The notes under the pieces: model-generated
What the model saw: the letters and a program-made list of their open reading frames with translations, nothing else
The model's database searches: none
Told to the model about the DNA's origin: nothing
Program-made: the position numbers and the translations under genes
Source: Dermatophagoides farinae
Taxonomy: Eukaryota; Arthropoda; Arachnida; Sarcoptiformes; Pyroglyphidae
DNA: 64,000 nt
Assembly (NCBI RefSeq): GCF_024713945.1
Contig: NC_134680.1
Location: forward strand, 4,674,001 to 4,738,000
Reading direction: 5' to 3'
Shown here: positions 1 through 64,000 of the stretch, piece after piece
How positions within the stretch are numbered: position 1 is the stretch's first letter
How the letters are laid out: every line of letters starts with the position of its first letter

Positions 1-398
1 TCTGTGCACCAGGATTTCTTACCCGTTATGGACCATATTTACGTCGACCAATTGGTCGTATTTATTTTGCCGGAACCGAAACAGCATGGGATTGGTCAGG
101 CTATATGAACGGCGCCATACAATCGGGTGAACACACCGCACTTGAAATTCTTGCCAAAATGGGTCGAATATCGCCATTAGAAATTAATGTTTCAGAGCCA
201 GTATCGAAGGAATATCCACCCGTAATCATTCCAGCTACATGGATCGAACGTAATGGACCATCAGCACGTTCATTTATAGCCGGTGTTTCATTGACAACAA
301 TTGCTGCCACAATGTTTACCGTTTATTTCGGTTGGAAACGATGGGAATTTAATCAATATTGGCAACAATATATATCGCATTATATTATTGATTATTGA
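1..398 (+). CDS. Monoamine oxidase-like flavin amine oxidase, 3' end only
   Basis: C-terminal 131 residues of a flavin-dependent amine oxidase; the gene enters from the left edge and stops at 396-398. The frame reads CAPGFLTRYGPYLRRPIGRI and then YFAGTETAWDWSGYMNGAI, the FAD-binding C-terminal motif of the MAO family (aromatic residue, AGTET, Trp, SGYM.GA). After a polar stretch, residues about 98-117 (ARSFIAGVSLTTIAATMFTV) form a single hydrophobic helix followed by basic/aromatic residues, matching the tail anchor that holds MAO in the mitochondrial outer membrane. Family role: oxidative deamination of biogenic amines. The catalytic and covalent-FAD regions lie outside the window, so substrate preference cannot be judged. 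It converges with the phosphatase gene, whose stop is 456 bp away on the other strand. Confidence 0.9.
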   Translation, partial: CAPGFLTRYGPYLRRPIGRIYFAGTETAWDWSGYMNGAIQSGEHTALEILAKMGRISPLEINVSEPVSKEYPPVIIPATWIERNGPSARSFIAGVSLTTIAATMFTVYFGWKRWEFNQYWQQYISHYIIDY

Positions 399-854
399 TT
401 TTTAATTGGAAATCAAAAAGTTTAAATTTCAAATATTTATAATCATTATTATTATTATTATTATTATTATGAAATACATTTTTGTAGTAGAAAAAGTAAA
501 TGAAAAAAATGGTGAAAAATTGTTCTAATTTACAGTGTCAATAACACAATTGATGATGTCGATAATAATAATACTTGATTTCGAATGTTTTGTTTGGACC
601 GTCGTTGAGTTGAGAATACGAACGTGAAAAATGGACAAATGCAAGAAAAAATGTTACACATCATCATCGTCGATCATTTGAGAAAAAAAAGTTAAGATTA
701 AAAAATTTGATTTGAACTAGAATGTTGGTCAAAAAAAATCCAATGGAATAGGACTGTTGATTAAATTCTTAATCATCAGCCCTTGGTAATATATCTTGTA
801 TGGAAATGGCACTGGTAGTAATAGAATCCTTAGTCATGATTAATCATTATCGAG
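399..854. other. Intergenic spacer between two convergent genes
   Basis: Short AT-rich spacer between the amine oxidase stop and the phosphatase stop on the opposite strand. It holds a (ATT)n run near 448-469 and no coding signal. It must contain both 3' UTRs, but I see no clear AATAAA on either strand. Confidence 0.6.
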
Positions 855-3800
855 CTAAGATAATGGTTTAGTTTCATCACCATCTGCATCTTTTTTTGTA
901 ACCATATCTGAATCAGTGATTTTATATTGATCCAATGGTCGTACAATATGATCACGAAATACACGATGTAATGCTTCACAAACGAAACGAAACTGTGTCG
1001 ATGTTTGTATGAGCATCGCACGTTGATTACGCATAATTCGAACCAATTCTAATGGATAAACCGGTTGATTAGCTTCGATCAGACAGATTCCCGTTTCCAT
1101 TAATATTAGTACACCGGTACGTCCGATTCCAGCACTGTTTGTAGAAAGTTTTATTAGTAAAAAGAAAATTGATAAAAATAATTCTTGTAATTTACCTGCA
1201 ATGTACAATGACAGGTGATTCGGGTGCTTTTTGGCGAAGGTCACGAACTTTGAAAATAAGTTTCAGAAAATCGGTATCATCATCAGGCACACCTTGATCA
1301 GGCCATGCTAAATATTGTAAATGTGTTATATAATGTGTATTCTTATTTTCTGGATCAATCAATTTAAAACGACGTTCCAGAAAAGCACCACGATCTTGAC
1401 AATCTTCAAGTGTCAAATCCAATAGATCATTCACAATCATTGTTTGACCTTCATCAGGCCAATATTTAAAACATTTTTTTCGGCCATCTTCGATCAATGG
1501 TGTAACCATGACGATTAATGTTGATCGTTGTTCCCAAACCATTTGCCAAAAATCACTAGTAGTACGTTTAAGTGGTCCCTGAGTTGCGATATATCTGTTA
1601 AAGTTTATAAAAAAAAATCCTTAAAATTAGAAAAAAAACAAATTCTTAAGAGACCAAAACAAACCTATTGACTACATTACTGGCTTCAACTTTCATTGTT
1701 ACAAATGAAGCATTTATATAATCACCAGTATTACATTCATTCAATATGACACGTGTTGAATCGTCTAAATTGTGAAGAAAAATGGAATTTCGTAGTAGTT
1801 AATAATAATCATCATAAACAATACATACATGGTGCAATATCAAGATAACGATTTTTCGGCACATTATCCAACAGCCGTGCTATCGTTATTGTTTCATCTT
1901 CATTACGACGTGGTAGATATTCAAATTGTATGATTAATAAATCACCTTGTAGACCTTCATGTAAAAGATTCATTGAAGTATCCAATAATGATGCTCCTCC
2001 TCCTGAAGATGTATGCTCTACTTTCATACCATTATCGTCATCATCATCATCATCATCACCGGATTCTTCGGGATTAACATCATCAACAAACGGTGATGGT
2101 GAAAATGATTGCTGTTGTTCAGAATGAAATGTTTTCGATGAAATAGAATAATTTACCGGTGTATAATGAAATGGTGATTGTCGTGGATCACAATGATTAT
2201 TATGATCAACTGTGTCTATCGATTCATTTGGACATTGACAAGGTTTATAACAAACAATCGGAAGTACCGATAATACAAGTTTAGCTTCTGGACCACTATC
2301 TTTAGTAGATCGTATTAACTGTACAACTTGTTCATGTTTTAAACCGGATACTTCTACTCCATTGATAGCTAATACTTGATCACCTTCATGTAATTTTGGT
2401 TCAGCATAATCGGCCGGTGTATTTGGTAATATACGTGATACCAATATTACCCGACAATCTTGATCATGGCCACCTTTTACATTGAAACCAAAACGACCTT
2501 GTTCATCTGGTTTCATTGTAACGGTCACAGCATGAATTGGTGAATCTGTATCAGATGATGGATCTGGTATAATAGATTGATTGATTGTACCATCATCATC
2601 ATCATCATCATTATTATTAGGCATAGCTGCTGCTGCATCATCATATAATTCTTCAATTAATTCATGTATGGGCAGATCAAAATCAAATGTCGGTTGTTGT
2701 TGTTTATCCATTAAACTATTATTACCTTCATTATCTGTATCATTATCATTAGGTAATTGAATATCTTCAGTTATTGTTGATGTTTGGCTTGTTTCAGTAA
2801 TGGCGGCAGCATCTTTATTATTATTATTATCATCACCTAATATCGTACCATTTGTTAATGAACCAATTGTTTTATCCGATGATGTTGTCGATATTGAATC
2901 AATAAATGGTAATGAGATCAATGTGGATGGTGTAAATGCTGTTGTTGTCGTAAATGTTGTCGATGTCGTTGTTGAAATTTTAGCCTGATCACCAACAGTG
3001 GAACCACCAATAGTTATGATTGTTGTTGATGGATCAATTATCGATTTTCCATCATCATCATCATTATTGCTATTAAAGATTTTTAATTTTTTATTATTAT
3101 CTTTGGTCAATATTTTCATGTTATTGTTTGAGGTTGTAATGGTGGCAGCACTTTTATCACAACAAACTTTTTGATCATTGAGATCATTGGTTCCATTTTC
3201 CAATTCTAATTTTACTAATTGTTGTTGTTCAACATTATCCATTGGATTTAATGGCATAAATGATGATTCTATTGATGATGTCGATGTAGATGATGATGAT
3301 GAAGAAATAAATTGAAATCCTTGTGAATGATGATTAGAATGACTAGTATTATTATTATTAATGATTGTATTTTCCGATTGTTTTTTCAAATGTTTTTGAT
3401 GATGATGATTATTATTATTATGAATAAGATGACCAGATGATGATGATGATGATAATACTGATTTTGTAATTATTGATTTTGTCGTTGTTAATAAATCATT
3501 ATCATTTTTAGCTGTTGTTGTAGCTAATGTTTTTGCTTTCTTTTCATTCATCATTATTATTTTTTTGTTTGTTGATGATGATGGCCCCAATAATGATGAT
3601 GCTGATGATGATGATAATGAACCAGAACCGGTTGATTCCATTGATGATAACGCTGTTGGTGAATGTTTTCGTTGTTGTTGATGTTGTGATTGAAGATGAT
3701 GATTCGATGTTGATGATGTACGTTCTTTCATCATACAACCATTCGTTACTGCTGCTGTTGTTGTTGTTGTTGTGGTACCACCATCCATTGTTGATAATTT

Positions 3801-5962
3801 AAGATTAACAATATGTTTCTGTGCATCCATTATTTTTGTTTTTTGTTGTTGATCATTACCATTTGTTGTTATTATTGGTGTTGCCGATGATTTTATTATC
3901 GATGATGATGCTGGCATCGTTGCATTACGTCCAGTATTACGAATAAATATACGTTCTGTACGTGTTAAACGACGACGATTCTCTTCAATTGTTTGAAATT
4001 CTGTTTTACCACTATAACGAAATTTTGAACCCAATGAAAAGAAAAAGAAGAATTTTTTCGTCAATGGTTTTGGTGTATGTAAACGAAAAAATGTATGCTG
4101 TTCAACACAAGATTTCCACAATGATTTACATGCACGATATGAACATAGATTGAATCCGATTAAATTATCAAATCGTTCGGTCTGTAGGATAATGATAAAC
4201 AACAAAATTGTTATAAAATCATCATCAATCAATGTATGTGTATACTTACGCCTTCATGTTTTAATTGAATAAAAAAACATCGTCGTTTGAAAGAGATTTT
4301 GACAATTTTAGCCCATGAAAACATGTTAATTTTTCGATATTTTTGTTGTTGAACACTATCATCGCCATTATTATTAATTTTATATATAGTTAAACCGTTT
4401 GATGAAACACCAATTTTTATGTCTAGATTATCACAATCCTGAAAAAAACAATAAAAGAAAAAATTCTCAAATTATTCAGTTTTCACTAAATGATTTATGT
4501 CAATTAATTACATACCTTAGCATTATGTAAATCAACACCATATAATTCTAAATGTTTTGCTTCTTCAAGATAATTACATTCAGCATCAGCCGGTGTCTGT
4601 CCCTGATGTAAACGATGTAATGATTCAACTTTGCGACAAAATTCATCCGTTTGATTAGGTATAAAACGAAATTCATTCGAATATCCTGGCCTATGTTCAT
4701 CTTCACAATAATCACCCAATTCAGCTATTTAAAAAAAAAATAAAATAAAATTTGTGCACATTATTATAATGGGAAAGGAAATTGGATTTGGTGTGTAGGG
4801 GAGAAAAAAAACCAAAAAAAAAAAAAAAAAAAAAATTTTTGTTTTGTTTATGAAAATGATGAATATATTGTCACAGGGAAATATTGTGCGTAACTCTCAT
4901 GATTGAAAAAAAAACAGGAAAAAAAATATTTAAAATTGACATACATTGTAAAACATAACTAGCCAATGTGGCCATGATAGAATCCTGTTCTTCTTCATGT
5001 TGTCGTTGTTTTTGTCCGGAATTGTTTCCATCATTCATTGTTGTTGTTGTTATTGTTGTTGTTGTTGTTGATGATGATGATTGACATAATTGACCAGCTA
5101 ATATATCTTTACGTATTTGTAGATAAAAATGATAACGTGTATATTCTTCTAATAAACGTGTCATTTCTGTTACATAGAATTTAACACGAAAATGTAATAG
5201 ATATGGTTGTTGACAGAAACGCATCTGTTTACGTATTTTTTTCGTTGGATCAAGCCATTTCTATTTTTTTTTTTTTTTAATAATAAATGTTTTAATTAAT
5301 TAGTCGATCGAATGAAAAAAAAACAAAGATTCATCATACTTACATTATATACAATTGTTCTTTTATTCATCATCATTGGACTATTACAATTCAATGTTAT
5401 ACCAGCATCATTTAAATCTTGTTGTGGTTGTTGTTGTTGATTAACACTTGATTGTGATGACGATGATGATGATGATGATGAACGAAATATTTCCGTAAAT
5501 TGTAATGCAAAATATTCACGTTCAATCAATTCTAGATGACGAAATACGGCATCCATTAATTCTTCACCTTTTGCGGCACGCTAATTGATTAATTAATAAA
5601 TATTAATTCGATTTTTAATTTTTTTTTCATATTCTCAATTTATTCATGTTACTTACATCAATTTCAAATATATGTTCAGTATCATCAAGAAAATGTACAA
5701 TACATTTTATTGTTTCAGGTATCGGTACAATTGTACGACCGGTAATCAATGCGGATAGATTTGAAAAACGTCCACCAAAATTATTCGGTGATGATAATAA
5801 TGATTGTGATAATGATGGATCATTTTCATTCTGATGTTGTTGTTGTTGTTGTTGTAATGATGATGATGATTGTTGTTGTTGTTGTTGACGCATACCACTT
5901 GCAATTTCATTTGCATGTACATTATATGTACCAGATAGTATGGATATAAATTTTCTTGACAT
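855..5962 (-). CDS. PTPN4: FERM-PDZ protein tyrosine phosphatase (PTPN3/PTPN4, Ptpmeg family)
   Basis: Nine exons, read right to left: 5962-5657, 5580-5344, 5260-4945, 4724-4516, 4438-4250, 4181-1829, 1764-1665, 1594-1196, 1134-855. All junctions are GT-AG with matching phases, giving 1462 residues. The start ATG (5962) opens MSRKF...GTYNVHANE, the beginning of the FERM F1 lobe. FERM continues through [44 protein letters not shown] and the C-lobe ([27 protein letters not shown]). A linker of roughly 460 Ser/Thr/Asn/Asp-rich residues leads to one PDZ domain (about 968-1055, carboxylate loop [10 protein letters not shown]) and the phosphatase domain (about 1190-1430) with WPD loop W1333-D1335 and catalytic [10 protein letters not shown] (Cys about 1369), intact. 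The Cys codon precedes the last intron by 2 nt. Known family role: membrane/cytoskeleton-associated dephosphorylation. The linker is far longer than in vertebrate PTPN4. Confidence 0.95.
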
Positions 5963-7260
5963 TGTGTGTAAGTAAAAAAATAAACAAAAATGGAATATAC
6001 TAGAAATAATGGAATTCAAGAATATTCTTTTGTGTGTGTGTGAGAGAGAGTCGAATGTGGAATGTGGGTGTATTTTTTTTTTTTGTTTTGGTTACAAATA
6101 AATGGGCAGAATAAATTTTAAATTCGACATCTGATTATTTGGTTTATTTGTTGAGCACACAAATATTCAAGAATTTGAATTTGATTCCTTTTCTTACTAA
6201 AATTTAATATATTTCATTTATATCAAGTGTATGATTGAATCGGTTTCAAGGTTTTATAAAAACATGAAAAAAAAAAATTCAGAATCATCACATATTATTA
6301 AGAATCAATTCTCAAATAAACAACCATGGATTGGCTGAATATAAACACATATTATAAATGAGAGAAAATGATGGTGAAAATAAAAAAACATTAAAGAGAT
6401 CAGAACCGTCAGCTTTGTTCCATGATGATGATGATCATTATTTCTTTTATAAGCGGTTAATCTCTCTCTCTCTTTCTTAACAATGATTATAATCAATCAC
6501 CAATCATCATCATTATCTGTGGATATTTTTTTTTTTGTACAGATAAGTTTCGGGTAATATCTGGATACAACATTATAAACAACAACAACAACATAATCGT
6601 CGTCGACAATAAATTGTAATTTATTTTTTTTTTTTTTTTAACTAGTGGCGACACATTAAATCGGTTTTCTATCCTCTTTACTCTTCTTTTTTTTTTCTTG
6701 GTCGCTGTCAGTTTGAACCAAACACACAACCAGCGAAAAAAAAATGCGAGCATATAGGCTGGTTATTAATATGTGTGTGTGTGTGTGTGTGTGGGCAAGG
6801 CGTGTATTGTTTATATGTTGTAAATGTTTTTATTTGTAAGAAAGAAAAATGAAAAAAAAATTCAACAAAAATAAATCTAAACCCAATTCATACGTTGAAA
6901 GTTATAGTGTGCGGTAATTTTTATTAATATTTTCTAATTTTTTCGAAATCTTTTTATAAATGTTGTGATGAAATCAATTTTTGTTTCGGTTAATAACCAA
7001 TGAAAAACAATCGAATTAAATGATGATTTTTAACCAATTTTTTTCCATTCAAATCGAACAATTATGATGATTAGGATTTTTTTTTAACAAACTGCTGAAA
7101 GCTCGTCATGTTGAAATAGTCGACTATCGTATTGATGATTTGTCTGTCTTTTTCTTTGAATTTTTTTTTCTTTTGATTTATTACACGATTTTTGATCATT
7201 TTTCTTTTTGCTTGTTGCAGGTCTATTTATATTGTTTGAAACACACAAACCGATAATAAA
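5963..7260. promoter_or_regulatory. Divergent intergenic region between the phosphatase and TMEM258 genes
   Basis: About 1.3 kb separates the two divergent start codons, so it should carry both promoters and 5' UTRs. A good acceptor (pyrimidine tract ending TTGTTGCAG at 7212-7220) lies 40 bp before the TMEM258 ATG and suggests a spliced 5' UTR for that gene. It also holds a (GT)n run at about 6772-6793, short GA runs near 6041 and several poly-T stretches. No convincing TATA box was assigned to either side. Confidence 0.4.
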
Positions 7261-7488
7261 ATGGCAATGGAACTGAGTTATGTACCACCGGTATCGGCAC
7301 CAATGGTACCATATCTAAGTTTGATATCCATATCGTTTGGATTGTTTTTTATCGCCTGGTTTTTCATACTGGAAGTGACAAATAAATCACGAAATATTCT
7401 AAAAGAATTATTCATATCATCATTGTCATCATTGTTTATTGGTTTTGGTGTTGTTTTCCTAATGTTAACCACACGGATTTATATATGA
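7261..7488 (+). CDS. TMEM258: TMEM258, small subunit of oligosaccharyltransferase
   Basis: Complete 75-residue protein in one coding exon. It opens MAMELSYVPPVSAPMVPYLS and continues GLFFIAWFFILEVT, ILKELFISSLSSLFIGFGVV and LMLTTRIYI, which matches the highly conserved TMEM258 layout: a short luminal N-terminus rich in Pro, helix 1 with the FF.AWFF.EVT signature, a short basic loop, helix 2 with the LL/FIS.L.SLF.GFG signature, and a terminal (G/R)IY(V/I). The usual family length is about 79 residues. Known role: ER-membrane subunit of the oligosaccharyltransferase complex for N-glycosylation. An acceptor-like TTGTTGCAG ends at 7220, so the 5' UTR is probably spliced. The first AATAAA downstream on this strand is at 7635, beyond the last coding exon of the oppositely oriented DMAC2L gene, so the two transcripts very likely overlap. 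Confidence 0.95.
   Translation: MAMELSYVPPVSAPMVPYLSLISISFGLFFIAWFFILEVTNKSRNILKELFISSLSSLFIGFGVVFLMLTTRIYI
7435..7440 (-). terminator. Candidate polyadenylation signal of DMAC2L
   Basis: Reading the minus strand, AATAAA occurs 60 bp after the DMAC2L stop and lies inside the TMEM258 coding sequence. It is the nearest canonical signal I see for this gene. Confidence 0.35.
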
Positions 7489-7500
7489 TAATGATATCCA

Positions 7501-8231
7501 TCAATTCCATTCGATACGGCATGATGGATGTAATGATTTTTTCAATATTCCATGGCATATTGTTCGATTGTCGACCGAAGGCAAATTTTCCAATTTCAAA
7601 TGTTGAAGTGATCTTTTTATGATAATAAGAATTGAATAAACAAAAAATTATTATTTTAAATTTTCGAAAAAAAACATAATCTACCTTAATTCTTTCAATG
7701 CTTGAATACCAATATCGGTTACATTGTAACAATTTCTTATTTCCAAATGTCGTAGTTGATCAAGCTGATATTCACACAACATTATCAATGCTTTATCATT
7801 CAGATATTTTGTTTCATTGAATATGATTCGTGACAAGTGTTTCAATTGGCGAAGATATTCAAATCCAACATAATTAATACTTGATTCAGTGGCATCGATA
7901 CCAATTATATGATTGCCACAAAATTCATTCGGCTTGGTCATTAATCGTTCATAATCATTAAAATTATGAGAATCAATTTGTGATGACCATATAACCGAAG
8001 CACCATTTCTTATTAACCATTCTGCTGCAGCTCGATCTGGTCCTAATTCTTCGATTTTTTTCCTATCAACTCTGGTTCGATATATATGATTAAAAATCAA
8101 TCGAAAAAATTTGAATTAAAATTCCAGACTTACGCGTTGAAAATATTATTTAGCCAATAAAATAAATGTCTAGAATTCGATGATGATGTTTGTAATGATA
8201 ATGGTGTTAATCTGAGAAATTTCGAAATCAT
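7501..8231 (-). CDS. DMAC2L: ATP synthase subunit s-like protein (factor B / DMAC2L), mitochondrial
   Basis: Three exons, read right to left: 8231-8134, 8071-7685, 7612-7501, with GT-AG introns of 62 and 72 bp and matching phases; 198 residues. The N-terminus (MISKFLRLTPLSLQTSSSNS then RHLFYWLNNIF) is rich in Ser, Leu and Arg like a mitochondrial presequence. The core carries the family signatures DRKKIEELGPDRAAAEWLIR (residues about 43-62), GIDATESSINYVGFEYL and leucine-rich segments ending NCYNVTDIGIQALKELR. The last exon, very easy to miss, adds SLQHLKLENLPSVDN and ends IEWN at the stop 7501-7503; it continues the leucine-rich pattern where relatives continue, so the in-frame TAG seen if the second exon is read through is intronic. 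Role in relatives: coupling factor B or assembly function at the mitochondrial inner membrane. The stop is 12 bp from that of TMEM258. Confidence 0.9.
7635..7640 (+). terminator. Candidate polyadenylation signal of TMEM258
   Basis: AATAAA, 147 bp after the TMEM258 stop. It lies inside the second intron of DMAC2L on the other strand, so use of this signal would make the TMEM258 3' UTR antisense to the last DMAC2L exon. Confidence 0.4.
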
Positions 8232-11200
8232 TGAAAGCGTTGGATAAATCAAAAATCAAATGTGTGTACAAACAATTCTCAACATGTAACCTTCAATGCC
8301 TCGAGCACTAACAAAGGTGTTTTCTATGTAAAAATATTGGGCCACATTTTTCAACTAATTTCTCAATACGATAGATGGTGCCACATTATCCATTATTGGA
8401 AATTGGTTTTTTTTTTCTTCATTCAATACATTTACCGGATATCGATGTTGACCGATTTTTTGTCGTTGTTTTTATTATTGGTGTTGTTTTTCAAACAAGA
8501 AGATCCTTTAATGATAATATAAATTCCATCAAAATGATTTGATCTAGATCCCATTATATATACCAAAGGAAAAGGGGAATAAATTGATCTGATGGCCGGA
8601 ATTCGATTATTCTCTTGGTGCCATCAAAAGTAATTATCGACTAAATGGACCAAAACTAAATGTCATAATCATTTAGTTGTCATGCAGTAGTAGTAGTAGT
8701 CTCATTCACATCGATATTTTGATTCTTTTTTTTGTTTTTATTTTGTGTTGTTGTTTTTCATTCCTTTCGTTGACAAAAAAAAATAAAGAAAATCAAGATG
8801 TCCACAATGAACAAATAATGGATATATACAGATAGGGCTAATGAATAATGGATGGTGTGATTAGGTGACAAATAATTTCAATTTTCAATTCGATTCATCT
8901 TGGGTCATAGTTGTGTAACGCACTCACACACACACATTGACTGACATGAATAAATTATTTAATTTTACAAAAAAAAAATTCGATTCGTAAACATTTAAAT
9001 CACACAAACATTGTAAAAGTCAAAAAGTGTGTCAAATATTTCGCTTTTGAAACTTTTTTCCAAAGAAAATATACAGCACTGCAATGTAAATATTTTCTCA
9101 TCTTGGTACGTGAAGAATCGATGAAACATGATAAACAATCAAATCAAATCAATCAATCACACAATTGATCGACAATCAATTGTTGATTTCATTTTCAAAA
9201 AAAAGTTTCAACAGAACAGAAAAGAGAACTTTTTCCGGATATTTTCCATATGATGTAGAACAATATAAACAGGAAAAAAAATTAAAAGTCCTTGAAAGAT
9301 TTTCACACACAAACACACCGAAACCGAAACAAACAAACAAATAAAAAAAATTCGAATATTGACAACTATTTCTATATCGGCCAATGTGATAATGTGTGGT
9401 GTATATAGGTGAACTATATCAATGATCAATTGCTTGTTCCGATTCATTCGATTTCTTTATTTATCATTTTTCACAATAATTCCTGCTGACTATTCAATGG
9501 TCATTCCAAAGTAAAGTACAGAAAAAAAAATTCGAATGAATAAAAATAGTTTTGATGTAGACCATTAAAGTTTTCTGGAACAAAATTTTTCCATTGGTTT
9601 TATCTATAGATAGATAGGATGATGATGATGATGATGATGATGGACTTTTTTTTTGGACAAAAGATTCACTTACTGATATGGAGAATGGGACAAAAATTTT
9701 TTTTTTTTTTTTTCGTCACTATTTCGACTCTTGTAACCAGGAAAAGAAAATGTGAACACACGAAAAAAAAAATAACAAATGATCTTCATTGTGGAACATC
9801 AATTCTTTTTTCCATTTGAATTCATTCATTCATTCAATGGTGAGAATGATTAATTATGTGGTAAGTGTGTGTGTGTGTGTGTGTGTGTGTGTCTATGTTG
9901 TTTGTTTATTGTTGATTTTTTTTTATTTTATTTTTATTTTTTTTTTTTTTTTTTTTTTTGATTTCATCGAAAAGTAAACACAAATTGAATATATCGAGTA
10001 AAGTAAAATAAAAAAAAAAAGTTCAATTTTAAGGCGGCAAACGCAGCAGCAATCATTGTGTTTTACTATTGACTTTTTTTTACTTCTTTGAATTTATGAA
10101 TTTTCAGTTTGTTTTTTTTCTTGTTGTTGATGATGATGATGATGATAATTATGCAAATGATGATGACCTCAATGTCTGTGGATGTGGATGATGGCTAGAT
10201 TTTTTTTTTTTTTTTTTTTGGTATTAAACAATATAACCACCAGTCTTTTCTCCTTTTTTTGCTTGTTGAATAATAACCGGACTAATCTCTCTTTGTGTGT
10301 GTGTGTGTGTGTGAGTATTTGGGACAAATTTAGATATCTGTTTCTCTCTAACTTTTTACATTATTTAGGTTTAAAATTTCAGTTGTTGCTGATGTGTTCA
10401 ATATAGCCAAAATTCAAAGTTAAAATACACGTTACGTTGTTTTCGTTTTCATTCATGTGTGATGATAGACTGAAATAAATCATGGCTAAATGTCATGATA
10501 AAGATGATAATTTTTTTTTTATTAAAATGAATTTTATGGTCATCGTACTGGACACAAGAGAAAAAGGAATTATCGACCGACCGACCGACTGATCGAGTTT
10601 TGTTGTTGAACTGAACATCCACCGACCGACCTCCTTAAGGCTAAAGATAGATTCTCATCGAAATGGTTCATTTTTTTATATATATTTTTAATCATTATCA
10701 TCATCATCATCATGATCATAATCATCGAAATTCGGATTATCTGAATGTATGTTTTATGTATTGGATGATAAAAAAAAATTGTGGAATGGACACCATGGTA
10801 CAGACAAAGAAATAAAAACAGTGTAGAAAAAAAAACTAGACTAGATTATCCAGCAACAGCATGAACAAATTTTTTTATTGTTGTTGTTGTTGTTAATAAT
10901 TAAGAATGTATGTCATTCCAATACCATACAATGCCAATCATAATGAGAATCTCCATATTTTGATTGATTGATTGATTGTTTGAACAATGAATAAAATAAC
11001 AAAAAAAAGTTCATTTATTTGCATAAATAAAAAAATTAATTGGCCACCACCATCATCATCATGATGATGATCATCATTAATAATGACATGTTAATGTATG
11101 GCAAAAATTCCACATGGTTTCCAACTATTTTTATTTATTCGGGCCTATTGAAATCGAAATGATGATGTTGAATAATTATTGATGATGATAACCGACTTTT

Positions 11201-11619
11201 TTTTGTTTTTTTCCGTTGAAAGAAAAAAAATGATTGATAATAATAGGGAAGGAGGGAAAAAAAGAAGTGAATGATGAATGAATTGGATCAAGTCATACAC
11301 CTGGAATATGGAAAATAAAAAATTCGAGAAAAATCATTTACTGAATGACAAGAAAATTGAACGTTTGTTTTTTGTTTTGTTTGAATCATTTTCCAATTTT
11401 CCACTATTTCGACAAACTAAATTCAGACATCCACACACACACACACACACACAGGTAATAAATTCAGATAATCTACGATTGATTTATATCCGATAATTTA
11501 CCATTTGTATACATATGATAAAAAAAAATTGACAACCAATACAAAAGTGAAAAAAAATAAAGCTTTGAATCACACGAATACACAGAGAAAAAAAATCCAA
11601 AAATAGAACAAAGTTCATC

Positions 11620-11621
<2 letters not shown>

Positions 11622-11672
<51 letters not shown>
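11622..11672. repeat. (CT)n microsatellite, about 25 units
   Basis: Uninterrupted CT dinucleotide run of 51 bp in the intergenic region. On the minus strand it is (GA)n and yields a spurious Glu-Arg repeat reading frame. Confidence 0.95.
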
Positions 11673-11674
<2 letters not shown>

Positions 11675-12343
11675 GGTCCATTCATTTATTCGCCATTCAT
11701 TCATTGATATCTCATCATCAGATGGATACAAGACCGAAGAAAAAAATGAAAATCAAAATCAACTTTCAATTTACCAAGCAAAGTAACAGAAAAAAACGCC
11801 TTAATTGGAAACGGATTAAATTAGCAAAAAAAAACATTTTTTTCGTCCACCTTCGTCTTTACCTTTGGCAATAAATAAATAAATAAATAAAGTGCAATGA
11901 TTCTTCACTTGTTTTTCTGTCTGTGTGTGTTTGAGTAACTCCACCAAAAAAAAAAACGAGAAACGATGAAGAAAGAAAATCAAATTTTTTTTTTTGTTTT
12001 TCTCCATCATTTCCAAACATGGTGAGATAAAGGTGTGCGTGTGTTCTACTTTATCAAAATGACAAATGTCAAAAAAAAATCGTCTTCATAGATTCAGTTA
12101 TAAGATAAAAGTTTAAAATGGCCAAATATTTCTCATCATCATCATCATCATCATCATCATGATGTATTAGGCTTATTGTAGGTCAATAGCCAAGCGTTTT
12201 TGTTTTGTTTTGTTTTGTTTCCATACTGTTTTTTTTTCATTCATTATCTTTGACCGAAAAAAAATTTTTCTTTTCATTTGCCTCTTTAATCTTGTTTTGA
12301 ATTAAAAATGGCCGACACAATGGATGGTGGATGGCCGAGTTTT

Positions 12344-12344
<1 letters not shown>

Positions 12345-12386
<42 letters not shown>
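12345..12386. repeat. Poly-T tract, 42 nt
   Basis: Uninterrupted T run. No target-site duplication or element body is visible beside it, so I do not call it a retroposon tail. Confidence 0.95.
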
Positions 12387-12387
<1 letters not shown>

Positions 12388-13147
12388 ATGGCTTTTTGTT
12401 CATACGCCCGAATCATATGGATAATGTCGATGATGATGATGATTGTGGACCAAGATTAGCCAGATTGGAAAAAAAAGAAACTAGTCTTTTCTTTTCTTTT
12501 TCAAGACTTGTTTCTTCATTTTCATTACTCTTAGTTTTCTAGTTTCTCTCGGAGAAGAAGAAGAAAATTCTTCAAAAAAAATCACGAAAATTGAAACCAA
12601 AAAAAAAACAGAAAATGGCCAATAAAAAAAGAGAGAAAAATTCTCATTAGAGATTCCAAACAAGAAAAACAAACTTTTCTCTTTTTTTCCCATTTTGTCA
12701 TGTCTAACAGATTCAATGCATGTTGGCCAGACAAAAAAATTCACAGAGACATAGCCAGCAAGAGAGAGAGAGAGAGAGAGAGAATGAGAACAAAAAAATC
12801 ATTTAAAAATGGCCAAAATTCATTTCAATCTCTAGTTTTTTTGCATTGATATTGAAGAAGATAACTCTTTTTTTTCGGTTATAATTTACGCGGTGTATAT
12901 GGTGTGTTTTGGTTTTGTTGTTCCAACACCGCCACCAGCATCAGCATCGGCAGCAGCAGCAGTGTATTCATTCAAAATTCTGTTATTTTGTGTTTGTTTG
13001 TTTGTATGTTCATTAACCATTGTGACATCATATATTTGTGGTGAAAATTATTGATTGATTGTGAAAAGAAAAAATTTTTTTGAATTTTTCATCAGATTCA
13101 GCAAAATAAGACATTTTTTTTTTGTGTTTTGTGTTTTTGTTTCAAAT

Positions 13148-13584
13148 ATGAAATTCTACATAGCGACAACATTTTCATTGGCCATAATACTTGGTGAAGC
13201 ACAATTGGGTATGTGTGTTTTAGTATTTTACATGACCAATGGTGATTGAGAACGATGAGATTGATGGTATTAATTAATTAATTAATTGATAATGAATGGA
13301 TGGATGGATGAAAATAGCCACATTGTTTGTTTGTTTTTGGTCATTGTTTATTATCGTGGTTAAACAACTACTACAACATCTGGATAGGCTAGAGATTTAA
13401 TTTTCACCACTATCAGTAATAATAATCACAATTTAACCGCCGTCACAACAACCAAATCAATCATGAACGATGAAAACAAAACCAAAAAAAAAAAAAAAAA
13501 AAATCAGAGAAAAAAGCTCGTTTAACCCCGTTTAACCATATCTATTTTTTTTTCTTCTTATTTTCATTTTAATTACCAATGTCA

Positions 13585-13618
<34 letters not shown>

Positions 13619-15012
13619 CGGTATAATTTCGTTTTATTTTCGGTAATGGCCCCAGAAAAAAATAAATGAGAATCGACCCAAAAAATATAAGAAAAAAAGT
13701 GTGAGAGAAAAAAAAACGGTTGACATCAAAAATGATAACGAAATTCGGTTGTTGTTGTTGTTTTTTTTTTGTTTCTTTCAAAATAAATAACTACCATAAA
13801 GTAAAGATTTGACTGTGAAATAATAATGCGAATGAAATGAACCAAAAAAAACGGAGAAGAAGAAAAAAAAAATCCAAGTCATGTTAGATGAAATTCTGAT
13901 AAAAAGAAATGTATTAAGACAACAACAACAACAACAACAACGACGACGATGATGGCGATGGTGAATGATGATAATGTTTCCGAAAACTAAAAACAACAAC
14001 AACAACAACAACAGGATGGCTGAAAATAGTGCAGGAAAATTCCGGACATTTTTCATTTCTTCCCTCCGCCTCACCATCACCACCACCAACAAAGACCCTC
14101 CCTCCTCATATTCACAATCATTTAGTGGTGGTATGAAGAAAAAAAATATCTAAGAGATCAGAGATCAGAAATAAACACATAAACATACACACACACACAC
14201 ATACATTATCAAATATATATTGGAAACCATTCATTTTTATGAACATAATAGTGTATATATGCTAAAGTGTTGAATGAATGAACTCTTAGAGTCACATTTC
14301 CATAGTTCCATCAATTCTTTTTGGGTTCTAGATCCAAAAATGTGTGTTGCAGAATAATTAGCCCATTCTTGACGACACACACACACACACACTCATACAC
14401 ACACTAACAGATCATTAACAGGCCCATTTTTATTCTCAATTTGTTTTTTTGTTTTTTTGATAGAAAAATATAAAAAGAGGATGATGGGTTAGTGTTTTAT
14501 TCTGACTGGGGGCTGATTATATTGTGTAGAGAAATAGAAATTTGTCCAATAATTTTCCAATGTGAATCGAACAAAAAAAAATAGAAAAAATTTCCATAAT
14601 GAACACACACACACAGATTTCCGAGGGGCTATTTCATGAAAAAAAGAGGAATGAATATTCTTTTTCATTCTTTCATTTTCCCCTTTCCTGCAACACTCAT
14701 TCATCCATTCAGACGATGTAAAAGCAAAAAAAAAGAAGAAAGAAAGAAAAAATGACGATAAAACGATTCGGTCGTTAGTTAGAACCAACAACAAATGAAT
14801 GAAAAAAAAGAAGAAGAAAGTTTCTATAGAGAAAACGAAATAAAATAAATAAACTTTCGATCTCAAATGTTGAATGATCATGATCATCATCATGATCATC
14901 ATAAACATTAAATATACGGACAAACATCATCATTTCTATGATGATGTTGATGTGAAACTTATGTTGTTTTTCGTTATTGTCGTCATTTTGATATTCAGAT
15001 CTAAAGAGAGAA

Positions 15013-15046
<34 letters not shown>

Positions 15047-17934
15047 GTGTGTTTGATGTGTAATTACACCAACCAACACACTAGTTTTGGTGACTTTTTT
15101 TATAACGACAAAAAAAAGAATATTCAAAGATCGATTGTTCAATCGATCGATATGATGATGATGATGATGTTCTGCCGTCGTCGTTTTTTTCCGTTTTATC
15201 AAATCCCGATGATGATCAGCAGCCACATTCAAACAACAACAACAACAACAACAACCAGACACACACACTCAAAAGTAATCGCATCTTGTTTGTTTGGTTT
15301 TTTTTACTGATAATTTTTTTTCCTCTTTGCGTCAATTAATGAATCGTAAATTTAATACTTGTAATGTGTGTGTGTGTGTGTGCATGTGGCTAATCATCAA
15401 AATAATAATCGGGCCAAAAAAAAAGTTGAAGAAAAAAAAAATTTTTTTAAACATCCTGACTGATTACAAAAAAAGGGTTAATGTTCATTTTTTTTTCATC
15501 ACGATTTCCTTTGATGCTCCGCACACACACACACACACACACACACTCGGATGTATATATAACACACAGACACTTTATTTTGGTAATAATTTCTACCACC
15601 ACACATGACAAGCAATAATAAAGAGTGATTTTTTGTTTTGTTTTGTTTTGTTTACAAATCTAATATATTTAAAGATGAAAATGAATGAATATATGAATAT
15701 AGCTGGAAAAATAAATAGATAGAATGATGATGATGATGATGATGATTTATTTTTTTTTCATCTTCATCCTCAAGGGAGACCAACAGAAAAATTCGGAAAC
15801 GGAAATGATGATGATGATGATGATGATGATATGAAAAAAGATATATCAACTAAATCATTCATTCATCATTTGAATATCGAAGATTTTAGTTTTTTAATGT
15901 GTTTGAAAGTTGTTTCAAAATGAATGTTGTGAACTTGTGAACTTTTTCTGTCTGTTTGTTTGTTTTTGTTTAAAGATTTTTTAGCCATCAAATAATTGAT
16001 CATCGAATTTGATGAAACTGACCGTTGGCCTAATTTTTTTTCTATTATTCATCGTTTTTTTTTTTTTTTTGTTTTTGTTTTTTTTTTCGTTTCATAGGAT
16101 CAACACAAGCACGTGCTGGACCAAATGCACAACAGTTATGTAAAAATGGCAAACGTACAATGTTTCCACATGAAGAATATTGCGATTATTATTATGAATG
16201 CATTAATGGTGAAGCTATTGTACAGACATGTCCAAATGGTTTAGCATTTGCTGGCCATCAAAAAGGATTGAATAGTAATTGCGATTATCCACATCGTGTT
16301 GGCTGTCCAGATGGTTCACGTGTTATGGGTCGTAAGTGTTATATTTATTTATTTATTAATTAATTAATAGAGAGAGAGAAAAAAAACAAACAGATTTTTT
16401 TTTTTTTGCACACCAAAAACCAACGATAATTATCAATTAGTTCATGATTAACACGCACACACAAACAGCTGTCACGAGCAAAATCATTAACAAACACCAC
16501 CCAATATTATCATCATCATCATCATCATAATCAGCAGCCATTAGCCATTCAACTAAATGAAATTAACTTTTAATAGGCCAAATAGGGAAAAATTTGAATT
16601 ACCACACACACACACCCAGCCACACAAAAGTTATTTCAAAAAAAAAAAAAAAACAAAACAAAAAATGTTACATAAAATGTTAAATGTTTTTTTTCGTCTT
16701 TTTTTTTATCCACAACCACCGCCCATTCACACCCGAAATCAAAAAAATGAAACCGAATGGAATTTGTTTCAATTGTATATAAATATCGGCTATTATTATT
16801 ATTATTATTATTACCATAATGATGATAATAATGACAATTTTTGTTGTTGTTGTTGTTTTTATATCAAGAACAACCAATATCTAGTGAAAACTGTCATTGG
16901 CAGTATGGTGTATTTCCACATGCAACATCATGTACAAGATATTGGCATTGTTGGAATGGTACGGCAACCATACAACAATGTCCATTCTCATTACTTTATA
17001 ATGATGCTGTACATGCTTGTGATTGGCCAGATAATGTACCCGATTGTCAAAAACATCGTAAGTATAGTATTTTTGTTTAATTTTCATTTTCATTTTTTTG
17101 TTTGTTGTTTGATTCCATTATATATATTTTTATTATGTTGATTAAAAACCACCAAAAAAAAAAAAAAAAAATGTTGCTGTGTGTCCATTGTCGATCGTTG
17201 TAGTGTTGTGGTGAATGTCAGTCGGTCGGTCGGTCAGTTTTCATATTTTGCAAGAAAGAAAAAATCAATTTAAGAAAATTAATAGATTTTTTTTTTCGTC
17301 GTTTGATGATGGACTGTCGTTTTTTTTTGGTTGTTGTTGTTGTTGTTGACTTTTTTTTCTTATATGCATGAAAATTGGATACCATACACCATTTAATTTG
17401 TTTTTGTTTTTGTTTGACAATTTTTCTCGTTTTTTTTCATCACAATTAGCAATTTGTAAGGATACACCAAATGGTGCCGTACCAATTGAAAAAAGCTGTG
17501 TACGTTATTGGCTATGTGTTGGTGGCTATCCACGTTTACAACGTTGTCCAGCTGGTTTAGCATTGAATACCAATACATTTAAATGTGAATTAGCACAAAC
17601 AGTACCAGGATGGTAAGTTTTTTTTATTGTTTTCAAACTTTAGATTATCATTTAGAATTCATTCTATATAAATCGTTAATATTGTTGCATATGCATGATC
17701 AATTGTTTGATTTTTTTTCTTTCCAATTTTAATTATCAATTTTGTTTTTGTTTTTTTATTTCATAAACAAACAGTGAACCACCACCAACAACACCACAAC
17801 CAGATGATGATGATGAATTAAAATCTGGTGGCAATGAAAATGGTGGACAAAATTCACGTCCACCACAATCAAACGGTGCATTACCACAACAATTTCGTCC
17901 ATCACAATCGGGTGTACGATTAGTTGGCCGTTAA
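13148..17934 (+). CDS. Secreted protein with three chitin-binding type 2 (CBM14) domains, CPAP3/obstructor/Gasp-like
   Basis: Five exons: 13148-13208, 16098-16331, 16869-17057, 17450-17612, 17775-17934; GT-AG introns, phases agree, 268 residues. Exon 1 encodes a signal peptide (MKFYIATTFSLAIILGEAQL). Each of the next three exons encodes one six-cysteine CBM14 domain: domain 1 from LCKNGKRTMFPHEEYC to DYPHRVGC, domain 2 from NCHWQYGVFPHATSC to DWPDNVPDC, domain 3 from ICKDTPNGAVPIEKSC to the final Cys, whose codon is split by intron 4. Each keeps the aromatic-rich (Y/W)(Y/W)xC core that contacts chitin. The last exon adds an acidic Pro/Gln/Asn-rich tail ending VRLVGR. Three CBM14 domains plus a signal peptide define the CPAP3 class (Gasp, obstructors), extracellular chitin-matrix proteins of cuticle and trachea; a peritrophic role is the alternative. 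No membrane anchor or catalytic domain is present. Confidence 0.92.
13209..16097 (+). other. First intron of the chitin-binding protein gene, 2.9 kb
   Basis: Begins GTATGT after the signal-peptide exon and ends in a long T-rich tract and TTTCATAG. It is filled with simple repeats, including GT at about 15015-15044, CA near 14379 and 15522-15545, and (GAT)n runs. No internal exon or nested gene was recognised. A long first intron is where regulatory elements would be expected, but none is legible to me. Confidence 0.7.
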
Positions 17935-19053
17935 ATGACGGAAAAAAAAACATCCATATTCAAACAATCGAAAAAAAACAGGAAGAAACAAAAACCAATC
18001 ACACACACACACACATACACACACAGCAGAAAAAAAGGACCAGAACTCACCAAGACCAGAGGTTTTGATCTCCGAAATTTTTGTTTTCTTAAAGTAAAAA
18101 AAAAAAATATATGGATCGTTTTCTCTATCCAGCCAAAAAAAAAAGAAAAAAAATCAAATTGAAATGTCCAATAAGACAAATGACCACGTCCATTACTACA
18201 ATCACTGCCATTTCAATCATATAAAATCACAATGATCATCATCATCATCATCATCATCATCATTATAAAATCATCACATTTCATTCATTCATTCGTTCAG
18301 CATACACAAGAAAAAAAAACAAATTTCACTCAAAAATTTTCATTAAAAAAAATTAAATTTTTTTTCAAATCGATGATTAAAAAATAAAAATTTTTTTTTA
18401 TTGATTTTTTTACACATTCCATTAATCAATCAATGCCAAATTTAAAAATCAAAATACAAAGCTCGGATATGTGTGTGTGTGTGTTTATTGGGTACAATGA
18501 TTATGGTACATAACTCAAATATATAAATGTTGATGGACAGAATGTATATATATGGACATTATGATCATTATTATTTATATGAACGGAAAAAATTGCTTTA
18601 ATTTCGATGATATCTAATATCTCAAACTATAATCGAATGTAAAAAGAAAAAAAAACAAAAACAAATCTTATTACTATTCATCAACACCATCATGACAATT
18701 ATCAATTTGACAATCATCATGTTCAATCGATTGCAATTCATAATAATCATAATAATTCTGTATATAGCCTAAAGGCTTGTTGTAGTACCAAATTGATCGA
18801 TGGATTGATAATAGTACATTCTACAAAATCAATAGGAAAAACAAAAAACAAAAACAAAACAAAACAAATATCCTCTTTATGGAAAACTAATAATAGAAAA
18901 TAACTAAATATTGTGAGCAATTCAAGCATTTCTTAATACGATGGCTATTTGTATGTATGTGTCATGGCCATTTCCTTTTTTTTCTAAAATCGTTTCCTGT
19001 ATGATGATTATTTACAGAGAATATAAATATTATAATAATATACAATCGTATTA
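17935..19053. other. Convergent 3' spacer between the chitin-binding and nephrin-like genes
   Basis: About 1.1 kb between the two stop codons. Simple AT-rich sequence with (CA)n near 18000-18025 and (ATC)n near 18237-18265. AATAAA occurs at 18383 on the plus strand and, read on the minus strand, at 18489-18484; these are plausible polyadenylation signals for the two genes, but neither is certain. Confidence 0.5.
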
Positions 19054-22000
19054 TTATATTTCATCATCTTCATTTAATGTTGCCAATGAAGATGGATTAA
19101 TTATTGATGATATTGTTGTCGTTGCTGCTGCTGTTGTCGTTGTTGTTGATGATGATAATACCGGTAAACTTTGAATAATTTGTACACGTTTTGTTGCTGT
19201 TGTCGATGATAATGATGATCGATAATTATTGTTATCATTATTAATATAGATATTTGGTTCCATAAATGAAACCTTTGGTGTTGTTGTTTTTGTTGCAGCT
19301 GTAGTTGTTACGATTGTTGATGTTGATGGTGTCAAAATCATTGATTCTGAAGATATGATTGTATTTAATCGATAATCATGACAATGTTGTCCACTTTCCA
19401 TGCCAGAATATATAGTAGCAGCAGCAGCATTAGCAGAATTGATTGCCGGTTGTATTTCATAGTTGGCACTACCATCCTCATTATTATTATCATTATCACC
19501 ATAATGTATGGGTGTAAAACTAATTTGATATGTACCAGCAGTAGCCATTATTGGATCAGTAATAGTCATATGTGACAATAATGATGATGATGATAATGAT
19601 GCTATTGATGATAGCGGTTGTTGTGGTTGTGGTGATGTTGACGAATCAATAGTTAATTGTTCTAATGTATCAGGTAATAGATGGACATTTGTTATCTATA
19701 TAAAGTAAAATAACAATTAATTAAGTAAGTCAAACAGATAAAAAATCAGCAAAAAAAATAATGAATAAAAAAGGAAATGAAATCAACAAGAAAGAAAGAA
19801 AAAATGAAAAAAAAGAAATTTTAGATTTTGAAATTAACTTCCATACAACAAACAAACACACACACACTTTTTTCACTTCAATACTTTTTAAAACTCTTTT
19901 TATGATAGAGAATTGAAAATGACAACCAAAATCCAATCGATATATCCAGGCGTTATACTCACACACATACAACAGATTTTTTTTCAGTAATCATTAAATT
20001 GGACACCTGATTCACAAGTATTGAAATCCTAAAAGTTAACTAATAGAAAAACAGTGTGTGTGTGTGAAGTGAAGAAATCCAGAATTGGCAACCTACATAT
20101 TACTTTGGTTGGTTTGCACTATAGTGTAATGTAATAATGGTTTTAAGATGTAGAAAAAAAAACTTTTTCTCCTTGCATGTGTGTTGTCCGTTAATTCTTT
20201 TATCTTATTTTTTCAAGTTTTCAATTTTCATTCACTTTCTAATCCATGTTCCAATTTCGGGATCATAGAATTTCACTTTCAGAGAGAGAGAGAAAAAAAA
20301 CAAAATTTCACATTTTCAAATTATTTTAAACTTTATTTACACACATGTTGTTTTTCACTAAATGAATCGAGAATCGAATGAATGAATAATGGTAAAAAAA
20401 AATTTTTCATCAAAATCAATTTCAATTTGTAAGGGGGTAGAGAGGGAGAAAAAATCAACACAAAAATTTTTTTTTCTTTGAACAATATCCTGGAAAAGAA
20501 ACAGAAAATCTTGCCAGAAAAAAATGAATTCAATAATGATGATGATGATGATTGGAGATTCCATTTATCCAAAAAAAAAAAAATTTCATTCCATTTTTTT
20601 CCTTTTCAACATGCCTCGAACGACTTATTGATGACAAATATATAAATGGATTTTAAATTAAATGAAAGAAAAAAAAACAAAATTAATGATAAATGGCTAC
20701 TACTATCCGTTGGCCGACAAAGTAAATAAGAAAATATTTTTCATAAAACCCATTGAAGCTTGTCGAAAGATTTTTTTTTTTTGCAGAAAAAAAGAGTGAA
20801 AATTCGAAACAAATTTTCACTGTTTTTTTGTTGTTGTTGTTGTTGGCGGTGGAAAAAGATTCTTAAAATGTTTTTTTTTCGTTCGTTTTTATAAATCCTA
20901 TCCTATGTGAAATAAAAGAAGCTTTTTTTTCATTCTTTTCAAATACATCTCATTGAAATGAATGAACGAGATTTTGAATCAGACGAGAAAAAAAAACTCA
21001 ACAACAGTTAAATAAATGGAAAAGCTTCACTATATGTTGTAGGCGGAAAACTTGATAAAAAAAATAATAATGGCTCAAGCTCATCATAATCATCATCATC
21101 ATCAGATGTGGATAACCAGATTGGCTCATCAAAATGTAATGAAGAAAAAAAAGGGCAAAATCTAAAGAAAGCTACTTTTTAGAATATATTTAAGAGATTC
21201 AAAAAAGATTAAATAATTAGATTTTTTGCTTGGAAAAAAATTCTTGGCCAAGTGTGATCGAATTAGAGCATTGGAGGATTTAGCCTCGAATGTTTGCGAA
21301 ACAAGAGACGAAAAAAAAATCAAAATTTCATTTAAAATTTTTCTTCCATTGAAAAAGAAAAGAATTCTTTTTTTTCGGATCCATATCATCATCATATATA
21401 AATGGAGATGTGAAATGAGATATATTAAAAAAAAGGTTTAGAAAAAAAAGAAAAGAAAAAGCCATTCTTGGATTTTATCAAAAGGAGAAAAAAAATTTAA
21501 AATGATAATTATCATTCAGACACACATATAAAGCACATAACGTGAAAAAAAGTGGGCAAAAAAAATCTACAAAGATCCAGGATCGAGATAAGGCAAAGAT
21601 TAATTAATTTGTGAATACACAAAAATAAAGGCCAAACATCACAGACACATACACACACACAGAATTTTTTTTAAAAATAAACCAGCATGAAAATTAAAAT
21701 AATCAACTTTTTTTTGGATCGTTTGTCAACAAAAAAAAACGACCGAGATACTATTATCAGAGAATAAAAAAGAAATTTCTCATTCAACACCATTCTCTCT
21801 CTGTTGTTAATGAAATTTTTTTTACTTTAGAAATCTTTTTTTTTCTTCTTTTTTTTTGTAAACCAAATAATAATGTTTCTGTCACTGGTTGTCATTTAGA
21901 AAATCTCAAAAACAAAAAAAACGGGTGTAATGATTATTATAATTATTTTCTATGACAGCAAACACACAGAGACTTTGAGTTTTGCAATCATCATCATTCA

Positions 22001-25000
22001 ATATAATTTTCTATATATGTAAAAAAGGGGGTTTATTTCAGCAAAAACAAATCCAAATCCATTTCCATTCGAAAATAGAGACTTTGAGTTTTGCAATCAT
22101 CATCATTCAATATAATTTTCTATATATGTAAAAAAGGGGGTTTATTTCAGCAAAAACAAATCCAAATCCATTTCCATTCGAAAATAGAAAAAAAATTCAT
22201 TCATATTTGATCAGGTCAATATGCCCGGTGATATATAAAAATATAAATTAATAAATTAATAATTTACATTCCATTCAATCAATCAATAATGATGATAGAG
22301 TATTTGTAAATGAAAATAACATATGTTATGTAATTGACTGGCTGAAATTTTGTGTTTGCGATCAAACAAAATTAGCCAAAGAATAAACATTGAACAAGAA
22401 AATTGAAATTAATTATGAATATGATGATAAACATGATTACATTTAGCAAGCCACAGCAAGGAGAAGCTAGTAAAAAAAACATAAGCGTCATAATAAATAG
22501 GAAATGAACGTATGTTTTCTTTTGACAATCAAATCAAATCAAATTAGATTTAGGAAAAAAAAATTACCAATGGTTAAATATGACTGACAGATGTTTGTGT
22601 GTGTGTGTCGACTTTGTTGGAATTTTTTGAAAAAATTCATAAAACTTTTTTCACTTTTCGCTCTCTTTTCTCTTTTTTCAAAACGGAAAATTAAAAAAAA
22701 AGTTTCATCAAATGAAATCAAATCATAAACCGGTATTTGTATTCGATGTTACAAACATACAGAATGTGATAACCAATGATTGTGAATGCAGTGGAAACAA
22801 TGGTTGATCAACCAACACGCGAATTTGTAACGTCACTGGTCCGAAGGGTTAAAATTAATTAATTAAACAAAAAAACCATCCTTACCTGTTGATGTGAAAG
22901 TACATATTGTAATTGTTTATCAAATGATGATGATGATTCTGATTCTGATGATGATTGTATTAGATGTCCATGCTGTTGATTGTGATGTGAGTGATGATTA
23001 TGATTATATGAATGATGATGATGATCATTACTTGATTGGCTATCATTTATTGTAGTTAATTCATATGGAAATTCATATCTTTGTTGTTGTTGCAACTGTT
23101 GATGATGGTGATGATGATGATGGTCATTGGATGTGATGGCTAGATAATGACCATTAGATTCATTATTATAATCTTTTAAGAAAAAAAAATAAATGAAAAA
23201 AATTAATTTGATCCTAGAACACACAAACATACATTTCAAATGATGATGTGTATGATGATGACCATCAATCACATTGACATAATCATTCATCGCTATCGAA
23301 GATGATGATGGTGTAGTGGCCATTGGTGTAGATGATGCTGCCATTAATTCATTACAAATATTATTATCACCATCATTGGTAGTCGTTTTGATTAAATGAT
23401 ATGTTGTTGTAGCGGCGGCAGCAGCAGCAGAATTATTTGCATCAACTGATATTGATGGCTGAAATTCATTTTGATTCATCATCATCATCAATTTTGTTTT
23501 GGATCGATCATTGTTGTTACTGTTGTGGTTTGTAAGATGGTGATGTTGATTGTAACCATTTTCTGGTAGCTGTTGTTGTTGTTGTTGCTGTGATTCATTA
23601 ATTTTATCATTGATTTTGTTGTTGTTGTTGTTAGATGATTGATGCTGTTGCTGCTGTTGTTGTTGATGATGATTTCCGTTTACGCCAATAGATGAAAATA
23701 ATCATTATGAATGATATAATTGCTAGAATTATGATTAAACCACCCATCAATATGGTTAATTCGACAAAATCTTCACCAACAACCATTGCTAAACGACGAT
23801 TCTGTGAACGATGGCCACCAATTGTCGATGATTGTGATGCAGCTGTATCACCATTACCACCACCAATAACACCATTATCATTCAAAATAATTAGACGACC
23901 ATTTAAACTTTGTTCATCAGCTGATGCTGCATATAAAGGATTTGTCGGTTGTTGTTGATGATGGCGATTTTTATTCCTAAAATTTTGCATCTGTTGTTGT
24001 TGTTGTTGTTGTTGATATTGTAATATGGATAAAGTATGAAATGTTTTTCGTAATGATTTTCGACTTCGACCTAAATGATTTTTTGCCCATAATAATAAAC
24101 GATAATGAGTATTCGGTTCAAGGTTATTTAGTTGAAAATAATTATTGCTGATGTTGGCAAATATTCGTCCATCATTCGGTTGTTTTGGATCGATACGATC
24201 ATCATCATCATGACCATCAACATAACCGCTAAACTCATCATCAGAAGTTAATGAATGTTTCGTGGACCATAACCGTATCGTAAATGATTGTTCATGGCCA
24301 TAATTAAAACCAGGATTCCATCGTAAAAATGCTTGTTGATGTGTTAGATTTAGAATTTGTAAATTTTTTGGACTTTCTGGATAGCCTATAAAAAGATCGA
24401 AATAAATAGATTGAAATTTTTGTGTAAACAAACAGAAAAGAATGTTTGTTGTTCATTATAAAATATTAAATAGCATACTTTTTCGAACCAATTCAAATCG
24501 TTGATGATCATTACCAAATTCATTATTAACCATACATTCATATATACCATAATCATTATTATCGAGATGACGAATAATTAATTCACTTGTATGATGATAA
24601 TTTTTAATTATCATTTCCGTTTCCAATGCTGATGATGTGGACGACGATTCAGAGGATGATGGAAAAATCACTCGATATTTATCACTATTAATCAGCATCA
24701 TTGATGTTTGTTGTTGTTGTTTTTTTGGAATTTCATCACTATCAGCATTATTATTATTATTGTTATTGTGATCATCATCATCATCATCATCATCATTAAC
24801 AGTAGTGAATCGTGTCCAATTGAAATAAACATTTGTCGGATATGCCAATGCTGAGCAGACAAATTTTACCGATTGTTGTTCACCATTATTTGCAGCTATT
24901 TTCCTTAAATTATATGGTACAAATATTCTTGGCCGATGTCGAATACGTATGGCTATTGAACGGCTATCATTCATTGTATGACATGTATAAATACCGGAAT

Positions 25001-26694
25001 CAACAAAGTTTACTTGATTTATTGCCAATTCAGAATGTATGGATAAACTATTATTATTATTATTATAATGACTATAGTTTGGATGTTGTTGTTGATGATG
25101 ATTGTTTGCTGCTGAATTTGCTATTTGCTTGGAATTCTTTTTCGATAAAACTGTTTGTGTTACATTTGAACGTGACCAATCGATAAACATATCGCTTGAA
25201 TGTAAATTTGAATTAATTAAAAAATTATAATCATCATCATCAGCATTCATATCATCGTAGAGGTAAGGTATATCCACAGAATGATGTTGTGTATGATGAT
25301 AATGATAATGATCATTAGATAAAGGCCAATAATTGATTGATTTCGATTGCTGATGTTGATGTCGAATATTATGAATTTGTAAGCGTTGTAAATGTTCACT
25401 GAAAAATTGTTTCGTCCAACGAATTATTGACGATGGATTACCATCATTTACATCACATTCAATACGAAAATTTCGATCATTATTTTCAATTAATTCGATT
25501 ATTTCAATCGCGGTACTGTTATCCATTTGGATACGGTGATTTATGGTTGATGATTGATTGGTAGTGTTGGTCATCACAGACGTTTTTCTAGGCACTACAA
25601 CTCTAATCTTATCGATAGAAGAAATGGCTACAAAAAAATAGTTGGGATTCGGATAAATTGAAAAAAAGAAAATTTTTAAATAATTTTTAACAACTTACTT
25701 CGTATGAATAACCGTATGAACATTAATGAATAACCGATAGAATTTTCTGCACGTAAAACATAAAGGCCATAATCATTTCGTGTTACATTATACATATCGA
25801 TCAATATGCTATGATTATCCACTGATAATTGCCAATGCCATTGTGATGGTATTAATTCCAGATAATCTTGAATATTTTCCCATTTTAAATTTTCTAATAA
25901 AAAATCCGATCGTTGATTAGCGATTAATAATCGATCTAATTGAAGATTATTATCAGCATCATCATGTTTCGATGTTGATATTTTTCTCATAATACGATTC
26001 ATACGTATCGAATTCGATATAGGATTTGATCGTAACAATATTTGTAGCTGAAAATTTTCTCGTTCATTCAATTCGATTGTTTCGATTGTTTTCAAAAATT
26101 TTGGCTTATCTTTTATGTTCCAAGGACATGAAATGAAGAAAAAAAGAAATGAAAATTAATTTACATTTAATCCAAAAAAAGAAATTTTATTTATGTGCTT
26201 CAAACAAAAAAAATTAAGTTACTTACAATGAACATTTAATATTCTATCTGATCGTATGGCTTTTTTATCCATATATAATTCGGTAATACCAGAATATACA
26301 CGGGATTTTTTTCCAACAGTATGATGATGATGTTTGATTTATTTGCAAAATATGGTTTTTCATTCACGCATTATTATTTATCATCATTGTTTATGGCCAT
26401 TGGGTGGTGTTGGATAATAAAAAAAAATGAACCACAACAGTGTGTGGTGATTATGAATCACAACAGTAAATACAGTGACAAAAAGTGAAGATTTTTTTTC
26501 GGTTAATAATAATCACCCGTCGTCCAACGGAGAATGAATTAAAGATGCAACAAGCCATGAGAGATAGAGTATCCATAAGATTCACAAAAAAAAGACATTA
26601 ATTTCTATTTAGGATTTAAGATTATAATATACAGGGTGTAGTGTAATGATCATCTTAAGAAAGCTAGATAAATTTGCTTCATTCATCCATTCTT

Positions 26695-26737
<43 letters not shown>

Positions 26738-29700
26738 AAAAAACCATGGTAAATTAATTCGAATGAATTTATGATGTTTTTTTTCTTCGTTTCTATTTCC
26801 ACCACTTGTGTATGTGTAGTGTTGATTTTGTGCCTCAGTTTAATTTAATTTTTTTTTTGACATTTTTTTTTATTGTTCACACAATTCAATTTTTTTAAAA
26901 TCTATTTTTGACACTTACCGTGATTTGTAATCAAAGGATTATTAGCAATACATGCCAATTGTGTTTGATCATCATTTGCATTTCACACGAAATATGTAGA
27001 TGATTTTATTCGATAATGCTATCGGTGATGATGATGAATGAAAATTTGATATACTCATGTTATTATCATAAGGTCGAAATAGATTCAAATGTTCATGTTG
27101 TTGTCGTCGACAATTCGTTCGATATAAAATGCCACCCTTTTTATCATCATTCAATTGTTGATGTTCATTGTTTTGTTTATAATTTATCAACGCTGATGGA
27201 TCAATTTCATCATAATCATTGTCGATAGCAAACATTTGCCGGTATGATATGGTTTCAATGTGAATATCATTATTATTATTATTATTATTGTGGACATCTT
27301 GTTGTTGATCATCGACATCACCATTGCCATCATCATCAGTCATGATCATTCTATTACCATCATCATGATTATTTGTTTTTAACAATGTTAACGTCGAACA
27401 TGGATTACTTGGACTTGATGTACATTCAATCTTAATCTATATAATATATTCGATACGAGAAAAAAACAAAAAAAAACATACAAGAAAACATCGACATAAG
27501 AAAAAAAATTGATTATAGGGTATGTATGATATATTCGATGTAAAAAGTAATTTTTCTTCTCTGAAATCAGAGAATCACGAAACAAACACTCGCTTACACA
27601 CACACACACACACACACACCGTCACTGATTTATATATCAACACAAACAACATCAATCAATCGATAGATCGATATGCAATCAATCGTTATTTTTATTTTCA
27701 TCTTCATCATAACATAAAATGATAAATGGATTTTTTCCACCATATAAAACAGTAATACACACACACACACACACACACACAAGAAAAACCGATGATGATT
27801 TGGAACATTGGGATCATATATTCTTTATTTATATGTGATGATTTGATTTTTGTTCCAATTATCGAAACGAATATTATATGATACAAAATGCAGCAACAAC
27901 AACAACAACAAAAAGTAAACAACAATCAACATCATCAGAATATTACATGATTGATTCATTTATTCGATAATATAAATCGAATAATAATGTAATGATATTT
28001 TTAGTTATTATTATTAACGAAACAACAGTATCTCTAGATATACATATATACCGATGAGAAAAAAATCGAATATATTTCTATCTATCTATATCTGGCTATT
28101 TATATCCGCAATGTACATTTGTTACATTTTATTGTATCGAAATAGTAATTTTTGCAAAACTTTTTTTTCTGTTTTTTGTTTTGTTTTGTTTTTACACAAA
28201 ATTAGCCTAATTGAAGAATGGTATCGTTTTTTTTTCATTTCATTGTTTTTCTTTGGAATTGATTGGAAAAACTTTTTTTGTGTTACCAAGAAATTTTTAC
28301 ACTGACCATCATCATGTTGTTTTGTTCTGAAAGGATGCGTGAAAAAAAAACTAATTAAACAACTCATTTCGTAACAACGATAACTTTTAAAAACCGGACT
28401 AACTAACTAATAAAATTTGTTGTGTCGTTTATCGTGATAATCAAAAAAAAAAAAAAAAAAATCCTCATTCAATATGGTTTCTAAACCAAAACAGAAAAAA
28501 TAAAACGGTATTCGATTCTGGGAACAAATAATAGAATTAAAAGGAATCAGATACATTGTTGATCAAAGATGGAAAGAAAAAAATCTTCATCCATATGACA
28601 ATTTTTTTTGTTGTTGTTGTTGTGTAATTCCAAATTATCGATCGAATTTGCTCATCATTCGATTCGATCATCGATGATGATTTAATCCTGATCCAAAAAA
28701 AAAAATGTCATTGTCAATAACAACCATAATGATGCTGATGATGATCATATCTATCGGTATTCATTGAGAATGGAAAAAAATTGGTTATTTGGACCATAAA
28801 GAAAAAAAATTCGAATGTTTTTTTATTCTTGAATGGATCAAGAATCACACACACTGTGTATATAATAATAATAATAACTGAATTAATTCTATAAGTAAGA
28901 TAAAAAAAAACTAAAGGCTATTCCATCTCTCTACCATTCTTTCTTCATTCTTTGCTTGTATTCTGAAACTTACTGTATCATTTTCCTTAATGAACTTTGG
29001 AAACGTGATGTTTAGCTGATCCGGTGGAACTAATCACGATGATGATGATGATGATGTTGTGTGTATCCAGTCCAGTCCAGTCCAATTTGTTTGTTGTTGT
29101 TGTTGTTGTTATTTTTTTTTAGTTTTATTTATAAATTTCAGTGATAATAATGGTTTCAGGTTTTTATTTTTCATGGCCATCCATCCACAAATTTTGTTGC
29201 CATATATTGTAAAATAAAATGAAAAAAAAATTTAAAATAAAAAAAATTAAAAAATTCAGAAAACAAAAATTACAAATTACAAATTCAAATTCAAATATAT
29301 ATTGAAAAAATAAAAAATTGCCCTTAGATGGCATGATTGGCGTTTCCGTACGTCATCTATGAATATGTTTACAAAAAAAAAAAATTTTGTTCGATGTTAT
29401 CATTGTTCGGAAATGCGTGAGTATTGCATGAATAAATGTTATAAAAACATCATCACACAACGCATGACTTCTCACTTTTTTTTCATGTTTTTTTTTCGCT
29501 AACCACATTTTCCAAAAATTCGAACTTTCATTTTTTCATTTTTGTTTCGTTGATTTTCGATTTTCTAAAACGTATTAATACAATTTCATCAATTCAAATT
29601 CATTTTCGATTAAATTCTGTTGATTTTTTTTTGTGAAATTAAAAGTATATAATACTACAAAATGAGTTCACGTGGACGATCACGTGCACGTTCCGGTTTT

Positions 29701-32700
29701 CGTGGTATGGCCAGTTCTTCTGGTCAACCATCACAACGAGAACAATTAGAATCTAAAGAAGAAGAAACTCGTTCACGAATGTCTGAATTATCAATTCAAG
29801 GTATTTTGAGCGTTTTTCCTTATAATTTCTCCAATTTTTTTTAAATTGATGATTATCCCTAGAACAAAGTGATAGAACCATACAAGAACTTCAATCGACA
29901 AGAATCTCTTCAGTTGTTTCTGGTGAAGAAAAAGATGATTATCGCTCCAGTAGTCGACGCGATGATGAACGTGAACGAAGTTATGGTGAACGTGGTACCG
30001 GACGTGGAAGTGGATATGGCGAACGAGAAAGCTATGGTGAACGGGGTACCGGACGCGGAGCTGGATACGGCGACCGTGGTGGCGAACGCGAAAGCTATGG
30101 TGAACGAGGTACCGGACGCGGAGCTGGATACGGCGACCGTGGTGGCGAACGCGAAAGCTATGGTGAACGAGGTACCGGACGCGGAGCTGGATACGGCGAC
30201 CGTGGTGGCGAACGCGAAAGCTATGGTGAACGAGGTACCGGACGCGGAGCTGGATACGGCGACCGTGGTGGCGAACGCGAAAGCTATGGTGAACGAGGTA
30301 CCGGACGCGGAGCTGGATACGGCGACCGTGGTGGCGAACGCGAAAGCTATGGTGAACGGGGTACCGGACGCGGAGCTGGATACGGCGACCGTGGTGGCGA
30401 ACGCGAAAGCTATGGTGAACGGGGTACCGGACGCGGAGCTGGATACGGCGACCGTGGTGGCGAACGCGAAAGCTATGGTGAACGAGGTACCGGACGCGGA
30501 AGTGGATATGGCAGCCGTGGTGGCGAACGCGAAAGAAGTGGATATAGTGACCGTGGAAGAATTGGTTCCGGTACTCGTGGTATAAGCAGTGGTGCTGGTG
30601 GTGATCGTATGGCACCGCGAAACTTTACATCATATCCGGAATCCGAAGCGTATGACATTGTATTGCCCAACGAAATTGAACATGGCGTCAAAGGACGTAA
30701 AATTGAACTATTGGCTAATTACATGCGAATCAGTATAAAGCCGACCATGGTCTATCATTATAACATTGATTTCAATTTCAAAGATGATGAAGAACGTGTC
30801 GCAATCAATGCTAATAATGAACGGAAGCAAAAATATTTTGCTAATAATGCTTTAGAATTGGTTACTCGATTTATTGAAATAAACGATGAAAAAATGAGAC
30901 AATTAAATGAATTTGTCTATGATATTGGAAAGAATATCTACACTACTAAAGAAATAGATTTAAACGAATTGACCAAGAATTTCGAAGCTAATATTGGTGG
31001 TCAAAGAAAACGATTTGTTGCCAAAATTGTCAATGTACAAAAAATTGATTTAACACAAATTGTGGACTTTTATGAAGGCCGTACATCGGAAGCACCACAA
31101 GTGATCATACATTTTCTTGAATTATTAATACAAAATGTATCCTTGTCAAAATTTCATCCTCATCGACGTAATTTATTCGATATTGAATCCGGTGTTATCC
31201 GTAGCCCAAAAAATTTTGTTAAATTTGTACAAGGTTTTAGTACGGCCGTACATTTAACCGAAATGGGACCATCGTTGAATCTACATCTAAAAACATCATG
31301 TATGATTTCATTGGAAGCTGATACATTATTACAATTAGTGGCCATGATTTCCGAAGGTCGTGATCCGCAACATTTAAATCCAAATGAAATTGAAAATATT
31401 AGCAAAATTATTCGTGGATTAGCAGTGAATACTGATTATACTGGCCGTAAACAAAAATATATAGTGAAAGCGTTTGCAGCACGACGACCACATGAAGTAA
31501 CATTTATGATGAAAAAGAATGGCACTGATGAAGAAACACCCATTTCTGTTCATGATTATTTTCTCACGAAATATAGAATATCAGTGAAAGATTATCCGGT
31601 CGTTCAAATGTGTGGTAAACGTGATACAGTCATTCCATTGGAACTAATTTATTTGGTAGAGAAACAATTTTTGAACAATTCAAAAATCGATTCCATCATA
31701 CAGAATGAATTATTACGTACGGCCACTCATAAACCATTGATTTATTTCAATCATTTATCACGATTTACACAAGAAATTGTCAAAAGTAATCCGGAACGAA
31801 TGGCTCAATTTGGTACTGATCTTTCACCAAAACCTGTTCGCTTTTGTGGCCGTGTTTTGGATGAACCACGTGTACGTGGTGGCAACCGTAATGAACGTTT
31901 TGCATCGGCTTCTGTAGCTAGATGGGCATTCTTTAGCTTTGACGAGAAATTCGGTGAACGCGATGTGGATAGTATTGTATTAGAATTGAAACAAACAGGT
32001 AATCGTTTTGGTATGAATTTATCGAATTGCATTGAAAAACAAGTGGTGCCAATCGATAATCGAAGTCTGGATGTGGTAAAAAATGTTTTTGCAAACATTT
32101 TGAAAAAATTGCCCAATCTTAACTTGTTGTTTGTAGCATTGCCTCACAGTAAGTGTGTCTGATAATTTGATTTGATTGATTTATATTTTTTCTATTTTCA
32201 ATCTAGTTCCATTCTTGTACAATGCTGTCAAACATTTTGGTGATCAAAAATTCGGTATTGTCACACAATGTTTGTCCGTAATGAAGGCTAAACGACGTAA
32301 TCGTGGTTATATTGAGAATCTTTTGCTTAAAGTTAATGGAAAACTTAATGGTCAAAATAGCTTTATTGAACGCCAAGATCTTCAATCGTTATCAATTGAC
32401 CATACTAAAACTATGGCCATTGGTGTTGATGTTAATCATCCGAGTTACACGGAAAAAGTCCAAAGTTCAATTGCTTGTGCAATTGGAAGCTATGACCATG
32501 AATTCACCCGTTATTCGGCCAGTGTACGTGTTCAAAAACGTGAAAAAGAAGAAATGATCTATGTACTTGAAGAAATGGTTGATGAATTGTTGGATGAATA
32601 TGAAAAGCGTAACAAATATTTACCGGAGAATTTTGTCATTTTTCGTGATGGTGTTTCCGATGGACAATTTAAATATGCTGAAAATGAAATCAATCAAATT

Positions 32701-35700
32701 CGTACAGCTATACGACGACGAACAAAAACTGGCAAATTGGTGTATATTGTCACACAGAAAGGTCATCAAACTCGATTCGTATTGCAAAATCCAAGCGGTT
32801 CGGCTGATCGTCCGGTATATAATGTACCACCAGGTACTGTTGTCGATCATACAATTACCGATCCAACCAAATGTATGTTCTTCATGAATTCACATTTCTC
32901 ATCATTGGTAAGTGAAAATTCAAATATCGATTTTATATATATTTCACGTTTTTTAATACAACAACAACCATAGGGAACATCACGTCCAATGAAATACGTC
33001 GTGTTACATAATGATTATGAACGACGAAAAATGAACATGGATGATTTGGAGAAACTTTGTTTCTATCTATGTCATAATTGTACTCGTTTTCGTGGACCAA
33101 TTGCAATGCCCGTTCCGGTTCGTTATGCTGATCTTTGTGCTTATCGTTCAAAATTGCATTTGGAAGCACAACATGCTAGTAAAAATATACCGGCCGAAAG
33201 TCAAGAAGAATTTGAACGTCATGTCATTTCACAATTGAATAAATTGGTGAAATTGAATGATAAGATCAAAAATTCACTTTTCTATTGTTAAACAAACATA
33301 TATGTATGATTCACATCTAACAAAAACAAAAAAAATCTACAATACACGATTATCATCTTTATAATTATCACATTCATATATTCATATATTCATATATTGT
33401 CTTATTATCATATAACAAATGTTTGGAAAAAATATTTCAGAATATATATTTCGGTTCAATTAATTTAATAAACTCTAATAAATGTTTGCAAAACGAGAAT
33501 CGATCCAACCATCAAACTGACCCATATCAAAAAAAAAAAAAAAATCTGGGTGTTTTTCTTCATACACCCACCACCGGAACCAAAAAAAAAAAAGAATTTT
33601 CATACAGATGTTTATGATGGAATAATGATTTTGATAAATTGATGAGAATTGAATCGAATTCGGTTTTTTCGTTTCGTTTCCAAAGAAAATTCAATTAATC
33701 AATTTTTTTTTTTGGTTTAGCTTTCAAAAAAGAAATGACAAAGTTGTTTTTTCTTTCTTGATTGTCTGTCGACTGAGATTGAATTTTTTTACGTTCGACT
33801 TTGTAAGTTGAATTTTTTTCGATGTTTTTCTCTTTGATTTTTGATTGTTTGAAAAATGTGATTCCGGTTTTCTTTTTTTTTTTGGCTCAAACCAAACCAA
33901 CAATCATTGTCGACAACAACAACAAATCGATGATCGATATTTCGAGAAAATAAAGAAAAAAAACAGAAATCAAAATGGGCTATCAATCTAAGTGGAAAAA
34001 AGAAAGAAAAAGAAAAAAAAAATTCAAGGAAAATTTCTTTATGATCGAAACTTTTTTCTTTTTCCCATCTCCATCATCATCATCATCATCATCATCCGTG
34101 TAATGACATTCGCACACACACATACACACAAACACGAAACGCCCCCCCATTTGGTTATATAACATAATCAAATCATCATCATCATCGGTGGAACAAATAT
34201 AAAAGTCAGTCTTTCAAAAATACACACACACACACACACACACAAATATTGAAGAAAGTTATTAGTATAGTGAAGTATGTACAGTCAAATCACAACCAAT
34301 CATACAACCATCATCATCATCATCATCGAAATTTACCCGAGAAAAAAAAATCAAACTTGTTTAGTGAAAACCAAACAAGTCAATTTATCTTTCCGGTAAT
34401 TCATCTTGTTGTTGTTGCGGCCGAATCAAAAAAAAAAAAAAAACGAATCAATCGAATTGTTGGTCAGACTTGGATTTTTCTATTTTCTATTTTTTTTCAA
34501 GCATCATCATCATCATCATCACAGACGACGACAAAAACTATAATGTGTTGTCAGATGGAGAAATGAATTTTTTTTTGTTTTGTTTACAAACCAAAACATC
34601 AACAATGAAGAGAAATAGAAAAAAAAAATTCTTCTCAATCATTCTACAAATAAAATTAGAAACCATAGATTTCAATTCGTTAGTTTTGAAAATTTTCTTG
34701 TTCTTTTTTTCGGGCCCATTTAATTTCGGGTCCTCGTCATCGTCGTCATCATCATCATCATCGGGACATATAAATGAGCAAATAGCGTGTGTGTGTGTGT
34801 GTTTCAAATCAAGTGATCCATGAAGCGAAAATGAAATGAAATGAAATGAAACAAGCACAAAAAAACAGGGAAAAATCAAATTTCTTAAATGATGAAAACA
34901 AAAGACAAATTTCTTCATAAATGATGAGTGATGAGTGTCCACATGGGCAACATTCATTTCAATTGCAAACAAAAAAAAACAAACCCGAAACCGAAACCAA
35001 ATCAACTGAACACAATTAATTTTTTGGTTGTTGACCTAAACTGTCCAAAACATACAGTGTGTCGAAAACTATGAAAAGTCAATTAAATTTTGGCCATCAA
35101 AAATTTTTTTTCGGTTTCGTTTTTTTTTTTGAATGAATGAATGATGATGATGATGATGATGAAGAGAAAGGAAGAAAAAAAAATTGTTTCATATTCTAGT
35201 GTTTCGATTCTTTTTTTTTCTTTGATCAAAATGCCTGAAGCTATTAAAGTCGATTGAATCAGAATTGTGAGCAAAAAAAAAAAGACAATAACCTCGGAAT
35301 CAATAAGATTTGTGAACAAATTGCTCATCGGAAATTTGTAAAAAAAAAATTCTATTTTTGATCGATAAATTTCAATGGAATTCGCGAATCTATCTATTAT
35401 TACGAATTTATTTTGAATCAAAAAAAAAACAAAACAAAATAACGACTCAATTGAAACAATTATGACAGTGGAGAATTTCTTTGCACTGATAATAAAAATT
35501 CGATCATCTGACAAGATTTGTATCTACCACTTTTTATTTTTTTTTTTTTTGCCAGTCTTTATGTGTAATCCTCCGCTATGCCAATTAATGGGAATGTGTT
35601 CCAAATCATGTCATTTTTCTGTTATTGCTATCATTATAAAATTGGACATATAAAAGTGGGAAAATCAAGTTGAAATAGTCATAGCGATTAAAGGAAATTT

Positions 35701-38234
35701 TCTCAGGAAAAAAAACATTCTGGAAATTTTTCTATTAGTGTTACACAATGGTGAAAATGTTCCAATTTTTTTTCAATTGTGAATTCTTCATTTTAAATTC
35801 AATTTTGAAAATTTTTTCTTTACTGACTGTTAGAAAAAAAAATTATTGCCAAAAGATACGAAAAACGGAAATCGAACAAAATGGCTGTTTTTTGGCAACA
35901 GAATCGGAAATCACTTGATTTTTAATTGCACGAAAATCTTAAAAAAAACGAACGAATGAACGAACGAAAATAGAATGCCGGAAAAAGCTCGTCTTTGCTT
36001 TAAATTAAACTGAACGACTTTAACGAAAAATTCATTTTATGTATGTCAAACGTAAAATGGAATGGAAAAAAAAATTTTCAATCATCTAATTGCATTCAAT
36101 ATCAAGGAATTTGGTAAAGAATTTATGTTTCATTTCATTTCATTTTGTTCATTTGTTCTTGGAACCAAAATGATAATAAAATTGACATTCATATTTATGA
36201 ATGAGTCAAAAAAAATAGATAAAAACAACACAACAGTAAAAAACAAAAATTTCTGTAAACATAAATTGACAAACATTTTCATTTTTATTATTGAAAGAGA
36301 AAGAAAATCAATTTCAACAGAAAAAGAAAGAAAGAAAGGTCAAAAGAAATCGTCCAAGAAATCTGATCGAACATGAATGAGTGAGTGAGTGAGTATGAAC
36401 CCTCAAAGGTTGAAATGGTATCAAAACATTCTAAATGGAAATAGAAACTAATTGACTTTGAAAATGCAATTAAAATTTTCTTTTGTTTTCACTTTTGCCA
36501 TCATTATCATTATCATCATCGCCATCATCATCATCATTTTTTTCGTTTATTTGTTGTTATTGTTGTTGTTGTTGTTGTTGTAAACAATCAAGATTACGTT
36601 TAGCAATATTTATAGCTGTTCTATTGCTGTTTCTGCTGATTCTGTTGGTACAATGTTACGATTGACTGGCTACGAATTTAATGAATGGAAAACCATCATC
36701 ATCAACAAGGCAAAAAAAAATTTAAAACATTCAAGAGAACAAAAAAAAAATTCAATGAAAATGAAAATCACTTTGTTGAAACCCTTTTTTTTCACCCATA
36801 TTCTATATTTCATTGCCCAATCTTTCATGAACTACTACTAACTGATATACTAACTATAGTTAATTCCAGTTAATAGAAGCCATTTATGGAACAAACAGCA
36901 ACAGCAGCAACAGAAATGAAACCGAAATCAAATGGAGCAAATTGTTATTACTATTACTATTATTATATATATCGTATAAATAAAATCTCCCGAAACAAAT
37001 GAACAAAGAAAAAAAAATTAGATAGATTTGGCCCAACGATAACAAGTAAAGGAGAAAGCGATAATACAGCACACACACACACACACACACACAAACATCA
37101 CACATAGGGTAGAATGTGAATGTTTTTGTGTATTAAATAGATAGAATGGAAATAGATAGAATAGATAGATAGATAGATATAGAAAATGAACATGAAACAA
37201 AAGAAAAAAAAATTCGTTTAAACATTAACTTACATATTACATGAAGCGTAAAGAAAACTTCATATGGCTTTTCCAACGATGGATGTACGACGTGACAACG
37301 AAATATTTGACCATGATCATTGGAAGTTGGACGTAATACAAGTTCACTATTAATACCAGTACCGGTTGTTGTTGCTAAAGCGGATATCTTTTTTTTCAGA
37401 ATCAAATTGAATGGTGGTGAATGGCGAAACGAGAGAGAGAGAAAAAAAAATGTAATGGACAAACATTGTGAGAAAGAAAAAGAATTGGAAATCGAATAAA
37501 ATAAATGATGAACAACGAAAATTTAGTGCAAACAAGAATTCACAATTCTCTTTGTTAGCTTTTTTTTGGGTTAACAATAACAATGGTAATAGAAAACAGA
37601 AACAAAAGAATATTCTGGCCATTGATCTTTTTTTTCTTTGTTTTTTTTTGGTGATAACTAAAAACTAACTAATAGAAGCTATTTGTTGTTAGTTGTTGTA
37701 GTTTGTTTCCATTGATGGTTATTTGTCAATTTGACCGATAAATAATTGCTATAATTCAATATAAAAAACATTAACAACAGCAACAACATTGTCTGATGTC
37801 ATTATTGCTTGTAGTTGTTTGAAATTGAATTCAGAAATGAATTTTTTTCCCTATCAATTCGACGTAAATAAATGTTTTATGGATGTTGTTCCTGATTCAT
37901 AGGAATGTGGGTTAATTCATACCTCACGATCATTTTGATTCAACCAGATTAAATTGGCACGTGGATTACCACCATAACAAACACATTTACATTTAAATAT
38001 TTCACCAACAAAAACGGTTACTTGGCCATTTTTAACGCCAAGTAAAATGGGCATTTCTGGTGGATCTTTGTGTGTGAGAAAAAAAAGAGAAAATGAAAAA
38101 TAAGATTTTTTCACATTACGCAAAACTTACAAATCACATTGATTTGATGAGTTGTAGATAATGTTTCGAATTTTCCATTCGTTGAATAGGCTACATATTG
38201 ATTCGATTGAGTTCAATTTGAATTTAAAACGACA

Positions 38235-38265
<31 letters not shown>

Positions 38266-41200
38266 CATCGATGTGTTGTCGTCAATCGATCAATCGATAG
38301 TGGAACGATGAATAAGAGAAGTTAGATATTGAGAATAAAAAAAAATGGAAAAAAGTTGAGCCCATAAGAGAGAGAAAGTGTCATTTAAATTTTAATCGAT
38401 CATCATCATCATCATCATCATCGATACTTACCAATACAAGCTATATTACGTATATTTGGTTCTTTATTATTGATCACAATTGTTATATTTGATCGTAATG
38501 TCCAGCTTTGATGATCATGTTTGATCATGTGAACATAATTATTATTATTATTATTATTACCAACATTGTTGATTATTGATCGTTGTTGTTGATTATGGCC
38601 ATTATTATTAACATGACCATCATGATGATCATGTTCATCATTATTATTATTATTATAATAATCATCTGAATCAACTTCTTTACCATCGATAAGCCAACGT
38701 ATTTTTGATTCATTCGGTTGATGTGATACAGGATGTGCATTACATTCTAATGTTATTGGTGTTCCTATATTCGAATATTCCAACATTCATGATGGCCATT
38801 CATTTTGATTTCCAGCATCCCGTACAAAAAAAAATTGATCCAATCAACCGTAAACATGTTATCATCAGCCATTGAATGTCCATGAATAAATTCGAGTGCA
38901 AAAAATTTTTTTTTATTATCGATGGAAGGCAAGTAAGCAAGCAAAAAGAAAAAAAAATAACAGTCAATAAACACGTAACGTAAAAAAAATGACAAACCTT
39001 GTTGTTGCCGTTGTTGTTGTTGTTGTTGTTGCGAACCATCATCTGATAATAGCACTTCGGTTGGACCATCAATATGAATTTGTGTGGGAAACACTGGATA
39101 GATTTTTTTTCGTTTAAATTTCAATTAATTTAAAAAAAAAATCATTACTTACAAAATACATTCAATGTAATCGATTCCTGTAATGGTATGGCTGTCAAAC
39201 TATTCATCACTTGACATGTATATTGTGCTTGATTATCATTATGATCAACAATAATTGATAATGTATTGAACACTTCATGATGGCCATTTTGTTGTTGTTG
39301 TGACATAATTATTGTGTATGTACGATCAATTTCAATACCATTACGATACCAAATGATTGTCGGTGGTGGATAACCATTGATCGAAGTACATTTAAGATTT
39401 AATTTTTCCTGATAATTAACAATATCACCATTTTTATAGCCATCTATCACAGGTGATGATGGTTGTCTATAAATATTGATCAATGCCATTGCACGTAATG
39501 GTTTCGATAAACCATTATGTTCAGCTTGACAACGATATTCTTCATCAATTTTTGGATATAAAATTAAACTTGATTCAATCGAATAAATTGTATGACGATT
39601 TGATAGCAATGTTTTCGATACAGTCGTTTTTGCCGCTTCTAATTTTCGTGTCATCCAAAAATTTAATTAGAAAGAGAGAGAAATACAGAAAAAAATGAAC
39701 CAATAATCAATTATTTGGTAAAAAAAAGGTCAACAACAAAAAAAAATGGCTACAAGGCATTCAAGAATGAATGAAATAGAAATAGAAAAGAGTTTTAATG
39801 ATCTTGAAACTTTTTTTTTGTCGGTGGCCACGAATAAAACTTAGTGAAAGTGGGATGAAGAATCAATCAACAATTAAGATGTGTAGGGGTGGGGGGCGAA
39901 TAGTTTTCAACATTCGAATGAACAACTTACCAGGCAATAATTCAATATTTTTTCTATACCATTTTAATCTTGGTGGTGGTTTAGCATATGGTACCGTACA
40001 TACGATAATAATCTTTTCACCTTCATATGCATCAACCATAAATATTGATGATGAATTATGATTTGATGATAATGTAAAAGGGCTATTCAATTCAGATTGA
40101 TGATAATGATGATTGGACGAAATATTCGATGATGACGATAATAATGGACGAAATGCAACTCCAACACCACCACCAGCACCACCATTTGGATTGTCAAATG
40201 AACGTGTAGAATTTATATAGATCACTTTTGGTGGCACTAAATTTAAAAATTCAAGAAGAACAAAAAAAAATATAAAAATAGACAAACACGTCATTTATGA
40301 ACAGAATCAAAAATTCGAACGAGTATTAAAAAAAAGGCTTTGTTCTTGTTGCTGTTGTTTTGTTTTAATTCATTTACTATCATCATGATGTTCAACTTTT
40401 GGCTCATTTGATTTCATTCATTCATTATTATTTCATTTTGTTTTTATTTATTTATTATTTGTTTCACTTCATTTTTCTTGTTCATTTCATTTTCTTCATT
40501 AAAGTGCACATATAACCAAGAAAAAAAAGGATGAAGTATGTTACCAAAAAAAACGCATAAATTCTGGATTTATTTCTTGATGTTCAAGTGCGTGTGTATG
40601 TTCCACACAATGAAAAATCACAAGTAACATATGTTTTTGTTGCGGATCAAAAGAATTTTATTCTTGTTTCTGTTTGTTTTTCTCAACATCATCACCATCC
40701 TCATGACCCAGAATAAAACTTTATGATCAAAATCAACTGCAACAACAAAAACAGCAACAACAATAACAACAACAACAGTTGTCGATATTGTAAAATGGTT
40801 TGATTCGAATTTCGTAACTCTTTTCTCATGGCGTTTTCGTAATGTTTTTTCTTCCCAATATATTCATCATATCTTTGTGTTTTTTTTGTGGATCTCAAAA
40901 ATCTCACCATGAAAAACAGGAAACAAAACGAGAAAAAATCATTCATTCATTTAGAACTCTATTTCATCATCATCATCATCACCATCATCAATGTAATTGT
41001 CAGTGCAGAATGAAGAATTTAATTTATATTTATACATTTTTGTTTTGTTATCTTGGAAACAATTTCGCTACATAGAGAGCCATCACCATCATCATCATCA
41101 AATGAATTCAGTATTCATCCTGAAGAATTTTTTTTCCAGTCTCATTTCTTAATTCTTTTTGCTGTGATTCATTTTGGTACATTTAGAATTTTTGGAATTG

Positions 41201-44200
41201 TTTTTTTTTTGTATGTGAATGGCACGCGTTTCTTTCACGATGGTGATGACAACAACAAATGTTCGTTTTTTTTTATCCCAGATTCTGGATTGTGATGATG
41301 ATGATTATGACGTTTTTTTTCTGGGTTCTTGTTTTTTTTCTCTGGTATCTTGCGGATGACTTGATATGAAGCAAGCATTTTTTTGTTTTGTTTTGGCTGG
41401 TTGAACTATGTAAGATGACAATCGAATGAAACACGAAGAAAAAGAAAGAATGTTTCTTCTTCGTTTCAGAAGAACAATTCTTTTCTTTTGGCTAAACGAA
41501 TGAATGAATAAATGATAAATGGCCATAGAAATTGTTTCCGATTTGCTTTTTTGTTTTGTTTTGTTTTGCAGATTCTGTTTTCTAGCCGAGAATTTCTTGA
41601 TTATCGTCTATCTTTGGTTGTTTTTGTGTGTGTGTATGTTTGTATGTGTAGTATGGAAACGATTTCGATCCGGTTGACATTCGGTCATCCGGATCAAGAT
41701 ATTATTTTTTTTTTGTTTCTTTCAAGTTTAAAATTCAGTGGTTATTGTGGCGATGATTGTGGACAATTCATAAATATGGTAACACAATAATAATGGTAAT
41801 ATATTGACAATCGAATTCGATTCTAATATTTACAGCCAACTTTTCCATCTTGAAAAAACAACAACAAAAGAGATGATGATAAAAAAGGAAAACTCAATTA
41901 TCAAAATACATTTATTTCCTACTTTTGGATCATCATAGAAAAATAGACAAACAGAACAGATAAACAAACAGAATAAAAAAAATGGAATCTTTATTCCAGT
42001 CACCAGTCCATTTATATTCGGTCCAAAGGATCCATTGGCCTCCACTAACTAAACTATCATTGAGAACAGGCCAACTGAACTACAACAACGATGATGATGG
42101 TGACAGCGATATGTTGACACCGAACAAACAAAATAAAAACCTCGACAACGATTGAATCTCAAAAGATCTAAGAAATAGCAGCAAAAAAAAAAAAAAAAAT
42201 TCACGAAAAATGAACAAAGATAATCAACGAAAAAAAAATGAGAATTTTTATCAACAACAACAACAACAACAACTGCAGCGAAAAAAAAATCTCTTCAAAA
42301 CATCAATTGGACCAGAAAAAAAATGAAAAGAAAATTTTTATTGATTTCTAAAGAACTGGCCACAAACCTAAAAATCATCATCATCAAAATCATCAAAATT
42401 AAAATTGAAATCGATTGATTGAATCACGTTACATTGTTATTATGAAGATGATGTTGTGTTTCTGTAAAGTGTGTGTATGTGTGTGTGTATATTGGTAGTG
42501 ATGTCATTTGTGGATTTTTATCATCATCATCATCATTGTCATCATATTCTACTTTGAGAATGTTTGTGTAAATATCTTCAATTTTTTTTTTTCACTCTAT
42601 ACACACACAAAAAAAAATATTTCGACACTTGAATGATGAAAACGGAAATGGGAAAAACTGAGTGTGTGTGTGTAGATTTCCTGTGAATGTGTGTGTGTGT
42701 GTTTTTGTTGTTATTGAAAATAATATTTGTACTACAATTAAATGATTTGTCTGTTCCAACATGATCCAAAACGACGAGTGAAAGAAAAAAAAACAAACAA
42801 ATCGATGATGAGTGAATAAAGAGCGAAATAAAAAAAAAATCTCGAATCACAACCCGAGAATAAAAACAAACAAAACAAAAAAAATTTTATTTTTTAAAAT
42901 TTTAGTCACGCCCAACCATTATTGACATAACAACAACGTCAACAACAACAACAACAAAAAATTCTTACGAAAAGAATAAACATTCCATACTTTTACAGTT
43001 GTTGTGGATGGATCATTTAAATTTTTTTTTCTTATTTGAACAAACAAACAAAAAAATGAACAACTACTACTTACTGATAAGATGTAGATGAGCTGCAGCA
43101 CGAATTGGCTGTTTATTACTATTTCCATTTGAATTCTGTTGTTGTTGTTGATGATGATGATGATGATTATCATTATTATTATTATTATTATGATGATGAT
43201 GATGGTTATTATTATCGGTCATTGTTGATGATGAGGCACTTGTCGTTTGACATTCAAATTCAGCTTCATCATCCAATTGTACATTCTGTATATGTAGATT
43301 ATATGTTCGTAATGTTTGATTTACATACATTATATAACGATCATGTCCCGGTATGATTGCTTCATAACCTAAAAATATGTAAGTGAATAAAATGAAATGA
43401 AATGAAAAAAAAATTGTTATCATCATTATATTATTACATATGAAAGTCATGAATATTTGTTTGAATAAAATAAACTAAAAAAAAAATTTCGTTTTTTTGT
43501 TGTTGTTGGAACAAAACACGCCTTTTTTAAAAAAATTCCATTTTGCTATTCATTGTTCAATGTGTGCAAGTTTATTATTATTATTATGTAACATTTTTAC
43601 AGAGAATGTGGGATATGTACCTTTGATGAATTGTGGAAAATTTTTTTTTTCATAATGATTGTGATGTGAATTTTTTGGGAAAAAAATTTTTGTTGTTGTT
43701 GTTATTTTCTGGAATATGATTATCACACACCCACACCCACCCACATTTTTTCCATTCTTTTCTATTCTATTCGATCAAATCGATAACATTATCATCATTT
43801 GAAATGTTTATTTTTTTGTTGTTGTTGTTGTTATTTCATTCCATTTCATTATGTTTTCATTATGAATATACCAGAAATTTCATTTGAAATTATAAAATAA
43901 TGATGACGATGAAAAGAATTGGATACATTCTTTTATCTTTTATCATGTGTTCACCACCATTATCATATAAATAAATACAATTCTTTATTGTTCATTTTTT
44001 GTGGGTGTAGGCGGGATGGACGAATGAGTACCAGTGTAGGTGTGGTTTGGGAATGTTTTTTGTTGTTGTTGTTGTTGTTTAAAATTTGAAAAACTAGAAC
44101 AACATTATTATCAAAATGAAATGAAATTTTTTTTTTCATTTTGCAAAATTTTAAATTTTCCATTTTCCATTTTTTTTTTTGCTCATCATCATTAATATTC

Positions 44201-47200
44201 CATGTATTGAATGTGTTGAAAATTGAATTTTTGTTGTTTCAAGAATTAATTTTTATTATTTCAAAACAAAACAAACCAGTAAGCCGGTAAATCCAACTAT
44301 CAAGACGTTGAGGTTTTGGTTTTGTCCGTAATAAACAGAAGCAAATGAAACAAAACAAAACAAAACAAAAAAAGAAATTCTTAAATGTATAACATGTCAA
44401 GAATTTAATCCAAAATGATCCATATGATTTCTATTTCTATCTCCTGGACAGAATAACCGAGAACGTTGAAGATGGAAAAAAAATAAAATAAAATTCCCGG
44501 TTTAACATAGCTCATAAATCATTTCTTATTTCGTATACGAAAAAAAAGACACGAAAAATCGGAAAAGATTAAAGTTTTTTTTGTTCCATTTTTCCGTATC
44601 AAAAATTTCAATTCCATTTCATTTAATGATTTCATTATAAACAGTTCAAAGATTCGAATGTTTTTTTCGATGATGATAATGATGATGATGATTCAAATCA
44701 TTCATTAATTCATCTAGATAGAAAATCATTCATAGATAACGGTCTAGAATTGGTGAAATCATCATCATCATCATCATCATCATTTCTTTTCTCTCTTGAA
44801 TTCTTTCAATGCCAAAAACCGAGAAAATTTTTCATCGTCATTCAAAATGATTATATTAAACAAGTGAGAAATCTCTTTTCTATTTGCCGAGCCGAAAATC
44901 ATTCTGGATTCTAACTATAAGAATCAAGAAACAGAATGGAAAAAAAACGAAAACGAAAAATTCAAACTTTAATTGAATACACCAAACCATCACCACCACC
45001 ACCAGTGTAGTAGCAGTGAAGAGAAAAGAGGGAGAGAGAAGAAAAAAATTTTAAGAAACATAAATCATTGTCGTATATATGACACATTGGAAGAAAAATA
45101 ACCTAATTTTGGAGCATTTTTTTTTGAATACATAAAAAAATTTTTTTTTGGATGTTTAACTGTGTGTGGTACATGAATATATGGAATGGAAACGATCAAG
45201 AAAAAAAATACTGGCTTTAAAAATAGGCTAAACACTGTAGTGGCAGCGGTTGTGATGGTGGTGGTGGTGGTGGTAGTGATGGGGAGTTTTGAATAACCCA
45301 AAGTAAAGAAAAAAAAATAAATTTCTTTTATGCATAATTGATTGATGATGATGATGATGACCGTAACACACAGACACACACACACACACAAACAAGAATT
45401 TTTTTTCTGGATCATCAGAACCGGAATTGGTTTGCCAGAATGAGAAAAAAAAATTAATTATGTATTCGAATCACATCATTCACAAGAGAGAGAGAGAGAG
45501 AGAGAGAAAAACGATGATGATGACGACCAAAACTGAATAAAATAAAATAAAAAAAAAAACAGAGACAACCACTATAAATGGAATACTAACGAATTGATCG
45601 CGAAATAATAATAATGAGGATGATGATGATGGAAGTATGGACTATTTGACAATAAAGAGAGAGAGAGAATAGCGCTGAAAAAAACCTTAAACGCTAATGA
45701 TGACAATGACTACAAATTGGATTGGTGGTGATGGTGGTGGTGGTGGTAGTGATGGTGGTGGACAAACAAGATCGTGTTGTACCAATTTGCATTAGACATT
45801 TGTTTATTTGTTTGTATTCATTGTCATTGTAGTCGTTGTTTATGAAATTCATGATGATGTTTATCCATGTGATCAAATTTATTGATGAAATTGAATGAAT
45901 CATGGAAAAAAATAGAGCCGCCGCCGCAAAAAAAAATTCAAATTCTCAGCCAAATAAATGAGAAATTGGTTAAAAGTTTTTCGCTCTGTTTTTATTTCGT
46001 TGTTGTTGTTGTTGTTTCATTTATGAAACACAATCATAATGACCATATTCATAATGATGATAAAATATGGCCACCACACACACAAAAAACCGACCACGAT
46101 CATCATCATTATTTATTATTATAAAACATCCATAATGATGATCATAATTAAATCCATATATGGATATGAAACAAAACAAAACCACTACTAGTGGGTAATT
46201 AAGAAAATGGAAAAATTTCTTTGAAATGATTGCCTATCATCATCTTTGTTTTTTTGTTTTTGTTTGAAAACAATGACAAACGGATATAAATGTGGACATT
46301 AAACCAATCAGATCATCAAGTAACCGGAAGAGGACAAGAAAAAAAAACATGAAAATGACATTCAATTTGGTTATTCGTGATAATTCGGACCAATTTTTTT
46401 TTCGTTGATACAAAAAAAAATTACACTAATCATTTTGAATATATGATGATTGTTAAATTGGATATGAAATAAAATGAATAAAAAACCGGAAATGTAATAT
46501 TCGTATCACAAGTGGTGAAAAAAAACATCAACAACAACAGCAACCGGAACCATCAATGGTCAACCACAGTTTTTTTTTTCGTTCATTCATTCATTCATTC
46601 ATTTTGTGTGCTGTAAAATGAATTCAAATTCATTCAAAAGTTTTCCAACTAAAATTGCCGTCATGATTGCCAACCAAATTTGGTAATGGCCATTTTTTTT
46701 CTTTCTTTTCTTTTCTGGTTTCATCATCATCATCATTATCATCAATGGAAATTGATTTTCCTTGTTGTTGTTGTTGTTGTTGTTGTTGCTGTTGTTGTTG
46801 TTGTTGTTATTGTTAAAAAGCAACAACTTTTAGTTAAATTAAGAAAATTTGTTTCAATAAGAATTTCAATGATAATAATGAAAAAAAAAAAAAAACACCA
46901 GGAGAACATATCGATCTAATATGGATAGAATTTTATTGAATTGTAGTGAATAATGAAAACAAAATGAATCAATGAAACATATCGAAATAATGAGTTGTAT
47001 ACACACACACATACAAAAATGTAAAAAAAAAACATTGAAATGTGATAATCGATACCAAATAAAACAAGATAAAAAAAACGAAACGAAAATTCTGTTTCAA
47101 CCAACAAACAACCAAAATTAACACGCACACAGACACACAGAGAGAGAGAAAACGATTGTCGATTACAATCATCATCAATGAATGAATGAATCGATGGATC

Positions 47201-48251
47201 CAATGATGATGATTGCTGCCTATTCTTTTTTTTTTGTTTCACAATGAAAATTAATACTGTTTGTTTGTTTGTTTGCTTGTTTTGTTCTATTCTGTTGTAT
47301 GGGTGGTATGTGTGAGGCGTCAAAAATGTTGTTGTTCACCAAAAAAAAAAAAAAAAAAAAAAAAAACATGAAACAACAAATTTTTTTTATGGAATAACCA
47401 GAGCAAGAAAAAAAAAGTTTCATTTTACATGGATAACAATGATAAGGCAAGGCAAGTTTGTTGTGTGTGTTCATGTGTGTTCATGTGTGGGTATGTAACA
47501 CATCATTTTTTTTTCTCTCATCCTAATCATCATCATCATCATAATAATCAACCATAAATTTGATGTGAAAAGAGAAAAAACCGCAACCGAAACAAAAAAA
47601 AATTAGATAAACGACGATCAAAATGAAGAAACCTAAAAAAAAACACAAAACTAAAAAAAAAATTCATGTTGATTGTGATGATGATCATAATGGAAAATGA
47701 TGATGATGATGATGATGATGTGTTTGCAAGTCTCATTGTAATCATGATGATCATCATTAAACCACAATGGTGGATGGCATATCCAAATCAATTAGAGCTA
47801 AATGAAAAAAATTGCATTTGGATAATGATGAAATTTTTTTTCGCTTTTTTGTTAGAAAGAAAAAAAATCTTATTTTTCACTTACCCAAAAGAAAACCATC
47901 TTTAGACCATTGTACTGGACCATAATTATCGATATCTGGATTAATTTGGCACTTTAATTCAGTATTATCACCTTCAATCACATAAACATCAGTTGGTTTA
48001 ATACGAAAATAATGATCTATTATTGATTCTGGTTGTTTTGAATGTTTTTGTTGTTGTTGCTGCTGTTGTTGTTGTTTCTGCTGTTGTTGTTGTTGTTTAA
48101 CATTATTTGAATATTTTTTCATTGAATTATATGATGATATTAAACTCGATGATGATGATGATGTTAATGCTGCAGCTGATGGTTGTGATTTTAGTTTTGA
48201 TATTAAATGAATGGATGATGATGATGGCGTTGATGTTGCATTAATTATTGA

Positions 48252-48288
<37 letters not shown>

Positions 48289-48365
48289 ATGATAATAATG
48301 ATGAATAATAATGTGTAGAATAATTGTCTATAAAGCCATCTATAGCCAATTAGATTGAATATCAT
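19054..48365 (-). CDS. sns: Nephrin / sticks-and-stones-like adhesion receptor (nine Ig, one FN3, TM)
   Basis: Seventeen exons, right to left: 48397-47885, 43368-43075, 40236-39931, 39638-39153, 39093-38998, 38764-38432, 38190-38131, 38065-37923, 37387-37234, 29029-28974, 27436-26919, 26259-26227, 26109-25699, 25627-24479, 24385-23233, 23172-22886, 19695-19054; every junction is GT-AG and phase-consistent. Starting at the Met before YTLLFIIIII (48365), a signal-peptide-like stretch, the product is about 2200 residues if two one-base excesses are discounted (see the two frame-break entries). Ig1 carries FRIKPTDVYVIEGDNTELKC and VQWSKDGFLLG, the hallmark of the nephrin/Sns/Kirre group; IPGHDRY and DDEAEFEC complete it. 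Ig2 to Ig9 follow, then FN3 (SPKNLQILNLTHQQAFLRW; LNNLEPNTHYRLLLWA), a membrane helix (VELTILMGGLIIILAIISFI) and a Gln/His/Ser/Thr-rich tail with scattered Tyr. The Ig-plus-FN3 layout fits Sns/Hibris/nephrin rather than five-Ig Kirre. Known role of relatives: heterophilic adhesion in myoblast fusion and nephrocyte slit diaphragms. Confidence 0.9.
19696..22885 (-). other. Last intron of the nephrin-like gene, 3.2 kb
   Basis: GTAAGG donor (beside 22886) to TTTATATAG acceptor (beside 19695). Contains a 109-bp tandem duplication and simple repeats. No coding sequence recognised on either strand. Confidence 0.75.
21968..22188. repeat. Perfect tandem duplication, two 109-bp copies
   Basis: The segment beginning AGAGACTTTGAGTTTTGCAA is repeated head to tail with a period of 109 bp and no mismatch that I can find. 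The unit is not a simple repeat; it includes a GGGGG run and a short CAATCATCATCATTCAA stretch. It lies in the last intron of the nephrin-like gene. Confidence 0.95.
23563..23683 (-). other. Frame break just after the transmembrane segment of the nephrin-like protein
   Basis: Past the membrane helix the frame reads YWRKRK and then stops within about 13 residues, while the frame one base later is open for 280 codons down to a good splice donor at 22886. Either one extra base lies just after the RKRK codons, or a 121-nt intron (GTAAAC at 23683 to CCAG at 23563, phase-compatible) is removed or retained. The first keeps the basic stop-transfer residues; the second would delete them. Exon 24385-23233 is one base too long for its flanking phases. 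Confidence 0.6.
26697..26736. repeat. Poly-T tract, 40 nt
   Basis: Uninterrupted T run within an intron of the nephrin-like gene (poly-A on its sense strand). No element body is visible next to it. Confidence 0.95.
26972..26985 (-). other. One-base frame break in the Ig6 exon of the nephrin-like gene
   Basis: The Ig6 exon (27436-26919) is open in one frame down to a stop at 26974-26972, and in the next frame from just after a stop at 26985-26983 to a perfect donor. The second frame encodes the diagnostic F-strand (NDDQTQLACIANNPLITNH). There is no AG between the two stops or after them, so no intron can explain the switch. Exon length (518) is one more than the flanking phases require. The change is therefore an indel within 14 bases, beside AAA runs. 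Confidence 0.85.
28974..29029 (-). other. 56-nt exon of the nephrin-like gene (start of Ig6)
   Basis: Found from splice signals and phase rather than an open frame. The acceptor GTGATTAG precedes 29029 and the donor GTAAGTTTC follows 28974. Entering in phase 1 from the Ig5 exon and leaving in phase 0, it encodes PPDQLNITFPKFIKENDT, which joins to IKIECTSSPSNP at the next exon to form the A-B strands of an Ig domain. It is the exon that proves the Argonaute gene is intronic, since it lies on the far side of that gene. Confidence 0.88.
29440..29446 (+). promoter_or_regulatory. Candidate TATA box of the Argonaute gene
   Basis: TATAAAA, 216 bp before the Argonaute ATG, followed about 30 bp on by a TCTCACTT stretch that resembles an initiator. 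It sits within the host intron about 410 bp from the 56-nt exon of the nephrin-like gene. In such AT-rich sequence a chance match is possible. Confidence 0.3.
29662..33291 (+). CDS. AGO: Argonaute protein with RG/GR-rich N-terminal repeats and a D-E-D-D PIWI active site
   Basis: Four exons: 29662-29800, 29863-32148, 32207-32907, 32974-33291; short GT-AG introns (62, 58, 66 bp), phases agree, 1147 residues. Residues 1-46 are Arg/Ser-rich (MSSRGRSRARSGFRG); residues about 88-280 are a 21-residue RG/GR-rich tandem repeat. The N domain starts near 296 (IELLANYMRISIK), PAZ spans about 460-645 ending YPVVQMCGKRDTVIPLELI, then MID and PIWI (from about 874). The MID 5'-phosphate residues are all kept: Y813, K817, Q829, K850, K854. 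In PIWI, GVDVNHP gives D883, E924 is the glutamate finger, FRDGVSDGQF gives D956, and D1095 (VRYADLCAY) occupies the place of human AGO2 H807; the spacings (41, 32, 139) match AGO2 (40, 32, 138). The C-terminus LFYC mirrors the family's buried aromatic end. Role: small-RNA-guided silencing. It is Ago-like rather than Piwi-like but divergent. Confidence 0.95.
29990..30560 (+). repeat. 63-bp coding minisatellite in the Argonaute N-terminus
   Basis: Seven near-identical 63-bp units (about 30041-30499) encode GGERESYGERGTGRGAGYGD plus R, flanked by degenerate copies on each side. The copies differ only at a synonymous CGA/CGG position that I can see. The array is much richer in G+C than the surrounding DNA. 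Because 63 is a multiple of three and the unit has no stop, the array is open in other frames on both strands, producing two spurious long reading frames. Confidence 0.97.
33467..33482 (+). terminator. Candidate polyadenylation signals of the Argonaute gene
   Basis: Two AATAAA hexamers (33467-33472 and 33477-33482), about 180 bp after the Argonaute stop and the first canonical ones downstream. They lie well inside the host intron, so the nested gene can be a self-contained transcription unit. Confidence 0.5.
38131..38190 (-). other. 60-nt exon of the nephrin-like gene (end of Ig4)
   Basis: Acceptor ATATGTAG before 38190, donor GTAAGTTTTG after 38131, phase 1 to phase 1. It encodes YSTNGKFETLSTTHQINVI, the F-G strand segment that completes Ig4 between NIACI in the upstream exon and YPPEMPILLG in the next. 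It is too short to stand out as an open frame. Confidence 0.88.
40237..43074 (-). other. Intron of the nephrin-like gene, 2.8 kb
   Basis: Separates the Ig1 and Ig2 exons (donor GTAAGTAG beside 43075, acceptor AAATTTAG beside 40236). Simple repeats only; no nested coding region recognised. Confidence 0.7.
43369..47884 (-). other. Intron splitting Ig1 of the nephrin-like gene, 4.5 kb
   Basis: Donor GTAAGT beside 47885 after DGFLLG, acceptor TATTTTTAG beside 43368 before YEAIIPGHDRY. Contains a 26-nt poly-A (47341-47366), GA runs near 45487 and 45656, and (GTT)n near 46763-46815. No coding sequence recognised. Confidence 0.7.
47341..47366. repeat. Poly-A tract, 26 nt
   Basis: Uninterrupted A run inside an intron of the nephrin-like gene, with no recognisable element attached. 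Confidence 0.95.
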
Positions 48366-48509
48366 AAAACATAATCGAAGCCAATAAAGCCAATTTCCTA
48401 TTATGGAATAATAATAATAAAAAAATCATCAGTAATCATCATGATCTCAATTCAAAACTAGACAAAATTCAAATTTTTTTTTCTCAACTTTTATTTTTAG
48501 AATATTCCC

Positions 48510-48540
<31 letters not shown>

Positions 48541-51500
48541 CAAACAGCAAAAAAAGGTAAATTTACATTTTGATATCTGTGTATGTGCGTTTGTGATGTA
48601 ATTCTGTTTCATTACTTTTCTATATTCTGTATTCATTTTATTCAACCAAAAAAAAAACTTATTCTCATATATTCAAGTAATCAAATGACGGCAATGGCTT
48701 TATGAACTTTATTTCTTACTCTTTTTTTTCTGTTCATATTTTTTCACACCCACAGAAATATCTAACTTCACTAGATCGTTTTCTAACTAAAAACTAGAAA
48801 AAAAAATTCAAGAAAATCGAAAAATAAATGATGTGAAAATGAATTCATTTTTTGTTCGGTTTGCATTTCACACACACAAAAAAAAATCAGTGATGATGAT
48901 GATGATCATCATCATTGACAATCATTGATAATGTTCGTTTTCTTGAAATGAAAAAAAACGACGAAACGACGATGAAAAATTCAGTAACGATTCAATGATG
49001 ATGATCTTTGGAACACGTTTGAACATTTGAAAAATCATCATCAGACCAATAATAATCATCATAATAAAAACGGTTTTCTCATATATTCATATGAATATGA
49101 TAATAACATAGTGATACCGTTTTGTTGTTCAATTTCCATCATCATCATCATCATCGTCATCTATGATTATGATTGATATTTCTTTTCGGATCATGTAAAA
49201 GAGATAATCAAAAAGAGAACATACAAACAAACAACAAAATGATGAAAGCAATGGTGAATTTGGATTCAACCAAAAAAAAAAGAGAAAAAGAAGAAATCGG
49301 ATTGTTGTTATTATTGTGCAATAATAATAATAATAATAAAGAATGACAACGACAACGAAAATTCTACATTCTATATATATATGGTGGATAGATTCTTTTT
49401 CTGTATTCATATTTTATCAAAAAATAATCACGATGATGATGAATAAGAAAAAAAAAGATCCATGAATGAATATGGCGACAATCTTTTTGCCTATTCTTTA
49501 TTCTTGAAATGGAAACTTTATTCACAAATGAAATGTATGGGGGGAGAAATGAACCTAATGATTGTATTCAGATAGATAGATAGATTTTCTCTCTTTTTAT
49601 ATTTATATTATATTATATGACCCTAACGAATCTTTTTTTTTTTTTTTTTTGGTTTTGGCTTATTTTTTTTCATTCACTAATGGAGAATATGGATGAAAAA
49701 AAAAACTTTCTTGAATAATAATATTAGGAATGATTTGATATGATGATTATCATGAGAATGATGATAATCGGGTCGTCATCATCATCATCATCGTCGTCGT
49801 CGTCGTCGTATGGTTGAAAAGATGAAATGTTTTTCGTTCTGTTTGGATATTTTGGTTTTCAACAAGAAAAAAAAGAAAGAAAAAAGAAAGGATTCCAGTT
49901 ATCAGAAACTCTAGAGAGCCAGAGAAAGAATCATTATAAAATGTCTGGAATGATGATTCTTCTCCTTCTTTTTTTTCTATCCAAGAATTCTCATTCACAG
50001 ATTTTATTGTTGATAATGATGATGAAGATGATGAAATTTTCAACCAAAAAAAGGGTATATCCAAAGTCAAGTGTTTTTTTGTTAGAATCAGAATGAAACA
50101 ATGAATCAAAAAAAAGGTGAAATTCTTTCTTTATTTTCTACAATTTCTGAATATTTAGTTTGTGAGAATAGAGAAACCTATTGGATTTTGTTGATTTTTT
50201 TTGTTTTGATCATGCACTACTACCACCATCAAATATCTAATGATCCAATTCAAATATCGATCATCATTCCTTGAATCCTGAAGAAAATCGATTGGCTGCA
50301 CACACACACACATATATATATATGTATACACACAGAATGAATGTAACGTAAGAATCCGGAAAAAAAAGAAATGAAAAAAACCCGTAATAATAATAATCTT
50401 TTGGATTCTGGAACATTTTTGTTTCATTTCATTGCTGGAAAAATTTTTCCTTTTTTCTTTCATTCATTGTATATGTTGCTACACGCAATAAATTTTTTTT
50501 CTCTTTGAATATTCAAAAAAAAAATTGAAAATAACGAGCATTCGACACAACAATGAATGATGATAACGACGACGACGACGATTACATTCAAAATACAAAT
50601 ATTTGTTAGTGAACAACAATAACAACAAAAATGGAAAAAAAACCAAAATGAAAAAGATATGCAAAGAAGAAGAAGAAAAAAAAAATTGTTCATTCATTCA
50701 TTCATTCGATGGATTTTTTCACTGTAAAATTTAAATTTAAATTTAACAACAACAACAACAAAAAAAAAACAAATTCTCTCTCCCCTTTTGTATATATAAA
50801 TGAAATGTGAGCAATGTAAAAAAAAATGAAATCAAATCAAACGAACGTACAGCCAATTATTATTACTGTTGATAATATCAAATCGACAAATAATGTATTC
50901 CGGAGAAATTGACAATGAATGGAGAAAAGAATCCTAAAAAAAAAATTTCATATTGTAAACATATACCGGAATATATATTAGATGAGATTCGTATCCGTAT
51001 CCGTTTTTTTTCGTCCTTAAAAATTACATTCATTCAACAATATTATTTTGTCACTAAGAGTAAAGTTTTTTGATTTTTTTTCTTTCTTTTCATCCGTAAA
51101 ATTATTATCATTATCGTCATCATCATCATTATTTTGTGGTGAATGGATGGGTGTTTTTTGGAACTAACAAAAAAAAAACTTTGCCTTCAAGGAATCATAT
51201 CAGTTGTTTTCACTGTTTCATTTTCATTTTAACTTTGTACAAACAAACAAACATTTATAGAAATGAAAAAAAAATAAATAAATAAAAAACATTCGTCATC
51301 GAATGAATGTATTTTGTACGACCAAAAAAAAAAAATTGACACCAAAAAACCACCACCACCATCATCATCATGAGTTCTTAGAAAGAAAAGGCTCGTTTCT
51401 TGATGCTGGTAAATAAATTCTCTTGAGAGAATGAAAATGATCATATTGTGTTAAGAAATAAGCCAAAAGTAAAAAAAATTCCCATTCTCGATCCAAAATG

Positions 51501-51941
51501 CACAATGAAAAAGAAAACTTGTCAGTCAAATTAATCTCTTTTCTCATTCACACGAGATTTTCTGATGTCCCTCCCCCCCAAAAAAAACAGCAACAAATTC
51601 TCTCTTTTTTTCCAATATAAACATTATCTTTCACTATGCTGAACATACACACACACACACACACACATGATTTTTTTCTAAGAATTGAAAACAAAAAATA
51701 TCAGACCATATGGACCAACGTTTTCATATATAAATAAAGGTTATATTAATTAAAATAAATTTGCTTCATCATTGCTTGTTAGTTGTTTGTAGTTGTCGTA
51801 GATTATAGTCTAGATTTTTTTTGCTTGTAAATTTCCGGAGAAATTTCATTTTTAGGAAATTTTCCATCAATTCAAAAAAAAAAATCGAAATGAAACAAAT
51901 CAATCGATGAATCATCGAATGGCTATAACTTATTTATCGTT

Positions 51942-51943
<2 letters not shown>

Positions 51944-51978
<35 letters not shown>
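51944..51978. repeat. (GT)n microsatellite, about 17 units
   Basis: Uninterrupted GT dinucleotide run in the presumed first intron of the nephrin-like gene. Confidence 0.95.
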
Positions 51979-51981
<3 letters not shown>

Positions 51982-54900
51982 GAACCAAAAATCCGATTTA
52001 GATTCAATTTTGGCACCATATTTTACAGACAAAAATGAATGAAGAAATAAATCCTATTAACAAATTGTATTTGAAAATCTAAATCTATTTACAATCTGTT
52101 ATTGAAACCACCCGTTATTATGTAATGAGAAAAAAGGTGTTGAAAATTTTGGTTCCAAAAAAAAAAAAAAAATCTTGTGCATCACATTCTTGATTACCTG
52201 GCGGCTATACATTGAAATTGATCAAAGTGAAATTCAAATGTACACTGCATATGTTCGTTTTTTTTTTGGTGGTCAAGAAATATTGAATTTTCAAGAAAAT
52301 TTTTTTTTTCTAAAACCAGGAAATAAATAAAATTGTGCTATAGCAGTCAATTCAAGTGTGAAAATGTCTCCACATTATTCTTGAATTATTCTTGAAGTAG
52401 AATTTAATTATAAATATAGAGATTATTTACCCCCACCACACACACACACACACACATAAAATTTGACCTATCTGAATTGAAAATTCTGCGAAGACAAGCA
52501 ATTTGTTTTGTTTTTTGTTTTTGTTTCTATTTGAAAATGTCAAATATTAATTGGGCTATCCATTAACACCATTACCATTCGATTTATAAATACAGATCAC
52601 GAAATGGATATAATAATAATATTTCAAACTCTAAAAAGAAAAAAAATGACAAAAAAAACCATACCTAAAATGAAATTGAATTTTATGAAACATAATCTGA
52701 ACACAACACAACACGTATAATAATCACAAATCAATTGTCCATGGAAATGTTCCTGAAAACAGCTGCTACTGCTTCATCACAATCGGATACAGTTGAAATG
52801 GAAAAAAACATCACCATTTCTACTCATGTTTGTACAAATCAGATGTCGTTTTTAAAGGTTGTAAAAATTCTAATTTGTTTTTATTTTTGTTAGTGAAGAT
52901 TATCATTATCTGAAGAAAAAAAACATCTAGCCTTTATGAATTCCAAAAATGGCCCATCTCGGACATTCAATGATGATGACAATCAGATCAGAAACTGCCC
53001 CCAGTCCCCTCACAAAAAAAACGATCAAATACGTGATTCTTATGCTTAATGTGTGCGTGCGTGTGTTTGGTGTTTAATGATTAAAATTATCAATGGAATA
53101 TAAATATTATTATTATTATACTATATTCGAACCACAAGTTCATGGTAGGATATTTTTTCCCATTCTGATCCATGATTATCATCATCATCATCATCGATGA
53201 TCACTACTACTTATTATTGATCAACGATGATGATGATTAGTTGATTGAATATCAATCCATTCGTAATTCATTCGTTTTTCTCTCATCGATTATTATTGAT
53301 TGCTTCCTGAGATATGATGATGATGAGGCCGTGATTTGTCTGTGGATGTGGCCAAAAAATGAATTCATTTTTTGGAAACAATGTGATAGACAAAAATTTG
53401 CTAGCCACACATCATTATATATTATTCCCAATGGTCAAATAACTTTTGTCAGAATTATTTTTATTTTCCAAATTCAAATTCAAAAGGATTTTTGTTTTGT
53501 TTTACTTTTTTTGACGTTTAAAACTCTTTATTCTCTTTCGCATTGATTAAGCCTTTAATTTTCCGACTGAATTCTCGTTATAATAATAATTAGCTTGCTG
53601 TTGAAAGATAGTGAGATAGAGATAACAAAACAAAAGAAAAGAATCTATTTTCACACACACACACACATGCACATTCCTTCATTTTGGATGTTAATTCATC
53701 ATTCATTTCGTGCTATTTGGGTGGATCTCGGTTAGTTCAACAAGAAAAAAAAATTGAATGGAATCGATTACAAATGAAGAATCTCTGAAACTGAGCATGA
53801 ATAAGAAAAAGTTAATCAATTTTTTTTTCATTTTGTCACATGAAATTCTGCATAAAATTCATTACCACTTCTTATACCAAAAAAAAAGTTTTATATCCAC
53901 ACACATACACACACAGAATAATCATCAGAATCATAAAATGAAAACAAAAAGACAAAAAAAAATCAACGACAATAGAAACAAAAAAGGGACATAATTAATT
54001 CAAATTAGAAATCATTTCCATTGTATACATGCATATATGCCGGCATTCTAAATTCATTGATATTGATATTTTTTTTTCTTGGTTGCTCTCCCTTTCCCTA
54101 CCCCCCAAACATTTTGGCCATTTGCGATTCATCATTATTATTCAAAAGAGGAAAAGAAAATTTAAATAATTGATTAATTAAACCAAACGAAACAAAAAGA
54201 CAATGATAATGATGAAAATCTGGTTTTTTTTCTCTTGAAATCGGTTATAAAGGGTGAAATGAACATCTTTAGAACAAAATGGACCATGGTTGAATAGGCA
54301 ACCAAAATTCCATTCCATTTAATAGTTTGATAATAAAAGACTGAAACTTGATAAAAAAAAAAGAAAAAAACAATACAACAACAATGAGAGAATCGAAAAT
54401 AATAATAAAGAATGAATGAATATCATCACAGTTAACGATAGCGACGTGATATATGGTTCCATAAAGAATTGTATTGAATCAAGAAAATAATAAACCGGTG
54501 GCCATTCATTATCTAGCATTCTAGTTTTTATCAATAGTAACAACAGCAATAACAAATGATTAGATCATATCCGATCAGATCAGATCAGATCCAAATCAAA
54601 TATACAATGGGTGTGTGTAATTTGTATGTATGTGTGTGTGTGTTTGTGTTCAGATTGGAACATCAATGAGCAATGGAAAAATTACCGGAAATAGAACAAA
54701 CAAACAGATAAAAAATTATTCTGCCCCATTCTGGCTGGTTATTTTATGGCTTTTTCTTACTATTCAATTTTATCCATCGCAATCAATCCAATGATATATA
54801 ACAGATACTTGAATTTGGTTCACTATTACAACTACAACATTTATGGAATTTTAATGTAATAAAATAATATTTACTGGAGCAAAAATAAACGAAAAAAAAA

Positions 54901-57390
54901 TTATGATTATTGTAGCCATCATCAGACATGAATTTCCGTAATACATACATACACACATACACACACACACACACAGACATACTATCATGATGATGATCAT
55001 CATTGAATATGGATAACGGTAAACATGCATTATAACCATATATTTAATCGACTATGACGATGATGATGATGACTGGTGGGTGGTGATTAAAATCGTCCAA
55101 ATCCAAAAAATTTTTTTATTTTATTTCCAGTAAAGCCATATTCTGTATATCAGCTAGCTATAGCTCAATCAAGTTAGGTTATGGTTATCGTCAAATTGAA
55201 CTGAAAAAAAAATCAAAACATAAAATCGAAAAAATTCTTCAAAAATGCATCCATTTTGTTTTATATTTTTGGAATTGCCAATCTACATGAAAACAAAATT
55301 TCTTCTCTCCAAATGGTTTTCACACCATCACATCATATTCTGGCAATTTACTTTTCCAAAACCAATTGGTTGATTTTGATTTATTGATTTTTTTCTGTTC
55401 ATCGTTTTTTTTCTAAAAAAACGATATTTGTTTGTTGTTGTTGTTTTTTTTTGAAAAGGAACAATGTTTTAATGGTAGCCGATCATCACAAAAAAAAACA
55501 ACAACAAATGGATGGTTTTCTGTACACCATTGGTTTTAATGATCATCATGATTCATCCATTTTGGAACATCATCATCCATATATATAAAACTTTCAAACA
55601 ATGGGATTTTTTTTTGCGAGAAATTTGAGAGAGAGAGAAAAAAAAATTCAAATAACCAAAAATTCGATAACCAAAAGATTACGTCATTTATGAATACACA
55701 AAAGTTTTTCAAATGAATAGGAAAAGAAGATGGATGGATAAAGTTTTTTTTCACTGTTTTTTTTTCAAAGAATTTAGATCGTTTTATAGAATTTTTTTTT
55801 CATTCTCATACCGAAAGAACAAAAAAAAACTCCAAACATACACACACACACACATAGAATGTATAGACACGCCCAATAATGAAATATCATGAACAAAAAA
55901 AAAATCATTTACATAATCTAACATTGAATATAATCATCGTCATTTTCACACACACATACACACACACACCATCTGTTCTTTCACTTTCTGTGTTTCTCAT
56001 CTGGTTTTGACTGACTATTCAAATGAATGTGGAAAAAAGAAAAAGATTCTCATCATCATCATCATCATCATTTCTGGATCGGAGAAGAAATTGAAAACAA
56101 AAAATTTGAATTTTGTGAATCGTGGATGCGAAAAAAAAGAAGAAAAATATAAATTATTTAGTGCAATATCATCATCACCAACCATCATTATCTTTATTCA
56201 TTCAATTTGATTTGATTTTACTGAAAAACAACAACAACAACAACAACAACGACAGCAACAACAACAGCGAATTTTCTTTTCTTCTTTTTTGTTTAAAATG
56301 AAATTCAAAGATTCTTGAAATTGAGAACAACGAATGGAATGGTAAAAACAAAGGAAAACAAAACAAAGAATAAAAACTTTTTTTTTTATTTCAACCAATT
56401 TCTCAATTTCAAAATAAATTTGAATCTCTTTTCTTTTCTTTCCTATTTTTTTTATGAATTACTTTGAACTTTGATTTTTTTTTCTTTTTCTTCTTCTTTT
56501 TTTTTATTTGATCTTTTGAAAATGGAATGATTGAACAAATATACAGATAGATAGATAGATAGTGGTAGATGTGCGAAAAAATTGCCTGTATGGTTTGTGT
56601 TCCCAGTGGAAATTTTTTTTTCTTTTCTTTTTAGTTTTTTCCTATACCTATTCATCATTGATGATTCATGATCAAAATGATGTAATGATTATTTATAAGA
56701 GAATATTCCAGACAAACAAATAAAAAAAAAATCGAAAATTCTTAATTTAAAACCAAATCAACATCAACATCGATTGATTGTTTGCTGGTGTTAAAATAGC
56801 CACTTTTTATTATTATTATTTTTTTTTTTTTGTTTGCTTGGTTATAAATTTAAATTAATGACACTGATAATGAAATGATACATTGTATTTGGACAACCTT
56901 TTTGAAATTAATTTAAAAATCATTTCACTATTGACGAGAAAAAAAAACGTAAGAAATGATGATGATGATGATGATGATGATATGATTCAAGATTGATTCA
57001 CATGAACAAATTTACAAACAAAATCAGAATATAAATCATGTACATACACAGAAAAAAAAGACTTTTCTGTCTATTTAGAAACTATTGAAATCATCATCAT
57101 CATCATCATGTGATGATCATCATTATAGAAAGTAAAAAAAAAATGTTCGCTTTGGGAATATTCTGCCTAGCTCACCATGTGTCTGTGTCTATGTGCTTTT
57201 CATTCATTCATTCATTCATTGAATCGAAATTCATTTCACATCATTTACATCAACGAGTTTTTTTTCTGTCCATTGACTCATCATCATTGTTATATTGTAT
57301 ACGAAAAAAAACAAAAGAAAAGAAAAACAAAATGATCTTGAATCACATTGGAGATAATAATGATGATGATGATACAATTGATGCAACAGA

Positions 57391-57422
<32 letters not shown>

Positions 57423-58042
57423 AGACAAAATTAGAATGAATTTCGATTTTGATTGAGAAAATCTGATTGAAAATGAATTAAGTGAATTGAATTGAATAAA
57501 TGGTAATAAAAGTGTTCATTATTCAATATAGGAAAATGTGAATTGAAAATATTTTGATCAACAATCAGCAAAAAAAAGAAAAAGAAAAAACTATCGATAG
57601 TATCGATTTGAGTATAATCATTATTTCCTGCTAAAAGTGTTAAAAGTATTTCATCATGTGATGATCAGGATAATTAAGAAAATAGATAGATTCAAATGTG
57701 TGAATTCAGCATAATAAGTTTTTTTTTTCATTGAAATTTTTAATATTTTAAAATTTTCATTCCAAGATAGCTTACATAGCAAATGAGAAATGAAGAAAGA
57801 AAAATCTTTTTTTTTGCCATAATGAATTGAATGAAAAAAAGAGAAAATTCACTTTGATTGTGTGACAATTGAAATGGATGCAAAAAAAGAGAGAGAAAAT
57901 TTCATTATTCAAAATCATCATCATCATCATTGCAGCAATAAAATTCACTTCACACACACACACACACACACACAGATGGTTAAATGGGTTGCCATTTTAT
58001 TTTAACCAAACGACAAAACAAATTGAACCCAAGTGTGAAATT

Positions 58043-58198
<156 letters not shown>

Positions 58199-58569
58199 GC
58201 AAAAAATGTAAGTTCATTTAAATATAATTTGGTGAATTACCCAGGCCCAGCTTGCGTACATTCAAAATAAAATCTCGTTTTCATCTCATTATATAAAATC
58301 GACACGATGATGGTGAAATTTGAAAAATTTCATTTTCATTTTTATACCGGAAAAAAAATTTATCCATCCATTTATTTGAAAAACAAAACAAAACAAAACA
58401 AAAAAAATTGTCCACATAAATCGGTAAACCGTAAAATTTTTTTCCATTTGTTTGTTCAGTTTCCAGACCAAATGAATATTACAAGTCAACAAACTTTTAA
58501 TAATAAAAATCATTTGATTGTCGGACGAATAAAAAAAAAAAAGTTTCTCTTGACTATCAGCACACTTAC

Positions 58570-59227
58570 CATGATTATGATGAGATTCAGATTGATGAAA
58601 CCTGCATGAACCATGTGTTGTCGAAATAGTTGATGATGGCCATAATGATAATGATCTTCTTCGGGTTGTTGTTGTTGTTGTTGATGATGATGATGTTATT
58701 GTTGTTGGTTTTTGTTCTAGTTCATCATCATCATCATCATCATCACAATAATCACTGTTCGTGACGAATCTGGCAACAAACGGATCCATTATTCTTTGTT
58801 GTTGTTTTACGTTTTTATGATGTTCATCATCATCATCATCATCAATAGAATGGAGATGATGATGGTCAATATGTTTAATAGTTTTATAATAACCACCAGA
58901 ATCAGATTCAATACAACAACAACAACTACTACTATTACTACTAAACATGGAAACTTTTGTTGTACCAGAATTTATATTATTCAAAGAATAATGTAAAAAA
59001 TTACCAATACTTGAATATGGAAATTGACATTGTTTATATTGATAACATTGTTGTTGTTTATGATGTTTTTTCATATAAAAAAACATTGAATGATCGATGA
59101 CATTCATCATTATCATGTTTTCATTATTGTTGTTGTCATCATCATCATCATCATTATCATCGTTAAATGTTGTCCATATTGGTGGTCGTTGTTGTCGTTT
59201 TTGATGGTATGTTAATGTTTTCATCAT
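58570..59227 (-). CDS. Candidate first coding exon of the nephrin-like gene (low-complexity N-terminal extension)
   Basis: Opens with ATG (59227) directly after an in-frame TAA and runs 219 codons to a strong donor (GTAAGTGTG after HHNHG, phase 1). The next usable acceptor to the left belonging to this strand is 48397, the start of the Ig1 exon, which also needs phase 1; joined, the reading continues GNWLYWLRLCFMIFNLIGYR into the hydrophobic stretch. The composition is Asp/Asn/His/Gln/Ser/Thr-rich (MMKTLTYHQKRQQRPPIW at the start, a Cys quartet mid-way) and resembles no family I know. If it is joined, the signal-like segment becomes internal, about 240 residues in, which is odd for an adhesion receptor. 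Alternatives: an alternative promoter/5' exon, or an exon of an unrelated gene. Confidence 0.5.
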
Positions 59228-62200
59228 TTACAATAGCAAACACATTTTCAATCATAATGATGATGATGATGATGGAGCTGATAAAAAACTTTTGCTTCTT
59301 TTTTTTCGCGATTCAGATTCTGGAACAGAAAAAACTTAATAAAAGATCAAAGACATCGGCTGCTACTATTGTTGTTGAGTGTGTGTGTGTGTGAAAGGGA
59401 GAGAGAGAGAGAGGAAAAAAAATTTGCCTAAAAATTACACACACACAAACACACACACATTAATTGAATATATATGGAATTATCGATTCTTGTTGTCGGT
59501 TACATTATTGTTGATGATGTCAATATAGTAGTTGACATTAAAGTTGTTGTTGTCATTGTCAAAATAATTGATATTGTTGTTGTTGTTGTTGTTGTTGTTA
59601 CATTGAAATTTTTTCCACATTTGGACATATTAGTGGACATGGCCACAGAAAAAAAAAACACACACAGACACACACACATCAAAAACGAAGGAGAAAAATT
59701 TTCAACAATTTTATATGTCGACAGATATTTATATCTAAATCATATTTTTTGACAAACACACACACAAACACAAAATAGACAGCTGCTGTCGAAAAGAAAA
59801 TGAATGCAAAAAATCCAAAAAGGACAAGAATTTGAAAATGTTTTCAATATATACGACACAATTATTAATTCTGTAACTGTTTACTGTTGTTGTTGTCGCT
59901 GTTGTCGTCGAAGAATGTTGTGAACATCACGATGACGATGATGACATAATGAATGAAAAGAAAAAGACAAAAATTAAAATTCAATTCAAGTTAATTAATT
60001 GTAATGAAAGTAAATGAATAATGAACTGGAATGGGACGAAAAAAAAATTAGCATCAATCACAATTGGCCAAAAAAAAAACCAACCCAGACAACAGCCAAA
60101 AACATTGTCAATTAATTTTTATTTTTATTTTTATTTTCGGTTCAGAAATAAACCAATTTCCAAATAAAATTCAATGTCACTCTTGACAACAACAACAACA
60201 ACGACGACGACAACGAATATACCACGATGATCCAAGAGAAAAAAAAGGATTTTCAAAAAAATATTACTGGGACAACAATGATCAACAACAACAACCAGTC
60301 AATCAGTGTGTTATTCATTGTGTGTCTATGTTATTGGATAATTTGGTTTTGATGTAAATTCTGTTATATAATAAATGCATGAATGTTTAATGCATTGAAA
60401 ATTGAGCTTCACTGCATTGCATTTTCGTATTTTCATCGTTGATCATCATCATCATCATAATTATTTATATATTGATTTGGTTGAAGATTTTTTTTTCTGT
60501 TTCTGGTTTTGTTCAGTGCAAAAAAACCAAAAATAAAAAAAAACAGAAAATTCTAGTCTGGAAAAAAGAATATTCTGGAAATTTTTTCTTTTTTTCTACA
60601 GTTCAAAAAGTTTTGGAAATAATTCTAAAAAAAAAAATTCTTTCGAACCAATCAAATCAATATTTATTTACATCTGTTTCGTATGAAATATACATGTTTC
60701 GAATGTGAATTATGTTTATTAATCGGTTTCAAATCAATTGAATGGCCGACCATCATTTTGGATCAATAAGTTTTCATTTTTTCCCCAGTTATCATCATCA
60801 TCATCGTTTCAAGAATGAATGGGTTAACATTTGAAAGCTTGCAAACATTCGGTTTGTTTGTTTGTTTGTTTCGGCCAGTTGTTTCAAAAGATTCACAACA
60901 ACCACCACCACCAACAACAACAACAAAATTATTGTCGAACACGAAAAAAAAACTGGCTAATGGTTCTCAAAGTTTTTTTTTTTGCTTTCTGAAGATTGAA
61001 AAAAAACATGAAATCGATTAAGCACAATGATGATGATGATGATGATGGTAAATGATGGATGAAATAAAATTTATGATGCTCAAAAATTTCGTTGTTATTG
61101 TATCGGAATGATATCGATCCATTTTGGTCAATGAAAAACACAAGCAAACTATTACATAACACACACACACACACAGTGTCACACACACCAACAACAACAA
61201 TAATGATGAAAAACAGAAAAAACAAATTCATCGATGATGATGATCGCAGTTGTTGTCGACATTTTTTGTTTCATTCTTAGGAAACAAAAAAAAATAAGTA
61301 AAGAATTTCAAGTTGAATCATGAAATGGAATCGAAATAATGATTCTTACAAAATCAATGTTTTTCCTTTTTCACTGTTTAGTATATGGGAAAGATTTTTG
61401 GAAATTTTCTCTAGAATTTTCTTACTACTAGCAAAAGATTAGTCAATTTATTTTATTTCAAAAATTCATTAGACAAAATTTCTGAGAAAAAAAGATGGAA
61501 ATTTCGTAGAATTTTTTTTTTGAAAAAAAATAATGATTACCCACCAACCACCACAACAAATCACGGCAAAAATTCAAGTAGATATACACACACAGAGACA
61601 CTCTTGTAAGTTTTTTTTCTGTTCATCTCTTCCTGTCAACGTCTGGATATTGAATGAACATCATCATCATCATATGATGATGTTGTTGTTGTTGTTGGCG
61701 TTTCTTATTTGAAAATTGAATTGTGCAGCACAATTCTTTTTTTTCTCCACAGAATAACTGTAAGCAGCCAAAAAAAAAGAATTCAGTTCAAGATCGATTG
61801 TGTGTGTGTGTGTGCCGACATCGGTTTGTGACATCAATCAGATTTTTTTTTCTTATTTCATTTCATTGTTCGCTGATCAATGAACTGTTGAGACACACAC
61901 ATATACAGTGGTGAATGTAGATGATGATGAGATGAATATAGAGATTTTTTTTTCTTTTGGATAACAAATGATCATTTGCTATTGTTGTTGTTGTTGTTGT
62001 TGATCAATACGGTTTGTTGATGATGATTATAATGAATTATCGATTTTTTTTCAATTTTTTTGTTGATCGATTTTGTTTTTTTTTCGTTTCGTTTTTTTTT
62101 GGGGGGGGCGAGAATGAAGTAGATGAAAAATGAAATGAAAAAAAATACTAAGAAATCATCATCATCATCATGTCAATGATGTATGGCAAAGATTTCCAAT

Positions 62201-64000
62201 CATCATCAAAATCTTTGGTTGTATTATATTATATATGTGTAAAGATTCGAACGATTCGAAAGATTTATTTATTCATTCATTCATTTGTCGTTGTTGTTAT
62301 TGTTGTTCAGACACGCCCATTTGATCACATTTCATCGATCCACAAATACACACATACACACACACACCGATAGTGTTGATGATAATAATTAGATAGATAA
62401 ATGGATAACACAGAATTGACATAGATTCTTTTGCGATAATCATCAAAAAAAAAAATATTCTGTTATCTATTCAGATTGGATTCTGAAACACGAATGATGA
62501 AAAAAATGTTCAAGAAAAAAAAAATTTTTTTTTGCCGCCCTGCCTATTCACATCGATGAAAGAATTCGAAAAAAAATAATAATTGTAGTAGTAGCACTAG
62601 TAGTAACTAGCCACATTTCAATACTTCGCAAACATTCATTATGCTACTACTATAGTGATGCTATTCTCACAACGAAAAGAATCTGCTAACAGCATATAAA
62701 ATAGATAAACAATGATGTTTATATTATATATATAGTAATTTGAATTTTTTATGCATCAATGGAACAAAAAATTGTATCTAAATATATGACAAGACTGTAC
62801 ATCATCTCATAATATTATCCACCCCCGCCAAAAAAAAAGCTAAAATCTCAATGAAAATAATACACACACACACCCACACACAAATATGGCATATTCGTTT
62901 TTCGTTGATTTGATGTATTTTGGTTCTGGTCAAGCCAAATACAGATAATGTGATCAAATGAAATTAAATAAACGATCAATCATCAAAATAAACATCGATT
63001 TGATATAACAATAATAAAATATATTGACAAAGACATAATACCTTATAATAATAATAATAATAATAATATAATATATCCATCCGTAGATACAATGACAGTT
63101 ACAATGATGAATGTGAAAAAATATGTCGTTATTATTGTGATGACAATTTGGAACCGTAGACCAGTGAGAGAGAGAGAGAGAGAGAAAAAAAAATAGATGA
63201 ATATGCATAGAAAGAAGAGGAAAACAAACAAATCTAAGCAGATGAGAAAAAAAATGAAATGAAATGAAATGTAAAGAGAAATGATATGATGTGATGATGA
63301 GTTGATAATCCGACAAAAAAGATTTTTTTTCCTGTTTATTGTTTGTTTATTTGTCATTTGTAAATTCTTTGGAATTGGATTTTTTTCTTGTTTGATTGGT
63401 TTCCAATAATATTCAAATTCTGACAGGAAAATTTGAATATTGTCTAATTGTCCATTATGGAGAGTTATATTTTTTTTCTCTATAAATCGATAAATTATCT
63501 GTTTATCACTTATCATCGTTATTGATTGATTGATTGATTAATTATTAATATGAGAGAAAAGTGGAAAAAATCGATTCCTTTATTATTGGGTCGATTGATG
63601 GATTTTATTTTTCTAAACAACCGCTTACCCCATTTAAGCATAAAAAATGACATGACATTAATTCATTGACAAAAAAAACATCATCATCAACAACAACAAC
63701 AACAACAACGATGACAGAAAGAAACAAAGTGACTAATTGATTTTTCGAGTTCCATTTGCATTCATCTTGTTTTCAATTGAAGAAAATTTTTTTTTCGCGC
63801 ACAATCATCATCCACATGAAACACGATGACACATTTGATTCTTTTTTTTTCTTGTTTCAATTTGATTAAATTCGTAAATGGAATCTGTTGTAACATAACC
63901 GATGTAACATTAAGGCATTTGAAGAGAAGACCATGGAAAAAAATTCTAAAAGAAAAATCAGCCATCCAAAAAGTGAGGCAAACAGGAGCACCAAAAAAAA
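59228..64000. other. Right-hand region without recognised genes, 4.8 kb
   Basis: Upstream of the candidate first exon on the minus strand. It holds (GA)n and (CA)n near 59389-59460, (GTT)n near 59575-59599, (ATT/AAT)n near 63046-63070 and many (ATC)n tracts. No open frame has protein-like composition and I recognise no RNA gene. It would contain the promoter of the large minus-strand gene if that gene starts at 59227. Confidence 0.5.

Follow-up and report, generated by a model that had tools for sequence, protein, structure and literature searches.

A predicted Argonaute gene nested antisense in an intron of a nephrin-like gene of the mite Dermatophagoides farinae

Results

In the window, i.e., the whole stretch of 64,000 nucleotides of Dermatophagoides farinae DNA analyzed here (G000:C4:4674001-4738000, from a genome of 62.4 Mb in 22 contigs), a complete Argonaute reading frame appears to lie on the opposite strand within one intron of one nephrin-like gene, and this placement is well supported. 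The host intron has a length of 8,204 nt and encloses the entire Argonaute coding sequence; the coordinates of all features are listed in Table 1. Support for the nesting comes from the splice phases, from the domains that each half of the host gene contains and from alignments which run through the join of the halves, both to a relative within the same genome and to SYG-2. An earlier sequence-only reading had proposed an Argonaute gene antisense within a nephrin-like intron, and the phase-consistent exons on both sides, together with the homology through the join, bear this out. We consider it highly probable (about 85%) that an Argonaute duplicate which arose at the DNA level came to reside in the host intron, that it is an independently transcribed gene of the opposite strand, and that the host intron is spliced as usual. 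The arrangement is real, but of a common kind with an ordinary explanation.

Table 1. Positions in the window of the features of the host gene and of the Argonaute gene
Feature	Position	Strand	Basis or remark
Host: first half of Ig1, preceded by a signal-peptide-like start (candidate Met codon 48365, by eye)	47885-48365	-	
Host: second half of Ig1	43075-43368	-	entered and left in phase 1, by inspection
Host: first part of Ig2	39931-40236	-	Pfam Ig match under cut-off
Host: end of Ig2, and Ig3	39153-39638	-	top solved match SYG-2
Host: start of Ig4	38998-39093	-	
Host: Ig4	38432-38764	-	without Pfam Ig match when taken alone
Host: end of Ig4	38131-38190	-	
Host: first half of Ig5	37923-38065	-	phase in 1, out 0
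Host: second half of Ig5, final exon before the Argonaute-bearing intron	37234-37387	-	phase in 0, out 1
Host: intron with antisense Argonaute gene	29030-37233	-	splice phases, alignment
Host: 56-nt exon at the Ig5/Ig6 boundary (FPPDQLNITFPKFIKENDT)	28974-29029	-	phase in 1, out 0
Host: Ig6 exon as far as the frame interruption	26984-27436	-	in phase 0; without Pfam Ig match when taken alone
Host: open frame, further Ig-like domain	25676-26155	-	Pfam match under cut-off
Host: open frame, two further Ig domains	24456-25694	-	
Host: open frame, FN3 and membrane span by eye (IIFIYWRKRK from 23702)	23631-24452	-	
Argonaute: coding span	29662-33291	+	exons 29662-29800, 29863-32148, 32207-32907, 32974-33291; 1,147 aa
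Argonaute: RG-rich N-terminal tail, 63-bp tandem repeat	30017-30535	+	8.2 copies, 98% matches
Argonaute: two AATAAA poly-A signals (33467, 33477) 3' of the stop codon	33467-33482	+	

The host gene

The host is an adhesion gene of the nephrin/SYG-2 type, judged from its domains and matches, and is read from the minus strand. In nephrin and Sticks-and-stones an array of Ig domains is followed by FN3 and a membrane span. The host resembles these proteins and SYG-2 in possessing an Ig array, an FN3 domain and a membrane span (the latter recognized by eye), and SYG-2 was its top match among solved structures; it is unlike them in containing long low-complexity inserts, and it has a second relative at 6.94 Mb of contig C4. 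The right half comprises a signal-peptide-like start and Ig1 to Ig5, the left half Ig6, further Ig domains, FN3 and the membrane span.

Pfam Ig matches above the cut-off were obtained with the frames containing 39638-39153, 37387-37234 and 25694-24456, and matches under the cut-off with the frames 40294-39863, 38126-37917 and 26155-25676. The FN3 domain scored 26.4 bits against a cut-off of 25. No Pfam Ig match was obtained when the frame of Ig4 (38786-38418) or that of Ig6 (27436-26972) was scanned alone; the assignment of these exons rests on alignment of the spliced host protein. Eight successive exons, from the first part of Ig2 to the 56-nt exon, together with the start of the ninth at 27436, give 695 amino acids of open frame with AG/GT borders and agreeing phases, the borders having been picked by eye so that the frame stays open. 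The start exon and the second exon of Ig1 join in phase 1, by inspection.

The two exons which flank the Argonaute gene had been placed previously, and their positions were upheld: the Ig5 exon, claimed to leave in phase 1, has AG/GT borders and the phases given in Table 1, and the 56-nt exon, claimed to enter in phase 1, to leave in phase 0 and to join the Ig6 exon at 27436, matches its neighbors in phase.

The join of the two host halves

The host junction reads ...TLHVI / FPPDQLNITFPKFIKENDT / IKIECTSSPSNP. The spliced host sequence ...EVFFTLHVI-FPPDQLNITFPKFIKENDT-IKIECTSSPSNPCSTLTLL aligns through both joins (residues 525/526 and 544/545) to one open frame of the relative at G000:C4:6944998-6945531, with 31% identity and an E value of 2.0e-19 over query residues 383-561; the alignment through the join has an E value of 3e-18 when the database size is set. 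Chain 4ofy_D of SYG-2 also aligns through the join, with an E value of 3.9e-13 for the whole sequence and 8e-07 for the spanning stretch. The same open frame of the relative aligns to Ig2-Ig4 of the host as well (8e-17), and 4ofy_D aligns, more weakly, at other Ig pairs. Since the relative and SYG-2 match several Ig pairs of the host, these alignments indicate that such pairs adjoin in relatives, and not a one-to-one orthology of Ig5-Ig6.

Between 37233 and 27437, 181 phase-compatible open AG..GT candidate exons were present, among which the 56-nt exon ranked first with a score of 84. The runner-up (66) was an extended version of this exon; the best candidate independent of it reached 47. In 100 dinucleotide shuffles the top candidates, one per shuffle, had scores from 38 to 64 (mean 48.4), compared to 84 for the 56-nt exon; the score was computed with the same relative that had suggested the match, and the shuffles were scored identically.

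These results bear on the alternative that two separate Ig-domain genes are present, one to the right and one to the left, with the Argonaute gene between them in intergenic DNA. The distance of 8.2 kb between the halves would fit such a layout, as would the interruption of the host frame in Ig6. Against it stand the matching phases, the 56-nt exon, which is supported by homology and requires an upstream exon ending in phase 1, the alignment of both the relative and SYG-2 through the join, and the location of a start-like sequence in the right half but of the membrane span in the left half. Phase and homology together thus make two separate host genes unlikely.

The frame of the Ig6 exon is broken near 26985, and the exon is not cleanly open to its end. 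The apparent end of Ig6 as recognized by eye (NANDDQTQLACIANNPLITNHG) is in another frame, with a stop directly 5' of it, and no AG acceptor was found inside the NANDDQTQLACIANNPLITNHG segment which follows the interruption. This host copy may therefore not be intact. The interruption may be a sequencing or assembly error or a real lesion; it has no bearing on the Argonaute-bearing intron.

The Argonaute gene

A complete Argonaute gene at 29662-33291 had also been claimed, and the claim agrees with the present analysis: all three introns are GT-AG, and the spliced frame is open over 1,147 amino acids. Matches to ArgoN (E 5.2e-14) and PAZ (E 9.5e-14) were found by Pfam in the large exon, and a Piwi family match (C4:4706218-4706901, inside the window; E 1.9e-47) in the downstream exons, so that N, PAZ and PIWI domains are all represented. 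The gene had further been credited with TATA-like and poly-A signals of its own. The AATAAA motifs are well placed 3' of the stop codon; the TATA-like box at 29646, however, begins only 16 nt 5' of the ATG and cannot serve it for this reason. A second TATA-like box is present at 29440, and a promoter of its own is probably located within 0.6 kb 5' of the ATG.

Ten loci of 10 kb (L016-L025) were searched by tblastn for related genes, and nine of them matched at E 1e-4 or better (L025 gave no match). At the fourth catalytic position the window gene and five paralogues (L018-L022) have D, in the motif YADLCAY, whereas H is found in L016 and L017; neither residue is present in L023, and coverage of L024 and L025 did not extend to this position. 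The window gene possesses both other catalytic aspartates; its label DEDD rests on the aspartate positions. An unrooted tree was built from nine PIWI pieces found in this genome, leaving out L024 (too short) and L025 (no match). In it the window gene was sister to L019 (0.948) and L016 grouped with L017 (1.000); L023, which lacks the motif, was on a long branch among the DEDD genes.

With L019 (C4:6.618 Mb), the nearest paralogue, the gene shares 63% identity across 851 codons; dS was 0.75, dN 0.25 and dN/dS 0.33, which shows purifying selection between the two genes as an average.

In a count of 21-mers common to the Argonaute coding sequence and the loci L016-L022, 40 were shared with L019, 20 with L021, 8 with L018, 5 with L022 and 2 with L020; none was shared with L016 or with L017 (Ago1/Ago2).

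Discussion

Possible antisense regulation

The host pre-mRNA, if transcribed throughout, would be antisense to the whole Argonaute gene. It is conceivable that the pair forms a regulatory unit, in which pairing of the two RNAs would give double-stranded RNA and, by way of Dicer and RdRP, an siRNA loop limiting the Argonaute and perhaps its close paralogues. This geometry is the first argument in favor, and the 21-mers are another, since they are shared with the loci L018-L022 and not with L016 and L017, so that such siRNAs would stay in the DEDD group; what they target would be one of the six DEDD genes and not Ago1 or Ago2. The shared 21-mers, however, are accounted for by ordinary paralogy, and the same geometry exists in most nested pairs. 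Introns are usually short-lived nuclear RNA, which also argues against the idea. Dicers and RdRPs, as they would be needed, are described for D. farinae in PMC5805368. On the other hand, a survey cited in PMC3786989 comprised 109 human and 752 fly nested pairs, without significant correlations of expression, and PMC8467205 cites earlier positive correlations and a later finding of expression divergence in Drosophila. Regulation of one gene by the other appears improbable as an account of the present pair. Very improbable, in our judgment, is a built-in feedback, in which host transcription would lead to double-stranded RNA and siRNAs that dampen the DEDD Argonaute and, by way of the shared 21-mers, also its near paralogues, with Ago1 and Ago2 left unaffected. 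If it were true, the siRNA-based transposon control of the mite would be tied to the expression of an adhesion gene. A neutral layout is most likely.

Origin of the arrangement

In the preferred reading, a DNA-level duplicate in the host intron, the intron-bearing DEDD Argonaute would have reached a large intron of a nephrin/SYG-2-like gene by DNA duplication and would have stayed there, transcribed independently from the opposite strand, while the host intron would be removed by normal splicing. Both genes are presumably expressed, the pairing would be neutral, and insertion into a pre-existing intron would seem to be the route.

Possible nesting of the other copies was examined within the 10-kb stretches of the paralogues. 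Of 35 frames beside the genes, each 95 amino acids or longer, ten were scanned with Pfam and eight of these matched, one of them under the cut-off. L019 sits between a PNO1-like and a Maf-like gene, L020 between an ATR-like kinase and a DNase II; the neighbors of these two paralogues are different ordinary genes. For L018, L021 and L022 a named neighbor was found on one side only, that of L022 under the Pfam cut-off. A larger duplicated block was sought by comparing 28900-37400 with L019 (blastn, tblastx), and the matches listed were homology within the Argonaute gene and matches of 20 bp and 11 codons; blastn of the same segment with the region of the host relative (L052, L053) gave matches of 24 to 62 bp only. 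L019 and the host relative (C4:6.945 Mb) share a contig, separated by some 0.33 Mb, which may be chance.

In L018, L020 and L021 the alignment breaks near introns 2 and 3, in L022 near intron 3 only, as seen at the level of tblastn and not of splice sites. That the Argonaute gene is a processed retrocopy which landed in the intron can be dismissed almost with certainty, because parental introns were not lost: all three are common to L019, in the same positions and phases.

Comparison with known systems

An intron of vasa harbors Vig-1, as its name implies. The present pair resembles this case in that a gene of a silencing pathway lies in an intron, and differs from it in that Vig-1 is not an Argonaute. 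Vig-1 (vasa intronic gene) is named as a component of RISC in PMC7659050.

According to PMC3786989, about 6% of the genes of Drosophila, 2.1% of those of C. elegans and 0.5% of those of humans are nested, often in the opposite direction, and nesting is currently held to be neutral. A preference of nested pairs for opposite strands is also stated in PMC8467205, where the expression divergence of Drosophila pairs is read as avoidance of interference and is said not to occur in mammals. The closest likeness is perhaps that to Drosophila 2mit, described in PMC3786989 as lying within an intron of tim2: a complete gene is contained in a single intron of an unrelated host, on the other strand. 2mit differs in having one intron, whereas the inner gene here is an Argonaute with three.

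Divergent Argonautes comparable to the window gene are mentioned in excerpts of three accounts of mites: Ago3-8 of D. farinae, of DEDD type (PMC5805368), six DDD genes, Ago2b-2g, of D. pteronyssinus (PMC7659050), and five such genes, Ago8-12, of P. ovis (PMC6211577). The DEDD Argonautes were described from mites without Piwi which direct siRNAs at transposons (PMC5805368). The window gene is like the published ones in having D, and not H, at the fourth catalytic position and in belonging to a multi-copy group beside Argonautes of the H type; genomic nesting is not mentioned in the excerpts of these accounts, and the repertoire given there for P. ovis (PMC6211577) has no simple match to that of the present genome. 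By motif and repertoire, the window gene appears to be of the psoroptidian divergent DEDD type. Judged from titles and opening parts of abstracts, the literature searched gave no account of the present arrangement.

Significance and further observations

The analysis provides a supported gene model for the nested pair, which should be of use since gene finders may split or fuse such pairs. One DEDD Argonaute would lie fully antisense to the pre-mRNA of another gene; for animals with RdRP this is a natural example in which possible cis-antisense control can be tested. Should the layout be neutral, which is the most likely case, the pair is of value mainly for annotation.

No Rfam family was found in the window at the gathering score. 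The intron contains 182 pairs of inverted repeats; in the 25 pairs listed, most of them low-complexity sequence, complementarity is 71-86%. A region of Peptidase_C1 genes, which resemble group-1 allergens, is also present; together with the Argonaute repertoire and a gene whose top solved matches were Der p 2 and Der f 2, it makes a psoroptidian mite the likely source. An ML-domain exon of L012 matched an NPC2-type protein only.

Related loci and minor features

The RG-rich tail of the window Argonaute is encoded by tandem 63-bp units with 98% matches (see table), and the copy number of these units probably varies. The closest Argonaute paralogue (L019) does not contain the 63-bp repeat, and its tail is S/T-rich rather than RG-rich. 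This paralogue (C4, 6.618 Mb) is located about 0.33 Mb from the nephrin-type relative of the host gene (L031; C4, 6.945 Mb), on the same contig which also carries the nested pair; their proximity could be due either to chance or to an old block duplication. In L031 an Ig pair is encoded in a single unbroken exon, whereas the similar pair of the host gene is split.

Coordinates of the features described
Feature	Position	Strand
63-bp tandem repeat, Argonaute	window 30017-30535	plus
Second nephrin-type gene (L031), Ig-pair exon	G000:C4:6944998-6945531	
Ig6 exon of host gene, frame break	window 26917-27020	minus
Open frame, long Ser-Leu repeat	window 57866-58270	plus
PIWI-domain fragments (L023, L024)	G000:C2:6491833-6500391	

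In the host gene, the Ig6 exon has a broken reading frame; the apparent end of the Ig domain sits in a different frame, in a segment that contains no acceptor site at which an exon could begin. The break represents either an error or a genuine lesion. The Ser-Leu repeat frame is probably a simple-sequence artefact.

Several very divergent PIWI-domain fragments are clustered on C2, at least one of them without the usual catalytic motif. A possible parallel to this cluster is the atypical Argonaute group reported from P. ovis (PMC6211577).
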